From the NCBI RefSeq assembly GCF_014698845.1, contig NZ_JACJTV010000002.1, forward strand, positions 1 to 64,000: DNA of 64,000 nt, in the 5' to 3' direction. Of the stretch, positions 1 to 64,000 are shown one piece after another (position 1 is the first letter of the stretch; each line of letters opens with the position of its first letter). Made by a program: the position numbers and the translations under genes. The notes under the pieces were generated by a model. That model saw nothing but the letters and a program-made list of their open reading frames with translations, made no database searches and had not been told where the DNA came from. The stretch comes from Coleofasciculus sp. FACHB-1120. Lineage in GTDB: Bacteria; Cyanobacteriota; Cyanobacteriia; Cyanobacteriales; FACHB-T130.

Positions 1-305
1 ACGATTAACGTGAATCCTCTACTTATTCGGGTTTGGCTGCACTGATTCATCACCAGCAATCGCCGCTCGTTTACCTCTTGCGATGACCAAGGCGCTTCCG
101 TCAAAAAATGATGTAATCGGTGATAAGTCACTCCGACAGCGTTATTCGCAATTTGAGACAGATTTTTTCGTTCACTTTCCCCTAATAATCCCCCAATATA
201 GTTCCTAAACTCCCTTTTTTGGGCTTGATGTGAAAAGAGATCATCAAAGCGTTTACACCATCTATCGAAGCAAGGAGGCATGGCGGCGGGAGTTGTCTCT
301 TTCAT
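1..305 (-). mobile_element. IS701-like transposase, N-terminal part (cut by window edge)
   Basis: Reading the minus strand from an ATG at 305 gives an open frame of about 101 codons that runs off the left edge without a stop. It begins MKETTPAAMPPCFDRWCKRF and continues through FRNYIGGLLGESERKNLSQI and GVTYHRLHHFLTEAPW. These match the N-terminus of IS701/IS4-group DDE transposases, which are common in cyanobacteria. The catalytic DDE core would lie outside the window, so whether the element is intact cannot be judged. No terminal inverted repeat was recognised between 306 and 500. That stretch is AT-rich and otherwise empty. Confidence 0.8.
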
Positions 306-500
306 CAATCAAGCTTTAATGTGAAATGTCTGATATACCTGAATTATACCTTTATTGCTTGTTGATTTTCGTTTAAGTGCCGTTAGAGAAGTTGGGCATC
401 TGAACCGATAGCATCTCACCAGTAGAACACTCTTCGTTCAACTAATATCTTGCCTATCGCAAATATAATTCTTGTTATTGAAGATTCAAGATTGAAGTTT

Positions 501-1280
501 TTACATAAATCTTGTTAGCTGCACGCGGTAACGTTCTTTTTTAGTAACAGCAATTTCCCCAACCTCTAACCGTCCTTTGCCGCGAATCGCAATTAAGTCT
601 CCAGACTTTAGAAGATGACTTGGCTGAGTGACTTCTTTCCAATTCAATCGCACATCACCGCCGTCAATAAAATCAACCATTTTGCTGCGAGACATCCCAA
701 AGCCAGCGGAAGCGATCGCATCCAGCCTCAATGAAGCTTCCACCGTTGTCAATTCTTTCTTTTTCGGTTCCCGAATTTTTAACTCGCTTAATTCAATTTG
801 CCGAGTTTTTACTGGGACAGAACGCACCTGATTGAGATGCATTCCCAAAAATTCCACCATTTCTGGAACAACAATCGCCTGCGCTCCTTGCTCTCCCAAC
901 ACAATCACGTCGCCAGTCTTTTCGCGGACGATCCCACACCCCAACATTGCGCCGAGGAAGTCTCGGTGGGTAGCTTGGTCGAACAAGAAATTACCGGCAA
1001 TATCGATAGCAGCAATCGAAACTTGTGAGGCATCGAGGGGCAATTCTGCACGCGCGATCGCAATCCGCTGTCGTTCAGCTTGCGGATAACCTCCCCAAGC
1101 AACCAGTTGGACTTCTGTTAACCGATTAAACGCTTGCTGGATTTCAGCCAGTTCTGGGGGAGACAGAAAATCTGTAAAGACCACTTCCCACGTTTTAATC
1201 GCTTGATCCGCTAGATCGATAACACGAGCTACAGTCTCTCGATTTTCAACTCCTTTGAGGAGTTCTTCCCTTGGCAACAT
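501..1280 (-). CDS. Photosystem II S4-domain RNA-binding protein
   Basis: This 259-residue protein belongs to the YlmH-like family that is annotated as 'photosystem II S4 domain protein' in cyanobacteria and plastids. The first ~170 residues form the YlmH-type N-terminal region. Residues ~180-245 form an S4 RNA-binding domain, with the typical LDAIASAGFGMSRSKMVDFI start and a GDVRLNWKEVT loop. It starts at ATG 1280, a full-length start for the family. The family is linked to photosystem II by phylogenetic distribution and the S4 domain implies RNA binding, but its exact role is not settled. The gene stands alone. Downstream is the transposase fragment, so the element may have inserted behind it. 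Confidence 0.85.
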   Translation of the reverse strand: MLPREELLKGVENRETVARVIDLADQAIKTWEVVFTDFLSPPELAEIQQAFNRLTEVQLVAWGGYPQAERQRIAIARAELPLDASQVSIAAIDIAGNFLFDQATHRDFLGAMLGCGIVREKTGDVIVLGEQGAQAIVVPEMVEFLGMHLNQVRSVPVKTRQIELSELKIREPKKKELTTVEASLRLDAIASAGFGMSRSKMVDFIDGGDVRLNWKEVTQPSHLLKSGDLIAIRGKGRLEVGEIAVTKKERYRVQLTRFM

Positions 1281-1423
1281 ACAGCAGACGCTAGATTGAG
1301 GTGAACCTTTCTTGATTCTATCGTTGGGAGCGAAACCTGACGGACAGTGCGATAAGTGCGATCGCTTTCGCGTATGCCGCTCCTAGCGGCTCCTCTCGCT
1401 TGGCTAAACTGAATCATTCCCAT

Positions 1424-2437
1424 TTACCCAAACCGATTCCCGACCTCTTTCCACGACCACCCATCATTTCTCACTAAGGCGAGGAGCAAACGTCGTCGTT
1501 TCGTCAAGTTGCTGACTTCTGATGCAAAGGCTTCATCGCTGACAGTGGGAATCCCATACGCTCGTAACTCATCTAGCACTGCCAGGGGTGGCACGTCTGA
1601 GGCTGGCTTAATGTAAGCAGAAGTCAGGGTTTCTAGAAAGACTGACAGGGTTTGTCTCACTGGGTACAGCGCCACCGAATCGGGTCGATGTTCCGGCTTG
1701 ATGCCAAATTCAAGCAAGGTCAGCGCCTCGTCCAAGACAGCCATGTTAACTTCCGCTGCCGTCTCCCGCCTAGTGCTATGAAAGTAATGAAGTACTGGAT
1801 AAGCGAAATGACTTTGCCCGTATAAGGCTAGCATGGGTGCGATCGCTACCAAGTGCTGAGACAGCATTCCAAAATCTTTACCGTTCCAAGCTTTGGTGAC
1901 GATTTCGGTGGGAGTATAGCCAAGAGACGAAATGTAGGTTGCTAGCTGTCGCTTTTGAGTCCCAGCTGATACCACAGAAAGCAGATAGGTAATCGACAAA
2001 GTAATTAGGAAAAACCCATTCGCGGCTGCTGTGGCTGTTGCTAATTGCCAGATTTTTCCTTGGGGCTGGTAGTCTCCGAGACCGAGCGTTACTAACGTGT
2101 AACCTGTGAAGTAAATTCTCTCCCAGATGTCGGCAGGCTGCTTTGTATCCGCAGAAATCAACGAGCGATCGCTCGTGCTAAAAATTAAGACCCATCCTGC
2201 CCAAGTAGCCAAAATCCACAGCAGCGTAGAAATGCCAATGGTGCTATAGCCTGCAACGGAAAGCATCTGATGAGAGGGAGAGGAGCGATGTCGATGGAGG
2301 AGCAATTTCCACAAGCAGTTGGACACTCTAGATGTAATCGGCCCACCACCACCGCCGACGGCGATCGTTGTCCAAAGCACATCAACTACGATTGAGACGA
2401 CGAGCGCAACTCCCAAACAAGTTAGCAATATTTGCAT
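1424..2437 (-). CDS. Two-TM potassium channel family protein
   Basis: This is an integral membrane protein of about 337 residues. An N-terminal transmembrane helix (residues ~4-25) is followed by a second near residues 70-95, a pore loop with the filter-like motif TLGLGDYQP (~residues 135-145), and a third helix at ~150-175. The motif corresponds to TVGYGD of K+ channels, with Leu in place of Tyr, so selectivity is not certain. The C-terminal ~160 residues are soluble and helical, with no recognisable RCK/TrkA nucleotide fold. I prefer the ATG at 2437 to the TTG at 2446 because a GAG-rich ribosome site sits at normal spacing. Other possibility: a non-selective cation channel. Confidence 0.75.
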   Translation of the reverse strand: MQILLTCLGVALVVSIVVDVLWTTIAVGGGGGPITSRVSNCLWKLLLHRHRSSPSHQMLSVAGYSTIGISTLLWILATWAGWVLIFSTSDRSLISADTKQPADIWERIYFTGYTLVTLGLGDYQPQGKIWQLATATAAANGFFLITLSITYLLSVVSAGTQKRQLATYISSLGYTPTEIVTKAWNGKDFGMLSQHLVAIAPMLALYGQSHFAYPVLHYFHSTRRETAAEVNMAVLDEALTLLEFGIKPEHRPDSVALYPVRQTLSVFLETLTSAYIKPASDVPPLAVLDELRAYGIPTVSDEAFASEVSNLTKRRRLLLALVRNDGWSWKEVGNRFG

Positions 2438-2561
2438 CGATACCAACTCCCAGTGGCTTGCGCTCAGGCTGGTAGTTAAAGTAACAATGTTGTGTTTATT
2501 ACTTCCTCTGTCCGTGGATGGAAGCCCCAGCCAGATGGAAAGGTTGGACGGGACTTATTTT

Positions 2562-3077
2562 CTAGACTCCCTCTGAGTCAACGTAGCCTTGGATATTTTC
2601 GGGTTCAAACTGACGGAGAATCCGAGTCGCTTGGCGAGTGATTGTTTCGGAAGCTTTCACGACAATCAGATACTTTCCCGCATTAAGGCGATTTCGGTAA
2701 GGCAAGGCGTCACCACTTCCCAGCGCCAAGCCTACCCCACCCCCCGCAAACACGCTACCCATTGCACCAGAGGCAGCCCCTAAAAGTCCAGCAATCAGGT
2801 AATTGCCAATTGGTCCTGCCCAGGCAAAGGTGTCTAAACCCGTGGTGATGTTGAAAGCGATTCCAGCGAAAAATCCAAAGGGGATGAGCCAATAAGCCAT
2901 CAGCTTTGATTGCTTTTTCGCTTGCTCATTGGGGTCAATTAAGCCAAATTCATCAGCGCTTTTGTATCCTCTGCCCAGGATACTAACTTTATTCATCGGT
3001 AAGCCTTCTTTCTCTAAAGCGGAGTAGGCGGCTTCTGCCTGGATGCGGTCGGGCAGGACGGCAACGAGATAATTCAT
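2562..3077 (-). CDS. Membrane protein with YflT-like N-terminus and glycine-zipper helices
   Basis: This 171-residue protein is of unassigned function. The first ~50 residues (MNYLVAVLPDRIQAEAAYSA...) resemble the small alpha/beta domain of YflT/general-stress proteins, with an alternating beta-strand and helix pattern. Residues ~80-140 contain two hydrophobic segments, the second Gly/Ala-rich (LLGAASGAMGSVFAGGGVG), like a glycine zipper that packs in membranes. A charged C-terminal domain ending in DSEGV follows. It is co-oriented with the upstream-lying channel gene but separated by >100 bp. The combination is common in cyanobacteria as a 'hypothetical membrane protein'. A stress role is only an inference. 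Confidence 0.6.
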   Translation of the reverse strand: MNYLVAVLPDRIQAEAAYSALEKEGLPMNKVSILGRGYKSADEFGLIDPNEQAKKQSKLMAYWLIPFGFFAGIAFNITTGLDTFAWAGPIGNYLIAGLLGAASGAMGSVFAGGGVGLALGSGDALPYRNRLNAGKYLIVVKASETITRQATRILRQFEPENIQGYVDSEGV

Positions 3078-3526
3078 ACGATTCGTTAAATGCTGAGATA
3101 GCCTTAGTTAAAGCCTAGCAGTGCAGGGACAGCAAATCTTCTACCGTAATTAGGATGCACGTGTGCGAAGCGCGATGCTGACGCCTCGGCTGTGTTTTGT
3201 TTCCTTCCGCCATCGGCAAGAAGCACTTCGCCTACGCGAATGAAAGTTAAAAACTTTCAGCCAACCAGCCGTACAAAGACACCTGATACAGTTAAAATGA
3301 CCTTCTGCCTGTGTTGTTCGTGGTGGCGAGTGATTAGACGCGATGCCTAAGCCAACTCCCATCAAGCAAGCTTGCTCCCAAGGTTTTACCGGCACGCGAT
3401 CGCGTAATGCAAGGGAGCTATCCTGGCGAAGTGTATGCAGCGCAACGCGCGACTTGCGGTTTTGACCTTTTAGAAGTCGTGCGTGCGTGTCGTAATGGAA
3501 TTTTTATTTAGACTCACCTGCCGATC
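3078..3526. other. Intergenic region upstream of serA; small perfect palindrome
   Basis: This 449-bp gap between two divergent genes holds no convincing gene. Short frames here lack ribosome sites and family resemblance. A perfect 8-bp inverted repeat, TGAAAGTT-AAA-AACTTTCA, lies at 3241-3259. It could be an operator or simply a hairpin. GC-rich dispersed-repeat debris rich in 'gcgaagcgc' and 'cttcgcctacgcgaa' surrounds it (3160-3245). The serA promoter should lie near the right end, but no clear -10/-35 pair was found. Confidence 0.4.
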
Positions 3527-5107
3527 ATGTCCAAGGTTCTTGTTTCCGATCCCATAGACCAAGTTGGAATAGACATCCTCTCCCAGGTTGCTCAAGTTGA
3601 CATTAAAACAGGTCTTTCTCCAGAAGAACTGGTGCGAATTATGCCAGAGTATGACGCTCTGATGATTCGTTCTGGAACCCAAGTCACCAAAGAGATTATT
3701 GAAGCTGGAACCCAGCTAAAAATCATTGGTCGTGCTGGAGTTGGCGTCGATAATGTCGATGTTCCAGCCGCCACCCGACAAGGTATTGTCGTCGTCAATT
3801 CCCCCGAAGGGAACACCATTGCAGCGGCAGAACACGCTTTGGCAATGATGCTATCGCTCTCCCGTTATATCCCCGAAGCCAATCAGTCGGTGAAAAGCAG
3901 TCAGTGGGATCGCAAGAGTTTTATCGGGGCTGAAGTTTACAAGAAAACGCTGGGTGTTGTCGGTTTGGGGAAAATTGGTTCTCATGTCGCCAGCGTTGGG
4001 AAAGCGATGGGGATGAAACTGCTGGCTTACGATCCCTTCATCTCGGTAGAACGGGCAGATGAACTGGGTTGTCGTCTGGTTGAACTGGATTTGCTATTTC
4101 AGGAATCAGACTACATTACCCTGCACATCCCCAAAACTCCAGAAACGACTCACCTGATTAACGCCGAAGCGATCGCTAAAATGAAACCCACGACTCGAAT
4201 TATCAATTGTGCCCGTGGCGGCATTATTGATGAGACAGCCTTGGCGGAGGCATTGAAAGCTGGCAAAATTGCTGGGGCGGCGTTGGACGTTTTCGAGACA
4301 GAACCACTCGGCGAGTCAGACTTGCGATCGCTGGGGAAAAATCTCATCCTCACTCCCCACTTGGGAGCCTCTACAGCAGAAGCGCAGGTAAATGTCGCAA
4401 TCGATGTTGCCGAGCAGATTCGGGACGTTCTGCTGGGGCTACCAGCGCGTTCAGCCGTGAATATTCCTGGACTGCGTCCTGACGTATTGGAAAAACTCAG
4501 ACCTTATCTCCTCTTGGCGGAAACGCTGGGTCATTTGGTTGGGCAACTGGCTGGAGGACGCATTGAGTTGTTGAATATCAGCTTGCAGGGAGAATTGGCA
4601 ACCAATCAAAGTCAGCCCCTCATCGTAGCAGCACTGAAAGGGCTGCTCTCTCAAGCGCTGAGAGAGCGAGTGAACTACGTGAATGCCAGTATTGAGGCAA
4701 AGGAGCGGGGAATTCGCGTGATTGAAACGCGGGATGCCTCGATTCGAGATTATTCGGGTTCGCTGCAACTGGCGGCTCGGGGTTCGTTAGGAGAACACTC
4801 GGTTACTGGCGCTCTGTTGGGCGATAACGAAATTCGGATCACCAGCATTGATGATTTTCCCATCAACGTCCCCCCCACCTCTAATATGCTGTTTACCCTG
4901 CACCGCGATATGCCCGGAATTATCGGGAATATTGGTTCCCTATTGGGCAGCTTTAATGTCAATATTGCCAGTATGCAGGTGGGTCGTAAAATCGTGCGCG
5001 GCGATGCAGTGATGGTGTTGAGCCTAGACGATCCCCTACCTGAGGGAATTTTGGCGGAAATTCTCAAGATTCCCGGCATTCGAGATGCCTATACGGTAAC
5101 TTTATAA
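3527..5107 (+). CDS. serA: D-3-phosphoglycerate dehydrogenase
   Basis: SerA oxidises 3-phosphoglycerate to 3-phosphohydroxypyruvate with NAD+, the first step of the phosphorylated serine pathway, in the cytosol. The 526-residue length is that of the long (type 1, Bacillus/Mycobacterium-like) form. The substrate-binding segment IIGRAGVGVDNVDVPAAT is at residues ~66-83. The Rossmann motif VGLGKIGSHVA is near 145. The catalytic Arg lies in NCARGGIIDE (~230), Glu in DVFETEP (~256), and the His pair partner in LTPHLGAST (~280). An allosteric substrate-binding domain (~320-450) and a C-terminal ACT domain (LFTLHRDMPGIIGNIGSLLG, ~455-526) follow, implying feedback regulation by serine or a related ligand. 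The gene is monocistronic or weakly linked to prmA 66 bp downstream. Confidence 0.97.
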   Translation: MSKVLVSDPIDQVGIDILSQVAQVDIKTGLSPEELVRIMPEYDALMIRSGTQVTKEIIEAGTQLKIIGRAGVGVDNVDVPAATRQGIVVVNSPEGNTIAAAEHALAMMLSLSRYIPEANQSVKSSQWDRKSFIGAEVYKKTLGVVGLGKIGSHVASVGKAMGMKLLAYDPFISVERADELGCRLVELDLLFQESDYITLHIPKTPETTHLINAEAIAKMKPTTRIINCARGGIIDETALAEALKAGKIAGAALDVFETEPLGESDLRSLGKNLILTPHLGASTAEAQVNVAIDVAEQIRDVLLGLPARSAVNIPGLRPDVLEKLRPYLLLAETLGHLVGQLAGGRIELLNISLQGELATNQSQPLIVAALKGLLSQALRERVNYVNASIEAKERGIRVIETRDASIRDYSGSLQLAARGSLGEHSVTGALLGDNEIRITSIDDFPINVPPTSNMLFTLHRDMPGIIGNIGSLLGSFNVNIASMQVGRKIVRGDAVMVLSLDDPLPEGILAEILKIPGIRDAYTVTL

Positions 5108-5130
5108 GTGCTGATGACGGAGGAATGAGG

Positions 5131-5172
5131 ATTCAGTCCTCAGCCCTCCGCCCTCAGTCCTCAGTCCTGATG
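5131..5172 (+). repeat. Heptameric tandem repeat (STRR-like), six units, abutting prmA start
   Basis: Six consecutive 7-base units (attcagt, cctcagc, cctccgc, cctcagt, cctcagt, cctgatg) end one base before the prmA ATG. They occupy the place where a Shine-Dalgarno site would be, and no purine-rich site is present. The pattern fits the short tandemly repeated repetitive (STRR) sequences described in heterocystous cyanobacteria. Confidence 0.8.
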
Positions 5173-5173
5173 T

Positions 5174-6064
5174 ATGGCAAACACCTGGTGGGAAATTCAA
5201 GTTCTCTGCGACCCAGCTTTAGAAGATTTAATCTTCTGGCGACTGGAAAAATTTGGCTGTCGCGGTACATCCATTGAGGTCAAAGGACACTCGTACCTGG
5301 TATGTGGTTACTTATCAACACTCCAAGCACAGTTATTGGATTTGGCGGCGCTGTCTCTATGGCTGCGCCAAGATGCGCTGAATGTGGGAATGCCGATGCC
5401 GGTGATGGATTGGCATTTAATTGATGAGGAGGATTGGGCGAGTAGCTGGAAGCAATACTGGCAACCTCAAGAAGTTGGCGATCGCTTATTAATCTATCCC
5501 GCCTGGTTGCCCCCTCCAGCGCAGTCGGAACGGCTTACCCTCCGCCTCGATCCCGGAGCCGCTTTTGGCACTGGAACCCATCAGACCACTCAGCTGTGTC
5601 TGGAAGCATTGGAAATGCGATTGGGTATGGGTACCCCTGATATCGTCGTGGCAGATATTGGCTGTGGTTCTGGAATTCTCTCTATTGCCGCAATGCTGTT
5701 AGGTGCCGACAAGGTTTATGCCGCAGATATCGATCCGATGGCGGTGCGAGCGACTCACAGCAACCGAGAACTCAACAAAATTAGCCCCGATCAGTTGATT
5801 GTGGAGCAAGGCAGTATCGATCGCTTGATGCAACTATTACATGAGCCGGTCGATGGCATTCTTTGCAATATTCTGGCGGAAGTAATTATCGACTTGATCC
5901 CGCAGATGACACAAATGGCTAAACCTAGCACTTGGGGGATTATTAGCGGCGTTCTGCTGGAACAAGCGAAACCCATTGCCGATACTTTAGAGCAACACGA
6001 TTGGATTGTTGCCACCCTCTGGCGGCGTCAAGAGTGGTGCTGCTTTAATATCCGACGCTCCTAA
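5174..6064 (+). CDS. prmA: Ribosomal protein L11 methyltransferase
   Basis: PrmA trimethylates ribosomal protein L11 using S-adenosylmethionine. The 296-residue protein has the small N-terminal substrate-recognition domain (residues 1-~95, starting [20 protein letters not shown]). The class I methyltransferase domain includes [20 protein letters not shown] (~128-147), which is diagnostic of PrmA, then the SAM motif [16 protein letters not shown] (~160-175). [15 protein letters not shown] segment corresponds to the NPP-like/NILA catalytic loop. It begins at ATG 5174 directly after heptameric repeats and has no visible ribosome site. Its position behind serA is common in cyanobacteria. Confidence 0.95.
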
Positions 6065-6067
6065 ATT

Positions 6068-6101
6068 AGGACTGAGGGGTCAGTCCTCAGTCCTACAGTC
6101 C
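6068..6101. repeat. Heptamer-derived hairpin between convergent prmA and cobA
   Basis: The 37-bp gap between the two convergent stop codons is made of CAGTCCT-type units. An 8-bp inverted repeat AGGACTGA (6068-6075) / TCAGTCCT (6080-6087) with a GGGG loop could act as a weak bidirectional terminator, although a U-tract is absent. The repeats run into the last codons of cobA. Confidence 0.55.
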
Positions 6102-6914
6102 TCAGCCCTCAATCTTCAAGCTGAGTGGACGACAGCCTGACAGAATCTGGTGCATATTCACAACTGCGCCAATAATCGCGATCGCGGGTGCCCCAAATTC
6201 AGTCGCCTCGACTTGCGCCACAATCGTGTTCAAGGTGCCGATCAGTTCTTCTTGTTCCGGTCGAGTTCCCCAGCGCACCAATGCTACCGGCGTCTCTGGG
6301 CTTAAGCCTGCTGTCTGAAGTTGTTCTGTAATGTAGGGTAAGTTGTGAACGCCCATGTAGATGACAATCGTTTCCGAACCGTGGGCGATCGCTTGCCAGT
6401 TCACTGCGGGTCGATACTTGCCGACGGATTCGTGTCCAGTAACAAATGTCACCGAGGAGCTATAAGCACGGTGAGTTAAAGGGATTCCGGCATAAGCAGG
6501 AGCGGCAATCCCAGATGTTACCCCCGGTACGACTTCCACTGGCACTCCTGCATTCACTAAGTCTTCCATCTCCTCACCGCCCCGACCAAACACAAAGGGA
6601 TCGCCACCTTTGAGGCGCACCACGATTGCCGCAGTTTGGGCTTTTTCAATTAACAGTTGAGTCGTGTCTTCCTGCAACAGGGAATGACGCCCCATCCGCT
6701 TTCCCGCGTCAATTTTTTCGGCTTGGGGATTAATCATTGCCAAAATTTGGGGACTGACCAGAGCGTCGTAAACTACGACATCGGCACACTCCAACAGCCC
6801 TTTCCCTTTGAGGGTTAACAAACCAGGATCTCCCGGCCCTGCACCCACTAGATATACTTTACCCAAACACGTTCTCCTGTTTACCTGTGTGTTCTCTGTA
6901 AGTGTGAGGTTCAT
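6102..6914 (-). CDS. cobA: Uroporphyrinogen-III C-methyltransferase
   Basis: CobA adds methyl groups at C2 and C7 of uroporphyrinogen III to give precorrin-2, the branch point to siroheme and cobalamin. Features typical of the SUMT family are visible: [18 protein letters not shown] near the N-terminus (SAM binding), [18 protein letters not shown] (~110-127), [29 protein letters not shown], and YMGVHNL. There is no fused HemD or CysG dehydrogenase domain. The start is set at ATG 6914 because this overlaps the TGA of the upstream sirB/cbiX gene as ATGA, an arrangement typical of translational coupling. A TTG at 6932 is the longer alternative. The stop codon lies inside heptameric repeat DNA. 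Confidence 0.95.
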
Positions 6915-7861
6915 TGACTTCTCAAATCCCAAATTAAATCCGCTAATTCCGCGCTAGCGCCGATTGATTCAGCCATCTGGAGTTTTGCCGATGGAAACTG
7001 CTGGGATAATCGCTCAACTGTTTGAGCGATCGCATCCGTAATTCCCCCAGCAAATAGAAAATAAGGCAGGATAGCGATTTTTTCCTTGCCCGCCTCCACC
7101 AACGCTTTCACCCTGTCCTCTAGACTGGGTGGCACCGACCAGTAAGCTGGCACCGCGTCCAAAGTCCGTGCAATGGTCTCTACTGACTGATTTCCCCCAG
7201 CACGGCGGCTTCCGTGAGCTAAGAGAATCCGAGCGTCTGCGGTTATCGAAGCGAATTGACTGGCTAACAGACGGCTCAAGCCAAGGTGACTGCCTAAGTG
7301 AGGACGAATGTCAATTTTTAATTGAGAGCCAAACGCTGCTTGAGCGATCGCGACTTCCTCTGGGATATCCTCCATTACATGAACTCCCGCCAGGAGAAAC
7401 AGCGGTAATATCTGAAGGCAGGGGTACTCAGATTGGTACTCAGATGCAACAGCACGATTCTGCTGCATAGACGCCACGCGATTCTGCTTCGCAGACGCTA
7501 CGCGAACGCCAAATTGCCGGATTTGCTCGTGCAACGGTTGGGTTGCCAATTCTAGCACTGCTGTACCCACCAGTGGCTCTTGTAAAGACGTAAAATTTCG
7601 CGTCTCTAGCATCGGCGGTGCAGCCAAGCGGCGAACGGGTTGGGATGCCTGCATCCAGGCAATATCTGACCTCCACGCCTTCTCGGAGATCAGGGTTGCC
7701 AGCTGTTCTACAGCAGCTTGGGGGCGAGGGTCGCGGCTTCCGTGAGAGACCAGTAGATAGGCAGATGACTTGGGCAAGAGTGTAACTAAAAGCTTTTGAG
7801 CAGTTTCTTTATTCAATTTGATATCGTTTCCAGCAACAATTTCTGTATCAATCGTTTCCAA
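6911..7861 (-). CDS. Sirohydrochlorin chelatase, two-domain CbiX/SirB type
   Basis: This is a class II chelatase that inserts Fe2+ (siroheme) or Co2+ (cobalamin) into sirohydrochlorin. Two CbiX-like half domains are visible. The first carries LLVSHGSRDPRPQ (~residue 37) and LPLFLLAGVHVMEDIPEEV (~165). The second carries ILLAHGSRRAGGN (~225) and AILPYFLFAGGITDAIA (~275). The SHGS/AHGS histidines and the loop histidine are the metal ligands of this family. The long form (~316 aa) is cyanobacteria-like. It is coupled to cobA through an ATGA overlap, so the metal-insertion and methylation steps are made together. The start at 7861 is a TTG, as no ATG lies nearby, and is uncertain. A segment around residues 118-140 appears to be repeat DNA translated in frame. 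Confidence 0.85.
   Translation of the reverse strand: METIDTEIVAGNDIKLNKETAQKLLVTLLPKSSAYLLVSHGSRDPRPQAAVEQLATLISEKAWRSDIAWMQASQPVRRLAAPPMLETRNFTSLQEPLVGTAVLELATQPLHEQIRQFGVRVASAKQNRVASMQQNRAVASEYQSEYPCLQILPLFLLAGVHVMEDIPEEVAIAQAAFGSQLKIDIRPHLGSHLGLSRLLASQFASITADARILLAHGSRRAGGNQSVETIARTLDAVPAYWSVPPSLEDRVKALVEAGKEKIAILPYFLFAGGITDAIAQTVERLSQQFPSAKLQMAESIGASAELADLIWDLRSQ
7441..7512. repeat. Dispersed palindromic repeat embedded in the chelatase gene
   Basis: On the minus strand this stretch reads gcgtagcgtctgcgaagcag followed by agaatcgcgtgg and a near repeat, gcagcagaatcgtgctg. It encodes a low-complexity QNRVASMQQNRAVAS segment between two conserved blocks of the chelatase. The core CTGC-TTC-GCAG is self-complementary. 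Such 'gcgtagcg...gcgaagc' sequences are otherwise seen in cyanobacterial intergenic regions. Confidence 0.55.
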
Positions 7862-7946
7862 TTGACAATTTATCCCGGTAGTTTACCCATTTGGGCACCG
7901 CTAATGGTTAAAGGATTTCTAATATTATTAATAACTTATTCATAAG

Positions 7947-7984
7947 AATAGAGCCACTGGGTTACACCTCCCAGTGACTCTATT
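7947..7984 (-). terminator. Hairpin downstream of manganese catalase
   Basis: The arms aatagagccactggg (7947-7961) and cccagtgactctatt (7970-7984) pair over 15 bp with one imperfect position, which becomes a G-U pair on the minus strand. It sits 39 bp beyond the catalase stop codon and upstream of the chelatase start. No strong U-tract follows, so termination is likely but not certain. Confidence 0.55.
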
Positions 7985-8022
7985 GGTTCTAATTGATTTT
8001 TATCGCTGACTGTTAGAGCTTA

Positions 8023-8709
8023 CTATTTAACTTCAGCAGCGGGATCGGCGACATACTTGAAATCTGGCTCCGAGTTCCAAGGACCGCGCTCATCTTTACC
8101 ATTTGTAGACAAGTTAAAGTAAAGATTGACCGTTTCATCCGGCTGGATATTGCCAAAGAAAGGATCGGTCAATTTACCCAGCGAAGAAAGCGCATTCATG
8201 AACATCTTCGTATGGGAAATTTCGCGAGTTAGCAAATGTACCAAGGTGTCTTTCGTACCTTGATCGGGAGCCATTTTAATTAACTCCTCGTAGGTTTGAC
8301 GTGCCCCAGCTTCAGCGGCAATATCTGCCCGCAGATCGCGCACAACATCTCCACCTTCATTGATATAGTTGGCTGTCCAAGCGCTTCCCTGGCTATCTAA
8401 AAAGTGTGGACCCATGCCGCGTACAGCAAAGAGCGTACTCCGGTAAGCTTCTGTTTGATCGACATTCTTGGTATGTGATTCAATCAGCTTGCCTACCATT
8501 TCTAGGTGGCTGAACTCTTCGATGGCAATATCTTGGAGCATATCCCGAATCCCAGGATTTTCGCAGTGGAATGACTGCACCCAATACTGTAAAGCAGCTG
8601 TTAATTCACCCGTTGCTCCTCCAAACTGCTCTAGCAGCAGTTGGGCATAACGTGGGTTAGGCTCTGTGATATTAACAGTATGAATCGTTTCTTTTTTATG
8701 GAAAAACAC
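8023..8709 (-). CDS. Manganese (non-heme) catalase
   Basis: This 228-residue member of the ferritin-like manganese catalase family uses a dinuclear Mn centre to dismutate H2O2 in the cytosol. The four-helix bundle carries the expected ligands: Glu in GGATGELTAALQYW (~residue 34), Glu and His in IAIEEFSHLEMVGKL (~65), Glu in IAAEAGARQTYEEL (~140) and His in LTREISHTKMF (~175). The C-terminus (NTNGKDERGPWN-type, here STNGKDERGPWN) is also typical. The gene is transcribed alone, with a hairpin behind it. The 291-bp gap upstream (8710-9000) is AT-rich with no gene; no OxyR/PerR-type site was identified. Confidence 0.93.
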   Translation of the reverse strand: MFFHKKETIHTVNITEPNPRYAQLLLEQFGGATGELTAALQYWVQSFHCENPGIRDMLQDIAIEEFSHLEMVGKLIESHTKNVDQTEAYRSTLFAVRGMGPHFLDSQGSAWTANYINEGGDVVRDLRADIAAEAGARQTYEELIKMAPDQGTKDTLVHLLTREISHTKMFMNALSSLGKLTDPFFGNIQPDETVNLYFNLSTNGKDERGPWNSEPDFKYVADPAAEVK

Positions 8710-9000
8710 GAATGAATTCCTCCCCTCTATTTGCCGGATCGTTGAGTATTTACCGATTTTCCTTGTAAAGGAACTTTAAAAACCGATTGTTTTACCTTTA
8801 CAAATCAAGGTATATGTCCATACTTTAGATCGGGTATCACATCTATTCCTGCCTCATCAGGTAGACTTAATTCGGGAATTTCTCTATAACCAGAGGAGGA
8901 CACAAAAAACAAGATTTAAATTTAAGTTGAGCTAAGCTTTTAGCGAAAACCGTTCTAATGGCTCAACCGAGGATGAAAATAGCTGAGCGGGTAGCAAAAG

Positions 9001-10419
9001 CTAAGCGATGCTGCACTGTTCTAGTTTCCCAGCCATTGCGCTAGCATGACGCCACCATTCATAACCGCCTACCCACCGCCGCGATGGTAGGTGTCCGATG
9101 GGTGCCTTGTCGCTAAATTTCAAACCAGAGTCAGGGATATACGGGTTGTGGGTAGGCCAGCCAACGCGATCGCAAAAACTGCTATATTCTCCCCCAACCT
9201 GTTGCAAAATTTGCTTTTGTACACTGAAGCCAAAGCGCCCCTGGCTGTACTTTACCCATAACTGGTCAATTGTCCATAAATCCTCGCAAGGAAACTTTTG
9301 AATATCGCTGTTGAAGAGATAGCTATTGCTTGACTTGCCGACTACCGAACACATAAGTGCCCAGGTTTCCCCGTCAGCTTCTTTCCATTTCTTTTTGGCG
9401 AGTAAATCTCGCAATTTTTTATAGTCAACTCCGACCTCGGAATTCAAAGTAATACCACCACCCAATCGTTGAAATTGAGTTGAAATCCGGGGTGTAGGAC
9501 TGGGTTTTAAATTCTGTTGTACTGCTTGCAAGGCAGAGGCACCGTCTGGGTAGCGATCTTTAATGTTATTTTCCAGCAGCTTATCTAAAATTTGACCCAG
9601 GCGATCGCTGACCTTTCTGTCCTTGGGCAAAAAATTGCGCCACGCCCACCCGTTATTCACAATGTCATACATATTCAGAGGCGGAACGCCAGTCAGCAAG
9701 TAAATACAAGTGACGCCCAGGCTGTAGAGGTCGCTGGAGGGCAGGGCTTTGCCCCGCGTTTGTTCGGGTGCCATATAATCGGGACTACCGATAATCGTGC
9801 CAGTGTGTAACAAAGCCGTATCTGTAAATAGCTTGGCAATCCCAAAATCGATCAAGATCAACTGACCTTCCCTTTCTCCTACGGAAGAGGAAGTTGAGGG
9901 GGTGCGGCGGATAATATTCGCTGGCTTAATATCTCGGTGAATCACCCGATGTTCGTGGATATATTGCAAAACTGGCAACAAATCCTGTAAAAATCCCCAA
10001 ATCTCCGTTTCATTATAAATGTCCCCTCGCTGCAATTCCTGCGCTAGAGTGTGTCCGGAAATCAACTCCTGCACTAAATACAGCTGCTGTTGCTGTTCAA
10101 AGTGGGCGAATAGGGTGGGGATTTGCGGATGTTTCCCCAGTTCATTGAGGTGTAACGCTTCCTGACGAAATAAGGAAACGACCTTTCTAAAACTGGTTGG
10201 ATCTTCCTGTGAGAAGCAGAGTTGCTTGACGACACAATTGGGTTTGGAGGGAATATGTTCATCCACCGCCAAAAAAGTTCTTCCCATACCGCCTTTGCCA
10301 ATGGGTTTGACTGGGCGATAACGGTCTTTAAGCAATAACGCTTGCCCACAACACAGGCAAAATCTTTGGTCAGAAGGATTTTGGGGTCTTTGACATCCAG
10401 AGCTAACACAGTAGATCAT
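9001..10419 (-). CDS. Ser/Thr protein kinase with N-terminal zinc ribbon and C-terminal GUN4 domain
   Basis: The ~472-residue protein starts with a zinc-ribbon-like C-x4-C-x11-C-x2-C segment (MIYCVSSGCQRPQNP). A complete Hanks-type kinase follows: glycine-rich loop GKGGMGRTFLA, VVKQL lysine, HRDIKPANII catalytic loop, IDFGIAK, GSPDYMAPEQ. The C-terminal ~140 residues are a GUN4 domain (YKKLRDLLAKKKWKEADGET ... DLWTIDQLWVKYSQGRFGFS ... YEWWRHASAMAG), the fold that binds porphyrins and activates Mg-chelatase in free GUN4. Kinase-GUN4 fusions are a known cyanobacterial family, and tetrapyrrole sensing is inferred. The ATG at 10419 is chosen because the family begins with MIYC; an upstream TTG at 10458 would add 13 non-conserved residues. 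No transmembrane helix is visible, so it is probably cytosolic. Confidence 0.9.
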   Translation of the reverse strand: MIYCVSSGCQRPQNPSDQRFCLCCGQALLLKDRYRPVKPIGKGGMGRTFLAVDEHIPSKPNCVVKQLCFSQEDPTSFRKVVSLFRQEALHLNELGKHPQIPTLFAHFEQQQQLYLVQELISGHTLAQELQRGDIYNETEIWGFLQDLLPVLQYIHEHRVIHRDIKPANIIRRTPSTSSSVGEREGQLILIDFGIAKLFTDTALLHTGTIIGSPDYMAPEQTRGKALPSSDLYSLGVTCIYLLTGVPPLNMYDIVNNGWAWRNFLPKDRKVSDRLGQILDKLLENNIKDRYPDGASALQAVQQNLKPSPTPRISTQFQRLGGGITLNSEVGVDYKKLRDLLAKKKWKEADGETWALMCSVVGKSSNSYLFNSDIQKFPCEDLWTIDQLWVKYSQGRFGFSVQKQILQQVGGEYSSFCDRVGWPTHNPYIPDSGLKFSDKAPIGHLPSRRWVGGYEWWRHASAMAGKLEQCSIA

Positions 10420-10607
10420 GGCAGCAGCGATCGCCCTCCCTGTTGATTTCATCTCCAAGATATCCTCAATTGGAGAGATGACCCTAGGGCGTATCTATAT
10501 ATAGTGCTGAATAAACTTGTCAACTGACGGTGTTACCCGTTTCTCAGCACTCTTTCTCAGCACTAAGATGTGCGATCGCGCGACGTAAATATTCGCCGCC
10601 AACCAAA

Positions 10608-10988
10608 TTATTGCTTCTGTGCTTGGTAAATATAGACATTGTCGAAGGCTCCCACCGACTCAAAATGATAAGAAGGCAAGAACGAACTAACCGACAAATC
10701 AGTGCGGTAAATGCTAAAGAAGATAAAATTTTGCCGCTCTGTCGTTTCAGCAATCAGCTTCTTCACTTGCGGGCTTCCTGTCTCGACTAATAAACTGCAT
10801 TGACGCTTCAAAAAATTCTCGAAATTCTCTGGGGCTTTTTCACAAACATTGTCTTTGATGTACACCGTTAGTTGCTGTAAGGCAAATTCTTCGTACTCTT
10901 CCTGAGTGGGATTTGTCAGCGCCATCGCTACGCCCAGTCCAGCTAAGGCGATTCCGGCAATCGTTGTAATAATCTGTAAACCCTTCAT
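10608..10988 (-). CDS. DUF4359-type small secreted/anchored protein
   Basis: This 126-residue protein has an N-terminal signal or anchor helix (residues ~4-24, IITTIAGIALAGLGVAMALT). It continues with NPTQEEYEEFALQQLTVYIK, a pattern I recognise from the DUF4359 family of cyanobacteria. Two cysteines (CEKAP and KRQCSLL) may pair in the periplasm. The C-terminal half is predicted beta-rich (FIFFSIYRTDLSV...). Function is unknown. It lies between the GUN4 kinase and tRNA-His, on the same strand as the kinase but without obvious coupling. Confidence 0.7.
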   Translation of the reverse strand: MKGLQIITTIAGIALAGLGVAMALTNPTQEEYEEFALQQLTVYIKDNVCEKAPENFENFLKRQCSLLVETGSPQVKKLIAETTERQNFIFFSIYRTDLSVSSFLPSYHFESVGAFDNVYIYQAQKQ

Positions 10989-11108
10989 GGGATGTTAAAA
11001 CCATTCTTGTGTAGCCTTTGACTACGGCGATCGCCGTCTGAGTTCCAGGTTAATTGATGAAAGACTGGATCAACTGGCAAACAGAATGCTATATTAAAAA
11101 TCTGAAAT

Positions 11109-11182
11109 GGCGAGCGTAGCCAAGTGGTTAAGGCAGTGGATTGTGATTCCACCACTCGGGGGTTCAAGTCCCCTCGTTCGCC
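11109..11182 (+). tRNA. tRNA-His (GTG anticodon)
   Basis: A full cloverleaf can be drawn. The extra 5' G(-1) at 11109 opposes discriminator C73 at 11182, the identity pair of bacterial tRNA-His. The acceptor stem is GCGAGCG/CGTTCGC (one G-U), then TA at positions 8-9, the D arm GCC...GGTTAAGGC, the anticodon arm GTGGA-TTGTGAT-TCCAC with anticodon GTG, and the T arm GGGGG-TTCAAGT-CCCCT. CCA is not encoded (followed by ctgg). Confidence 0.96.
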
Positions 11183-11255
11183 CTGGCTCTTGTATAGACG
11201 TAAATCATCCGTCTCTCAAAAGTCATGACTTTTGGGTGCGACTACTACAAACAAA

Positions 11256-11307
11256 AACCCCTCACCAGCAGCAGCCACCGAATCCGGCTGTAACTCTGGG
11301 AGGGGTT
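11256..11307 (-). terminator. Rho-independent-like terminator for the DUF1232 gene
   Basis: The arms aacccctc (11256-11263) and gaggggtt (11300-11307) flank a 36-base loop. On the minus strand the stem is followed by tttttgttt, a usable U-tract. It lies 33 bp past the stop of the minus-strand DUF1232 gene and could also stop readthrough from tRNA-His. Confidence 0.6.
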
Positions 11308-11339
11308 ATTAATATTGTTGTGGATGATTGTGGCGCACA

Positions 11340-11657
11340 CTACTTGAGGGAAACAGCCTTTACATCAACTGTGTCTGAATTGGAAGTTGACCCAACACCT
11401 GCAACATCCGCTTCAGAGACCACTTGCTCATCACGAGACTTGAGGCGCTGAGATAGCATTTGGGAAACTTCAGCAACCAGCAGCGTCAAAATCACACCAT
11501 CGTCAATCCATCCGATGATGGGTATGAAATCCGGGGCAATATCAATCGGGCTGAAAAGATAAAGTAATGACCCTAGAATCACCCACCAACGATACTTGGG
11601 ATTACGGATCGAGTTGCGATACCAGTTGTAAATTGATTGGATTGAAAAATTATTCAT
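11340..11657 (-). CDS. YkvA/DUF1232 family small membrane protein
   Basis: This 105-residue protein has the DUF1232 core, WWVILGSLLYLFSPIDIAPD, with the invariant SPIDxxPDFIP motif and the following IGWIDDGVILTLLVAEV helix. Family members are small membrane-associated proteins of unknown biochemical function. The N-terminus is amphipathic (SIYNWYRNSIRNPKYRW). A hydrophilic C-terminal tail (residues ~75-105) is poorly conserved. A terminator-like hairpin follows. ATG 11657 is the natural start. Confidence 0.85.
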   Translation of the reverse strand: MNNFSIQSIYNWYRNSIRNPKYRWWVILGSLLYLFSPIDIAPDFIPIIGWIDDGVILTLLVAEVSQMLSQRLKSRDEQVVSEADVAGVGSTSNSDTVDVKAVSLK

Positions 11658-11871
11658 TATTGAATCCTCTAGCTATTTTTAATATTGACAAATCTACCAG
11701 CATTATGTAGGTGTGGATATCCACCCGAAGTTTGACTAGAAGATTCGACAATAGCGAGAGAACCTCGTACTTTAGTTCAGTCTGAATGACAATGCTTGTC
11801 TAAAATTGGAATGGCTTCAAGTTGTTAAAGAAAATTAAAAGCTTGGGGAGTGTAGGAGGAAACAATCGACC

Positions 11872-12555
11872 GTGACTTTTCCAGAACTGATTGAGAAGGG
11901 TGGGCCTGTAATGTGGCCTCTGCTAGCTTTATCGCTGCTGTCTTTGGGCACTATTTTTGAGCGCTTGTGGTTTTGGGCAAGAATCTTGACCAAAGAAAGA
12001 GAAACTGTAAATCGCGTGCTGGAAGCAGCAACTCGCAACTGGGAAGTTGCCACTGAGATTGCTCACCAATCTAGAAAACAGCCGATAGGGCGTTATCTGT
12101 ATGCTCCCTTACGACTCTCTAATGCCGATCCAGAATTGTTTAGGCTGGCACTGGAGGCAGCCGCAGACGAAGAATTAGCTTCGATGCGCCAAGGCGACAA
12201 AATTTTAGAAGCAGTGATTGCCCTCGGTCCTCTACTAGGATTGTTGGGAACCGTGTTGGGATTGATCAGATCCCTGAGTGGGATTCGCCTCGGCGATCTC
12301 GGAACGTCTTCAACCGCTGGAGTGACTTTAGGGATTAGCGAATCTCTGATCAGTACGGCGGCTGGGCTGATAGTAGCAATTACCAGCCTTGTCTTCTATC
12401 GGCTGTTTCAAGGTTTTTTGTTTAACCAAGTCAAAATTTTCCGTAAAGCGGGAAATGAGCTGGAGTTAATGTACCGGCAGGAATGGCCCAAACTTGGTAT
12501 CGATCGTCATCCGCTGAAGGCGAAAGTAGAAACTTCAGATACGGCTGAATCCTAG
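11872..12555 (+). CDS. exbB: MotA/TolQ/ExbB proton channel family protein
   Basis: This 227-residue inner-membrane channel subunit uses proton motive force to drive an outer-membrane process together with ExbD. It has three hydrophobic helices: residues ~12-35 ([20 protein letters not shown]), ~115-140 ([19 protein letters not shown]) and ~155-180 ([20 protein letters not shown]). The segments match TolQ/ExbB signatures. The GTG at 11872 is taken as start because AGGAGGA lies at 11854-11860. The partner exbD begins 102 bp downstream. No tonB or tolB lies nearby, so the energised receptor is unknown. Confidence 0.9.
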
Positions 12556-12559
12556 AAGC

Positions 12560-12594
12560 CATTCGTGATTGGTCATTCGTCATGGGTTATTAGT
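12560..12594 (+). repeat. Heptameric repeats in the exbB-exbD gap
   Basis: Five 7-base units (cattcgt, gattggt, cattcgt, catgggt, tattagt) follow the exbB stop. Degenerate units appear to continue towards 12640. They separate the two genes of an otherwise normal operon. Confidence 0.65.
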
Positions 12595-12657
12595 CAGGAG
12601 CGAAGAATTAGGGACTAAGGACTCATGACTTTTTAAATTCCCCTGTTGTTTAAACTT

Positions 12658-13323
12658 ATGAAGATTAACTTGGATACTCCGGGTGATGACGCCCGAATTG
12701 AGATTATTCCCCTGATTGATGTCATCTTCTGTATCCTGACGTTCTTTCTGTTGGCAGCTTTGCAACTCACTCGTCAGCAAGCAATCAGTGTGGATTTGCC
12801 CAAAGCTAGTAGCGGCACTCCGCAGATGCGAGAGATGTTGATGGTGAGTTTGGATGATTTTGGTCAAATTTACGTGGAGCAACAGCAGATTAATTCAAAA
12901 GATCAGCTGACTCAATCTTTGCAGAATTACCGCTCGACAAATCCAAATGGATTGATGGTGCTGTATGCTTCTCGGACTGCAAGTTACAACGATGTCATCC
13001 AGGTTTTGGATTTGCTGCGAGATGTGGGAGGCGATCGCGTATCTTTAGCGACTCTACCCGGTTCTGGTGCGGCGGCTGGCTCTAATACGCAGGTTCCTAC
13101 GGCTCCTACTCCCGGTTTAGCTCCCTATTCCGGCAATGCTCCTATCCAACCATATAATCCTTATGCGCCACCCAGTCCATCAGCCAACCCATACAATTTG
13201 GGTCAGCCGCAATTGCCGGTGACTCCAGGACAACCAGAGATTAATCCCACGATTCCCGGTACGATACCCGCAACACCGGCTGTTCCTGCTCCCCAAAGGA
13301 CTGATTCTGCTCCCAAGAGGTAG
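12658..13323 (+). CDS. exbD: ExbD/TolR family protein with long proline-rich tail
   Basis: ExbD/TolR partners the upstream ExbB channel. It has one N-terminal transmembrane helix (EIIPLIDVIFCILTFFLLAA, ~residues 15-37) with the conserved Asp of LIDVIF needed for proton transfer. A periplasmic domain (~residues 45-140) follows. Unlike the usual ~140-residue ExbD, this protein continues for ~75 residues of Pro/Asn/Gln/Ala-rich sequence (e.g. TPGLAPYSGNAPIQPYNPYA) that would lie in the periplasm, similar in composition to the spacer of TonB. The ATG at 12658 is chosen over a TTG at 12646. Function with ExbB is well supported; the role of the tail is unknown. Confidence 0.88.
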   Translation: MKINLDTPGDDARIEIIPLIDVIFCILTFFLLAALQLTRQQAISVDLPKASSGTPQMREMLMVSLDDFGQIYVEQQQINSKDQLTQSLQNYRSTNPNGLMVLYASRTASYNDVIQVLDLLRDVGGDRVSLATLPGSGAAAGSNTQVPTAPTPGLAPYSGNAPIQPYNPYAPPSPSANPYNLGQPQLPVTPGQPEINPTIPGTIPATPAVPAPQRTDSAPKR

Positions 13324-13429
13324 AGATGATTCTGCCAATTTACAGAGGTCGAGGCGCGATTGTTCGTTTAATGTGAGATCGTCAAAAGATTTTTTCACGC
13401 CTCAACTTCTGGATAGGGGGTTTATAAAT

Positions 13430-13825
13430 ATGGATTTAATTGATGTGCTGATTACCTGGTTGGTAACAGCTGCTAGTTTGTTGATTATTAGCAAGTTACC
13501 ACTCGGAGTTGAAATTGATAACCCAGGAATAGGCTATATTTCGGCAGCCGTTTTTGGTGTTTTAAATGCAGCGATTAGCTTTGTATTTTTTACCTTGCCG
13601 AATACATTAACGTTTGGCATCTACGGATTTTTTGCAAAGCTCCTGACTTTGGGTTTATTCTCTTTTACCCTCAATGTCATTGCACTGACATTAGCCGCTA
13701 GATTAATTACTGGTTTTCGTTTGGAAAAAGGGATTTGGAGTGCTGTTATCGGTGCGATCGCTCTCGCCGCTGTCAGCAGCTTTATTACCAGTGTCGTGAT
13801 TGGTCAGCCAACAGCAATTGCGTAA
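13430..13825 (+). CDS. Small four-TM membrane protein (phage holin family 4-like)
   Basis: The ~131-residue hydrophobic protein has four helices: DVLITWLVTAASLLIISKLP, YISAAVFGVLNAAISFVFF, LTFGIYGFFAKLLTLGLFSF and VIGAIALAAVSSFITSVVIG. This is the pattern of the Mycobacterium-type/phage holin superfamily IV, found in many bacteria as chromosomal genes without phage context. ATG 13430 has a GATAGGGGG site upstream. A longer GTG start at 13373 would add a non-conserved polar leader. No lysin or phage genes are nearby, so a lytic role is unlikely. Confidence 0.8.
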   Translation: MDLIDVLITWLVTAASLLIISKLPLGVEIDNPGIGYISAAVFGVLNAAISFVFFTLPNTLTFGIYGFFAKLLTLGLFSFTLNVIALTLAARLITGFRLEKGIWSAVIGAIALAAVSSFITSVVIGQPTAIA

Positions 13826-13880
13826 AGAGTCGATCGAGGTGTAGGCATCAATTAGCGTAAAATAACCTTAAAATAACCTT

Positions 13881-13914
13881 AAAAGCCCGTTTTCTGATAG
13901 AAAACGGGCTTTTT
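13881..13914. terminator. Strong bidirectional intrinsic terminator
   Basis: A perfect 14-bp stem, aaaagcccgttttc (13881-13894) / gaaaacgggctttt (13900-13913), with a 5-base loop and A/T tracts on both sides. It lies between the convergent holin-like gene and lysC and should end both transcripts. Two tandem copies of aaaataacctt precede it. Confidence 0.92.
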
Positions 13915-13989
13915 GCTTGCTCAGTTTTTCGGCTGGAGATCCCTCATCGCTCCCTTGTTCCAGGGAGCGATGAAAAAGTTGCAAGAACT

Positions 13990-15855
13990 TTAAGCGGGAA
14001 CTTGAATTTTTTGGCTACCGGCAAGTCCAAAAGCGGCGTGGATAGCTTGTAAGGCGGTGACGCCCTGATTTTCTGCTACAACGCAGCTGATTTTTATTTC
14101 AGAAGTTGTAATCATCTGAATATTGATTTGGTGTTGGGAGAGCGCTTCAAACATTTGGGCGGCGATACCGGGTTGCCCGACCATACCGGAACCGACGATA
14201 CTTACTTTAGCGATCGCTGTATCCACCAAAACTTCGCCGCAGCCTAAAGATGGTGCGAGTTTTTCGAGTGCTGATTTCGCTTCTGCTGCATCTGCTTGGG
14301 CGACGGTGAAGGCAATATCGCGGGTCGCGATCCCATTCACCACGCGACAGCGTTGGGATTGGATAATCATATCCACGCTGACATTTTTCTCAGCTAAGAG
14401 TCCAAACACTTGAGCTGCCATCCCTGGACGATCGGGGATATGACGAATGGCGAGACGCGCTTGATTGAAATCGAGGGCAACACCCCGCACTGGGGGAGCG
14501 GAGTGCTGAGGATGGAGAACTGAGGACTGAGTAGAAATTCGGCTTTGTTCTGCCAAACTACTTTCGATGATTCTGTTTTGGTGGAGAGGGGAATTGTTCA
14601 CCTCAAAGGTTTGACACAACAGAGCGATCGCGCGATCGCAATCATCCGCATCAATGACGCAACTAACTTTCACCTCCGAGGTGGAAATCATCTGAATATT
14701 GATTCCAGCACTAGAAAGGGTGGCGAACATCTGCGCCGCCACACCCGGACGCCCAATCATTCCCGCACCCGCGATGGAAACTTTGGCAATTTGCCTGTCT
14801 ACCATCACCTCGGCTTCTCCCTGTTCCGGGTTATTTTGGTTGCGGAGGGCGGGCGCGATCGCTGCGGCTACAGCTTCCGCCCGATTGATGACGTTTTTGC
14901 TAACTGTAAATGCAATATCGTTCGTATTGCCTTCGTGAATCGACTGGATAATTAGGTCGATATCTAAGGCTTGATGGGCAATTTCACCAAATAGCCGCGC
15001 CGCCACGCCGGGGCGATCGGGTACCCGCAGCAGCGCTATTTTCGCTTGGTCGGTGTCAAATTCTACCCCATCCACAGGACGGGCAATTTCTAAATCTTGG
15101 AGCGATCGCGGCTTGGGCATTGGAGAAATGACCCTAGTCCCCGGATCGTCCGTCCAGCTAGAACGCACCACCAACTCTACGCCATAATTCCGGGCAATTT
15201 CCACCGCGCGAGGATGCAGCACCTTTGCCCCTAAGCTGGCTAACTCAAGCATCTCATCAGAGGTAATCTCCCCCATCAGCTGGGCTTCTGGCACTAACCG
15301 GGGATCGGTCGTAAAAATTCCTGGCACATCGGTGTAGATTTCGCAACAGCTTGCTCGTAAAGCTGCCGCCAGTGCTACCGCCGAAGTATCGGAACCGCCG
15401 CGTCCCAAGGTGGTAATTTCCAAATCTTCGGTGCTGGTGATGCCTTGGAAACCCGCCACCACAACCACCTTACCAGCGTCTAAGTGACGTTCCACCCGAT
15501 GTGTCTGGATATGCAGAATCCGGGCGCGGGTGTGTTCGGCTTCGGTAACAATTCCGACCTGTGCCCCGGTGAGAGACACCGCTGGCTGTCCCAATTCCTG
15601 CAATGCCATACTCAGCAAGGCGATTGAGACTTGCTCGCCAGTCGAGAGCAGCATATCCATTTCCCGACGAGAGGGATTTGTAGAGATTTGGTTGGCTAAT
15701 TTCACCAATCCATCAGTCGTCTTCCCCATTGCCGAAACTACGACAACCAGCGAGTTGCCCATCTGGGCTGTTTTTAAAACCCGCTGAGCGACTGCCTGAA
15801 TGCGTTCCACCGAACCAACTGAAGTGCCACCGTATTTCTGGACTATTAGTGCCAT
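13990..15855 (-). CDS. lysC: Aspartate kinase with four ACT domains
   Basis: LysC phosphorylates aspartate, the first step towards lysine, threonine and methionine. The kinase domain begins [19 protein letters not shown] (the KYGGTS motif) and includes [21 protein letters not shown] and TDPRLVPEA. The C-terminal half holds two pairs of ACT domains, as in cyanobacterial long forms (~600 aa): [20 protein letters not shown] and [20 protein letters not shown] in the first pair, [20 protein letters not shown] and [20 protein letters not shown] in the second. Feedback control by Lys/Thr is expected. ATG 15855 is the conserved start; a longer frame to 15891 is rejected. The linker between the ACT pairs is encoded by heptameric repeats. 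Confidence 0.95.
14497..14531. repeat. Heptameric repeat inside the lysC coding sequence
   Basis: Five 7-base units on the + strand (agcggag, tgctgag, gatggag, aactgag, gactgag) are translated on the minus strand as part of [15 protein letters not shown], between the second and third ACT domains. The repeat lies in an interdomain linker, so length changes here may be tolerated, provided the frame is kept. Confidence 0.75.
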
Positions 15856-16188
15856 AATTCTCTCACCAATCCTGCCTAGGGATATACCCACATTGCCTTA
15901 GCCTGTGGCTACACAAACCAAGCCTGCCTAAGCTCGTAACCGCACTAAAGGTGCGACAGGCTGACACGGCAAGGCATTTTATCTTCTTTTAACCTAATTA
16001 AATTATCAGACTTGCCGGGACAAAACCGGCTGACTTTAGGTTGTGTTGATTGATTATCGTCAAACATCTATCGCAGGTAGTGTGGGGATAGAGCGAAGGG
16101 CTTGCGGATTTTCAAGAATGATGCGATCGCTAACTCCTCCCTGACAAAGCTAAGATCCAAACAGCGAATGCCACAGAAAGTCACCATG
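15856..16188. other. Gap between lysC and the Uma2 remnant
   Basis: About 330 bp upstream of lysC. It includes the lysC promoter region and one HIP1 site near 16123. No gene, terminator or riboswitch-like lysine leader was recognised. The segment 16102-16188 is open in the Uma2 frame but has no family resemblance. Confidence 0.4.
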
Positions 16189-16290
16189 CTAGACTACAAC
16201 CCGTTGGATAAACTGCCGTCTAGTGCAGAATTGCCTGACTCTGACGATACCCCTGTGGACAATGAAATACAAACTATCATTCTCAATTAA
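16189..16290 (+). pseudogene. Truncated Uma2-family gene, N-terminal remnant
   Basis: From an ATG at 16189 the frame reads MLDYNPLDKLPSSAELPDSD and DTPVDNEIQTIILN, then stops. This is the characteristic N-terminus of a cyanobacterial Uma2 (DUF820) subfamily that normally continues with an NLIP...ILALIWAERMDWFFG-like region for a total of ~200-250 residues. The rest is missing and the sequence becomes AT-rich just downstream. This points to deletion or replacement at the junction with the HNH gene. Confidence 0.7.
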
Positions 16291-16340
16291 CCAGACACCA
16301 GTTACCATTGATTGTAGTGCATATGTAGTACAATATAATT

Positions 16341-17714
16341 TTGGTGATAATTAAAGTAAATTTAATGTTTACTCGTTTTGAAAAATTGCCCATACGGGTA
16401 TCAGAGTTGAAAACTTGCTTCTACTGTGGAGATTCGCTACCAGCCACAGAAAAAGAACATATTTTTAATTCATCTTGGGGTGGCTCACACAAAACGGGAG
16501 ACTTGATATGTAATGAGTGTAATAATAGCTTTTCAAGACAAATAGACTCAGCTTTTTCTGTTTATGTAGAGGCTGTAATGAATGCTTGGTCATTTAAAGG
16601 GGAACGTCATAAAGATGTACCAAAAATTATCTTAGGAGGAGATTATTTTTTAGATAAAGGAGCGATACTTAAGCTTCAAAAGGCAATCATTGAAGATGAA
16701 CTTCAGCCCGATGGAACGATTGAGAAATATTTCGTTTTTAACTCTAAAAGTCAAGCCAAACGTTGGATAGAAGAAGGCGGTATGGCTAGTTGGCTAGGAA
16801 GATTACCATCAGTAGAGGAACAGAAATATTTCAAGGAATTAATAAAGCAGGCAACTCCAAATGTCTTAGATGCTAAGCCTCAGAAATTTTCTGCTGGGCT
16901 GAATTTTCGGGAACAGTATCGTTCATCTGCTCATACAATTTTCAAGTGCCTAAAATTCTATTTACCAGAGTGGATTTCTAGTGATTTGACTAAACCTGTT
17001 CAACAATTTGCACGATATGACCAAGGTGATTGGAGGTTTTTTGCAGTCAATGTTGAGCAAATTATTTCTATAGCTGAACAGGCGGCAAGCATCTTTAAAT
17101 TAGGTGTTTACCATAACTCAGTAGAGGTTTACTGGTGTTCTCATTTAAAGATGGTCATTGGTGTGCTAACTATCCTTCATCGAGTCAGAAGGACAGTTAT
17201 CATTGCTCAAAACTATTGTGGGCCAGATGCCATATTATATGTTGCTGAAGATACATATGGTTCTAAAAAACCTCCTCAAGCACTGTTTGCTGAATTTGAC
17301 TCAAAGAAATTCTCTCTACCATTATTAGGCGTGCAATATTTTGCATCTCTCCCTAAAATGGAGCAGTTCTTTGATAATGAGCTTAGAGTTCTTATGACAC
17401 GTTATTATCCGATTGACGCTATTACGGCTCGTTTAATTGAAGGAATCAAAGCACTTAACGATAAAACTCCTCGAATCAATGAAACAGCGATTGAAGAGTA
17501 TGTGAACTTGTTTGTGGAATTTATCTCGAATTTAAGCAAAATTTTAGGAGTGCCTATAGATTCAGATAGGGCACGTACCAAGCTTTTTGAATATGGTTTT
17601 TCAAGTTTAGCAAATCAGTATATAGGTAGGGCTTGTACAGATTTGGATGTTACTGATCTGATGGTAAAAGCGCTTGACCATGTTATGAAAGATTGCAACT
17701 TAGATACGCCCTAA
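16341..17714 (+). CDS. HNH-type (CxxC zinc) protein of unknown function
   Basis: The ~450-residue protein has an N-terminal HNH-like zinc motif: CFYCGDSLPATEKEHIFNSS, then GGSHKTGDLICNECNNSFS. That is two CxxC pairs around EHIF and a GG/N block, the layout of the HNH_5-type endonuclease fold. The remaining ~380 residues match no family I recognise. They look soluble, mixed alpha/beta, and contain the pair YWCSHLKMVIG and RVRRTVIIAQNYCG. Base composition is clearly more AT-rich than neighbouring genes and HIP1 sites are absent, which suggests horizontal transfer. The first start is TTG 16341; ATG 16365 is a good alternative. Possible roles: defence nuclease or mobile-element-linked nuclease. 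None is shown. Confidence 0.7.
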   Translation: MVIIKVNLMFTRFEKLPIRVSELKTCFYCGDSLPATEKEHIFNSSWGGSHKTGDLICNECNNSFSRQIDSAFSVYVEAVMNAWSFKGERHKDVPKIILGGDYFLDKGAILKLQKAIIEDELQPDGTIEKYFVFNSKSQAKRWIEEGGMASWLGRLPSVEEQKYFKELIKQATPNVLDAKPQKFSAGLNFREQYRSSAHTIFKCLKFYLPEWISSDLTKPVQQFARYDQGDWRFFAVNVEQIISIAEQAASIFKLGVYHNSVEVYWCSHLKMVIGVLTILHRVRRTVIIAQNYCGPDAILYVAEDTYGSKKPPQALFAEFDSKKFSLPLLGVQYFASLPKMEQFFDNELRVLMTRYYPIDAITARLIEGIKALNDKTPRINETAIEEYVNLFVEFISNLSKILGVPIDSDRARTKLFEYGFSSLANQYIGRACTDLDVTDLMVKALDHVMKDCNLDTP

Positions 17715-18064
17715 GAAAGTGCGATCGCTATTTAGAAATAGTTATCCCAATTTTAGAAAATCGAACGATTCTTTTAGCGCCTACTAGCGATCGCGCTTGT
17801 TTGGTCGTTGTCATTGTTTCCTCTTGGCTCCACAACAACTGGACAGCAATTAATATCGATACGATTAGACATCGTAATTGCAATAGGGAGTGTCAAGAGG
17901 AGCTGCCTTAGGGTGGCAGGACATTTTAGACAGAGCGACAGCTTTTAAAATTCACCAGGCTATTCCCAACTCCCAACTTGTTTTCTTCTTTTGTATGAAT
18001 CATTACCGCCTTCTGACAGACTTGATATGAATGAATACGTACCTAAAATCGAGGACAATTAGCG
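17715..18064. other. Gap after the HNH gene
   Basis: A 350-bp region with two HIP1-type sites but no supported gene. A 72-codon frame at 17693-17911 overlaps the HNH gene and has no family resemblance. No missing Uma2 C-terminus was found here. Confidence 0.4.
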
Positions 18065-18619
18065 ATGTTAAAGGGTGAACGAGTAACGCTACGGGGTATA
18101 CGGCGGGACGATCTGCCGAAACTGTGCGAGTTTAACAATGATTTAGCCGTTGAATTGGCGGGTGGAGGCGATCCGCCGATCCCCCAATCCCTGGAACGGC
18201 TACAAGCAGAGTTCGATCAAAATGCCGCTAAAGGTGGACGAGATGGCACCTGGTTTGCGATCGAGGCAGATGGCAAGTTCATTGGACAGTGCGGCTTAGT
18301 TGGTTTTGATATATTTCAGGGGGTGGCGCGTGTCTGCGAATTAGGCATTGCAATTGGGGATAAGGAATATTGGGGACGTGGCTACGGTCGTGAAGCGATC
18401 GCATTGCTGCTGAATTATGCGTTTCGATACTGGAATCTACATCGAGTTTGGTTAAGGACAAACTCAAGGAATGAACGCGCGATTCGCTGTTATCAATCCT
18501 GTGGATTTGTAGAAGAAGGTCGTCTCCGGGGTCACGAGTGGTATGACGGCAGCTACATTGATACGCTGTGCATGGGAATATTGCGCGAGGAGTGGGAGCA
18601 GATTAAGAAACAAGACTGA
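18065..18619 (+). CDS. GNAT family N-acetyltransferase (RimJ/SpeG-like)
   Basis: This 184-residue acetyltransferase uses acetyl-CoA. It opens with VTLRGIRRDDLPKLCEFNND, typical of the RimJ/RimL/SpeG branch. It has the acetyl-CoA loop YWGRGYGREAIALLLNYAF (~residues 103-121) and the family C-terminal signature NSRNERAIRCYQSCGFVEEG (~residues 135-155). The substrate (protein N-terminus, polyamine or antibiotic) cannot be told. The next gene, a TetR regulator, starts 92 bp downstream on the same strand and could be co-transcribed. Confidence 0.88.
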   Translation: MLKGERVTLRGIRRDDLPKLCEFNNDLAVELAGGGDPPIPQSLERLQAEFDQNAAKGGRDGTWFAIEADGKFIGQCGLVGFDIFQGVARVCELGIAIGDKEYWGRGYGREAIALLLNYAFRYWNLHRVWLRTNSRNERAIRCYQSCGFVEEGRLRGHEWYDGSYIDTLCMGILREEWEQIKKQD

Positions 18620-18710
18620 TTGCATCTAACGCAACTCCCCATTTGACAATTCTTTGAAAACGCTTGCAGCAAATTGCCCTTGAGAACGTTGCTTGGGCGA
18701 AGATAGGTTT

Positions 18711-19301
18711 ATGAGTAAACCTATCAAAAGCCCGCCTGGACGCCCACGTAGCGAAAAATCTCATCAAGCAATTCTACAAGCAACTCTTGAGCTGCTAGCA
18801 GAAATGGGATATCAAGCTATGAGCATCGAAGCGATCGCTACACGCGCTAAAGTGGGCAAAACTACCATTTATCGGCGGTACAGTTCTAAAGAAGAATTGG
18901 TTGCAGACGCGATTGAAAGCCTCAGAGAGGAAATATTGATACTAGACACAGGCAGCCTCTGGGGAGATATTGATATCCTCATTGAGAATGCAGCGAAAAT
19001 GGTACTCAGCCCATTAGGTCGTCAAACTGTTGCCCTAATTATTAGTACAGCGTCTAGCAGTCCGACTTTTGCCCAGGTCTACTGGAAAAAATATCTACAA
19101 CCGCGACGCCAAGCCTTTGGAGCTGTGCTGGAACGTGCTAAGGCTAGAAATGAAATCCACACAGATATAGAACCCGATTTAGTCTTCGACCTGATGAGCG
19201 GAGCAATGTTATATGCGATGGTCTTTCAACCCACTGATGAGACATTTGAGGCATATATTCGTCGTGCTTTGGAGCTTTGTCTCAAAGGTAATACTGTCTA
19301 A
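18711..19301 (+). CDS. TetR/AcrR family transcriptional regulator
   Basis: The ~196-residue repressor-type protein has an N-terminal helix-turn-helix: ILQATLELLAEMGYQAMSIE followed by AIATRAKVGKTTIYRRYSSK (residues ~20-60). A C-terminal ligand/dimerisation region ends LELCLKGNTV. It resembles the TetR_C_11/YsiA-like group (LVLSPLGRQTVALIISTASS). ATG 18711 is preferred over a TTG at 18693, with a weak AGG site upstream. Its target is unknown; the adjacent GNAT gene or the divergent Uma2 gene are candidates by position. Confidence 0.88.
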   Translation: MSKPIKSPPGRPRSEKSHQAILQATLELLAEMGYQAMSIEAIATRAKVGKTTIYRRYSSKEELVADAIESLREEILILDTGSLWGDIDILIENAAKMVLSPLGRQTVALIISTASSSPTFAQVYWKKYLQPRRQAFGAVLERAKARNEIHTDIEPDLVFDLMSGAMLYAMVFQPTDETFEAYIRRALELCLKGNTV

Positions 19302-19476
19302 AATCGCATCGAGGCAGGTGTTCTGTATCGGTTAAGCTTTTCTGGAAGTTGCTCGACTTGCCTGGTATCTCTACGACACCAACCATAGATTGACCACAAG
19401 AGCCACTGATTTTAATAAATCTGCTCGCTACGATTTCCGATTGCGATCGCATTATAATCTTCTGTATTTTTCGGAT

Positions 19477-20115
19477 TTAATTCTCGCTTGCTAATTTTTG
19501 TCGTAACTCCCGAATCGCAACGCTAGTACTGCGCTCGGAGGCAATTCGGAAACACTCGGTGATGAGTGCTAAAACATTCATATTGGGGAAATAGCGGCTG
19601 CTGGTTGCAACAGTGTAGCGATCGCTTTCCAAGCTGTAAATCTTAAGCTGGTTCTTTTTATATAACCAAACTTCCGGCACTCGATAGGGGAGGTAGTCGT
19701 TTACATCCGTGTAGCTGGTTACATCTATCTCAATGACTAAATCGGGGGATGGCTCTATTTCCCAATTGATGCGGTCTTTGCCTGCAACTGCTGCCCAGTT
19801 ATCGATATAGAAGCAGTAATCGGGTTCAATGCCGCTAATCTCTGGAAGTTCCATCGTAATCGGGGTAAATGCCTCGTAGTCCCGCCCCAAATGATCCAAT
19901 AAAACTTTGACCACATCAGCAATCACATTTGCTTCTCGTCCGTGTCGGGGTAGCGGTGACATTAACAGAATCTCTCCGGGTCGATACTTGATGCGCGGTA
20001 TTGAGCGATCGCCTAGTTGCTGAGTTAGTGCTTGATAGTCTTGCCAACTACCGGGTAGCCGCACCACAGATCCTGGGGGTAGCTGGATTTTTTCGGGTGT
20101 GATAATTGCAAACAT
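19477..20115 (-). CDS. Uma2 family (DUF820) PD-(D/E)XK-like protein
   Basis: The ~212-residue Uma2 protein belongs to a family massively expanded in cyanobacteria, with a restriction-endonuclease-like fold and unproven role. Typical motifs are RYRPGEILLMSPLPRHGREA (here KYRPGEILLMSPLPRHG), GIEPDYCFYI (Asp of the active site), PSPDLVIEIDVTSYTD (the E/D-xD core) and YRVPEVWLYKKNQLKIY (Lys). The likely start is ATG 20115, preceded by GGTGGAGGTG; the longer TTG frame to 20157 is not needed. Two other places in the window hold broken members of this family (16189 and 35153). Confidence 0.88.
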   Translation of the reverse strand: MFAIITPEKIQLPPGSVVRLPGSWQDYQALTQQLGDRSIPRIKYRPGEILLMSPLPRHGREANVIADVVKVLLDHLGRDYEAFTPITMELPEISGIEPDYCFYIDNWAAVAGKDRINWEIEPSPDLVIEIDVTSYTDVNDYLPYRVPEVWLYKKNQLKIYSLESDRYTVATSSRYFPNMNVLALITECFRIASERSTSVAIRELRQKLASEN

Positions 20116-20254
20116 TAAACTTACACCTCCACCTACACTGTAATCCTTGTCTTGCACCGCATCAGCCTGTTACAGCATCACAAAAAATTTCTGCCCCAAA
20201 AAAAGTATGGCGTTCTGATTAAAAGGCTGATTAATCCTTTCCTAAACTCATAAA

Positions 20255-20360
20255 CAGGACTTACGCAGTTGATATCCCCGAACCCCCTTAAAAAGGAGGC
20301 TATATAGTTCCCCCCTTTTTAAGGGGATCAAGGTTTCAGGCTTCAAGTGCGTAAGTCCTG
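20255..20360. mobile_element. 106-bp MITE with 13-bp inverted ends and 5-bp target duplication
   Basis: The element begins CAGGACTTACGCA (20255-20267) and ends with its exact complement TGCGTAAGTCCTG (20348-20360). It is flanked on both sides by ATAAA, a 5-bp direct repeat that fits a target-site duplication. Inside lies a second palindrome, cccccttaaaaagg/cctttttaagggg. It has no coding capacity and so would need a transposase in trans. CAGGACTTACGCA-type ends are common in cyanobacterial genomes. Confidence 0.85.
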
Positions 20361-20493
20361 ATAAAAATTGATGTGGGGAAATTTTTGGAAAACGCTCTGG
20401 AAGCAATGAATCGGTAATTTAGGCAATGTGAATATTCGAGTTTAGAGTAACAAGGCAAGTCAAAAGGGCGATCGCGTCTTTTTTCATCCTCAA

Positions 20494-20528
20494 CGCGAAC
20501 TGACAAGTCAGCGCTTCGCTATCGCGCC
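20494..20528 (-). repeat. Dispersed repeat, copy 1
   Basis: On the minus strand it reads ggcgcgatagcgaagcgc followed by tgacttgtcagttcgcg. The last 22 bases (20494-20515) match 62119-62140 exactly, and the whole unit matches 53099-53130 with few changes. It lies in a 580-bp gap (20158-20737) between Uma2 and the NADH dehydrogenase that contains only this repeat and the MITE. Confidence 0.75.
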
Positions 20529-20737
20529 ATTCCCAAGCATCGGCTTAAACGTGTGCTGAATACCTCTTATGGCTGACTTTCCAGGCACAACAATCTACCT
20601 GTAGCCGTCGCTACGCCTGTTTCGATCCTGGCACACTAAGCTAATATGAACATCTGTAACGGAAGCATCGGCAGTTGGTAAAGAAATGTTAGTTCAACCG
20701 TAGCCACGGGCAACATAAAACAAAGGATGTCAATTTT

Positions 20738-22099
20738 ATGGTAGAAGCAGTGGAAAATCAGTCTCCTCACCATGTTGTGATTGTCGGTGGCGGCTTTGGC
20801 GGACTTTATGCTGCCAAAGCATTGAGCGGCGCACCTGTCCATGTAACCCTGGTTGATAAACGTAACTTTCATTTGTTCCAGCCACTCCTTTACCAAGTCG
20901 CCACTGGAACGCTATCCCCAGCAGATATTTCATCACCTCTGCGTGCGGTACTCAGCGAAAGCAAAAATACCAAAGTGCTGATGGGAGAGGTGAAGGATCT
21001 CGATCCACAACAGCGAAAAGTTATCCTCGCTGGTGAAGAACTGATCTACGACACATTAATCGTTGCTACAGGTGTGAGCCATTTTTACTTTGGCAATGAC
21101 CAATGGGAAACTGTAGCACCCGGATTGAAAACCGTTGAAGATGCGCTAGAAATGCGGCGTCGTATTTTTATGGCGTTTGAAGCAGCAGAAAAGGAAACCG
21201 ATCCCGAAAAACGGCGTGCCTGGTTAACCTTTGTTATCGTTGGCGGAGGGCCGACGGGGGTAGAATTAGCGGGAGCGATCGCAGAACTCGCTTACAGCAC
21301 CCTCAAGCGAGATTTCCGTAACATTGACACCGCTGAAGCCAAAATTTTGTTGCTGGAAGGGATGGATCGCATCCTACCTCCCTACACACCAGAGTTATCT
21401 GCAAAAGCAGAAGCCTCTCTTCAACGCTTAGGCGTCACTGTGCAGACAAAGACGCTGGTGACAAATATTGCAGAGAATATTATCACTACAAAACAAGGCG
21501 ATAAAATCGAACAAATTCCAGCGAGAACAACCTTATGGGCAGCTGGAATCAAAGCTTCACCAATGGGAAAAGTTCTGGCAGAACGCACTGGCGCTGCAAT
21601 CGACAGGGTGGGGCGGGTTGTCGTGGAATCTGACCTGAGTATATCAGGTCATCCTAATATCTTTGTGGTAGGTGACTTAGCAAGTTTTTCTCATCAAAAT
21701 GAGAAACCATTACCGGGTGTTGCACCCGTGGCAATGCAGGAAGGGGAATATGTTGCCAACCTGATCAAACAGCGGATTGCCGGTTACAGTATGGCACCCT
21801 TCCAGTATCTTGACCGAGGAAGTATGGCTGTTATCGGGCGGAATGCTGCGGTAGTAGATTTGGGCTATGTGAAGTTTTCCGGTTTGCTCGCTTGGCTTAC
21901 CTGGGTATTTGTTCACATCTACTTCTTAATTGAGTTTGATAATAAACTTATCGTCATGCTCCAGTGGGGTTGGAACTATTGGACTCGCAAACGTGGGGCA
22001 AGATTGATTACCGGCGACGAGGTAATTGGAAAGGTAGGAGTTGATGCTAACGGCGATTATTACGTGCCGCTGAAGAGTAAAGAAACGGTGGAAGTGTAG
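20738..22099 (+). CDS. Type II NAD(P)H dehydrogenase (NDH-2)
   Basis: This single-subunit flavoenzyme moves electrons from NAD(P)H to quinone without pumping protons. The 453-residue protein has an FAD-binding GGGFGGLYAAKAL motif (~residue 17), FHLFQPLLYQVATGTLSPAD, a second Rossmann motif VIVGGGPTGVELAGAIAELA (~165), and the conserved TLWAAGIKASPMG and VFVVGDLASF (~310). The C-terminal hydrophobic segment (LLAWLTWVFVHIYFLIEFDN, ~385-405) anchors the protein to the membrane, as in other NDH-2. Cyanobacteria have NdbA, B and C paralogues; which one this is cannot be fixed here. Confidence 0.92.
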   Translation: MVEAVENQSPHHVVIVGGGFGGLYAAKALSGAPVHVTLVDKRNFHLFQPLLYQVATGTLSPADISSPLRAVLSESKNTKVLMGEVKDLDPQQRKVILAGEELIYDTLIVATGVSHFYFGNDQWETVAPGLKTVEDALEMRRRIFMAFEAAEKETDPEKRRAWLTFVIVGGGPTGVELAGAIAELAYSTLKRDFRNIDTAEAKILLLEGMDRILPPYTPELSAKAEASLQRLGVTVQTKTLVTNIAENIITTKQGDKIEQIPARTTLWAAGIKASPMGKVLAERTGAAIDRVGRVVVESDLSISGHPNIFVVGDLASFSHQNEKPLPGVAPVAMQEGEYVANLIKQRIAGYSMAPFQYLDRGSMAVIGRNAAVVDLGYVKFSGLLAWLTWVFVHIYFLIEFDNKLIVMLQWGWNYWTRKRGARLITGDEVIGKVGVDANGDYYVPLKSKETVEV

Positions 22100-22110
22100 C
22101 TGAAAAAGTT

Positions 22111-22207
22111 TAAACGCAAAAGAACGCAGAGGAAATCGCAAAGGTTCGCCAAGACGTATCTTTCCTCTGCAAACCTTTGCATAAGTCTTAGTGTATCTTT
22201 GCGTTTA
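22111..22207. other. Interleaved inverted repeats between convergent genes
   Basis: Three perfect complementary pairs are present. The outer pair is taaacgcaaa (22111-22120) with tttgcgttta (22198-22207). Pair A is gcagaggaaa (22126-22135) with tttcctctgc (22161-22170). Pair B is gcaaaggtt (22138-22146) with aacctttgc (22172-22180). A and B are interleaved, so they give either two alternative hairpins or a pseudoknot. The region separates the convergent NDH-2 and SDR genes and may act as terminator for both, although no U-tract follows. Confidence 0.65.
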
Positions 22208-22224
22208 AAAAGACGAAATTAACT

Positions 22225-22998
22225 TTAAATTCGTCGATGAACTTGGGTAGCAGTGGCTTGGTCGGTGGGTACTAAAAGTATTTGACTGATATTAACGTGA
22301 GCGGGTCTAGTGACGCAGAAAAATATGACATCCGCAATATCTTCTGGTGTTAAAGGCGTTAAACCTTGGTAAACTTTTTGAGCGCGATCGCTATCCCCAT
22401 GAAATCGCACTTGACTAAATTCCGTTTCAACTAGCCCTGGATCGACTGAAGTGACTCGCACGGGCGTTCCCAACAGGTCTTGCTTTAAACCTTCAGAAAT
22501 CGATTTTACGGCGGCTTTAGAAGCACAGTAGACGTTACCACCGGGATAGGTTTGATGACCGGCAATGGAGCCAAGATTCACTACATGACCTTTATCCCGC
22601 TTTACCATTCCTGGCACTAGAAACCGGGTGCAATAAAGTAAGCCTTTGATATTAGTATCAAGCATTTCTTCCCAGTCTTGAATATTGCCTTCGTGGAGTT
22701 TATTTAACCCACGACTAAGACCGGCATTGTTAATTAAAATATCTACATCCGACCAAGCATCTGGCAGAGAAGAAAAGGCGGATTCAACAGAAGCGCGATC
22801 GCGTACATCTAGTGCTAACAGATGCAACTGGCAAGAAAATTCCTTTCTGAGTTCATCTGCGAGTTCCTGCAACCGCTCTTGGCGTCGAGCCACTAAAATC
22901 AGTTTGGCACCCGCTTGGGCAAATAGCTTGGCACAAGCAGCGCCAATTCCACTACTTGCGCCAGTAATTACAACAATTTTGTCTTTGATAGAAATCAT
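22225..22998 (-). CDS. Short-chain dehydrogenase/reductase (YdfG-like)
   Basis: This 257-residue classical SDR has the cofactor motif TGASSGIGAACAKLF (~residues 12-26), an Arg-Arg pair after the second strand (VARRQERL) that suggests NADP preference, NNAGLS (~90), the catalytic Ser in NLGSIAGHQTYPGG and Tyr/Lys in YCASKAAVKSISEGLK (~155-170). The VDPGLVETEFSQVRFHGD segment resembles the YdfG/serine 3-dehydrogenase subgroup, which acts on 3-hydroxy acids. The substrate here is unproven. It is transcribed towards NDH-2. Confidence 0.9.
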   Translation of the reverse strand: MISIKDKIVVITGASSGIGAACAKLFAQAGAKLILVARRQERLQELADELRKEFSCQLHLLALDVRDRASVESAFSSLPDAWSDVDILINNAGLSRGLNKLHEGNIQDWEEMLDTNIKGLLYCTRFLVPGMVKRDKGHVVNLGSIAGHQTYPGGNVYCASKAAVKSISEGLKQDLLGTPVRVTSVDPGLVETEFSQVRFHGDSDRAQKVYQGLTPLTPEDIADVIFFCVTRPAHVNISQILLVPTDQATATQVHRRI

Positions 22999-23155
22999 TC
23001 GTTTTAACTAATTTTATAGCAATTCTAAGTAATTCGTAAAACCCTATTCTTTTTTTATTCGCGTTCTTTATGCCCTGTAAAAATCTTCCTTGCAAATCAA
23101 ACAAGATTTCTAAAAATTCCGAAGATTGAGTTTTGAATTTTCAATTTAGTAAAAA

Positions 23156-23176
23156 ACTCAAAACTCAAAACTCAAA
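23156..23176. repeat. Three ACTCAAA heptamers
   Basis: Three exact tandem copies of ACTCAAA end one base before the stop codon (23178-23180, minus strand) of the NTF2-like gene, within a larger AT-rich 3' region. Confidence 0.75.
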
Positions 23177-23177
23177 A

Positions 23178-24008
23178 CTATTTGGAAGGGCGACCGCCTT
23201 CTACAACCCGCAGGCGCTGAGTAACGGTTGTCATGCCTTGTTCGCGGATTACAACCGTTGATACCCAATAATTCCCTTTTGTTAGGGGGGCACGACCTAC
23301 CTTAAAAATTCCACCCGATGACAGTAACTCCAGATCCACCGGGGCGGGTTTGGCAAAGCGATCGCCCCGCACGGGTTCTTCCACTGCTGCTCCCAACATT
23401 AAATCGTCGCCTAGGGGTTCTTGGACGACCGCATCAAGGCTATAGGATTGACCAATACGAACCTCTTCCGGTAACTGCATGTCCACCGTGGGAGGCTTTA
23501 CACCTGCGGTCGTCTGAGTGCGTTCTCCCAGAATCTCCTGCTGGACAATTTTTTGACTTTGAAAGCGCTGACGCGATCGCAAAGCGGACTCAAACTTCAT
23601 ATCTTTGCCATCGATTCGCTGGGTGCCAGTAATCTGAGTCACCGTCTCCGCAACCAGAGCATCGCCTTCCTTTTCCCAAGATTTGAGTTCTGTACGATAA
23701 CTCAGATTTGGGTAGCGCTTCCAGAGTTGAGTTAAAGCCTGTTGCAGACTCTGACGATTTAAGCCATCAGAGTGGGTAAAATTCTGGCTATAGAACTGCA
23801 TCACCGTATTGACATCCTGACGATTGGCCGCCGCATCAATTTGCGTGAGAGAATTTTTTAGCTCGGCGGGTGCTGTTTCTGGACTCGCTGCCCGAACAGT
23901 GTTTGGATGAAGCAGGGACGTAAGAATTATAAAGGCAAAAATTTTCGACTTTTGCTTGATGAGAGACTGGAACAAGCTGATAGACGGAGTTATCTGGTTA
24001 CGCATCAC
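23178..24008 (-). CDS. Secreted NTF2-like (SnoaL-fold) protein
   Basis: The 276-residue protein has a signal peptide (residues ~18-42, KIFAFIILTSLLHPNTVRA, then AASPETAP). An NTF2/SnoaL-like domain follows (~45-165: AANRQDVNTVMQFYSQNFTH, ... LWKRYPNLSYRTELKSWEKE). The C-terminal half is a beta-rich domain of ~100 residues with LPEEVRIGQSYSLDAVVQEP and repeated PLGDDLMLGA/PVRGDRFAK elements, likely an Ig-like fold. It probably acts in the periplasm or thylakoid lumen. Function is unknown. It is divergent from murG. Confidence 0.7.
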   Translation of the reverse strand: MMRNQITPSISLFQSLIKQKSKIFAFIILTSLLHPNTVRAASPETAPAELKNSLTQIDAAANRQDVNTVMQFYSQNFTHSDGLNRQSLQQALTQLWKRYPNLSYRTELKSWEKEGDALVAETVTQITGTQRIDGKDMKFESALRSRQRFQSQKIVQQEILGERTQTTAGVKPPTVDMQLPEEVRIGQSYSLDAVVQEPLGDDLMLGAAVEEPVRGDRFAKPAPVDLELLSSGGIFKVGRAPLTKGNYWVSTVVIREQGMTTVTQRLRVVEGGRPSK

Positions 24009-24152
24009 AGACGTGTTTGAATAATTGGATAAAGGAAACCGTGTCGAGCAACAGACGTGCTAAAGAGTAGAAATCCTGGATGCTCTATTGGCTAATTTAT
24101 AACTGATTTTTAATCTTATCCGAGCCAGGACAGCCAGTAGGAGATAGAAACT

Positions 24153-25211
24153 TTGGCAAATGAACCGAAACGATTGTTAATTGCGGCGAGTGGTACTGGG
24201 GGACATTTATTTCCCGCGATCGCGCTAGCAGAGAAACTGCCAGACTATGAAATTGAGTGGCTAGGTGTCCCGAATCGCCTGGAAACTAAGTTGGTACCGG
24301 CTCAATATCCCCTCAACACCGTTGAGGTGGAAGGATTTCAACAAGGGTTTGGGCTGGGGACATTGGGCATTTTGCTGCGACTGACGGGTTCCATCCGGCA
24401 GGTACGCCAGCTACTTAAAGACAAGAATTTTCAGGGTGTATTCAGCACTGGGGGTTACATTGCCGCACCGACGATTATTGCCGCGCGGTCAATTGGAATC
24501 CCCGTGATTATGCACGAATCCAACGCCCTCCCCGGCAAAGTGACTCGCTGGTTGAGTCCGTGGTGTAATACCGTGGCGCTGGGGTTTGAATATGGAGCGC
24601 ATTACCTACCCCGCGCTGGAACCGCCTACACTGGCACTCCAGTTCGCGCTCAGTTTCGCACCTCCCAAAAGCTGGAGTTGCCGATTCCTGAAGATGTCCC
24701 CTTGATTGCAGTCGTCGGTGGCTCTCAGGGCGCTGTTGCCGTTAATCAAATCGTCCGCGAGTGCGCCCCAGCCTGGTTGAATGCTGGTGCCTGGATTGTC
24801 CATCTGACGGGTGATAATGACCCTGATGCCCAAAGTTTCCAGCATCCTCAGTATTTTTCCATGCCGTTTTATGACAATATGGCGGCACTTTTGCAACGGA
24901 CGAACCTGGCAATTAGCCGTGCTGGTGCTGGGACATTAACCGAACTTGCGGTTACGCAAACTCCAGCGATTCTCATTCCCTATCCCTTCGCCGCTGAAGA
25001 TCATCAAGTCTACAATGGGGCAATATTTAACTCAGCGGGTGCTGGTTTGGTATTCCGGCAGTCAGAACTGACGCCTCAGTTACTAGAAAGTAAGGTATTG
25101 AATTTATTGCAGTCGCCCGAACAGCTACAACAAATGGCTCAAAAAGCTGCTACGCTAGCAGTTCCTGACAGTGCCGAACGTTTAGCCGATCTCGTGCGCC
25201 GAACGCTGTAG
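24153..25211 (+). CDS. murG: UDP-N-acetylglucosamine-undecaprenyl-pyrophosphoryl-pentapeptide transferase
   Basis: MurG makes lipid II by transferring GlcNAc to lipid I at the inner face of the plasma membrane. The 352-residue protein has both GT-B halves: IAASGTGGHLFPAIALAEKL at residues ~9-28 (the GGTGGH-type loop, here SGTGGH) and the hydrophobic membrane patch, then the C-terminal VVGGSQGAVAVNQIV and AGAGTLTELAVTQTPAILIP with FAAEDHQVYNG (UDP-GlcNAc binding). The start is TTG 24153, preceded by AGGAGATAG; no ATG gives the conserved N-terminus. Confidence 0.95.
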   Translation: MANEPKRLLIAASGTGGHLFPAIALAEKLPDYEIEWLGVPNRLETKLVPAQYPLNTVEVEGFQQGFGLGTLGILLRLTGSIRQVRQLLKDKNFQGVFSTGGYIAAPTIIAARSIGIPVIMHESNALPGKVTRWLSPWCNTVALGFEYGAHYLPRAGTAYTGTPVRAQFRTSQKLELPIPEDVPLIAVVGGSQGAVAVNQIVRECAPAWLNAGAWIVHLTGDNDPDAQSFQHPQYFSMPFYDNMAALLQRTNLAISRAGAGTLTELAVTQTPAILIPYPFAAEDHQVYNGAIFNSAGAGLVFRQSELTPQLLESKVLNLLQSPEQLQQMAQKAATLAVPDSAERLADLVRRTL

Positions 25212-25355
25212 CCAAAAGGCTTTCAGTCACAAAGCCTTCGGATGAAAAATGAGGGTTTATCCACAAATTGGAACAGCCAATGTAACGCCAGTAATTGTTA
25301 GTTTTGAGGAGGGGCAACTTTAAGAGATTGCCCGTACAGTTGTTCCTCACAAACC

Positions 25356-25706
25356 ATGAAACTCAAAATCGCAACAGCTATACTCCTTGCCACCATTGGC
25401 TTTGTGGCTCCGGCTAAAGCGCAAGATCCTGAACCGATCACCCCAACAACACCCTCATCTCCAGCGCAACCAACTTCAGAGCCAGTTTTGGAAGCCTGCG
25501 CCCAAGACCAAGCCGATACTTTACCCAATCCTTTCTCCGATGTGCCATCGAATCACTGGGCTTTCAAAGCGGTTCTAAGTATGTATTATTGTGGCGCTTA
25601 TCGAGGGTCAAGTTCACCTGAGAGGGTTAAACCATTTCTGCAACAACAGATTCCTGAACAAAGTAGCAACCCGCCTGAAACCAGAGTAGACGTTCCTCGG
25701 ACTTAG
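25356..25706 (+). CDS. Short secreted protein with a single SLH-like segment
   Basis: The 116-residue protein has a signal peptide (KLKIATAILLATIGFVAPAKA) and a Pro/Thr/Ser-rich stretch (PITPTTPSSPAQPTSEP). A PFSDVPSNHWAFKAVLSMYY segment (~residues 63-85) resembles the opening of an S-layer-homology domain, and GAYRGSS follows. A single, shortened SLH unit is less than the usual two or three. It could bind the cell wall weakly, or be a trimmed relic of an SLH-porin. A hairpin lies after it. Confidence 0.65.
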   Translation: MKLKIATAILLATIGFVAPAKAQDPEPITPTTPSSPAQPTSEPVLEACAQDQADTLPNPFSDVPSNHWAFKAVLSMYYCGAYRGSSSPERVKPFLQQQIPEQSSNPPETRVDVPRT

Positions 25707-25725
25707 GAGGATTTTGTGTAGAAGT

Positions 25726-25772
25726 AAGGATGCGATCACTCTCAGAAAAGCGCCGAGAGCGATCGCATCCTT
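25726..25772. terminator. Large hairpin containing a HIP1 site
   Basis: The arms aaggatgcgatcactctc (25726-25743) and gagagcgatcgcatcctt (25755-25772) pair over 18 bp with one imperfect position around an 11-base loop. It lies 20 bp after the SLH-like gene. It lacks a clear U-tract, so it may terminate or may simply stabilise the transcript end. Confidence 0.6.
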
Positions 25773-25844
25773 CCGATAGTCAATAACCTAGTCTATACCC
25801 GCCTGCAACATAATTTTGCGATGTACAAGTGAGGTCAGTTGACA

Positions 25845-26360
25845 ATGACTCAAGAACTCACCGACTTAAGAGCTTCCATTCTGGAAGGAAGATACGAAGA
25901 TGCTTTGTCCCTCGTGGATGATTTGGAAGGGATGAGTAAAAAAGCTATCTTGCAGAATATCGAGAATTTTCTCAGTAGAATGCTGGTTCACTTGATAAAA
26001 AATCAAATTGAGCAGCGTTTAACTAATTCTTGGGCAGCTTCTATTCGAGATTCGCTTCTTAAGATTCAAGCTTTGAATATTAAAGAAAATAAAACTTCTT
26101 TCTATATTAATCGGGATGAATGGGAATCTTATCTGGAAACCTCTTTTGAAGATGCTATGTTCGCGGCAAGCGTGGAAGTTTTAAATGGGAGTTATACCCC
26201 ATTCCAACTGCAAGAAATGGTAGACGGAACAGAGATAATTGTCTCAGCAAATAAACTTCTGGGTTTGACCTATTCCCATTCAGCCAAGGCACTGCGCGAC
26301 GTTATTAGTGAGGAATTGAGTAAATTACCAGGCGGGGAAGAGTGGAAATTAGGAAGATAA
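25845..26360 (+). CDS. DUF29-family protein
   Basis: The ~171-residue protein begins MTQELTDLRASILEGRYEDA and contains NIENFLSRMLVHLIKNQIEQ and NRDEWESYLETSFEDAMFAA, which I recognise from a cyanobacterial branch of the DUF29 family. It is mostly helical and has no transmembrane segment. DUF29 genes are numerous in cyanobacteria and their function is unknown. The start is set at ATG 25845, two codons inside a TTG frame at 25839. Confidence 0.75.
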   Translation: MTQELTDLRASILEGRYEDALSLVDDLEGMSKKAILQNIENFLSRMLVHLIKNQIEQRLTNSWAASIRDSLLKIQALNIKENKTSFYINRDEWESYLETSFEDAMFAASVEVLNGSYTPFQLQEMVDGTEIIVSANKLLGLTYSHSAKALRDVISEELSKLPGGEEWKLGR

Positions 26361-26518
26361 AGTAAGTTTGTTTCGGTTAGGATGCAGTAATGACACTGCT
26401 ATCTTTAAGAAACAAGTCTTGCCACTGGCGCAAGAATGCGATCGCGCCATCCTCACTAACCTTTTTTCGCTTTCTCCTTCGTCCTCTACAGTTTGTTTCC
26501 AAGTTAAACCGTGAATTC

Positions 26519-27478
26519 GTGAATTCTCCCCATTCAATCTCTCTCGAAGTTCAAGAAACAGGCAGTCGTATTGACCGCTATCTTTCCCAACAACTACCAG
26601 ATTTATCCCGTTCGCGCGTCCAGAAACTAATTGAAGAAGGAAACGTGCTGCTGAACGGCACCGTCTGCACGTCCAAGAAAGCAACCATGCAAATGGGCGA
26701 TCGCCTATCTTTAACGATTCCAGAAGTGCGATCGCTAGACCTGCAACCAGAAGAAATCCCTTTAGATGTTCTTTATGAAGATGATTCCCTGATTATCATC
26801 AACAAACCGGCGGGTTTAGTCGTTCACCCAGCCGCAGGACACGAAGCAGGCACTCTCGTCAACGCTCTTTTAGCCCACTGTCCTCTCGCGGAAATTGGCG
26901 GGGTGCAACGTCCGGGAATTGTCCATCGGCTTGACAAAGATACGACGGGGGCAATGGTTGTTGCTAAAACCGACCAAGCCCATCAACACTTGCAAGCTCA
27001 ACTAAAAGCTAAAACCGCACGCCGGGAATATCTGGGCGTCGTCTACGGTTCTCCCCGCGCTGACAGCGGCACGATTGACCAGCCTATCGGTCGTCATTTG
27101 GGCGATCGCAAAAAAATGGCTGTCGTACCTGTAGAGAAGGGGGGACGAGCGGCAATGACTCACTGGCGGGTGCAGGAACGCCTGGGAAACCACACGTTGA
27201 TGCTTTTTCAACTCGAAACAGGTCGCACCCACCAAATTCGCGTTCACAGCGCCTACATCGGTTATCCGATTGTGGGAGATCCCGTTTACAGTTCCGGTCA
27301 CTCTGTCGGCGTCAATCTTCCCGGTCAAGCGCTCCATGCTTGGCGACTCCGGTTGCAGCATCCGGTAACTGGGGAGTTAATAGAAGCGATCGCATCCCCA
27401 CCCCCGGCATTTGTAACGCTTCTCGATGTGCTGCGACGACGAATTGCTGCCACTAATCCCCAATCGATAGACCGATAA
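26519..27478 (+). CDS. rluD: RluD-type 23S rRNA pseudouridine synthase
   Basis: This enzyme converts specific uridines of 23S rRNA to pseudouridine. An N-terminal S4 domain (GSRIDRYLSQQLPDLSRSRV, ... LIEEGNVLLNG) precedes the RluA-family catalytic domain: IINKPAGLVVHPAAGHEAG, then VHRLDKDTTGAMVVAKT (motif II with the catalytic Asp), RREYLGVVYG, and RTHQIRVHSAYIGYPIVGDP. The frame is open back to 26390, but the first ~43 residues are not family-like and contain a HIP1 octamer. GTG 26519 is the best internal start, although this is not certain. It stands alone before the cpc promoter region. Confidence 0.88.
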   Translation: MNSPHSISLEVQETGSRIDRYLSQQLPDLSRSRVQKLIEEGNVLLNGTVCTSKKATMQMGDRLSLTIPEVRSLDLQPEEIPLDVLYEDDSLIIINKPAGLVVHPAAGHEAGTLVNALLAHCPLAEIGGVQRPGIVHRLDKDTTGAMVVAKTDQAHQHLQAQLKAKTARREYLGVVYGSPRADSGTIDQPIGRHLGDRKKMAVVPVEKGGRAAMTHWRVQERLGNHTLMLFQLETGRTHQIRVHSAYIGYPIVGDPVYSSGHSVGVNLPGQALHAWRLRLQHPVTGELIEAIASPPPAFVTLLDVLRRRIAATNPQSIDR

Positions 27479-28034
27479 GGCTTTATATATTTACATAAAA
27501 ATACATAGTTACATTTAGCTCTAAAAAATCCCCAACCCTTGCTTAGAAGCTTTTTAAGCGAATATTAAGAGATTGTAAAGACAAAAATCTAGGCTTCTTT
27601 AAGTATAAATACTTGGAGAATTGTAACGAAGTATGTGGGAAATAAAATCCAAGACCTTTGGAAGGGTAAGGATTTGAGCTTTTATTCATGGCTCTTGAGA
27701 TTGCTTAATAAATCTTAAAAAACAAAGCCGCGAAGGCGTTGTATAAAAATAACCGGAGGGATCAATAACAGACAAAAGTTAAACAAGACACGGATTTATC
27801 AAGGTTGCAAATCTCTCATAAAAGCACGGACTTTTCTCATATTTCTGTGAAAACCAGTTTGTTGCAGGTAAAGTAGCAGAAGGGATGGGAGAGCGACTTA
27901 AAAAGCGTGTTGGACTAATGTCTGGGCTTGACCAATCCAAGAGCTGATTCAATAGATTGAAGTAGCTCTGCTTGACAAATATCGACGTTTTAAAAAACCA
28001 CACTCATCCAAATCAGTAGTAGGAGATTGAGTTC
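27479..28034 (+). promoter_or_regulatory. cpc operon upstream/leader region
   Basis: This 556-bp non-coding region precedes cpcB. It is AT-rich and ends in a strong ribosome site (AGGAG at 28020-28025, before ATG 28035). A TATAAAT at 27604-27610 and TTGTATAAAAAT near 27738 are candidate -10 elements, but neither has a well-spaced -35. cpc operons commonly have strong promoters and long leaders, so this region is the likely site of light-dependent control. No protein is encoded. Confidence 0.6.
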
Positions 28035-28553
28035 ATGTTAGATGCATTCGCCAAGGTTGTTTCTCAGGCTGATGCCCGGGGTGAATTCTTGAGCACCGAG
28101 CAGCTCGATGCCCTGACCAATGTTGTCAAGGATGGCAGCAAGCGTTTGGATACCGTTAACCGCATCACCAGCAATGCTTCCAGCATCGTTGCCAATGCCG
28201 CTCGTGCTTTGTTTGAAGAGCAGCCTCAACTGATTCAACCAGGTGGAAACGCATACACCAACCGTCGCATGGCAGCTTGCCTCCGCGACATGGAAATCAT
28301 CCTGCGCTACGTTACCTACGCCACAATCGCAGGTGATTCTAGCGTGTTGGATGACCGCTGCTTGAACGGTCTGCGCGAAACCTACCAAGCTCTAGGCGTT
28401 CCTGGTGGTTCTGTTGCTGCTGGCGTCCAAAAGATGAAAGAAGCTGCCGTCAAAATCGCTAACGATCCCAATGGCATCACCAAGGGTGACTGTAGCCAAC
28501 TGATGTCTGAAGTAGCTAGCTACTTCGATCGTGCTTCATCTGCGGTTGCTTAA
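28035..28553 (+). CDS. cpcB: C-phycocyanin beta subunit
   Basis: CpcB pairs with CpcA in the light-harvesting rods of the phycobilisome and carries two phycocyanobilins. The 172-residue length is exact for the family. Cys82 lies in [20 protein letters not shown] and Cys153 in [13 protein letters not shown]. Asn72, which is methylated in the family, lies in [10 protein letters not shown]. The sequence is clearly phycocyanin rather than phycoerythrocyanin or allophycocyanin. It is the first gene of the cpc operon and is preceded by a strong ribosome site. The N-terminus reads [20 protein letters not shown] rather than the usual MTFDVFTKVV, a modest variation. Confidence 0.98.
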
Positions 28554-28645
28554 GAACAACTAGCAAGCTTGCTGTTGGATAGGCGCGAACATGCGCGTTG
28601 TTTAGTCGAAAACTTTGCAAACACTTTTAGGGAGATACCTCAACA

Positions 28646-29134
28646 ATGAAGACCCCGATTACTGAAGCCATCGGTGCAGCCGATACCCAAGGTCGTTTCT
28701 TAGGCAACACCGAACTGACTGCTGTTAACGGTCGCTTTGAGCGTGCCGCTGCCAGCATGGAAGCTGCCCGCGCATTGACCCAAAAGGCTCAGCAACTGAT
28801 TGATGGTGCTGCTCAAGCCGTGTACCAAAAGTTCCCATACACCACCCAAATGCAGGGACCTCAGTATGCTGCTGACTCTCGCGGCAAATCCAAGTGTGCC
28901 CGTGACATCGGCCACTACCTGCGGATGGTTACTTACTGTCTAGTTGCTGGTGGTACAGGTCCAATGGACGAGTACCTGATTGCCGGTTTGGATGAAATCA
29001 ACCGTACATTCGAGCTGTCCAACAGCTGGTATGTGGAAGCTCTGAAGAACATCAAGGCCAATCATGGTCTGAGCGGTCAAGCTGCTAACGAAGCCAACAC
29101 CTACATCGACTACGCCATTAACGCCCTGAGCTAG
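28646..29134 (+). CDS. cpcA: C-phycocyanin alpha subunit
   Basis: CpcA (162 residues, the normal length) binds one phycocyanobilin at Cys84 in [20 protein letters not shown]. The start [20 protein letters not shown] and the end [10 protein letters not shown] are standard. The bilin is expected to be attached by the CpcE/CpcF lyase encoded downstream. The ribosome site GGGAGA lies at normal distance. The gap to cpcB is 92 bp. Confidence 0.98.
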
Positions 29135-29147
29135 TATTCAGGTGCGG

Positions 29148-29209
29148 TGCCCGGAAGAATCAGCGAGTGTTGGCGCGTGCTTGCTAGCAGTTGCTAATTT
29201 TTCCGGGCA
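29148..29209 (+). terminator. Attenuator-like hairpin between cpcA and cpcC
   Basis: The arms tgcccggaa (29148-29156) and ttccgggca (29201-29209) form a perfect 9-bp stem followed by ttgtttttct. In other cpc operons a hairpin at this place reduces readthrough, so that subunits are made in excess of linkers. The same role is inferred here. Confidence 0.7.
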
Positions 29210-29268
29210 TTGTTTTTCTCAATTTGAGTAAAAAAATCTTAAAAAGTTGTTGCGTTGGGAGAGCAAGA

Positions 29269-30144
29269 ATGGCCGGTTTAGTGGCGTCGAATTTAGCAGC
29301 AGCAGGCCGCCTAGGTCTTTCTGCATTTGATGAAACACGGGTGGAACTGCGGCCTGACTGGACAGAGGACGATCTGCAAGCGGTAATCCGCGCGGTTTAC
29401 CGTCAGGTATTAGGCAACGATTACATCATGAAATCGGAACGCCTGACCTATGCTGAATCGCAGCTTCGGCAAGGAAATATAACGGTAAGAGATTTTGTCC
29501 GCGCGATCGCTAAGTCAGATCTATACAAAAACAAGTTTTTCTTTCGCAATTCCAATACCCGCTTGATTGAACTCAATTACAAGCATTTGCTAGGGCGGGC
29601 ACCTTACAGTGAGGATGAGATAAACTCCCACCTCAATATCTATGAGGAACAGGGGTACGACGCAGAAATCGATTCCTACATCGACAGCGTTGAGTATGAA
29701 GCCAACTTCGGGAACAACGTTGTCCCTTATTATCGTGGATTTATGGTAGAGCCGGGAGTGAGAACGACCGGCTTTACTCGTATGTTCCGCCTGTATCGGG
29801 GTTATGCGAATAGCGATAGCTCTCAAGTTGGAGGGAAAACTCCCCGACTGATGGGCGAACTGAGCCGAAATGAGGCTTCTACAATTTTCCAACCCTCTGG
29901 TAGTTCTTCGTCCTGGAGATCGGCAGCGATTCCTCAAGACGCAGCCCCCAGAAAAGCCCTCGGTGGTACGAAGGAACAAAGCGGACGGGTTTATCGCATT
30001 GAAGTGTCTGGAATTCTCAGCCCAGGCTACCCGAAAGTTCGTCGCAGTAGCAACGCCTTCCTAGTGCCCTACGAGCAGCTGTCCCAAAAACTACAGCAAA
30101 TTACCAAACAGGGCGGCAAAATTGTCAGCGTTTCACCCGCTTAA
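29269..30144 (+). CDS. cpcC: Phycocyanin-associated rod linker (32-35 kDa type)
   Basis: CpcC joins phycocyanin hexamers within the rod. The protein (~291 residues from ATG 29269, with GGGAGAG upstream) has an N-terminal PBS linker domain ([20 protein letters not shown] ... [20 protein letters not shown] ... [18 protein letters not shown]). A basic Ser-rich hinge follows, and then a C-terminal CpcD-like domain ([20 protein letters not shown] ... [17 protein letters not shown]). The longer open frame to 29191 would run through the hairpin and is rejected. Confidence 0.95.
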
Positions 30145-30283
30145 GGTGAACGAATTCTAAGTGTTATCGCACTTAGTCTTTTTTGAATTAGTCTTTTTTG
30201 ACAATGGTGATGACATGAAACTTGATGGTTGGTGTCATCACCCCTCAACTGTTTTCAACCCAATTACAGGAGCTATTTCAACG

Positions 30284-30586
30284 ATGTTTGGACAAACTGC
30301 ACTTGGGAGCGGTACTTTGGGTGACGCTGCCAATCGGGTATTTCGCTACGAAGTCGAAGGTTTACGTCAGACTTACGAATCTGACAAACTCAGCTATCCC
30401 ATTCGCCGTAGTGGCAGTTTCTATATCACAGTGCCCTACAGCCGCATGAATGAAGAAATGCAGCGGATTAACCGCATGGGTGGCAGAATCGTCAACATTC
30501 AGCCCTTAACTCTGGATGGAGACAGCGAAGCGAAAAGCCAAGCGACAACAGCCCATCAAAATCATGACGCTGAAGGCAAGAGCTAA
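30284..30586 (+). CDS. cpcD: Rod-capping linker
   Basis: CpcD caps the outer end of the phycocyanin rod. The core, MFGQTALGSGTLGDAANRVF, then FRYEVEGLRQTY and MQRINRMGGRIVNIQPL, is the CpcD domain. ATG 30284 has AGGAG nearby and is the family start; a longer frame from 30161 is rejected. Beyond the usual end (~residue 73) the protein carries an extra hydrophilic tail of ~27 residues (TLDGDSEAKSQATTAHQNHD) that most CpcD proteins lack. Confidence 0.93.
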   Translation: MFGQTALGSGTLGDAANRVFRYEVEGLRQTYESDKLSYPIRRSGSFYITVPYSRMNEEMQRINRMGGRIVNIQPLTLDGDSEAKSQATTAHQNHDAEGKS

Positions 30587-30654
30587 GCCGATTCAGCTCA
30601 TCCAGAAAGCCCATTCAACCATGCTCGTAAACGCCAAGTCATTGCACTCCTACG

Positions 30655-31527
30655 ATGCGATCGCCTAATCCCGATCGATATTCTGAATCAGACTCACCGT
30701 CCGGAAATTCACCGGGTAGCGAACCGCTAACGGTGGAGCAGGCAATTGCCAATCTCCGCCATGAAGATTTAAGTCTCCGCTACTATGCTGCCTGGTGGCT
30801 AGGTAAATTCCGCGTGCGCGAGTCTGCTGCTGTGGAAGCTCTGATTACAGCTTTGGAAGATGAATCGGATCGGACAGAGCTAGGCGGATACCCCCTCCGT
30901 CGCAATGCCGCACGAGCGCTAGGAAAACTCAGCGATCGCCGAGCCGTGCCAGGGCTGATTCGTTGTTTGGGTTGTGCTGACTTCTATGTTCGAGAAGCCG
31001 CAGCTCAATCCTTGGGAATGCTGGGCGATCGCACTTGCATTCCGGAACTGATGCAACTGCTAGAAGGGGGTGTGGCAGCCGCTCTGCCAGTACCAGGGCG
31101 GCCCCATCTGACACAACCCTATGAAGCAGTGCTGGAAGCCTTAGGAGCGCTTCAAGCGGCGGAAGCAACTGCTCAGATTCAACCGTTTCTGGAGCATCCT
31201 GTCGCGCGGGTGCAATATGCAGCAGCACGGGCAATGTACCAGTTAACGGAAGATTCCGTCTATGGGGAACGTTTGGTTCAAGCGTTGGAAGGCAGCGATC
31301 TGCAACTGCGCCGCATCGTATTATCAGACTTGGGTGCGATTGGTTATCTGCCAGCAGCGGAAGCGATCGCTAGTGCTGCCACTGAAAATAGCTTTAAACT
31401 GATTGCCCTTAAAGGGCTGCTGGAACACGTGCAGGCGCGAGCGATCGCGTCTTTACAGCCAGATGAACCAAATTCGCTATCCGCTGACGCCATCAGGGTG
31501 ATGACCCTGATGGATGCTTTGTTATAG
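30655..31527 (+). CDS. cpcE: Phycocyanobilin lyase subunit alpha
   Basis: CpcE and CpcF form the E/F-type lyase that attaches phycocyanobilin to Cys84 of CpcA. The 290-residue protein is built from HEAT-like repeats, with LSLRYYAAWWLGKFRVRESA, PLRRNAARALGKLSDRRAVP, and FYVREAAAQSLGMLGDRTCI as repeat units. The first codons contain a HIP1 octamer (atgcgatcgcctaat). It sits 68 bp after cpcD in the same operon. Confidence 0.95.
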   Translation: MRSPNPDRYSESDSPSGNSPGSEPLTVEQAIANLRHEDLSLRYYAAWWLGKFRVRESAAVEALITALEDESDRTELGGYPLRRNAARALGKLSDRRAVPGLIRCLGCADFYVREAAAQSLGMLGDRTCIPELMQLLEGGVAAALPVPGRPHLTQPYEAVLEALGALQAAEATAQIQPFLEHPVARVQYAAARAMYQLTEDSVYGERLVQALEGSDLQLRRIVLSDLGAIGYLPAAEAIASAATENSFKLIALKGLLEHVQARAIASLQPDEPNSLSADAIRVMTLMDALL

Positions 31528-31635
31528 TCAATTGTCCTTTCCTAATAGCGAATTGCTAGTAGCAAATGGCAATTCACCACTAGCAAAGCAATCAGTAAGT
31601 AGATAGACATAAATTAAACAGCAAGTAGCCTATAG

Positions 31636-31690
31636 GTAGGGTGGGCACTGCCCACCCATTGCACGGCACTGGTGGCAGTCCCCACCCTAC
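31636..31690. repeat. GC-rich inverted repeat between cpcE and cpcF
   Basis: gtagggtggg (from 31636) pairs with cccaccctac (31681-31690), enclosing a second palindrome gtgggcactgcccac. This is a dispersed-type 'gtagggtgggca' cyanobacterial repeat within the 252-bp cpcE-cpcF gap. It could reduce transcription into cpcF. Confidence 0.6.
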
Positions 31691-31723
31691 TGCTTCGTTT
31701 ATTTATGCTCAGCTACTTAAAAA

Positions 31724-31758
31724 ATGGCAATTGACAATTCGCAATTCGCGATTGACCA
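31724..31758 (+). repeat. Heptameric repeats upstream of cpcF
   Basis: Five 7-base units (atggcaa, ttgacaa, ttcgcaa, ttcgcga, ttgacca) end 21 bp before the cpcF start. Further degenerate units (gaattgc, tagtagc, aaatggc) lie near 31548. Confidence 0.75.
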
Positions 31759-31779
31759 CCGAGCGCCGATGATGGACTA

Positions 31780-32403
31780 ATGACTGATTCGCCCCAAGAA
31801 CTGATTCGTGCCATTGAACAGGCGGATTCTCCTGGACGCTTGGTGGCGTCAGTTCGAGCCTTAGCTGCCACTCGTCTAGAAGTTGGGATTCCTACCCTGA
31901 TCGCCGTCTTAGGTTACAACAACCCAGGAGCGGCTGTAGCAGCAGTAGAAGGGCTGATTCAGTTAGGGGAAATTGCCGTACAACCCTTACTGGAAAAACT
32001 GGACGCCTATGACTACGGTGCCAGGGCTTATGCGATTCGTGCCTTAGCCGGGATCGCTGACCCCCGTGCCTTAGACATCTTAGTAGAGGCAGCAGCCACC
32101 GACTTCGCGCCCAGCGTCCGCCGCGCTGCTGCGAAAGGGCTGGGAAACCTCCACTGGCACTCGTTGCATCCTGACCAGATTCAAAGTGCGATCGCTAGGG
32201 CATTGGAAACCCTGTTGCTCATTTCTCAAGACCAAGACTGGGCGATTCGCTACGCTGCTGTTGTCGGCTTGCAAGCACTCTCCACCCAGTTGGAAGTCCG
32301 CCCGTCCATCCAAAAGCGATTAGCGGAAATGGCTTTAGATAATGACCCAGCAGTTCGTGCCAGAGTTCAGCTGGCTCACCAGTCATTAGTGATGAGTCCT
32401 TAG
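31780..32403 (+). CDS. cpcF: Phycocyanobilin lyase subunit beta
   Basis: This is the partner of CpcE. The 207-residue protein is made of HEAT-like repeats, for example LATLIAVLGYNNPGAAVAAV-type (here PTLIAVLGYNNPGAAVAAVE), YDYGARAYAIRALAGIADPR, FAPSVRRAAAKGLGNLHWHS and DWAIRYAAVVGLQALSTQLE. These are the signatures of CpcF. It stands 252 bp behind cpcE, a gap that holds an inverted repeat and heptamers rather than a clear promoter. No strong ribosome site precedes ATG 31780. Confidence 0.95.
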   Translation: MTDSPQELIRAIEQADSPGRLVASVRALAATRLEVGIPTLIAVLGYNNPGAAVAAVEGLIQLGEIAVQPLLEKLDAYDYGARAYAIRALAGIADPRALDILVEAAATDFAPSVRRAAAKGLGNLHWHSLHPDQIQSAIARALETLLLISQDQDWAIRYAAVVGLQALSTQLEVRPSIQKRLAEMALDNDPAVRARVQLAHQSLVMSP

Positions 32404-32439
32404 CAAAGGCTCATTCGTCTTTTATTCATGGACTCATCA

Positions 32440-32467
32440 CTAACAGCTAACAACTAACAACTAACAA
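32440..32467 (+). repeat. Four heptamers directly upstream of cpcG1
   Basis: The units ctaacag, ctaacaa, ctaacaa, ctaacaa end eight bases before the ATG of the first cpcG, with only caaaaaat between. No Shine-Dalgarno sequence is present. Confidence 0.85.
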
Positions 32468-32475
32468 CAAAAAAT

Positions 32476-33309
32476 ATGCCAATTCCACTTCTTGAAATTA
32501 CACCAACCACGCAGAATCAGCGTGTAGAAGGGTACGAAGTACCTGATGAGGACGACGCACAGATTTATCGATTGACAGATGCGACCTCTGAAACGGCAAT
32601 TAATGACTTGATCTGGGCTGCCTACCGGCAAATCATCAGCGAACATTTAATTTTAGAAAGCTACCGCCAACCTTTTCTGGAATCTCAACTGCGGAATCGA
32701 GCCATATCCGTGCGCGAGTTTATTCGAGGATTGGGCAAGTCCGATGTTTATCGGCAGTTGGTAGCAGACACGAACTCCAACTACCGCTTAGTTGACATCA
32801 CCTTCAAGCGGTTTCTGGGACGCGCCACCTACGGCAAAGACGAGCAAATTGCTTGGTCAATTGTCATTGCTTCCAAGGGATTGCATGGCTTTATCGATGC
32901 CGTTGTTGATAGCGAAGAATACCGCCAGAACTTCGGCGATGAGATTGTCCCTTATCAGCGCCGCCGGTTTAACGAGCGACCCTTTAACTTGGTCAACCCC
33001 CGGTACAGTGATTACTGGCGCGGTCGCATGATGGGTCTGGATACTCGGAGTTACTTTCAAGTCGGGGGTCAAAACCCAGTGGGTAAAACATCGGTTCGGG
33101 AAGCAATTCCTAGCACCTTCTTGGCAATGGCTCGGAGTATTGCCCCAAGCGAAGTTAACTACCAGCGCACCAGAGATCGGGTACTCTCTCAAGTTAAAAA
33201 CATGGAGATTCCCGACACGACTAGCAAAGCTGCCAACTTGCAACCTGCTGTAGGTCGCACCGACGTAGCCCTCCCCTACCGCTACCTTTATCCGACGCCA
33301 AAAGCCTAA
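32476..33309 (+). CDS. cpcG1: Phycobilisome rod-core linker, copy 1
   Basis: CpcG joins the phycocyanin rods to the allophycocyanin core. The 277-residue protein starts [20 protein letters not shown]. It has the PBS linker domain ([20 protein letters not shown] ... RFLGRATYGKDEQIAWSIVI ... SEEYRQNFGDEIVPYQRRRF), followed by the conserved RPFNLVNPRYSDYWR. The C-terminal ~100 residues are more variable (NPVGKTSVREAIPSTFLAMA). There is no C-terminal hydrophobic segment, so it is a core-binding CpcG, not a thylakoid-binding CpcL. Confidence 0.95.
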   Translation: MPIPLLEITPTTQNQRVEGYEVPDEDDAQIYRLTDATSETAINDLIWAAYRQIISEHLILESYRQPFLESQLRNRAISVREFIRGLGKSDVYRQLVADTNSNYRLVDITFKRFLGRATYGKDEQIAWSIVIASKGLHGFIDAVVDSEEYRQNFGDEIVPYQRRRFNERPFNLVNPRYSDYWRGRMMGLDTRSYFQVGGQNPVGKTSVREAIPSTFLAMARSIAPSEVNYQRTRDRVLSQVKNMEIPDTTSKAANLQPAVGRTDVALPYRYLYPTPKA

Positions 33310-33312
33310 AGG

Positions 33313-33361
33313 CTCATGGCTTATCGCTAATCGTTCATGGTTCATGGCAATTAGCAATCCC
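33313..33361 (+). repeat. Heptameric repeats between cpcG1 and cpcG2
   Basis: Seven 7-base units (ctcatgg, cttatcg, ctaatcg, ttcatgg, ttcatgg, caattag, caatccc) fill most of the 78-bp gap, ending 26 bp before the cpcG2 start. Confidence 0.78.
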
Positions 33362-33387
33362 ACCAGATAGGAACTAACAATTTACCT

Positions 33388-34134
33388 ATGTCAATCCCTT
33401 TGCTTTCATACAAACCCAGTTCGCAGAACCAGAGAGTAGCGGGTTACGAAGTGCCGAACGAAGACACTCCCCGGACTTATCGGATTGAGAACTGCATCGA
33501 CAATGGCGACCTTGAGGAATTAATCTGGGCAGCCTACCGTCAGGTTTTCAGCGAACACGAAATCCTCAATTCTTTTCGTCAGGCTGACTTGGAATCTCAA
33601 GTGAAGAACCGCGCCATTACTGTGCGCGACTTCATCCGAGGTCTGGCGAAGACCGAAGGCTTTTACCGCTTGGTTGTTGAGAAAAACTCCAACTATCGAG
33701 TCGTCGAAGTTTGCCTCAAACGAATCTTGGGCAGGGCACCCTACAACAAAGACGAAGAAATTGCCTGGTCGATTAAAATTGCCACTAAGGGGCTGAGCGG
33801 CTTCATTGATGCCCTCGTTGATAGTGAGGAGTATCAGTCTAACTTTGGCAACAATACGGTGCCTTATCAGCGTCGTCGCTACAAAGATCGACCCTTTAAC
33901 TTGGTGACGCCTAGCTACGCCGATTACTGGCGTGATCAGGAAGAAAGTGCGCGCTACAAATGGGGCAATGTGCGTAACTTCTTGGATATGGCACGGGCAA
34001 TCAACCCGAAAGCCGTCACCAATACTGTTACCGTTAACACGGCTAACATCAAAATTCCCGACATGACACGGGATAATACAGCGCAAGAGACACGAGTCTC
34101 GATTAACTCGCAAGCGAGTTTTCCACTCCGGTAG
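33388..34134 (+). CDS. cpcG2: Phycobilisome rod-core linker, copy 2
   Basis: This is the second tandem cpcG (248 residues). It shares [60 protein letters not shown] and [20 protein letters not shown] with its neighbours and plainly arose by duplication. The C-terminus is short and polar (SINSQASFPLR), again with no membrane anchor. Paralogous CpcG proteins are thought to place rods at different core positions; which position this copy serves is not evident. Confidence 0.94.
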   Translation: MSIPLLSYKPSSQNQRVAGYEVPNEDTPRTYRIENCIDNGDLEELIWAAYRQVFSEHEILNSFRQADLESQVKNRAITVRDFIRGLAKTEGFYRLVVEKNSNYRVVEVCLKRILGRAPYNKDEEIAWSIKIATKGLSGFIDALVDSEEYQSNFGNNTVPYQRRRYKDRPFNLVTPSYADYWRDQEESARYKWGNVRNFLDMARAINPKAVTNTVTVNTANIKIPDMTRDNTAQETRVSINSQASFPLR

Positions 34135-34214
34135 CATGGGGATTCCATCGACCAGAGGATACCCTGATGCTGGAAAATAGGAAGTCTCAACCACTTTATA
34201 AGGGAGATTTTTAA

Positions 34215-34976
34215 ATGGCACTGCCATTACTGGAATACAAACCAACCACCCAAAACCAACGAGTTAAGAGCTTTGGAAAGGCGGATCTTGACGAAGATAC
34301 GCCATACATCTATCGCGTGGAAGATGCCAATTCACCGATAGAAATGGAAGAGCTGATTTGGGCGGCTTATCGCCAAGTCTTCAGCGAGCATGAAATCCTC
34401 AAATTCAACCGTCAGATTACTCTGGAATCTCAGCTGAAAAATGCGGCGATTACAGTACGGGAATTTATTGCTGGTCTGGCGAAGTCAGAGGCATTTTACC
34501 GTGTGGTTGTCTCGGTCAATAACAACTATCGGCTTGTAAACATTTGTCTCAAGCGCTTTTTAGGTCGGGAGCCTTACAACAAAGCTGAAGAAATCGCTTG
34601 GTCAATTAAAATTGCCACTTTGGGATTCAGCGGTTTTGTTGATGCCTTGGTGAACAGCCAAGAATATACTGACAACTTTGGGGACTTCACCGTACCCTAC
34701 CAGCGTAAGCGGATGGAACAGCGTCCTTTCAACCTAGTGACGCCTCGCTATGGCGAAGACTTCCGCGAAACTGCTGGCACTGTCAAGACCGATTGGCGCT
34801 TCACTGTGGAGAAGTTCTACAGCCGCAAGAACCAGGAGCGGCAACTTCCCGAAGGCGATCCCCGCCGGTTCCGCGAGGTAGCGGCATCGCTCAGTACCAA
34901 GCGCAACTACCCACAACGGGTCTCTGCGTTTGATATTGATTACCTCAGTCGAGTGCCCGTGCGTGGCAACCGCTAA
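34215..34976 (+). CDS. cpcG3: Phycobilisome rod-core linker, copy 3
   Basis: This third tandem cpcG (253 residues) starts [20 protein letters not shown] and shares [20 protein letters not shown] and [20 protein letters not shown] with copy 2. Its C-terminus differs: [20 protein letters not shown], then [20 protein letters not shown]. This basic tail may set core-binding specificity. It has a good ribosome site (AAGGGAGA) at 34200-34207, unlike copy 1. It ends the operon. Confidence 0.94.
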
Positions 34977-35026
34977 GAGGTAATGTGCTAGTTTCCTAGA
35001 CTGCTAGCACTTCTGATAAAACCAAA

Positions 35027-35115
35027 TTGTGGCTCTGGTTCCTGCTCTCAATACAGCTAGATAATGTCCTATCAAGGCATCTAGTCGTTAGAGTGAGCGG
35101 TAATCAGAGCCACAA
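35027..35115 (+). terminator. Long-range inverted repeat after the cpc operon
   Basis: ttgtggctctg (35027-35037) and cagagccacaa (35105-35115) are perfectly complementary over 11 bp and are followed by actttttggg. Just before, gtgctag (34985) and ctagcac form a smaller hairpin. Together they are the best candidates for the cpc operon terminator. Confidence 0.55.
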
Positions 35116-35152
35116 ACTTTTTGGGTGCATGCAGTATTAAGCGATCGCCTAC

Positions 35153-35233
35153 TCAAACCTCATCAGGATTAATCCCCATTGAGCGCAATCTTTCTGCTAA
35201 TTGCTCTGCTCTAGCTTGAACCAATTCTTTCTG
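35153..35233 (-). pseudogene. Uma2-family C-terminal remnant
   Basis: The minus strand reads QKELVQARAEQLAERLRSMG followed by INPDEV and a stop. This is the repeated-tail ending typical of cyanobacterial Uma2 proteins. An in-frame stop lies directly upstream, at the NADAR gene boundary, so no start or catalytic core remains. The fragment butts directly onto the stop codon of the NADAR gene, marking a recombination junction. Confidence 0.7.
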
Positions 35234-35680
35234 TTATTGCTGGTTGCTAAGGCGTAGTATCTCTCGTACTTCTACTAAAATTTGTCCCAACATATTCTTG
35301 CCACTGCCATCAGCACCGCAACCCCAATAATAATCACCGGGTGCATTTTCAACAATTAACTCATCGCCGGTAGAAAGTAATTCTTCGCGAATGTCGGCAT
35401 GAGTTTCAAATTTGCGTAGCACGGCTTTTCGCATAATGTCATCTTTTACCTGTTCCCAATCGGGACGCAGGGGACGCGATCGCTCTCGTCCCATTTTCGC
35501 CGCATCCTTCGGTGTCTTTACCTGGCGAATTTGGTCAGCGTGGGGTGTACCAACAAACTTTTGTGCTTGAAAATAATGTTCGCTGGTAGGCCAATAGAAC
35601 CCATCTAATTCAAAGCCGTGAGGCGAAAAATTGGAGAAACAACCATATTTTTCGCGAGTGCTGTAAAAGTAAATTGTCAT
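35234..35680 (-). CDS. NADAR-family ADP-ribose hydrolase (DUF1768)
   Basis: NADAR proteins are a family of N-glycosidases related to YbiA; characterised members remove ADP-ribose from modified guanine in DNA or act on related ADP-ribose or riboflavin-pathway compounds. The 148-residue protein shows the expected blocks: IYFYSTREKYGCFSNFSPHG (with the SNFSP motif), FYWPTSEHYFQAQKFVGTPH (the PTxEHYFQAQKF motif with the active-site Glu), AAKMGRERSRPLRPDWEQVK, MRKAVLRKF, and GSGKNMLGQILVEVR at the end. It lies 76 bp behind the HPF1-like gene on the same strand, so the two are probably co-transcribed. No DarT-type toxin is adjacent. It could reverse ADP-ribosylation promoted by the upstream protein. 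Confidence 0.88.
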   Translation of the reverse strand: MTIYFYSTREKYGCFSNFSPHGFELDGFYWPTSEHYFQAQKFVGTPHADQIRQVKTPKDAAKMGRERSRPLRPDWEQVKDDIMRKAVLRKFETHADIREELLSTGDELIVENAPGDYYWGCGADGSGKNMLGQILVEVREILRLSNQQ

Positions 35681-35756
35681 TTTAAAAGTAGTTAGTCTAG
35701 TGAATCCGCCACACCTCGAACCCTGTCTGCGCTGCTTTGTTAATTAATATTTGTCG

Positions 35757-37346
35757 CTAATAAATATCGACCGACTGGCGCGATCGCTGTTGATAATGGA
35801 CAGATGCGATCGCAGCCAAAGCATCTCGACCGAGGGCGCGGTAGGCTGTATTCAGCAGTTTAGCAGCAGCCGCTTCTCGTTCCCGATCGCCACCGGAAAA
35901 CCAGTGCAAGTCACGACCTAACGCCAACGCCTCAGCCGGTTGACCCTCGGCACAAGCTTTTAGTGCTGCTGCAATCCAGTCTTCGACAATTGGCGCATCC
36001 TCTAAAATAGCTGTTCTAATTACTTCAAGATCGCGCTGAGGAAAAGTTTCGGTGCTGAAGCCGGGAATTGCGACCCCCGCGCCATCATCAGTCGCAATCC
36101 TGAAATCCAGCGGCGGTTGCTTGTAGGCTTTCTCGTACAGACTTCCCATTTCAGGGCGTTCCGCCGTTTCAAACGCCATTACCGCATCGCGGAGTGCTGA
36201 GAGTCTAACTCGTTGATGCCGGGAATCGTTGTCGTAGCGGTCATATTCCAACTGAGAGACCGCTTTTTCGATTTGAAAGCGAACCTGTTGAAGTAATGTT
36301 TGACAACCGTCATCACAGACAGGAATGCCGTCATTGTTCCAGTAATATTTCACACTCGTGGGAAGTTCTCTGGGATCATCGTACCAAAGACCAAAATGCA
36401 GACCATCGCCGCCCCCGTACAGCAAAGTGAGAAACTCTGGCGGATCGCGGTAATAGCGGTAATGCAAGCGATGGTCAAGTTCTAATATAGGTTTTCGCTG
36501 CAAACCTTCATGACTGAATAAATCAAACAAACCGCAAGGCGTTGCAATCCATTGCATTTCTTGCCGTTCAATCGGAGTTAAGCTGAGCCAAAAAGCCCAG
36601 AATCCAAAAACATGGTCGGGTAAGGTCAAGCCGTGGGTTTGTTGCACTAGCGATCTCACGGGTTCCACCAACGCTTGCGCTTTTTGTTGGGCATCCAGGC
36701 GCATCTGCTCGATCGTGGCGGCATCCGGCAGATTTTCCTGACGCCATGCCATATATTCCGCTTTCCAGGAACGTTCATTTGCCGCTTGCCACAGATGCCG
36801 CCAGATATCCGTCCAATGACCTGAATCATCAGGGCATTCTTTAATTTGCTGACGCGCTGCTTTGTAGAATTCTTCGTGCCGATAGGAGTTTGGTGTCCAG
36901 CGTTCTGTTTCTGTTTCCCAGCGTTGTTTTGCCCATGAAACGCCATGTTCTGCGATCGCTGTAAAAGATGCTTCAAAAGCATTTAGCAAAGTCTGTCGTT
37001 CTCCGGCAACTTTCGCCTCAAATTCTTGACGAAATGCTTGGAAAACAGACCATTCGGCAACTAAATCATCCTCTGGTCGATCCAACTGCTTCAGCCACCA
37101 ATTATCAAATTCCTCCTGAAGCATCTGTTCAATATCTTTTTCAATCTCATCCCGGAAGCGAGGACGCGGATCTTCCCCCAGTAACTCGAATTGCTCTTGA
37201 TTTAGGGTGATTTCTGCTTTGCGACCCAATATTTCGACTTCAACAACAAGCTTTTCTCCGGGTTGCAACTTGACTACAACACCCTGAAAATCACTAAAGG
37301 GACCTGCGGTAATCGCTCCTACGCTTCCTGGTTTGAAATTTTTCAT
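35757..37346 (-). CDS. KOW (NusG-C-like) + HPF1-like/DUF2228 ADP-ribosylation-family protein
   Basis: The ~529-residue protein has three parts. Residues ~8-62 (counting from the upstream GTG at 37361) closely follow the KOW domain at the C-terminus of NusG: GSVGAITAGPFSDFQGVVVK, then VEVEILGRKAEITLNQEQFE. Residues ~65-230 are charged and helical. Residues ~235-534 resemble eukaryotic HPF1: LTLPDHVFGFWAFW, then HYRYYRDPPEFLTLLYGGGD with HFGLWYDDPRELP, DDGAGVAIP, and LALGRDLHWFSG. Aligned from memory to human HPF1, Glu472 falls at the Glu that completes the PARP active site; Arg is not obviously kept. ATG 37346 follows GGAGGGAGGAA and is the start. It is followed by a NADAR hydrolase gene. Function is inferred, not shown. 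Confidence 0.75.
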   Translation of the reverse strand: MKNFKPGSVGAITAGPFSDFQGVVVKLQPGEKLVVEVEILGRKAEITLNQEQFELLGEDPRPRFRDEIEKDIEQMLQEEFDNWWLKQLDRPEDDLVAEWSVFQAFRQEFEAKVAGERQTLLNAFEASFTAIAEHGVSWAKQRWETETERWTPNSYRHEEFYKAARQQIKECPDDSGHWTDIWRHLWQAANERSWKAEYMAWRQENLPDAATIEQMRLDAQQKAQALVEPVRSLVQQTHGLTLPDHVFGFWAFWLSLTPIERQEMQWIATPCGLFDLFSHEGLQRKPILELDHRLHYRYYRDPPEFLTLLYGGGDGLHFGLWYDDPRELPTSVKYYWNNDGIPVCDDGCQTLLQQVRFQIEKAVSQLEYDRYDNDSRHQRVRLSALRDAVMAFETAERPEMGSLYEKAYKQPPLDFRIATDDGAGVAIPGFSTETFPQRDLEVIRTAILEDAPIVEDWIAAALKACAEGQPAEALALGRDLHWFSGGDREREAAAAKLLNTAYRALGRDALAAIASVHYQQRSRQSVDIY

Positions 37347-37830
37347 TTCCTCCCTCCTCACGGCATCGCCAAGCGGATGCGGGGTAAGCGCAGCGGTCTT
37401 GCAACTAGCACTCCTCGCTTGTCTAAAGTTCTCTTGTCAGGCTCTTAAACCATCTTTATTTTACTGGGATGACTAGCGGCAAATCTCTACTTTTGGGTAT
37501 CCTTCCGGTAGGCTCAGAAGCACTACTATTGGCTTCTTAGCTGCTGTACAGCCACTGATAAGCAATCGAGAATCAGAAATAAAATTTCACTATTTTATAC
37601 TTTTTATGATTTTTATTTTAAGTGATATTTTCAGAAAATGTTGAGGATTAGCTCAAATAAAATATAATAGTTTATTGTTTTTTTTATTAAAATAGTTCCC
37701 TTTGTGGTTTCCACTATCCTGAAATGAAAAAGCTCGACTAACATAGAGTAACGGGAAACACTGAAGTACAAGCATGATGGTAACGCTTGGTTCGCATCAT
37801 TTTTGAAATAATTAGCAACTTCCAACTAAT
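37347..37830. other. AT-rich gap upstream of the HPF1-like gene
   Basis: About 480 bp separating the HPF1-like gene from the response regulator. The first ~90 bp contain the HPF1-gene ribosome site and a GC-rich repeat-like patch (ggcatcgccaagcggatgcg). 37560-37700 is very AT-rich (>75% by eye). No gene is supported; a 64-codon frame at 37631-37825 has no resemblance to anything. Confidence 0.4.
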
Positions 37831-39717
37831 TTAAGCGTGACCTAATTCAACAATATTTTCCCACGCTGAAAACATTCGCAGGCAATTTCTACCTTCATGC
37901 TTCGCTCTGTAAAGCGCTCGATCGGCTTGATGTAATAAATCTTGAGAATCAACTAAATTAACTGCGCTAGCGATCGCGCCACCGAGACTAATCGTAATGG
38001 GTAGCAGCAGATCGTTAGAAATCTTGAAAGGACGATCGGCGATACAAGAGCGCAAACTTTCACCATACTCCAAGCCATTGTGCAAATTCAGTCCCAGTGT
38101 GATGCAGACAAACTCTTCACCGCCATAGCGATACAACAGACTGCTAGGGCGTGCATTGGATTGTAGTCGTCCAGCGATCGCTTGCAGCACACAATCTCCC
38201 ACTGTGTGACCATACGTATCGTTCACCCCCTTAAAATGATCCACATCAATCAGGAATACGCACAAATAACGGTAGCGAGTATTCGCATCGCGGTTGCCGA
38301 CTTGTCGCAGCATATGAGGCAACGCCTGATCCATTGCCCGCCGATTTAATAAACCCGTTAACTGATCCGTCAGCGACAAAGATTCTAGCAATTCATTACG
38401 GGCAGTCAATTGCTGATTCACTTGTCGCAGTGCCTGATTTGCTTCGCTCAATTCTCGCGTTAACCGCTGCAATCGCAATCCAGCTCCCACCCGCGCCCGT
38501 AATTCGCTCATATCAATCGGTTTTGGAAGATACTCATCAGCTCCAGTATCTAAACCCTCCACCCGGTCTTTTACATCCCCACGAATCGTCAGCAAAATAA
38601 AAAATGCCAAAGATAATTCGGGATCGGATTTGACCTGGCGGCACACTTCCAGTCCATTAATGACTGGCATCATCCAATCGCAAATAATTAGATGAGGATA
38701 TAGCTCTTTTGCTTTCGCTAATCCCTCTTCCCCATTCGTTGCAACTATGACTTCATGACCTAGAAGTTGGAGCGAGTTTTTGATCACTAACCGAACGCTA
38801 GGATCGTCATCAATAATTAAAATTTTTGACAGAGAACGAACTTGCGTACCTCCAGCCCGATCGGCGGCAAGAAGGACTGGAGTTTCACTCTCCAACTTAT
38901 CCCAGTCAACGATCTCAAAGAAAAAAGATTGGATTTTTTGGAAATGATGTTCTATTTGAAGCACCAAGTCAGTAACCTCTTTAAAGTTTTTTTGCTGACT
39001 CTGAAATTCTAATTGATTGGCTAAAAATTTTAATTCATTGACGCCTACATTTGCACTAGCGCCCCGGATTTGATGGGCTTTATGTTCGATTGAGTCAAAA
39101 TTCTTAGAGAGAGTTGCTGATTTTATCGATAATAAATTGGCTTTTGTGTCTTCCAAAAAAGCTTGTAAAATTTCTTTTCGTAATCTCATATCCCCTAGGG
39201 TTATATCGTCCAAGCGATTTAAATCTACCCAGTTATCAATACTTGATTCATCTATATCGTTACTAGAGTAAACCGGAGGAAATCCCTTTGCTAACTCTAT
39301 AGAGGCAGAGGCGATTTTCTGCTTATTTTTGGTAATATTTTGGCTCCACTTTTCTAACTTAGCTGCCAATTCTTCCTCACTAACCGGCTTAAGTAAATAA
39401 TCATCCATACCAGCATTTAGGCAGCGTTCCCAATTTGCTTTCATGCCGTTTGCAGTCATTGCAATCACGATTATCTGCCGCGCATCACCTTCTAATTGAC
39501 GAATTTTTTTTGCGGTTTCATAACCGTCTAGTATCGGCATCTGACAATCGAGGAGGATTAGGTCATAGTTTACTTGCGATCGCATCCATAATGCTTCTTG
39601 ACCATTGGCAGCAACATTGGCTTCATAACCTAACTTCTTTAACTGTCTTAATACAACCTTTTGGCTCACAAGACTATCTTCAACTAATAGAATTTTTAGG
39701 CATTCTTGCTGGGTCAT
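37831..39717 (-). CDS. REC-HPt-REC-GGDEF response regulator (diguanylate cyclase)
   Basis: This 628-residue multi-domain regulator is unusual in order. A receiver (residues ~8-125: [20 protein letters not shown], Lys in YLLKPVSEEEL) comes first. An HPt domain follows (~190-280: [20 protein letters not shown], His phosphoacceptor), then a second receiver (~295-415: LIICDWMMPVINGLEVCRQV, PKPIDM), and a GGDEF domain (~455-615) with an intact YRYGGEEFVCITLG active site. It should make cyclic di-GMP under phosphorelay control. It is divergent from the giant hybrid kinase 270 bp away, whose receiver and HPt domains are similar, so the two probably form one phosphorelay. Confidence 0.9.
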   Translation of the reverse strand: MTQQECLKILLVEDSLVSQKVVLRQLKKLGYEANVAANGQEALWMRSQVNYDLILLDCQMPILDGYETAKKIRQLEGDARQIIVIAMTANGMKANWERCLNAGMDDYLLKPVSEEELAAKLEKWSQNITKNKQKIASASIELAKGFPPVYSSNDIDESSIDNWVDLNRLDDITLGDMRLRKEILQAFLEDTKANLLSIKSATLSKNFDSIEHKAHQIRGASANVGVNELKFLANQLEFQSQQKNFKEVTDLVLQIEHHFQKIQSFFFEIVDWDKLESETPVLLAADRAGGTQVRSLSKILIIDDDPSVRLVIKNSLQLLGHEVIVATNGEEGLAKAKELYPHLIICDWMMPVINGLEVCRQVKSDPELSLAFFILLTIRGDVKDRVEGLDTGADEYLPKPIDMSELRARVGAGLRLQRLTRELSEANQALRQVNQQLTARNELLESLSLTDQLTGLLNRRAMDQALPHMLRQVGNRDANTRYRYLCVFLIDVDHFKGVNDTYGHTVGDCVLQAIAGRLQSNARPSSLLYRYGGEEFVCITLGLNLHNGLEYGESLRSCIADRPFKISNDLLLPITISLGGAIASAVNLVDSQDLLHQADRALYRAKHEGRNCLRMFSAWENIVELGHA

Positions 39718-39987
39718 AAAAATGATGAATGATTTTACTATTGACTAAATCAGCAGGGATTTATCGTCTGTATAATAACTTACATTAGCAGGGGATCTGG
39801 AAGGTTCCCTCAGTTTCCTGGAATCAGTATTTTTGTGGATAGTAACAAAAAATTCAGGCGATCGCGCTTGGGAAAGCCATCATGAAGCGCTAGATGTCGC
39901 GATCGCCCTCGATTTGAATAACTTTACAAATAATGCATTGCTTTGAATACACCTGTAAAAATTAGAATGGCATCCTTCAAGAATTAG

Positions 39988-42900
39988 ATGAAAGCACCTT
40001 TCCCGGATAACGAATCCGAACGGATTCAAGCACTACAGCAGTATGAAATCCTCGACACCAAAGCCGAACAGGCATTTGACGATCTGACGCAATTGGCTGC
40101 ATACATCTGCGGTACGCCAATTGCCCTCGTTAGCTTAGTTGATACGGATCGACAGTGGTTTAAATCAAAAGTTGGCGTCACGGCTGAGCAAACTCCTCGT
40201 GACATTGCTTTTTGCGCCCATGCTCTCCTGCAAACCGATCTATTTATTATCCACGATGCATCCACTGACGAGCGGTTTGCCAATAATCCCCTGGTGACTT
40301 CCGATCCGAATATCCGGTTTTACGCGGGTACGACTTTGATGACGCCAGAAGGCTTGGCGCTGGGGACATTGTGTGTCATTGATTCCGTACCGCGAGATTT
40401 GAATCCCGAACAGCGCTTGGCACTAGAAGCACTCGGTCGGGAGGTGATGATGCAACTGGAGTTGCGGCGGAATAATCGTGAATTGGCACAGGCGATCAAA
40501 CAGCGCGACAAAGCACAAGAAGAACAGCTGCAATTCTTCGCCCTATCGCTAGATATGCTGTGTATTGCCGGGATGGATGGCTATTTTAAACGTCTAAATC
40601 CATCATGGTCAAAGACTCTTGGCTTCACCAATGAGGAACTGCAAAGCCAGCCTTTTATTGAATTTGTCCACCCAGACGACCGGGAAGCAACGATTGCTCA
40701 AGCGCAACAACTTTCTATCGGTATAGATACAATTTCTTTTGAAAATCGCTACCGCTGCAAAGACGGCTCTTACCGATGGCTGTTGTGGAAAGCAACGCCC
40801 TTATCGGAACAGCAATTAATTTACGCAGTTGCTCATGACATTACCGAGCGCAAGCGTCATGAAGAAGAAATGCGAAACACCCAAAGATTTCTGAACTCGA
40901 TTGTCGAAAATATTCCCCATATGATTTTCGTCAAAGATGCTAAAGAACTTAATTTCGTCCGTTTTAATAAAGCGGGTCAAGAATTACTTGGTTTTAATCG
41001 CCAAGAGTTGCTGGGAAAGAATGGCTATGCTTTGTTTACTAAAGAAGAAGCAGATTTTTTCAATGCCACCGATCGAGAAGTGCTGGCAACTAGAAAAATT
41101 GTAGATATTCCAGAAGAACAGATACAAACAAAACATAAAGGTTTAAGAATATTACATACTAAAAAGTTACCAATTTTAGATGCCCAAGGAAAACCGCAGT
41201 ATTTATTAGGGATTTCTGAAGATATTACCAGTCGCAAGCAGGCGCAGGAGGAGCTGCGAAAAAGTGAAGAATGCTTCCGCTTAGTCGTAGAAGGGGTAAA
41301 AGATTATGCAATCTATATGCTCGACCCCAAGGGATATGTGGTGAGCTGGAATGCGGGAGCAGAAAGGATTAAAGGATATCGAGCAGAGGAAATCATCGGT
41401 CAGCATTTTTCTTGTTTTTATGAGCCAGGGGAAGATCAACAAGCGATCGCGCAAAATGAATTAGAAAACGCGATCGCTCAAGGGAATAGCGTTGCCGAAG
41501 GCTGGCGCGTCCGGAAGGATGGTTCGCGGTTTTGGGCGCACGCGGTCGTGACCCCCTTATATGATGATGCGGGAAATCTGCGCGGCTTCTCCAAAGTGAC
41601 GCGGGACATTACCGACCGCAAAAAAGCAGAAGAAGCATTAGCGCTGCAAGCCCGTCTGGCTCACTTTTGCGCCGAGGTGGATTCTGCCCTCACACAAAGC
41701 GACACCCTGCAAAGCATTTTGCAGCGCTGCACTGAGGCAATGGTGAAGTATTTGGATGCAGCATTTGGTCGGATCTGGACGCTTAACCGGGAAGAGAGGG
41801 TGCTGGAGCTAAAAGCTAGTGCCGGGATGTCCGCGCAGGTTGAGGGCTTATATCGCCGCGTTCCGATCGGCACCCTGAAAATCGCCAAAATCGCCCAAAC
41901 TCGCCAACCCTACCTGACCAATTCTGTCGTAGACGATCCTCAGATTCTGGACAGAGAATGGGCGGTGCGGGAAGGAATGGTCGCCTTTGCTGGATATCCC
42001 CTGATTATTGAAGGCTCTGTGATGGGAGTGATGGCAATATTCGCCCGTCAGCCCCTCAATGAATCCGTTCTCCAGTCCCTGGAATTTGCAGGGGACAGGA
42101 TTGCCCTATGGATGGAACGCAAACAGGCACAAGAGGAATTAAAGCGGCAGAACTTGCGATCGCAATTATTTGCCGAAATCACCCTAAAAATTCGCCAGTC
42201 CTTACACCTCGAAGAAATTCTCCAAACCACCGTTACCGAAGTCAGAAAATCTCTCGCGTGCGATCGCGTAGTGATTTATCGTCTGGCAGCCGATAAAACG
42301 GGTACAGTCGTCACCGAAAATGTTGTTTCTGGTCTGCCCCCCTTATTGGGGCAAACTTTCAGTGCGGAAATCTTCCCCGAAACTTACCATGAGAGCTACT
42401 GCCACGGAAAAATCAGGATCGTGGCTGACGTAGAAAATGCTGAGATTTCCCCTTGTCACCGGGAATTTTTGCAGCATTTGGCAGTCAGGGCAAAATTAGT
42501 CATCCCAATCTTGCAGAAAAACGAACTTTGGGGACTGCTGATTGCCCACCAATGTACCTCGCCCCGACAGTGGTCTAGCTTTGAAGTCGAACTGCTGCAA
42601 CAACTCGCAGACCAAGTCGGCATTGCCCTGGCTCAATCCCAACTCCTAGAAGAAGAAACCCGCCAGCGCCAGGAATTAGAGATCGCCCGTCACCAAGCTG
42701 AGTCAGCTTCTCAAGCCAAAAGCGCCTTCTTGGCAAACATGAGCCACGAAATCCGCACCCCCATGAATGCCGTTTTGGGGATGACTGGGCTGCTTTTAGA
42801 CACTCCCCTGACTACAGAGCAAAAGGATTTTGTTGAAACGATTCGCATTAGTGGAGATGCCCTTCTGTGCTTGATTAACGAGATTTTGGACTTATCCAAA

Positions 42901-44772
42901 CTAGAGGCTGGAGAGATGGATCTTGAAGTTTTAGACTTTGACTTATCTACTTGTGTAGAAGAAGTTTTAGATTTATTAGCTCCCCAAGCTCATGCCAAGG
43001 ATCTGGAAATTGCTGCCTTGGTCTATCGCAACGTTCCCACCCACCTCCAAGGCGATGTCGGTCGTCTGCGGCAAATTCTCACCAACCTGATTGGCAATGG
43101 CATTAAGTTCACCAACGCCGGTGAAATTGTGGTCAGGGCAGAACTACAATCAGAAACCTCCTCAAATTCTCTTGGGAAGGGCGAATCAGAGGACGTAGTA
43201 ACGATTCGCTTCTCTGTCAGCGATACTGGCATTGGCATCACCCCAGAAAATATGAGCCAATTGTTTCAACCCTTTTCCCAGGTAGACTCCTCCGCCACGC
43301 GCCAGTATAGCGGCACCGGCTTGGGACTGGTCATCTGCAAACAGCTCGTCACCTTAATGGGAGGAGAAATTGGCTTTGAGAGCCAACCAGGGAAGGGAAG
43401 CAAGTTTTGGTTTACAGTGCCTTTCAACAAGCAAGCGGAACGGATAACACCCGCCATCCAAACTTCTAGCAGTTTAGCGGGGCGGCGTCTGTTGGTAGTG
43501 GATGACAATGCCACGAACCGCAAAGTGGTTCGCTCTCAGTCGGCACGCTGGGGGATGCAAGTCGATGAGGCGGATGGTGCTGCCAGCGCTATGAGAGTTT
43601 TGCAAGAAGCGCTGGAGTGGGGAATTCCCTACGATGTGGCGGTGATTGATATGCAAATGCCGAACGTTGATGGCATTACTTTGGGCGAGCAAATCAAAGG
43701 AAATCCCATGCTGGCGAATTTACCCTTAATTATGCTGACTTCTGCCGATCAGCGAGGGGAGGCACAACGGGCGACGAAGGCAGGATTTGCGGCTCATTTG
43801 ATTAAGCCAGTCAAGCCATCTCGCTTACTGGATACCATTATCTCCATCTTGGGCAAGCAAGAGGAACAGAGGGAGAGAGGCAAAGAGGTCGAGGAGAAGA
43901 TTCTTTCACCCCAGCCTTCCCAACCTTCGCAGCCTTCCCAAGTCCCCATTCCCCCTTCCTCCTTCCCGGCTTCCCAAAGCAAGTTGCGAATTTTGCTAGC
44001 TGAGGACAATCTGATTAATCAAAAAGTTGCCCTCAAGCAGCTAAGCACTTTGGGGTATGACGCCGATGTTGCTGCGAACGGGAAGGAAGTCGTAGAGCTA
44101 TTAGAAAAAGTTCCCTATGACTTAGTTCTGATGGACTGTCAGATGCCGATTCTCGACGGTTATGAAGCAACGCGAGAGATTCGGCGGCGACAAACCGAAA
44201 GTTCGAGCCGTACCATCGTCATTGCCCTAACCGCTAATGCGATGAAAGAAGACCGCAAACGCTGTCTTGATGCTGGGATGGATGACTATTTGAGTAAGCC
44301 AGTATCCAGAGAACAGTTATCTGCGGTAATTGAGCATTGGACGAAAGTCATTTTTCAGGGTGCAGTTGCCAGTAGTGGAAGTGTTGCCACACCGGAAGAT
44401 GTAGAGACACCAGATGGCGCGTCTTTACAAGATTTGGTGGATTGGGAACATCTGCATCGACTTTCTGAGGGCAGCGCGGAGTTTGAGCTGGAACTGATGC
44501 AAATGTTCTTCACAGAAGTTCAAGAGCATCTGGAATTGGTAAAAAGAGCGATCGCTATCAATGATTTTGATAGTCTGGCAAAAGAAGCCCATCACATCAA
44601 AGGTGCCAGTGCCAACGTTGGAGTAGAGGGGATGCGAGATAATGCCCAAAAGCTGGAGGAACTCGCCTCTCACTCCCAACTTGAGGGAGTTGTTGACCTG
44701 CTATTCGAGTTAGAAACATTGCTTGAGCGTATTAAAGTCTTTGTGAAGGCAAACGTGAAGTTGAATTATTGA
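39988..44772 (+). CDS. Giant hybrid sensor histidine kinase (GAF-PAS3-GAF2-HisKA-HATPase-REC2-HPt)
   Basis: This is a 1594-residue soluble sensor. By eye: GAF (~25-170), three PAS/PAC units (~175-550, each ending in DITERK/DITSRK/DITDRK), two more GAF domains (~555-885), HisKA with [16 protein letters not shown] (~920), and HATPase with [20 protein letters not shown] and [12 protein letters not shown] (~1100). Two receivers follow (~1175-1295 with DMQMPNVDG, ~1335-1450 with [11 protein letters not shown]), then an HPt domain (~1490-1590, [17 protein letters not shown]). The linker between the receivers is low-complexity PSQPSQPSQ. No transmembrane helices are seen. Some GAF domains may bind bilin or another small molecule; GAF3 has [19 protein letters not shown]-like (here [17 protein letters not shown]) phytochrome-type features, but a bilin Cys is not certain. 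Confidence 0.93.
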
Positions 44773-44832
44773 TTGTTCGCGGTTGCTAGCTTCATAACCA
44801 TGAACCTAGCAGCTTAGGCACACACGAACAAT

Positions 44833-46659
44833 TTAACTAGGGTATTGAATTGGAATTTCAATCCAAAACTCAGTTCCTTGTCCGGGTTCTGAAAAACACT
44901 TCAACACTCCTCTATGTTTTTCAACCACAATTTGATAGCTGATAGCTAGCCCCAAACCTGTGCCTTGACCCACTGGCTTAGTCGTGAAAAAAGGATCAAA
45001 AATACGATTTTTCACATCTGCCGTCATTCCAGATCCGTTGTCTTTAATCTGAATCACTACATAGGAAGGATGAGGGATGTTAGCGTAGCGCTGCTTACCA
45101 CGGGATGGGGAGTCAATGGAAGAATCTGTTTCATCTTTCATGCTTCCATCTTCATCCTTCAAAAAGGTAGAGATGGTAATTATACCAGAATGTTTTCGAT
45201 TTTTGTTGTAATTATCAACAGCATCAATAGCATTATTGAGGATATTCATAAATACCTGGTTCATCTGTCCAGCATGACACTCAACGTCGGGCATATTGCC
45301 ATACTCTTTAATAACTTGAATAGCAGAACGACCCTCTTTTTCTCTCAGCCGATTCTGCAAAATTAATAGAGTGCTATCTAACCCTTGGTGAATGTCAACC
45401 GCCTTCATGCCCGCTTCATCCAGGCGCGAAAAATTGCGTAGAGATAACACAATTTGGCGAATTCGATCAGTCCCTATTTTCATTGAAGTTAATATTTTTG
45501 GTAAATCTTCAACGAGGTAATCAAGGTCGATAGCTTCAATCTCGTCTTGAATCTCAGGGACAGGATGGGGATAGTACTGCTGGTAAAGACTCAGGAGATT
45601 TAGTAAATCTTGAGTATATTGATTAGCGTGAACAAGATTGCCATAGATAAAGTTAACTGGATTGTTAACTTCATGGGCTATACCAGCAACCAATTGACCC
45701 AAACCAGACATTTTTTCACTTTGAATTAGTTGGGATTGCGTTTGTTGCAGTTTTTGCAAAGTTTGCTCTAGCTGGATTGTTTTTTCTCTTAACTGAGCCT
45801 CGGATTTCCGCAGTGATTCCTCTGCTTTTTTGCGATCTGTGATGTCAGTGGAAATGCCACAGACTGCATAAGGAAACCCAGCTCGATCGTACAGAGGAAA
45901 CTTGAGCGAAACGTAGGTATGTAAGCCGTCTTCATAAAGGACATTTTCTTCCCAGCAAATCTCGGTTTTGGCTGCTAAGACTTTTTGATCGTTCGCCATA
46001 ACTATCTCAGCCGCTTCTGGGGAAACTATATACGAGTCAGTCTTCCCTTTTATATCTTCTTTCGTGACATTGAATAAATTTTCAAATCGGCGGTTAATCA
46101 GAATGTATTTGCTTTCTTTATCCTTGACATAAATTACTGCTGTAGAGTTATCTATGATATCTTGTAGCTGTTTTTCCCTTTCCTGCTGTGTTTCTTCCGC
46201 CTGCTTACGCTTGGTAATATCAGTGTTTAAGCCAGCGATACGATAGGGACTACCGCTAGCATTTCTCACCAAACCTCCGCGAGAGAAAACCCATCGATAG
46301 GTGCCATCCTTGTGTAATAAGCGGTGTTCTGATTCGTAATAGGCCGTGCTGCCGTCAAAATGAGCTTGAAGGGTGGCTAATACCTGTTCCAAATCATCAG
46401 GATGCACCTTTTTTTTCCATTCATCAAAGTTATTTTGCATCTCATCTTCCGTGAAGCCAAGTATATTTTTCCAGCGTGCTGAAAAAAAGATTTCGTTGGT
46501 TTCGAGATTCCAGTCCCAGAGTCCATCGTTAGCTCCTAGAACAGCCAGCTCAAAAAGCTCTTGGCTCTGAAGTAATAACTGTTCGCTTTGTTGTAAAATT
46601 GGAACTTCACTTTCTACTTTTTTATTGCCAAGCAATAACTCATTTGTTAGATTGGTCAT
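44833..46659 (-). CDS. PAS-PAS sensor histidine kinase
   Basis: The ~608-residue cytosolic kinase has PAS1 (GANDGLWDWNLETNEIFFSA ... DITKRKQAEE), PAS2 (IDNSTAVIYVKDKESKYILI ... [10 protein letters not shown]) and a coiled-coil linker. The HisKA has the AHEVNNPVNFIYGN motif and the HATPase ends in GQGTGLGLAISYQI. The phosphoacceptor type belongs to the 'HEVNNPVNF' group that recurs at 50009 and 62725 in this window. No receiver is attached or adjacent, so its partner is unknown. ATG 46659 (GGAG upstream) is preferred over TTG 46710. It is convergent with the giant kinase, leaving a 60-bp gap. Confidence 0.9.
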   Translation of the reverse strand: MTNLTNELLLGNKKVESEVPILQQSEQLLLQSQELFELAVLGANDGLWDWNLETNEIFFSARWKNILGFTEDEMQNNFDEWKKKVHPDDLEQVLATLQAHFDGSTAYYESEHRLLHKDGTYRWVFSRGGLVRNASGSPYRIAGLNTDITKRKQAEETQQEREKQLQDIIDNSTAVIYVKDKESKYILINRRFENLFNVTKEDIKGKTDSYIVSPEAAEIVMANDQKVLAAKTEICWEENVLYEDGLHTYVSLKFPLYDRAGFPYAVCGISTDITDRKKAEESLRKSEAQLREKTIQLEQTLQKLQQTQSQLIQSEKMSGLGQLVAGIAHEVNNPVNFIYGNLVHANQYTQDLLNLLSLYQQYYPHPVPEIQDEIEAIDLDYLVEDLPKILTSMKIGTDRIRQIVLSLRNFSRLDEAGMKAVDIHQGLDSTLLILQNRLREKEGRSAIQVIKEYGNMPDVECHAGQMNQVFMNILNNAIDAVDNYNKNRKHSGIITISTFLKDEDGSMKDETDSSIDSPSRGKQRYANIPHPSYVVIQIKDNGSGMTADVKNRIFDPFFTTKPVGQGTGLGLAISYQIVVEKHRGVLKCFSEPGQGTEFWIEIPIQYPS

Positions 46660-47280
46660 AAATAACTCCAGTTTAGCCTCAATCGTTAATTGCAAACTTG
46701 CATCAAGCAAAATATAACTATGTTACTAATTTTTTATTAAAACTTTATTTAGAATACGTAGGGTTTGCGATAAAATCATAGAAAAAACACTTAAATATCT
46801 TTGGAAAAAGTTTGACGTTCACAACTTACAATTTACAAAAAAATTGTTTTTGTGAAGGTAATTATTAAAACAAATGACGGCTCAAAGTTTACATTTAATA
46901 TCATTAATTTACAGCAGTTAGTGGCGACTAAATCAGTAAATTGCTATACACTATCATCCTAAAGTTTGTAGTTTCTAGATATTAGCCTCACATTTTATAG
47001 AAACCATCCCATTTTGGCAATGTCGTTGCTATACTCTACAACCTGAATACAAGAAAATAATAGTTTCATTTACCATTTAATTTTTAAATCTGAGTCTCTA
47101 TTAATCAATATTCCCAAAACTGCTATAGCAATTACTATTTCACTAAAAATCTTTAACATTATATCTATCTGGAAAATACGTTATGACCCTATATGTAGTA
47201 TATTGACTCGCTAATTGAGCCTAAAAAGACTCTAGATATAGTCTTATCTGCTAATTTCTGCATAAGCCTATCTCATAAAA
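46660..47280. other. AT-rich non-coding region
   Basis: About 620 bp of strongly AT-rich DNA between a histidine kinase start and the terminator of the diiron-type gene. No frame, tRNA, or repeat was recognised. It must contain the kinase promoter. An unannotated small RNA cannot be excluded. Confidence 0.4.
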
Positions 47281-47315
47281 AACAAGAGGCTGGGTTCGCA
47301 ACCCAGCCTCTTGTT
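47281..47315 (-). terminator. Strong intrinsic terminator
   Basis: A perfect 16-bp stem, aacaagaggctgggtt (47281-47296) / aacccagcctcttgtt (47300-47315), with a 3-base loop. On the minus strand it is followed by tttttatgag. It lies 54 bp after the diiron-type gene. Confidence 0.93.
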
Positions 47316-47368
47316 GTCTCAGTAGTATTACTTAGGTAATACTGAGGTACCAGCTTGGCTAATTAAAT

Positions 47369-48070
47369 TTAAGAAAAAGAAACACTGTAGATGCCATCTA
47401 AGAAAGCTACAATCGCACCGCGCATTTCTTGTGCGCCTCGCCATACAGCCTCTAACTTTGGATCGGATTTTGGTATTAAATGAGCGAGTTCAAAAACTTC
47501 ACTGACATGATCTACTTCAAGTTCCTCGTGCATGGTAATCCAAGTAAGTTTCTCAGGTGCGATCGCATTTTGCCTGCGGACTTCATTTCCCAAGCATTGG
47601 TCGATTTGCAACGCGCTAACTTCACTAGCAATAAATGCTCCAACTCCTTCGTAGGGATCTTGAATGAAGAAAAGCTTCTCACCGCGTTGACCAAATTCGC
47701 GTCCAGGTGCCAACAGTTCTTCGGTGTAATTTTCCAAACGCCAAGGTTCAAGACCATCAACCAACTGCTGTAGCATCACGCTGTGAATGCGAGAAAAGTT
47801 TCCCTCACCCAGTTCTTCATTCAACTGTTTGGCAACGATACTCCGCATCCGGTTATCATCTATCCGAGCTGCTAAGCTGGCAAGCCAACGCACAAAATTT
47901 TTGGATACTCCCCCTTGTACATTCATATTCATGGTGAAGATCCAAATAGCAGTAAGATTAACTGGCTCTTGCCTTAGCCGTTGGAAAAGAGGGTGTTCGG
48001 CAAGGGACTGCTGTTCGTAAAGGCGGACAATTTCGTTTGCTGGTGATAAGGAAAGCTCTTGGGTTGGCAT
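47369..48070 (-). CDS. Heme-oxygenase-like diiron enzyme (iron-containing redox enzyme family)
   Basis: This 233-residue all-helical protein is of the PqqC/TenA/CADD superfamily. The probable metal ligands are in the expected spacing: Glu in KQLNEELGEGNFSRIH (~residue 90, with the His), Glu in FIASEVSALQIDQC (~155) and HEELEVDHVSEVFE (~180). That set matches heme-oxygenase-like diiron oxidases (HDOs), which cleave C-C or hydroxylate small substrates, rather than thiaminase TenA. The substrate is unknown, and no biosynthetic genes are next to it. A strong terminator follows. Confidence 0.78.
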   Translation of the reverse strand: MPTQELSLSPANEIVRLYEQQSLAEHPLFQRLRQEPVNLTAIWIFTMNMNVQGGVSKNFVRWLASLAARIDDNRMRSIVAKQLNEELGEGNFSRIHSVMLQQLVDGLEPWRLENYTEELLAPGREFGQRGEKLFFIQDPYEGVGAFIASEVSALQIDQCLGNEVRRQNAIAPEKLTWITMHEELEVDHVSEVFELAHLIPKSDPKLEAVWRGAQEMRGAIVAFLDGIYSVSFS

Positions 48071-48252
48071 TGTTTAACCTAATTAAATCCAGAAATTGGC
48101 AACAATCAAACTTCAAGAAGGCTAAATGAAAGTTTTCGCACGGTGCCTTAAACTCGATAGCTTTATATTGACCGTCTCCTTAATAATTGCTTCATTTTAG
48201 GTTTATGACATCGGCAAACTCACTATCAGTAGATTTACGGAGCGCTGTTTTC

Positions 48253-48515
48253 TTCATTGAATTTCTGAGGGCAGTGCCGAGTTTGAGCTGGAATTGGTGA
48301 AAAGAGCGATCGCTATCAATGATTTTGATAGCCTTGCAAAAGAAGCCCATCATATTAAAGGTGCCAGTGCCAACGTCGGAGTAGAGGGGATGCAATACAA
48401 TGCCCAAAAGCTGGAGGAAATGTCCTCCCACCAACAACTTGAGGGAGGGATTGAGATAGTATCCGCATTAGAAACATCCCTCAGCCGGATTCAAGCTTGG
48501 CTGAAGGAAATTTAA
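48253..48515 (+). pseudogene. Decayed duplicate of the giant kinase HPt domain
   Basis: The + strand reads [20 protein letters not shown], then [20 protein letters not shown] and VEGMQYNAQKLEEMSSHQQL. It is nearly identical to the HPt end of the giant kinase (around 44460-44760), both in protein and DNA. Relative to that copy, 42 bp (14 codons beginning [14 protein letters not shown]) are missing between two short 'ctggaa' repeats. There is no start codon with a ribosome site, and an in-frame TGA stands just upstream. The histidine region is intact, but the helix before it is shortened. Confidence 0.8.
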
Positions 48516-48523
48516 GGATATTG

Positions 48524-49639
48524 CTAATTGGTAGTAATTCCCTTCTGCTTCTCTACTTCTATGACGACTTCCTTGGCAAAGGGGTTATGAAAAAACGATC
48601 CGGTTTGGGGTGGCAGTATAGGATCGAGAACAATTTCGGCAAGACTTTTTCCCACACCTGTTAAGGGAATTGCCAGAATCACCCCTAACAATCCTCCCAA
48701 TTTCGCTCCGAGGAGGAGAGAGACGAAGATAATAACTGGCGATAGACCTGTCAAATTGCCCATAATTCGGGGGGCGACCAAATTATCTTTGATCTGCTGA
48801 AGTGCGATCGCTACGGCTAAGACTTGCAGCGCCTGAAACCAATTGATAAACGCGACCACAATCACAACTGTGGCGATTCCTAAAGTTGCTCCGATAAAGG
48901 GAATGATTTCCATCAACCCAATAAAAACCGCAAATACCAGGAAAAATGGCACGTGTAATGCCCAAAATGCGAGGGAAAGAGTAGCCGCCATAAACACACC
49001 CAATAACACCTGACCCGACACAAATCGCTGCAAATTTCGTTGCAGTGATTCTGTCAAACCGTCTTTAATTTTGGGTGAGAAAATACTCGTCAGCCCCCGC
49101 CAAACTCGCTCACCATCAATGAGCATATAAAACGAAATGACGAGAATCAGAATTAAGTCAAAAAACCAGTTAAAGGTGCCTAATACTAAGCCAAAACCTC
49201 TGGTAGCGATCGCTTGGGCTTGCGCTTGGACTCGTGCCAACAACTCAGAAGCCAAAATTCGCACATCAAACGGCAAATTGTGTTCGGCACTCCAAGCTTG
49301 GAAGGCAGCTAATTGCTGTTGTCCAGACTCCAGCAGCGAAGGCAAATTTGTCACCAATTGCCGCCCCTGATTAAACACTGGCGGCACTACAGTCAGGGCA
49401 ATGAGTACCAGCGTTAAGGCGGCTATCAAATAAACTAAGATTGCTGCCAGACTCCGGGGCAAGAAAGTTTGCAAAACGGCAACCGCATAGTTGAGAAAAA
49501 AGGCAATCAGTCCAGCGGTGAGCAAAATGCTAATCAACTCACCCACATATCTCAGAGCCAAAATCGTCACCCAACCGCTTGTCAGAACGAGCAGCCAAGT
49601 GATTAGAAACTGTTGGAGGGGTGAAAAGGCACGATTCAT
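48524..49639 (-). CDS. AI-2E family transporter (PerM/TqsA-like)
   Basis: The 371-residue membrane protein has about eight transmembrane helices: residues ~10-60, 65-90, 150-180, 205-245, 250-290 and 300-335. The family signature VFIGLMEIIPFIGATLGIAT is followed by IKDNLVAPRIMGNLTGLSPV and LLLGAKLGGLLGVILAIPLT. Family members export varied small molecules or ions, and AI-2 is only one reported substrate. The C-terminal 30 residues (NPFAKEVVIEVEKQKGITTN) are cytoplasmic. It is convergent with the HPt pseudogene, only 8 bp away. Confidence 0.88.
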   Translation of the reverse strand: MNRAFSPLQQFLITWLLVLTSGWVTILALRYVGELISILLTAGLIAFFLNYAVAVLQTFLPRSLAAILVYLIAALTLVLIALTVVPPVFNQGRQLVTNLPSLLESGQQQLAAFQAWSAEHNLPFDVRILASELLARVQAQAQAIATRGFGLVLGTFNWFFDLILILVISFYMLIDGERVWRGLTSIFSPKIKDGLTESLQRNLQRFVSGQVLLGVFMAATLSLAFWALHVPFFLVFAVFIGLMEIIPFIGATLGIATVVIVVAFINWFQALQVLAVAIALQQIKDNLVAPRIMGNLTGLSPVIIFVSLLLGAKLGGLLGVILAIPLTGVGKSLAEIVLDPILPPQTGSFFHNPFAKEVVIEVEKQKGITTN

Positions 49640-50008
49640 CTTTGCTCTATCTCAACGGGGGAGAGTAGGTAATAGGACTCTTGCTAAAATACCCCAGAAA
49701 AAACTTATCTTTCAAGACAGCAGCTTATTTTTAGGAGCTAGTAGGGATAGTGTTGGCAAAAAAAACAAATAATTTAATATCTAGTTGCTAGGCAACGATA
49801 GATAAGATGGGGTTAGCGAGTGAAATCTTATACCATTTTGTTTTTCTCTGCAACAGATAAACCTTCTGCCTTCTTTTTTGTAGCGTTAGCGAAGCGGTAC
49901 GCTCTTCACAGCGCCGAGCTAGGGGGATGATTTATGTAGTGCTTTCAAAACTCAAATGCTATTAACTAAGCGGCTTGGCGTCGCAGCTAGCAGTCTTAAG
50001 AGCTAATG
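49640..50008. other. Gap with dispersed-repeat sequence
   Basis: A 369-bp region between the AI-2E exporter and a histidine kinase. It contains a palindromic, dispersed-repeat-like patch at about 49880-49920 (gcgttagcgaagcggtacgc) and no supported gene. Confidence 0.45.
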
Positions 50009-51901
50009 CTAGTTGTGAGTTTTTATCGGCAACGCGATCGCAAACTCTGTTCCTTGCCCAAACTCCGAAATCACGTCAATTTTTCCCTTGTGCTTTTCAA
50101 CGATTTGGTAGCAGATAGAGAGTCCTAAGCCAGTGCCTTTACCTACTGGCTTTGTTGTGAAGAAGGGATTAAACAGCTTGTCTTTAATTTCTAAAGGAAT
50201 TCCAAAACCATTATCTCGAATTCTTACTCGAATATAGTTAGAGTTGAGCCGTTCCGTGTGAATCAGAATCTGCGAGTTTTTGGTGGTTATATTTTGATTT
50301 TGAATGAGAAATCCCTTGTTTATCGCTTCCGCTTCTTCCTGCTTCTCATTTTTGCTCTTGGTCTCTTCCAAAGCATCAATTGCATTACTGATAATATTCA
50401 TAAATACTTGGTTGAGTTGAGCTGGGTAACACTCAACGAGAGGCAAATCTTCATACTCTTTGATTACCTCAATTCCCTGCTTAAGACGGTGATTGAGAAT
50501 CAACAACGTGTTTTCTATCCCTTCATGGATATCGACTGGTTTCATCTCAGATTCATCCAGCCGGGAGAAGTTTCGCAAAGACAAAACAATTTGCCGGATA
50601 CGTTCAGTGCCCATCTTCATAGAAGACAAGATTTTGCTAAAATCTTCCGTAAGGAAGTCCAAGTCAATTGCTTCTATCTCGTGTTGAAGAAGAGGGGTAG
50701 GGTGAGGGTACTGCTGCCGATAGAGATGTACTAAATTAAGCAGTTCTTGCGTATAAACGTTCGCGTGTTCTAGATTACCGTAGATGAAATTGATGGGGTT
50801 ATTAATTTCATGAGCGATACCTGCAACTAGCTCTCCCAAACTGGACATTTTTTCAGTTTGAATGAGTTGAGATTGGGTTTGTTGGAGTTCTTGGAGCGCT
50901 TGAGTCAGTTCCTCGGTTCGTTGTTCTACTCGCTCCTCTAGTGTCTGACGAGCTAACTCTAGTTCGTGAGTATATTCTCCTACCCACTGTACCAGGCAAT
51001 TTAGAGAGGTTGCTAATGACCCTACTTCATCCTCAGTGGTAACTGGACTGCGGAGGTCAAAGTTAGATTCTTGAGTGATGGCTCTGGCAACTTGAGTGAC
51101 TGCTTCGAGGGGACGAGCGATCGCACGAGCCGTAATAATCGCCAACGCCACCGCGATCGCCACTGACAGCATCATACTCCCAACAATAATTTGCAACCTT
51201 AGTGTCTCGGCTTGCCTAAGCTTGTTTTTTGCTTCTATCTGTTGAGATTCTGCTGTCTCTTCCAGCCTAGTTAAACTCTCTGCTAATCGGTCAAAACTAA
51301 CAATGATATTAGTAGCTGTTGTGCTTGTGATAGAATTCAAGAACTTTTGCTGCGCTACCGAAATTTCTTCGGTTTTCAAGTTAGCTGGATCGATTTGCCG
51401 CCAGAGCAACTTAATTAGCTGAGTGTATGATTCGATATTGGTTTTATAACCCTTCAATAAAGCCTTTAAATCTGTAGGTTTTGCGGCTAAACTATCGGGG
51501 TAGCTGTCTATAAAAGAGTGGAACTCTGATAATATTGTCTCGCTCCGATTAACACTTGTAAAAAACTTAGCAGTTTCGTAGTCAAACCAAATTGGTTCTC
51601 CTAGTACAGTAACCAACCGCTGTGGGTGCGCTCGCAGTTCGCCAACAGCATTTTCTAAGTCACTAAGGAGATTTTGCTGCTTCTCGGCAATTATTAACTG
51701 CTTTTGAGCCTTCTTTTCGTAATAGTCTCCACTAATTAGACCAATCGTTGTTCCTAAAACCGCGATGCCGATAGCCAAGGAATAACCGTAACCAATTTTT
51801 TTGGCTATACTCAAACGTGAAATGAAGCATCCTACCCAGTTTGTAGAAAATTTCAAGGTGTTCCCTTGGTTATCTAAGTTAGGCTTATCTGCAACCCCCA
51901 T
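50009..51901 (-). CDS. Membrane sensor histidine kinase with HAMP domain
   Basis: The 630-residue kinase has a transmembrane helix at ~38-58 (YSLAIGIAVLGTTIGLISGD), an extracytoplasmic helical sensor (~60-230), and a second helix at ~240-262 (IIVGSMMLSVAIAVALAIIT). A HAMP domain follows (~262-315, ARAIARPLEAVTQVARAITQ), then a coiled coil, HisKA with AHEINNPINFIYGNLEHAN, and HATPase ending [20 protein letters not shown]. The gene follows a PhnD-like binding protein by 85 bp on the same strand. The pair probably forms a ligand-sensing unit in which the lipoprotein presents its ligand to the kinase. No response regulator is adjacent. Confidence 0.9.
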   Translation of the reverse strand: MGVADKPNLDNQGNTLKFSTNWVGCFISRLSIAKKIGYGYSLAIGIAVLGTTIGLISGDYYEKKAQKQLIIAEKQQNLLSDLENAVGELRAHPQRLVTVLGEPIWFDYETAKFFTSVNRSETILSEFHSFIDSYPDSLAAKPTDLKALLKGYKTNIESYTQLIKLLWRQIDPANLKTEEISVAQQKFLNSITSTTATNIIVSFDRLAESLTRLEETAESQQIEAKNKLRQAETLRLQIIVGSMMLSVAIAVALAIITARAIARPLEAVTQVARAITQESNFDLRSPVTTEDEVGSLATSLNCLVQWVGEYTHELELARQTLEERVEQRTEELTQALQELQQTQSQLIQTEKMSSLGELVAGIAHEINNPINFIYGNLEHANVYTQELLNLVHLYRQQYPHPTPLLQHEIEAIDLDFLTEDFSKILSSMKMGTERIRQIVLSLRNFSRLDESEMKPVDIHEGIENTLLILNHRLKQGIEVIKEYEDLPLVECYPAQLNQVFMNIISNAIDALEETKSKNEKQEEAEAINKGFLIQNQNITTKNSQILIHTERLNSNYIRVRIRDNGFGIPLEIKDKLFNPFFTTKPVGKGTGLGLSICYQIVEKHKGKIDVISEFGQGTEFAIALPIKTHN

Positions 51902-51986
51902 GTCTTTTGAGACTCATTGAGGAAAGTCTAGAGGTTTAAAAAAATAAGAAATATATTCCAACAATAGTCAAATTAAGTGATTAAAT

Positions 51987-52877
51987 CTATTGAACAAAAC
52001 TACCTTGCCCAATGGCTTTATAGACCTCGCGAATCATATTGTAATCAGCATCATTCGCCGGAACTATCTGAGAGCCTTTGTACTTACCTTCCTCGACGGA
52101 TAAAAGACTTTGAATCAGTTTATCCTGATTTTTAATTGCGCGATCGCTCATCTCTTTAACGAATTCAGGAGCGAGCTTACTACTGGCAACAAATAAGTCA
52201 TGGGGGAGAAGTGGCCCTTTCACGATTAGCGGTAACTCACTTTCAGATAAACCTTCATCTTGAAGGAATTTCTCATACTTAACAGTAGACCCTCCCCAAG
52301 CATCAACCTCACCTTTCTTCAAGGCAGGTAGTCCCTGACTTCCTAACATGAGGATTTTTAGGTCAGATTTAGGATCTAATCCAGCATCAATCAAAAACTT
52401 GGTGGGACCCAGATAACCGCTGGTTGAGCCTAACTGCCACATGGCAATTTTTTTACCTTTTAACTGTGCTACTGACTCGATCTTGCTGTTAGCAGAGACA
52501 CAGATAGCGGCATGGTAGTTTGGTCGAGTGATGCCGATGACAGGAACTGCATTTGTCCTGGCACGCATGATTACATATTCCGAAGGGCCTGTGAGAACAA
52601 GATCCAGCTGATCTGACTGTAAGGCGGCGGCAGCGGCGATGTATGTTTCAACGGGGACAAACTCAAGTTTCGTTTCCAGTACCTCCTCTAGTGCCATCCG
52701 CAATCCCCCATAATTACGCTGCAACTCTTCAAGGCTCGGAATATCGGTTACTGTAAATCGGAGCTTTTCAGGGAAATTTCTGGCATTTGAAGGCGAATCT
52801 CTATCATTAGGGTTACTTGCTGCGGTACAGCTTGTGATTAATATTAGGGAATACCAAAGAAAATGCCGTCGTCGCAT
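51987..52877 (-). CDS. PhnD-like substrate-binding lipoprotein
   Basis: The ~296-residue periplasmic binding protein starts MRRRHFLWYSLILITSCTAA, with a lipobox cysteine at ~17 (ITSC), so it is membrane-anchored. The fold is that of phosphate/phosphonate binding proteins (PhnD): FTVTDIPSLEELQRNYGGLR, LTGPSEYVIMRAR, KIAMWQLGSTSGYLGPTKFL and GSQGLPALKKGEVDAWGGST. The conserved STSGY loop binds phosphate-like groups. There are no ABC permease or ATPase genes. Instead a HAMP-histidine kinase follows, so a sensing rather than transport role is likely. ATG 52877 is preferred over an earlier TTG at 52892. Confidence 0.88.
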   Translation of the reverse strand: MRRRHFLWYSLILITSCTAASNPNDRDSPSNARNFPEKLRFTVTDIPSLEELQRNYGGLRMALEEVLETKLEFVPVETYIAAAAALQSDQLDLVLTGPSEYVIMRARTNAVPVIGITRPNYHAAICVSANSKIESVAQLKGKKIAMWQLGSTSGYLGPTKFLIDAGLDPKSDLKILMLGSQGLPALKKGEVDAWGGSTVKYEKFLQDEGLSESELPLIVKGPLLPHDLFVASSKLAPEFVKEMSDRAIKNQDKLIQSLLSVEEGKYKGSQIVPANDADYNMIREVYKAIGQGSFVQ

Positions 52878-53098
52878 ATTTTTTGCCAACAAACAAATAG
52901 AAATAATTCTAACTAATTAAAATTAGATTTTAGTTAAGAATAGGTCGTAAGCTATTTAACTCTAATCGTAGAATAAAAAATTAACTTTAAAAGTCTTATA
53001 AAAAGGTTTGTCGTTATTAAAGTTGCAGGCATGGGCAGCTTATTTTCCCGCAGAACGCGAGATTAGAGCCGCCCATATTTCTATAAGTATTAACCTTA

Positions 53099-53130
53099 GC
53101 GATAGCGAAGCGCCGACCTGTCTGTTCGCG
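53099..53130 (+). repeat. Dispersed repeat, copy 2
   Basis: gcgatagcgaagcgccgacc followed by tgtctgttcgcg matches the complement of 20494-20526 with a few changes. It lies in a gap without genes (52893-53257). Confidence 0.7.
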
Positions 53131-53257
53131 CTTGTCTTACTGACATAGGCGAACGATACGACCTTATGGCGATAGGAATGCGATCGCTTACACGAACCTC
53201 TTGTAGCGACTCCATCGTCACGTTATATTCCTTTCCAATCGAATTTCTAAAAACCGA

Positions 53258-53581
53258 TTACCACAGCGCCTGCACTGGCTCTTCTTCGGGTGGTAGGTCT
53301 ACCTGCGATGGGGTATTCGGAATGCTGCGGGTTGCAGGTTGTTGTTGCTGTTGCGTTACTGTAGGGGTTGTTGCCGTAGGGGTTACGGTTGGAACTGGGC
53401 TAACCGTAGTGGTCGGCGTCGGAGAGGGCGATGGGGTTGTAGTTTGACTACCCGCCGGAACCGCCGGAACCACTTGACCCGCACTCTGATCGCCGAGGGG
53501 GAAGCGCACGCCCACTATACCGCCTAAAAAAATAGCAAGAGCTACTACAAAAATCACGCCGGGGATTATTTGATCGCGCAT
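53258..53581 (-). CDS. Small anchored protein with Thr/Pro/Gln-rich stretch
   Basis: This 107-residue protein has one N-terminal hydrophobic helix (IIPGVIFVVALAIFLGGIVG, ~residues 5-24). Low-complexity TTTPSPSPTPTTTVSPVPTV and QQQQQ sequence follows and leads to a short acidic end (PPEEEPVQALW). It could be a periplasmic spacer protein. It looks genuine because the frame is free of rare gaps and has a natural ATG (53581), but there is no family match I recognise. Confidence 0.5.
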   Translation of the reverse strand: MRDQIIPGVIFVVALAIFLGGIVGVRFPLGDQSAGQVVPAVPAGSQTTTPSPSPTPTTTVSPVPTVTPTATTPTVTQQQQQPATRSIPNTPSQVDLPPEEEPVQALW

Positions 53582-53809
53582 CGCTTAGGGGTGAAGGCTT
53601 AGTTTAGTTCATCTTATCCCAGTCAAAAACCTTGAGCTGTTTGCTCAAGGTAATAACTTTGTGTATTTTCACGAATTTTCTATCAATGCAACTCACCCCA
53701 CCGACGGACTTCTCAGCAAGTTGACCTGAAAAAGTAGAGGCGGGGAAAACTCCCTCTACTCGCAGGTTTCTTTAGGAGAAAAATTTTCATCCAGCTAGGA
53801 ACGTCAAAT

Positions 53810-54247
53810 CTAAGGTAAATACTTTTGCACCACGCTCCAGCCGGTTAGGGAAACCCAAGCTAATCCCACGAATAGCACCAGATTGGTTGCAATATGAACC
53901 GAACGCGCCCAAGCTCGGTTGGGATTAATGAGAATGGCACTTCCCGCTGAGAGCAACACTAATACCACCACCGCCCAACCGGCAATCCAGTGCGCCGAGT
54001 GAGCGAGACTGCCATAATGACCTAACGTGCCGACAATCCCAATAGCTAGTAGCAGCAAGACGAGAGCCACCAGAATTGCGCCCGTGGCGTAGTGAAAAGG
54101 ACGCAACCATCGCGGTTGCGAACTTCTTTGCTGACGAGCCGCAAACATCCAACTGCCGCTGACTCCCAGTAATAGGTAGGCTAACAGCGACAAGCCCATC
54201 GACCAAGCAGCAATTTTCCAGAGCCAGAGAAAGGAGGGTAGATTCAC
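53810..54247 (-). CDS. Four-TM membrane protein (DUF4079-like)
   Basis: This 145-residue protein has four evenly spaced helices: residues ~8-32 (LWKIAAWSMGLSLLAYLLLG), ~50-72 (HYATGAILVALVLLLLAIGI), ~80-105 (HWIAGWAVVVLVLLSAGSAI) and ~115-140 (VHIATNLVLFVGLAWVSLTG). The conserved histidines in RPFHYATG, GHYGS, SAHWIAGW and SVHIATN could bind heme, as in small cytochrome-like proteins. It resembles the DUF4079 family of cyanobacteria. Function is unknown. Confidence 0.7.
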   Translation of the reverse strand: MNLPSFLWLWKIAAWSMGLSLLAYLLLGVSGSWMFAARQQRSSQPRWLRPFHYATGAILVALVLLLLAIGIVGTLGHYGSLAHSAHWIAGWAVVVLVLLSAGSAILINPNRAWARSVHIATNLVLFVGLAWVSLTGWSVVQKYLP

Positions 54248-54563
54248 TCGTTACTTCTTTACATTCAGCTACAGCAGCATCTACTTTTCATCTTAAGCTG
54301 TTCGCTTGGTGCAATAGCAATCCTGTTTTAGTGGTGAGATACCAGCCTTTCAGATTCCCGACTTCGGAAGAGTTGTCGAGAATCTCGCTTTCACGAATTA
54401 TTTAGGACTGCTAGATCACTGAGAAAAAAAGAATTTGTCTGTCTACGTATACGAGAATTTGCCAGTGAATTTCCCTAAAAACTAATCGCTAATCGCTGAA
54501 AATCCTATAAAAAAGAGCTGTCGCTCTTGACAACCCTGAAATTACTGAATTTTTCCAGCAAAA
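54248..54563. other. Non-coding gap
   Basis: A 316-bp gap between two minus-strand genes. It contains only a weak inverted repeat near 54350-54390 (ttcccgacttcgg ... gtcgagaatctcgc) and no supported gene. A U-rich hairpin end for DUF1830 may lie near 54516 (aaaaaagagctgtcgctctt). Confidence 0.4.
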
Positions 54564-54959
54564 CTAGCTAACATAAGCGGTTGTTAAAGTTTCTACGGTT
54601 TCTAAATTTCTCTTTTTCTGGATTTCAATCTTCCGGGTGTTATCGTTTATTTCCTTTTTTTCCTCATCGTGTAGGTCGATTGTATTTAACTCGGAATCAT
54701 TGCCTTCACTGATACACAGGCGATCGCAGGGAATTGTATCTGAGAGAATGGCACTTGCCATCATCCCTGTATGAATTTCCAGATTCGCTTCGGACATTGC
54801 TTCAAACACTAAGCGTTGTCCTGGAAAGACAACGCGCTCAAAGTACCAGTTCGGAACATTAGAGATCCGAGCAATTTGAATGTGGCTTGTAGCATTAACG
54901 TAGCAGCAAAGAATGCGATCGCTGTTACCAGAAGGGAGAGGATCGAGTATTTGAGCCAT
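54564..54959 (-). CDS. DUF1830-family protein
   Basis: The ~131-residue protein has the DUF1830 core MAQILDPLPSGNSDRILCCY, then VNATSHIQIARISNVPNWYF and ERVVFPGQRLVFEAMSEANL, with SAILSDTIPCDRLCI at the end of the domain. The C-terminal ~45 residues (DEEKKEINDNTRKIEIQKKR) are charged and helical, and are not part of the domain. DUF1830 is confined to cyanobacteria and its function is unknown. ATG 54959 matches the usual family start; GTG 54983 is the longer option. Confidence 0.85.
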   Translation of the reverse strand: MAQILDPLPSGNSDRILCCYVNATSHIQIARISNVPNWYFERVVFPGQRLVFEAMSEANLEIHTGMMASAILSDTIPCDRLCISEGNDSELNTIDLHDEEKKEINDNTRKIEIQKKRNLETVETLTTAYVS

Positions 54960-54983
54960 AACTGCTGAGGAGCTTTGCGCCAC

Positions 54984-55628
54984 TGCCTAGGATTACCATA
55001 ACTAAGCTAACATTCAGCGATCCCGGCTTGTTGTAAACACGAATACCAACTGAATATTCTCGTGAGATATCTCCCCAAAGTTAGACGAAAAAATTCCCAT
55101 TTTAGTGACTTTCGCTACTGACGATTGTAACGGCAATTTTCCGTGCTTAAGCTTCCGACTCGCACCATGCCTCCCGGTCAAAATACCTCCCTCACGTCTC
55201 ATGCCAGCATTGCCAGATGAAAATGCAAGTGAAGCAAAGATTTCTCCAGGATAAACAATGAATTCGTGCTTAATTTCGACTTGTCGCCGAGAACCGGCTG
55301 CCGCTGGAGATCGATTTTTGCAGTGTTGGGCTTTCTTTTTTGGCTTCAGAACCAAAATTAGGGCGAGACTGAGGAGAGTCAATGTTATCGTAAAGTTATA
55401 TAAAGACCTTTCAGAATCATCTCATTTATAGACACAGAGGTGCTGTTGTCGCCAGTAATGCCTGCGGATCAATGGCGGATTCACATCTAGTCGCTATCTA
55501 GTCGCTAAAGATACTTAAATATGGCTCAAATCCTGAGAGCAAGTCTTAGCCAGAATAATTTTTGACAAAGCGATCGCATTTGTCGCTTTCGATCTCAGTG
55601 GTAGTAAATTTAGATACAAAAAACCACG
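54984..55628. other. Long gap upstream of the radical SAM gene
   Basis: About 645 bp. A 122-codon minus-strand frame (55014-55382) is open but shows no family match, no ribosome site and odd composition, so I do not call it a gene. The radical SAM promoter presumably lies at the right end. Confidence 0.45.
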
Positions 55629-57200
55629 ATGAATAATCGAATTCTCTATGTCCGCCTCCCCTGCAACCCGATTTTCCCCATCGGAGTGGTTTACTTATCG
55701 GATCACGTACACAAGCAATTCCCAGAAGTCGAACAGCGGATATTTGACTTAGGAACCGTGCCGCCCCTAGATTTCACGGGGGCGTTGGATACGTGTGTCG
55801 ATGAATTCAAACCCACACTCCTGGTATTTTCCTGGCGCGATATTCAGATTTATGCGCCCGTGGGAGGTAGAGGTGGCAACCCACTCCAGCACGCCTTTGA
55901 GTTTTACTACGCCAAAAATCCGCTGCTGAAATTGCGTGGGGCACTGGGAGGGCTGCGCGTCACCACGGCATACTACACCGAACTGTGGCGCAACTTGGGG
56001 TTAATCAAACGAGGACTCAAACGCGCTCAAAAATATCATCCAGAAGCCAAAGCCGTTGTCGGTGGCGGTGCTGTGAGCGTATTTTACGAACAGCTAGGTA
56101 AGAGCCTGCCATCCGGGACAGTGGTTTCCGTGGGTGAAGGCGAAGCGCTGCTAGAGAAAATGCTGCGAGGGCAAGATTTTCGGGATGAACGATGCTATGT
56201 GGTGGGGGAGACAACGCCACGCGATCGCATGATCCACGAACCTCCCACGAATATCGAAAAAACCGCTTGCAATTACGACTACATCGAATCTATTTGGCCT
56301 GAGTTTCAATATTATCTGCAAGACGAAGATTTCTATGTTGGCGTGCAAACAAAACGGGGTTGTCCCCACAACTGTTGTTACTGCATTTATACAGTGATTG
56401 AAGGCAAGCAGGTACGGATTAACCCAGCCGATGAAGTTGTCGCAGAGATGCAACAACTTTATGACCGAGGGATTCGTAACTTCTGGTTTACCGATGCTCA
56501 GTTTATCCCAGCTCGGAAATTTATCGATGACGCCATTGAGCTATTGCAGAAAATCCTCGATGCTGGGATGAAAGATATCCACTGGGCAGCTTATATTCGG
56601 GCAGACAATTTAACGCCTGAGTTATGCGACTTGATGGCAAAAACTGGCATGAACTACTTTGAAATTGGCATCACCAGTGGTTCTCAAGAACTTGTGCGGA
56701 AGATGCGGATGGGCTATAACCTGCGGACAGTCTTAGAAAATTGCCGCGACTTAAAAGCAGCAGGCTTCAACGACTTAGTTTCTGTCAATTACTCATTTAA
56801 TGTAATAGACGAAACCCATGAAACGATTCGCCAAACGATTGCCTATCACCGGGAACTAGAGCGAATATTTGGTGCAGATAAAGTCGAACCGGCAATCTTC
56901 TTTATCGGCTTACAACCCCATACCCATTTAGAAGAATATGCTTTTGATAAAAATATCCTGAAACCTGGATACAATCCCATGAGCATTATGCCGTGGACAG
57001 CCAAAAAATTACTTTGGAATCCAGAACCCCTCGGCTCATTCTTTGGGGAAGTTTGCCTGCAAGCATGGCAGCAAAACCCCAACGATTTCGGGCGAGAAGT
57101 GATGAAAATTCTAGAGGAAAAACTTGGTTGTGCCGACTTAGAAGAAGCCCTGGCGGCACCGATTCAGCTCAAAGAAAAACACCTAGCTACGGTATCTTAG
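55629..57200 (+). CDS. Cobalamin-type radical SAM protein (photosystem II-acclimation family)
   Basis: This 523-residue B12-dependent radical SAM protein has an N-terminal cobalamin-binding-like region (~residues 1-190, with EAKAVVGGGAVSVFYEQLGK). The radical SAM core has the cluster motif CPHNCCYC (CX3CX2C, ~residue 245) and the later blocks YFEIGITSGSQELVRKMRMG and NYSFNVIDETHETIRQT. I recall the family being named 'photosystem II high light acclimation radical SAM protein'; the reaction is not known. It stands at the head of a pair with the DICT protein (91 bp downstream). Confidence 0.8.
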   Translation: MNNRILYVRLPCNPIFPIGVVYLSDHVHKQFPEVEQRIFDLGTVPPLDFTGALDTCVDEFKPTLLVFSWRDIQIYAPVGGRGGNPLQHAFEFYYAKNPLLKLRGALGGLRVTTAYYTELWRNLGLIKRGLKRAQKYHPEAKAVVGGGAVSVFYEQLGKSLPSGTVVSVGEGEALLEKMLRGQDFRDERCYVVGETTPRDRMIHEPPTNIEKTACNYDYIESIWPEFQYYLQDEDFYVGVQTKRGCPHNCCYCIYTVIEGKQVRINPADEVVAEMQQLYDRGIRNFWFTDAQFIPARKFIDDAIELLQKILDAGMKDIHWAAYIRADNLTPELCDLMAKTGMNYFEIGITSGSQELVRKMRMGYNLRTVLENCRDLKAAGFNDLVSVNYSFNVIDETHETIRQTIAYHRELERIFGADKVEPAIFFIGLQPHTHLEEYAFDKNILKPGYNPMSIMPWTAKKLLWNPEPLGSFFGEVCLQAWQQNPNDFGREVMKILEEKLGCADLEEALAAPIQLKEKHLATVS

Positions 57201-57291
57201 CTTCATAAATTGCTAAGTAGAGATTGCTTACCCTAGCCTGCATTTCTCTTCTTCCCTTGTTCTTTGCGGTTCATTTAATAAAACCAAAATC

Positions 57292-58704
57292 ATGTTAGAA
57301 GGCTCCATTCTGCAACAGCTAGAAGTTGCTCATCGATCGAGTAAAAGACCGATTCGATTTGGGGTGTACTACAAAAACACCCTTGTTGCCCTGTGCCATG
57401 CCCTAGAAGACCACATCTTAACTGAGGACAGTTCCCCCTTGACCATTGCCGCTTTTCAAAGAGGCAAATGGTATCTGCAAGAAGCCGATCGCTATGGAGA
57501 GATCGCGCAGAAAGCAGGTCAGATCGCGATTATGGCGGCGTCAGATTCGGGGTTTACCGAACACCCAACTAGCCAACGCCCAAACGTGGACTTAGTGGGA
57601 TTAGATCCCTCCGATCCAGTTGCACAAGAGTGGCACTTAATCATCTTTTCGCCGACATACACAGCGATGGTGCTGTGTCAAGAGCTTTCGGAAGAAGATT
57701 ATGGTGCAGCAGGACTACCCGCCTCAGATTTGGAGCGCAAGTTCTATGGACTGTGGACATTTGAGCCAGAGTTAGTGAAAGAGACAGTGGATTTAGCGAT
57801 CGCTCATATTGGTCGCTACAACCCGGAACTAGAGAAAAAACTCATCGCCTGCAAGGAGTCAATGCAGCCCTCCTTAGGAAGACCTCATAATCTGGGTGCA
57901 GTAGTGTCTTCCGTGGTGGAATATCTCCAGCATGGACAAGAAGATATATCAACCGGCACAAATCTAGACATCCCTGTCGGATCTCGCCAACAAGCGCTGG
58001 ATCGAAACTTAGTTTCCAACGAAATCCAGGCATTCTTGCGGATGGCGCAGCTGATGGATATGGCAGATGTCACGAATCCATTGGCAGCAGCAGAAGTAGT
58101 AGCGTTCTCCGAAATGATCGGGCAACTGCTCGATTTACCCGCTTGGCAGATGAAACGCCTGCGCCTTGCGGGGTTGTTGCACCGCATCGATCCGTTGCAG
58201 GGGGCGGAAAGTGTATTGGCTGCGGCTAAGTCGAGTCGCTACGACGAGGAGGCACCGAGTTGTGCGCTGACTTGTCCGTTAGTGCCGGGAGCGCAAGTAT
58301 TGAGAAGAATGTCACAACTGCGGGCAGTTGCCCAAATCGTCACTCACCAAACCGAGTGGTGGAACGGAACGGGTGAGCCAGCCGGGTTAGCGGGTGATGA
58401 AATTCCCTTGGAATCGAGAATTTTGGAATTAGTCTCAGACTTTCAGTGGCGACTGGCGCAAGCGAGAAATGCCAATCCCGACAGCGAAGAGAATTTATCC
58501 AAAGCTTTAGAAGAGTGTCGGCAACAACAGGGCGATCGCTTCGATCCCAAATTGGTTGAAACGCTATCACTCCTTGTCATGGGGATGCAACAGGGTTTGA
58601 CTCTACCTGTCACGCCAACCAAAGTGACAGGGGGAATGTGGCTCTTGGATGCAAATCTCTATGCCGGTACAGCAGCGCAACCTTCCTTAACGGGCAATGG
58701 GTAA
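57292..58704 (+). CDS. DICT sensor domain fused to degenerate HD-GYP-like domain
   Basis: The 470-residue protein starts with a DICT domain (~1-195: SKRPIRFGVYYKNTLVALCH, ... EWHLIIFSPTYTAMVLCQEL), a sensory domain of cyanobacterial light-signalling and cyclase proteins. An HD-type domain follows (~250-450), with AGLLHRIDPLQGAESVLAAA where HD-GYP has a HD-x-G-K block, and HQTEWWNGTGEPAGLAGDEI where it has HHExxxGxGYP. The HD motif reads HR and the GYP motif reads GEP, so phosphodiesterase activity against cyclic di-GMP is doubtful. It probably works with the preceding radical SAM gene. Confidence 0.82.
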   Translation: MLEGSILQQLEVAHRSSKRPIRFGVYYKNTLVALCHALEDHILTEDSSPLTIAAFQRGKWYLQEADRYGEIAQKAGQIAIMAASDSGFTEHPTSQRPNVDLVGLDPSDPVAQEWHLIIFSPTYTAMVLCQELSEEDYGAAGLPASDLERKFYGLWTFEPELVKETVDLAIAHIGRYNPELEKKLIACKESMQPSLGRPHNLGAVVSSVVEYLQHGQEDISTGTNLDIPVGSRQQALDRNLVSNEIQAFLRMAQLMDMADVTNPLAAAEVVAFSEMIGQLLDLPAWQMKRLRLAGLLHRIDPLQGAESVLAAAKSSRYDEEAPSCALTCPLVPGAQVLRRMSQLRAVAQIVTHQTEWWNGTGEPAGLAGDEIPLESRILELVSDFQWRLAQARNANPDSEENLSKALEECRQQQGDRFDPKLVETLSLLVMGMQQGLTLPVTPTKVTGGMWLLDANLYAGTAAQPSLTGNG

Positions 58705-58712
58705 TGAAAGGG

Positions 58713-58840
58713 ATGAGTTATGAGTTTTGAGTGAAAAGAGAGCTTTTTAATGCCATACTCAGACGCGATAACCGCAAGCCTTTTACAACTTAAAACTTTT
58801 TTCCTCATTAACAATCCTTCAATTAGCAATTAGCAATTAG
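58713..58840 (+). repeat. Heptamer repeats before the pentapeptide gene
   Basis: Three units (atgagtt, atgagtt, ttgagtg) lie at 58713-58733. Three exact caattag units lie at 58820-58840, three bases before the ATG of the pentapeptide protein. The ribosome-site position is again filled by heptamers. Confidence 0.78.
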
Positions 58841-58843
58841 CAA

Positions 58844-59491
58844 ATGGACATTGAAGCAATTCGCTCCGGCAAACTCAAGCAACTGCCAGGTACAGATTTA
58901 GAAGACGAAGATTTTTCAGGAGTAGATTTGCGAGGTATCAATCTCGCCGGTGCCAACCTCGTCGGCACAAATTTTAGTGGCTCCAACTTGGAACGCGCCC
59001 GTCTTGATGGTGCAAATTTAATCGAAGCGCAACTCGTAGGCGCTGACTTGCGGGCAAACCTGCTGGGCGCTAACTTGATGCAAGCTGACTTATGCGGTGC
59101 TGACTTGCGCGGGGCAAATTTGCGAGGCGCTAACTTAATGGGCACCAAGCTTACCCAAGCATCTTTTGCCGGTGCCTTCTTGAGCGGTGCCAACTTGATG
59201 AGTGTCAACTTGCAAGGCGTGGATTTGCGGAGCGCTGACTTGCGGGGTGTAAACTTGAGCGGTGCCAATCTGCAAGGTGCAGACTTAAGCCAAGCGGATT
59301 TACGTGGCGCTTTGCTGAGTGAAGCAAATCTAGAAGAAGCAGACTTAAGGGGTGCAAATCTTGCCGGGGCAAATTTGACTGGAGCAAATTTACTCTGTGC
59401 TGAGTTAGATAGTGTTAACTTGACTGGCGTGACTTTGGATCGCGCTTGTTTGACTGGAACCTGTGCGGAAAAAATGGCTTCAAAAGCCTGA
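58844..59491 (+). CDS. Pentapeptide-repeat protein
   Basis: The 215-residue protein is almost entirely tandem A(D/N)LxX pentapeptides after a short lead (MDIEAIRSGKLKQLPGTDLE). Examples are DLRGINLAGANLVGTNFSGS and GADLRGANLRGANLMGTKLT. These repeats fold as a right-handed quadrilateral beta helix. The short insert CAELDSVNLTGVTLDRACLT ends the repeat run. Cyanobacteria have many such proteins, and their targets are usually unknown. There is no ribosome site, only heptamer repeats, before the start. Confidence 0.93.
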   Translation: MDIEAIRSGKLKQLPGTDLEDEDFSGVDLRGINLAGANLVGTNFSGSNLERARLDGANLIEAQLVGADLRANLLGANLMQADLCGADLRGANLRGANLMGTKLTQASFAGAFLSGANLMSVNLQGVDLRSADLRGVNLSGANLQGADLSQADLRGALLSEANLEEADLRGANLAGANLTGANLLCAELDSVNLTGVTLDRACLTGTCAEKMASKA

Positions 59492-59565
59492 GAAAATCTC
59501 TGCGGCTAGCGGTTCTCAGTGGACTCAAAAAAACCTAACCCTCGCCCCTTCCCACCTCTCCCTAA

Positions 59566-59586
59566 CCCTCTCCTACAAGGAGAGGG
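59566..59586. repeat. Cyanobacterial ccctctcct/aggagaggg hairpin
   Basis: A 9-bp stem, ccctctcct (59566-59574) / aggagaggg (59578-59586), with an aca loop, inside a C/T-rich dispersed repeat (ccctaaccctctcctacaag). It fills the 261-bp gap between two pentapeptide genes. Confidence 0.7.
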
Positions 59587-59752
59587 AAGCCGAATAAATG
59601 TTTTCTACGGGGAAGGGGAGCAAGTTCGTCTCCAGCCAAAAAAATTTATTCCTTGTCCCTCCCTTGTCGGGGAGGATTCGGGAGTGAAGACGATGCCGGG
59701 GAGTAAAAAGTTTGAGCCTCGAAAAGCTTAACTTCATCTGTACATTACGGTG

Positions 59753-60946
59753 ATGATCGACGAAGCGAACCGACTACTAAAACAAGGAATTGAGCAATAT
59801 CAGACGTATGTAGAAACCAAGGTTCTTGCATCTCTACAAGCGGCAATGCAGTCTTGGCAACAGGCACTCAGTCTTTGTCGAGACAGCGAGGATAGTAGGG
59901 TTGAGGGAGCCGCTTTAGGCAATTTAGGGGCTGCGTATAAGGCTTTAGGAGATTTACCCCAGGCGATCGCATTCTATCAACAGCATTTAGCGATCGCTCA
60001 ACGTATCCAAGACAAGCGCGGCGAGGGAAATGCGCTCTCGAATCTGGGAAATGCTTACTACATTCTTGGTGAGGATGCAAAAGCCATAGAGTACCAGCAA
60101 CAGCGATTAGCGATTGTACGAGAACTCCAAGATCGTTCAGGTGAGATGCAAGCGCTCTCAAATTTAGGGGCAGCTTATCATTCTTTGGAAGAATATATAA
60201 AAGCGATTCTCTGCTTTCACCAGGCAAAAGCGATCGCAATAGAATTACAAGACGTTCGCGGGGAAGGACAGGCGCTTAAGAATCTCCGATTTGCTTATAT
60301 TGCCCTCGCAGACTTGCAAGCGGCTCGCGATTATCAGCAGCAGTATCTGACAATAATAAGGGAACTTTTGGCAGCAGCCAAAGCAGATGACTTCATCAGC
60401 AGCGCGAAGATGCTGGGCATTAATCCCTCAGAGGATTTTGCTGAAGCCGACTTGAGCGGTGTTAACCTCCGCAGCGCCAACCTCCGCAATGCTGACCTCA
60501 ATCATACCAATCTCAGCAATGCCGATCTCACCTTTGCCGACTTGAGCCGTGCCAATTTAAGCAGTGCCAACCTCTCCCATGCCTGCCTTTGTAATGCCAA
60601 TCTGCGCGATGCTCATCTGTTGCACGCGAACCTTACTCAAGCAGATTTGCGGACTAAAATGCCCCGTGCTAATTTAACCAATGCCAACCTTAGCGGTGCA
60701 AATTTAACCAGTGCTTACCTTCCCAATGCCAACTTGACGAACGCCTCCCTGACGGCTGCCAATCTCAGCGATGCTGATTTAAGCGGTGCTAACTTAAGTG
60801 GCGCAAATCTCAAAGATGCTGAGCTTAAGCGTGCCGAGCTCAAGGGTGCAAATGTGGAGAATGCTTTGTTTGAAGGGGTTTTGGGGCTTTCTGAGGCAAT
60901 GAAGCTCGATCTCAAGCAGCGAGGGGCAATTTTTGAGGAGGGCTAG
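59753..60946 (+). CDS. TPR-pentapeptide fusion protein
   Basis: The ~397-residue protein has about four to five tetratricopeptide repeats (residues ~10-205, e.g. GAALGNLGAAYKALGDLPQA, GNALSNLGNAYYILGEDAKA, MQALSNLGAAYHSLEEYIKA). A pentapeptide region follows (~225-385, e.g. ADLSGVNLRSANLRNADLNH). The two repeat types do not share a domain, so TPRs may bring a partner to the beta helix. ATG 59753 is chosen (a GTG lies one codon earlier). Function is unknown. Confidence 0.9.
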   Translation: MIDEANRLLKQGIEQYQTYVETKVLASLQAAMQSWQQALSLCRDSEDSRVEGAALGNLGAAYKALGDLPQAIAFYQQHLAIAQRIQDKRGEGNALSNLGNAYYILGEDAKAIEYQQQRLAIVRELQDRSGEMQALSNLGAAYHSLEEYIKAILCFHQAKAIAIELQDVRGEGQALKNLRFAYIALADLQAARDYQQQYLTIIRELLAAAKADDFISSAKMLGINPSEDFAEADLSGVNLRSANLRNADLNHTNLSNADLTFADLSRANLSSANLSHACLCNANLRDAHLLHANLTQADLRTKMPRANLTNANLSGANLTSAYLPNANLTNASLTAANLSDADLSGANLSGANLKDAELKRAELKGANVENALFEGVLGLSEAMKLDLKQRGAIFEEG

Positions 60947-61249
60947 CGATCGCTCCTACGCCAGCATCACCACTCCAGCTATTAAATCTGCCATTAACCG
61001 TAGCATTTTCAGCCACTGTAAACCCATCAAACTTTCCTAAACCTCTATTTCAGCAACAACGATAAGATTAAACTTCTGTCTATCTAACAATCCTTTTTCC
61101 GCATAAATATTAAAATTTTCTAGTCTTATTTTTTTTACATAAGTTATCTAGATTTAATCAGAAATCACTCCAGCGATTAAACTACCAATATTTGCTTGTT
61201 ATTATAATTTACAGAAAGCTTTAATTTATTTTTCAGAATTTTTAAGCGG
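60947..61249. other. AT-rich gap
   Basis: A 303-bp gap, AT-rich towards its right half, with no gene or obvious hairpin. Confidence 0.4.
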
Positions 61250-61744
61250 ATGTTTCATTCAATAAATCCAGACAACAATTTTAGGTTGGACGGCGTTTAC
61301 ACTTGTCCAGTTTGTCGGCACGGTGAGATTGCAGCCATGCCGTTAATGGAGGCATTTGCTTGTAACTTTTGCAATCATATTTTCACTGCCGATCCCATTC
61401 AACAGTCCGTGAAAATGGCAGATAGCGCATCACCAATAACGTGGCGCTGGAATGGTCGAACTTGGCGAGGTGCCCATCGTAAGGGAAATGAGTTGGGTTG
61501 GGGTGTTGGGTTGGCAGCAGTTGCTTTAATCTTATTACCGACTACCCTTGTTGCCTTGTCTACCTACTTTTTTCCCCCAATACCGGGTACTCCCTTATCT
61601 TGGGTTCCGACTCTTTGGATTGGGTTAACCTTTTTCGCTCATCTTGCTTTTGTCGTCGATGTTGTTGTTGAGTATTATCAATTCCCAGTCTTTGCTTACG
61701 TCAACGCAATCCGACGACATCTGTTAAAAGGAACAAATTTCTAA
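61250..61744 (+). CDS. Zinc-ribbon membrane protein of unknown function
   Basis: The 164-residue protein has an N-terminal zinc-ribbon (YTCPVCRHGEIAAMPLMEAF, then CNFCNHIFTAD; CxxC-x17-CxxC, ~residues 18-45). Two C-terminal transmembrane helices follow (VGLAAVALILLPTTLVALST, ~86-108; LWIGLTFFAHLAFVVDVVVE, ~122-145). The layout suggests a membrane protein with a cytosolic metal site. No family was recognised. It is convergent with the small S4 gene by 4 bp. Confidence 0.65.
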   Translation: MFHSINPDNNFRLDGVYTCPVCRHGEIAAMPLMEAFACNFCNHIFTADPIQQSVKMADSASPITWRWNGRTWRGAHRKGNELGWGVGLAAVALILLPTTLVALSTYFFPPIPGTPLSWVPTLWIGLTFFAHLAFVVDVVVEYYQFPVFAYVNAIRRHLLKGTNF

Positions 61745-61748
61745 ATCC

Positions 61749-61964
61749 CTAGGACTCGATATTATTCAACTCAACCTCAACAGTGCGTTTTCCCACCGTT
61801 ACGCGATCGCCTGAGACTAACTGTCGTCCTCGCCGGGTTTCTAGGGTGCCGTTGACTAAAACAAAACCCTGTTGAATCAAAAGCTTAGCTTGACCACCCG
61901 TCTGCGCCATCCCGACCCACTTTAAAAACTGATGGAGCTTAATTGTGTTGCCACTTACCGCCAT
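61749..61964 (-). CDS. Small S4-domain RNA-binding protein (YbcJ-like)
   Basis: This 71-residue protein is a lone S4 domain: IKLHQFLKWVGMAQTGGQAK, then LLIQQGFVLVNGTLETRRGR and GDRVTVGKRTVEVEL. It matches the YbcJ/RqcP-like group of single-domain S4 proteins that bind structured RNA or stalled ribosomes. Its stop lies 4 bp from the stop of the convergent gene. Confidence 0.88.
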   Translation of the reverse strand: MAVSGNTIKLHQFLKWVGMAQTGGQAKLLIQQGFVLVNGTLETRRGRQLVSGDRVTVGKRTVEVELNNIES

Positions 61965-62093
61965 AAGAAGTGTTGCACTCCAACGTAACCGTATTATGCT
62001 AATGGCTAATATATCAATCCTAATTGATATGGGAATAACAGTTTTTGGGTAAGTGGTAAAAAGTTTTAAGTTGGAAAAGACTTGCAGCGATCG

Positions 62094-62140
62094 CGTTAGC
62101 GAAGCGAGGCGTTAGCCTAGCGCTGACTTGTCAGTTCGCG
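62094..62140 (+). repeat. Dispersed repeat, copy 3
   Basis: gcgttagcgaagcgaggcgt, then tagcctagcgctgacttgtc and agttcgcg. Its last 22 bases (62119-62140) are the exact complement of 20494-20515. It lies in the 299-bp gap between the S4 gene and a pentapeptide gene, together with no other feature. Confidence 0.75.
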
Positions 62141-62263
62141 TCTGAGTTTTGAATTGAAGAACCCTCTTCTCGCCTCAAAACCCAACCGAGGGCTACAGAT
62201 TTACCACAACCAAAAATTTCAGCAGTTGCGCCAAACTACATTAACCAGAAAAGGCAGGAGTGA

Positions 62264-62686
62264 ATGATCGTTAATAAGGATGAACTGCTGGAGCGATATG
62301 CGGCGGGAGAACGGGATTTTAAAGGTGCAGACTTAATTGGAACCGATCTTAAAGGCGTGAATCTAAGTCTAGCGAACTTCCAGGAGGGGTCGCTCAGCGA
62401 AACTGACTTGAGTGGTGCTAACCTGAGCCAAACCTCTTTAATGGAGGCAACTTTAGGCACAGCCAATCTCAGTGGAGCGAATTTGAGTGGGGCGAATCTC
62501 AGTGGAGCGAATTTATTTCGGGCAAATCTCAAGGGTGCCAATCTGAGCGGGGCAAACTTGAAAATGGCAGATTTGACAGAAGCAGACTTGAGCGGGGCGA
62601 ACTTGGACGGAGCAAACCTTTGGGGAGCTTACCTGATTGGCGCAAAACTAGAGGGTACCAAGTTGCCAAACAATACTGATTCCTAA
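62264..62686 (+). CDS. Pentapeptide-repeat protein
   Basis: The 140-residue protein has a short lead (MIVNKDELLERYAAGERDFK) typical of cyanobacterial pentapeptide proteins. About 20 pentapeptides follow, such as GADLIGTDLKGVNLSLANFQ and LSGANLSGANLSGANLFRAN. It is the third pentapeptide gene within 4 kb. ATG 62264 follows AGGAGTGA. Confidence 0.92.
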   Translation: MIVNKDELLERYAAGERDFKGADLIGTDLKGVNLSLANFQEGSLSETDLSGANLSQTSLMEATLGTANLSGANLSGANLSGANLFRANLKGANLSGANLKMADLTEADLSGANLDGANLWGAYLIGAKLEGTKLPNNTDS

Positions 62687-62724
62687 AAATACTGATTCCT
62701 GGAAATGCTGATTCCTGAAAATAC

Positions 62725-64000
62725 TTATTCCTGAATTGACTGTCGAATCGGAATTTCGATGACGAACTCCGTTCCCTGCTCTGGTGCTGAATTACACTTC
62801 AAAACGCCCCTGTGTCTCTCGACGATGATTTGATAGCTAATTGACAAACCCAGCCCCGTGCCTTTACCAGTGGGCTTTGTAGTAAAGAAAGGGTCAAAAA
62901 TTTTCGTGCGGATTTCTTCGCTCATGCCGGGGCCGTTGTCGATAATTCGGATACTCGCTTTTCCGTTGTCGAGGACATCGGTACGAATCCGAATACAAGG
63001 CAAGGGAGCCGGGGAAGATCCGAGCAAGGGAGAATGTAAAGCCATTTCCTGGGCGCTGTCTCTTCGCGCCTCTGCCTCCTCTAGGGCATCGATCGCATTG
63101 GAAATGAGATTCATAAATACTTGGTTGAGGAGTCCGGCATAGCACTCTACGGACGGCAAATCGCCGTATTCTTTGAGAATTGTAATCCCCGTATTGACTC
63201 CTCTGGATTTCAAGCGGCTGTGGAGAATCAGTAGAGTGCTGTCAATGCCTTCGTGGATATCAACCGCCTTCATCTGGGATTCGTCAATCCGCGAGAAGTT
63301 TCGCAGGGACTGGACAATTTGCTGAATGCGGTCAGCCCCAATTTGCATAGAGGACAGGGTTTTCGGGAAATCCGCCATTAAGAAATTTAGATCGATTGCC
63401 TCAGCTTCCTCTTCAATTTCAGGGACTGGCTGGGGATAGTATTTGGCATAAAGCTGTAAGAGGTTTAGCAAATCCTGGGAATATTGATTTGCGTGAACCA
63501 GATTGCCGCAAACAAAGTTGACTGGGTTGTTAATTTCGTGGGCAACACCAGCAACTAACTGCCCTAGACTAGACATCTTTTCATTTTGGATCAAAAGCGT
63601 CTGGGTTTGTTGAAGTTTGCACAGGGCAAGTTGCAGATGGTTTGCTTGTTGTTTGAATTCTACTGCTGAGGCTTTTAAGGTTGCTTCAGCGGATTTTCGT
63701 TCGGTGATGTCAGTGACGAAGCCTTCGCAGTAGAGTAAGGCACCTGTGCGATCGCGTAATATATTCAAGCACTGTTTGTCGAAACCCTGTTTGTCAAAGC
63801 CCTGTTTGTCCTTGGCGGATGCCGCGCTATAGCCGCTCACGGCTTCATATCGCTTCACAGAGCGCAGCTCTTGGCGTACTGCCCGTGCATTTTCTGAAAT
63901 CCAAATGATGCTACCGTCTTTGCGATAAACCTGAGATTCAAACCCACTCACTGAGCCATGTTCTTGCAGCAAGTCTAGAAATTCGTCACGCCGATTGGGA
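62725..64000 (-). CDS. PAS-sensor histidine kinase, C-terminal part (cut by window edge)
   Basis: The frame stays open to the right edge, so the true start lies outside the window. The visible ~425 residues hold the end of a PAS/PAC unit ([20 protein letters not shown] ... [20 protein letters not shown]), the HisKA domain with [20 protein letters not shown], and a HATPase with [20 protein letters not shown] and [14 protein letters not shown]. It is a close paralogue of the kinases at 44833 and 50009. A short CAA-type repeat ([14 protein letters not shown]) sits in the PAC loop. Confidence 0.92.

Follow-up and report, generated by a model that had tools for sequence, protein, structure and literature searches.

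Do an HPF1-like gene and a NADAR gene that lie side by side in a cyanobacterium form an ADP-ribosylation module? HPF1, known from metazoans and a few protozoa (PMC4858568), is the factor that turns PARP1 and PARP2 to serine. The adjacency was worth testing since YbiA-type NADAR proteins are able to serve as antitoxins, as in the YarT-YbiA pair (PMC11125620). The two genes stand in a 64,000-nucleotide stretch of Coleofasciculus sp. FACHB-1120 (contig NZ_JACJTV010000002.1; the whole stretch is called the window here), with the NADAR gene downstream of the HPF1-like gene on the minus strand and a gap of 76 bp between them (Table 1). The host is a cyanobacterium, and phycobilisome linker (cpcG-like) genes adjoin the locus. 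A reading made from the sequence only had proposed that the two genes might make a self-contained modification/demodification pair. The open reading frames, coordinates, shared direction and gap on which it was built were all confirmed. A promoter and terminator scan of the locus gave no clear excess over shuffles and is therefore no guide to co-transcription.

Table 1. Features of the locus in the window and, in the last line, of the corresponding site in the sister species.
Feature	Coordinates	Strand	Basis or remark
NADAR protein gene, YbiA / riboflavin-intermediate N-glycosidase type, 148 aa	35234..35680	-	PF08719, TIGR02464, E. coli YbiA
Spacer between the HPF1-like and NADAR genes, 76 bp	35681..35756	.	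26 bp native to NADAR and 35-bp fossil at 35706-35740
HPF1-like protein gene, 529 aa	35757..37346	-	ATG at 37346; PF10228 3.1e-13
HPF1 (PF10228) domain, aa ~226-529	35760..36671	-	Pfam, sequence against structures, model, Foldseek
Codon of Glu467, aligned with human HPF1 catalytic Glu284	35946..35948	-	Alignment with human and Nematostella HPF1
KOW domain resembling the NusG C-terminal domain, aa 4-54	37185..37337	-	phmmer, Foldseek
Two-receiver/Hpt/GGDEF protein gene	37831..39717	-	Right-hand flank of the variable site, fixed in three related genomes
Tll0287-like/HAMP gene of the sister species (G386)	L050:12502-13560		Upstream of NADAR, before the contig end that faces HPF1

The C-terminal part of the larger protein has the HPF1 fold. 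Its match to PF10228 scored 50.4 bits against the Pfam gathering cut-off of 27.1, and solved HPF1 structures were matched at 7.7e-15 by the sequence and at 2.4e-26 by the profile of its family. The structure model of the domain (pLDDT 86, pTM 0.85) retrieved HPF1 in Foldseek at an E of 1e-10 with a TM of 0.73. The next match outside HPF1 had an E of 0.85, HPF1 being the sole fold to match below that value, and an ART fold was absent from the matches. All 18 members of set A2 also matched PF10228 at a loose limit. The HPF1 homology that the sequence-only reading had suggested is thus borne out by domain, structure and fold comparisons alike. The likeness to animal HPF1 (C4orf27; PF10228, formerly DUF2228; the PARP1/2 accessory factor) covers the whole domain fold and includes the motifs HxR..DxPEF..T and G..L..AY..L.R, although the identity is only about 22% in the structural alignment. 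A kinship of the N-terminal part of the HPF1 domain with SUKH (Smi1/Knr4), suggested by eye from motifs, was rejected, as Pfam gave no SUKH match up to an E of 10 and the 50 listed Foldseek matches of the model included no SUKH structure.

The earlier description of this protein stood for its HPF1 part and missed the N-terminus, where a KOW domain is joined to the HPF1 fold by a helical linker (aa ~61-225). The KOW domain matched NusG-CTD chains at 2.8e-5 and 2kvq at 3.4e-5 with phmmer, and NusG again by Foldseek. It shares the KOW fold and the GPFxDF and GR motifs with NusG; unlike NusG, the window protein has the KOW domain only, without the N-terminal (NGN) domain. Animal HPF1 also differs from the window protein by lacking this added domain. 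The length of 534 aa given before counts from an upstream GTG; the start is probably the ATG, which lies behind an AGGAGG-like site. In comparison with the sister species, which is a single species pair, dN/dS was 0.16 (NG86) or 0.25 (YN00) for the gene and 0.02 for the KOW domain. The low value for the gene is as expected if the gene is kept by selection.

Does the domain keep what HPF1 uses to work with PARP1? In human HPF1, changes at F268, F280, D283, C285 and K307 weaken PARP1 binding (PMC7884425). In our alignment with human and Nematostella HPF1, all five positions are replaced in the window protein (F268A, F280K, D283A, C285G and K307A), so that the contact positions flanking Glu467 are not conserved. 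The position of catalytic Glu284 itself is occupied by Glu467, and by Glu in the sister species too, whereas it is Ala in every aligned actinobacterial homologue, Asp in Okeania and Gln in Trichocoleus. At Tyr238 and Arg239, which stabilise the Glu284 loop in HPF1, the alignment places Pro-Gln of the window protein, in columns that nearby indels make uncertain.

The partner enzyme was equally missing from the profile searches. PARP (PF00644) did not exceed the cut-off in any of 20 genomes with HPF1-like genes and gave no match at all in the window's genome; a Kitasatospora carrier had two partial, sub-threshold PARP-like matches. DarT (PF14487) was found in none of 19 genomes, the window's genome included. 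These counts apply to enzymes that the two profiles recognise, as ARTs diverge enough to evade both PF00644 and PF14487. The absence of a neighbouring PARP or DarT gene, noted before from the window, therefore holds and extends to the whole genome. Two macrodomain genes were seen in this genome (G000:C13:33973-34311 and G000:C25:78578-78916).

The Glu at the Glu284 position in the window species and its sister may point to a role with an unrecognised ADP-ribosyltransferase. Under such an explanation, the HPF1-like protein would complete the active site of a bacterial ART encoded elsewhere, independently of NADAR, and Glu467 would be the acceptor-activating base in the cyanobacterial copies. 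The full-length HPF1 homology fits this, and the macrodomain proteins could reverse ADP-ribosylation. Nevertheless, the variation of the Glu284 position among the other homologues, the replaced contact residues and the lack of PARP-type ARTs in the carriers make it quite improbable in our judgement.

The NADAR protein, in contrast, resembles its known relatives closely. It matched PF08719 at 3.5e-43 and TIGR02464, the riboflavin-intermediate N-glycosidase family, with 167.9 bits against an equivalog cut-off of 73.7, in agreement with the family assignment made from sequence. Its closest solved relative is E. coli YbiA (3e-47), the match to YbiA / RibX (COG3236, TIGR02464; NADAR superfamily) runs over the whole length with no notable difference, and the subtype is YbiA/RibX and not the DarT1-linked type. 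NADAR was found in 49 of 60 relatives, and a second NADAR gene, 62% identical, is present in the window's genome (G000:C9:77020-77457). About 20 related genomes contain a NADAR closely akin to that of the window (72-99% identical), and among them only the sister species has HPF1 as well. The protein would probably serve in housekeeping N-glycoside damage control, acting on riboflavin intermediates and/or ADP-ribosyl-guanine. It also matched the PADLOC candidate PDC-M42C at 4.6e-15, which probably reflects NADAR-family resemblance and is not evidence of defence.

If the two genes worked as a pair, are they found together elsewhere? At 21 other HPF1-like loci, no NADAR was detected near the HPF1-like gene (tblastn with E no higher than 1, over flanks that extend at most 10 kb to either side and less at contig ends), and the window's genome is the only one in which the two are adjacent. 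Neither clustering nor Pfam searches of ten co-directional neighbours revealed a recurring neighbour or fixed operon partner of bacterial HPF1-like genes, and several copies have opposite-strand genes on both sides. Two genomes of the same family that are without HPF1 (G387 and G389) have the same NADAR at this site, again to the left of the GGDEF gene seen in the window, from which it is separated by two ATPase genes or by a GHL10/SLH gene. In the sister species (G386), NADAR and the HPF1-like gene are separated by the Tll0287-like/HAMP gene and by transposase ends, and conservation with the window is interrupted at the start codon of NADAR and 7 bp beyond the stop codon of HPF1. Judged by eye, the NADAR contig closes and the HPF1 contig opens in opposite ends of a single IS630-like transposase gene; joining the contigs through it is our interpretation and not assembled sequence. 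On the other side of the sister's NADAR, downstream, an insertion (L050:10945-11912) holds broken transposase-like frames, and the alignments on its two sides share 7 bp (window 35166-35172), the pattern that a target duplication would leave.

The spacer in the window probably preserves a trace of how the genes met. It includes 26 bp of native NADAR upstream sequence, as in G387. A further 35 bp represent, in degraded form, the C-terminal coding end of a TPR-AAA ATPase gene, and G387 has that gene intact at the corresponding place. The fossil is 91% identical to the G387 ATPase gene over 35 bp; its best match reached 31/35 as compared with at most 22/35 in 200 shuffles, and its translation reads KAAQTGFEVWR in the window and KAARTWLEVWR in G387. 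Because the spacer keeps a fossil of a gene that is intact in G387, the adjacency of the two genes most likely formed by deletion of intervening genes, a conclusion based on the 35-bp remnant and on a single genome in which the ATPase gene is intact.

These observations bear directly on the proposed pair, in which ADP-ribose would be added by the HPF1-like protein, acting by itself or together with an ART encoded elsewhere, and removed by the adjacent NADAR, in the manner of DarT1-NADAR or YarT-YbiA. The common strand and short gap, the ability of YbiA-family proteins to be antitoxins beside ARTs (PMC11125620) and Glu467 speak for it, and the locus resembles those toxin-antitoxin pairs in having a NADAR gene beside another gene. 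It differs from them in having a neighbour other than an ADP-ribosyltransferase and in lacking conservation as a pair. The genes are apart in the sister and unlinked at the other loci, an outcome that the sequence-only reading had itself named as one that would refute it, and the spacer resembles a deletion scar; for these reasons the self-contained pair put forward by the sequence-only reading is unsupported. With a fold that is that of HPF1 and not of an ART, no PARP over the cut-off and no DarT, we regard such a module as very improbable. On the other hand, we have high confidence that the genes function separately and became neighbours by chance.

The distribution of HPF1-like genes is patchy. 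The PF10228 search found the gene in 1 of 386 cyanobacterial genomes and 3 of 100 relatives. As PF10228 caught only part of the Nonomuraea domain, a bacterial HPF1 profile was added to the census; it left the cyanobacterial count of 1 in 386 unchanged and found the gene in 5 of 201 genomes from the order of Nonomuraea. A scan of 84,980 species yielded at least 18 loci, mostly in Nonomuraea, Sphaerisporangium, Actinomadura, Streptomyces and Kitasatospora, plus Okeania and Trichocoleus, a lower bound since the scan used two short motifs from three sequences. The KOW domain, linker and HPF1 domain occur together in four aligned Nonomuraea/Sphaerisporangium copies, whereas the Streptomyces copies often consist of the HPF1 domain alone. 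In the tree, the cyanobacterial KOW pair stands apart from the actinobacterial set, with deep forks that are unsettled and long branches that meet. The HPF1-like gene is probably a separate, horizontally acquired gene of patchy bacterial distribution. In two of the actinobacterial genes (L016, Actinomadura sp. HBU206391, and L018, Nonomuraea sp. NEAU-A123), the C-terminal part looks frameshifted.

Such a distribution, the lack of fixed neighbours and a site that varies in this lineage and lies beside transposase ends in the sister would also suit selfish or defence cargo that spreads among bacteria, such as an immunity or anti-phage factor. However, HPF1-like homologues were absent from 72,556 plasmids, 50,697 phages and viral contigs, and the HPF1-like protein had no significant PADLOC match. 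We consider a cargo role unlikely, less so than the involvement of an unrecognised ART.

The explanation that we favour, with some reservation, is that the genes have separate functions, that a deletion joined them, and that the HPF1-like protein is an adaptor independent of PARP. NADAR would be an old resident of the site beside the cpcG cluster, the HPF1-like gene would have a separate origin, probably by horizontal acquisition, and the loss of the genes between them would have brought the two together. The HPF1-like protein would then bind other proteins without the help of a PARP. The C-terminal domain of NusG docks on S10/NusE or Rho, and the KOW domain may, as a tentative suggestion, dock likewise on the transcription or translation machinery, so that the docked protein would present its HPF1 domain to some partner. 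Docking of this kind would not be family-wide, since short homologues are without KOW and the window KOW has Leu at what we take to be the position of E. coli NusG Phe165 (numbering counted back from Ala181). Somewhat more doubtful still is the broader idea that the HPF1 fold has an ancient PARP-independent function in bacteria, here coupled through KOW to transcription or translation, and that it came to assist PARP1/2 in eukaryotes later.

The novelty lies in an HPF1 family of patchy occurrence in bacteria that have no detectable PARP, some of its members carrying a fused NusG-like KOW domain. A search of the open-access literature, with subscription papers outside its scope, found no paper describing bacterial HPF1. 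The existence of such a family points to a role of the fold beyond PARP chemistry, and the bacterial proteins offer a simple system for finding it. It also calls for caution, in that the name HPF1 in a bacterial annotation should not be taken as ADP-ribosylation.

Two further observations concern the NADAR side of the locus. Beside the site lie three tandem cpcG-like phycobilisome linker genes (32476-34976), one of which (34215-34976) was confirmed by Pfam and the other two assigned by resemblance. Between them and NADAR, at 35151-35230, is an apparent remnant of a Uma2-family C-terminus (AERLRSMGINPDEV), and a Uma2-family gene stands intact at the matching place in G387 (L092 8927-9664).
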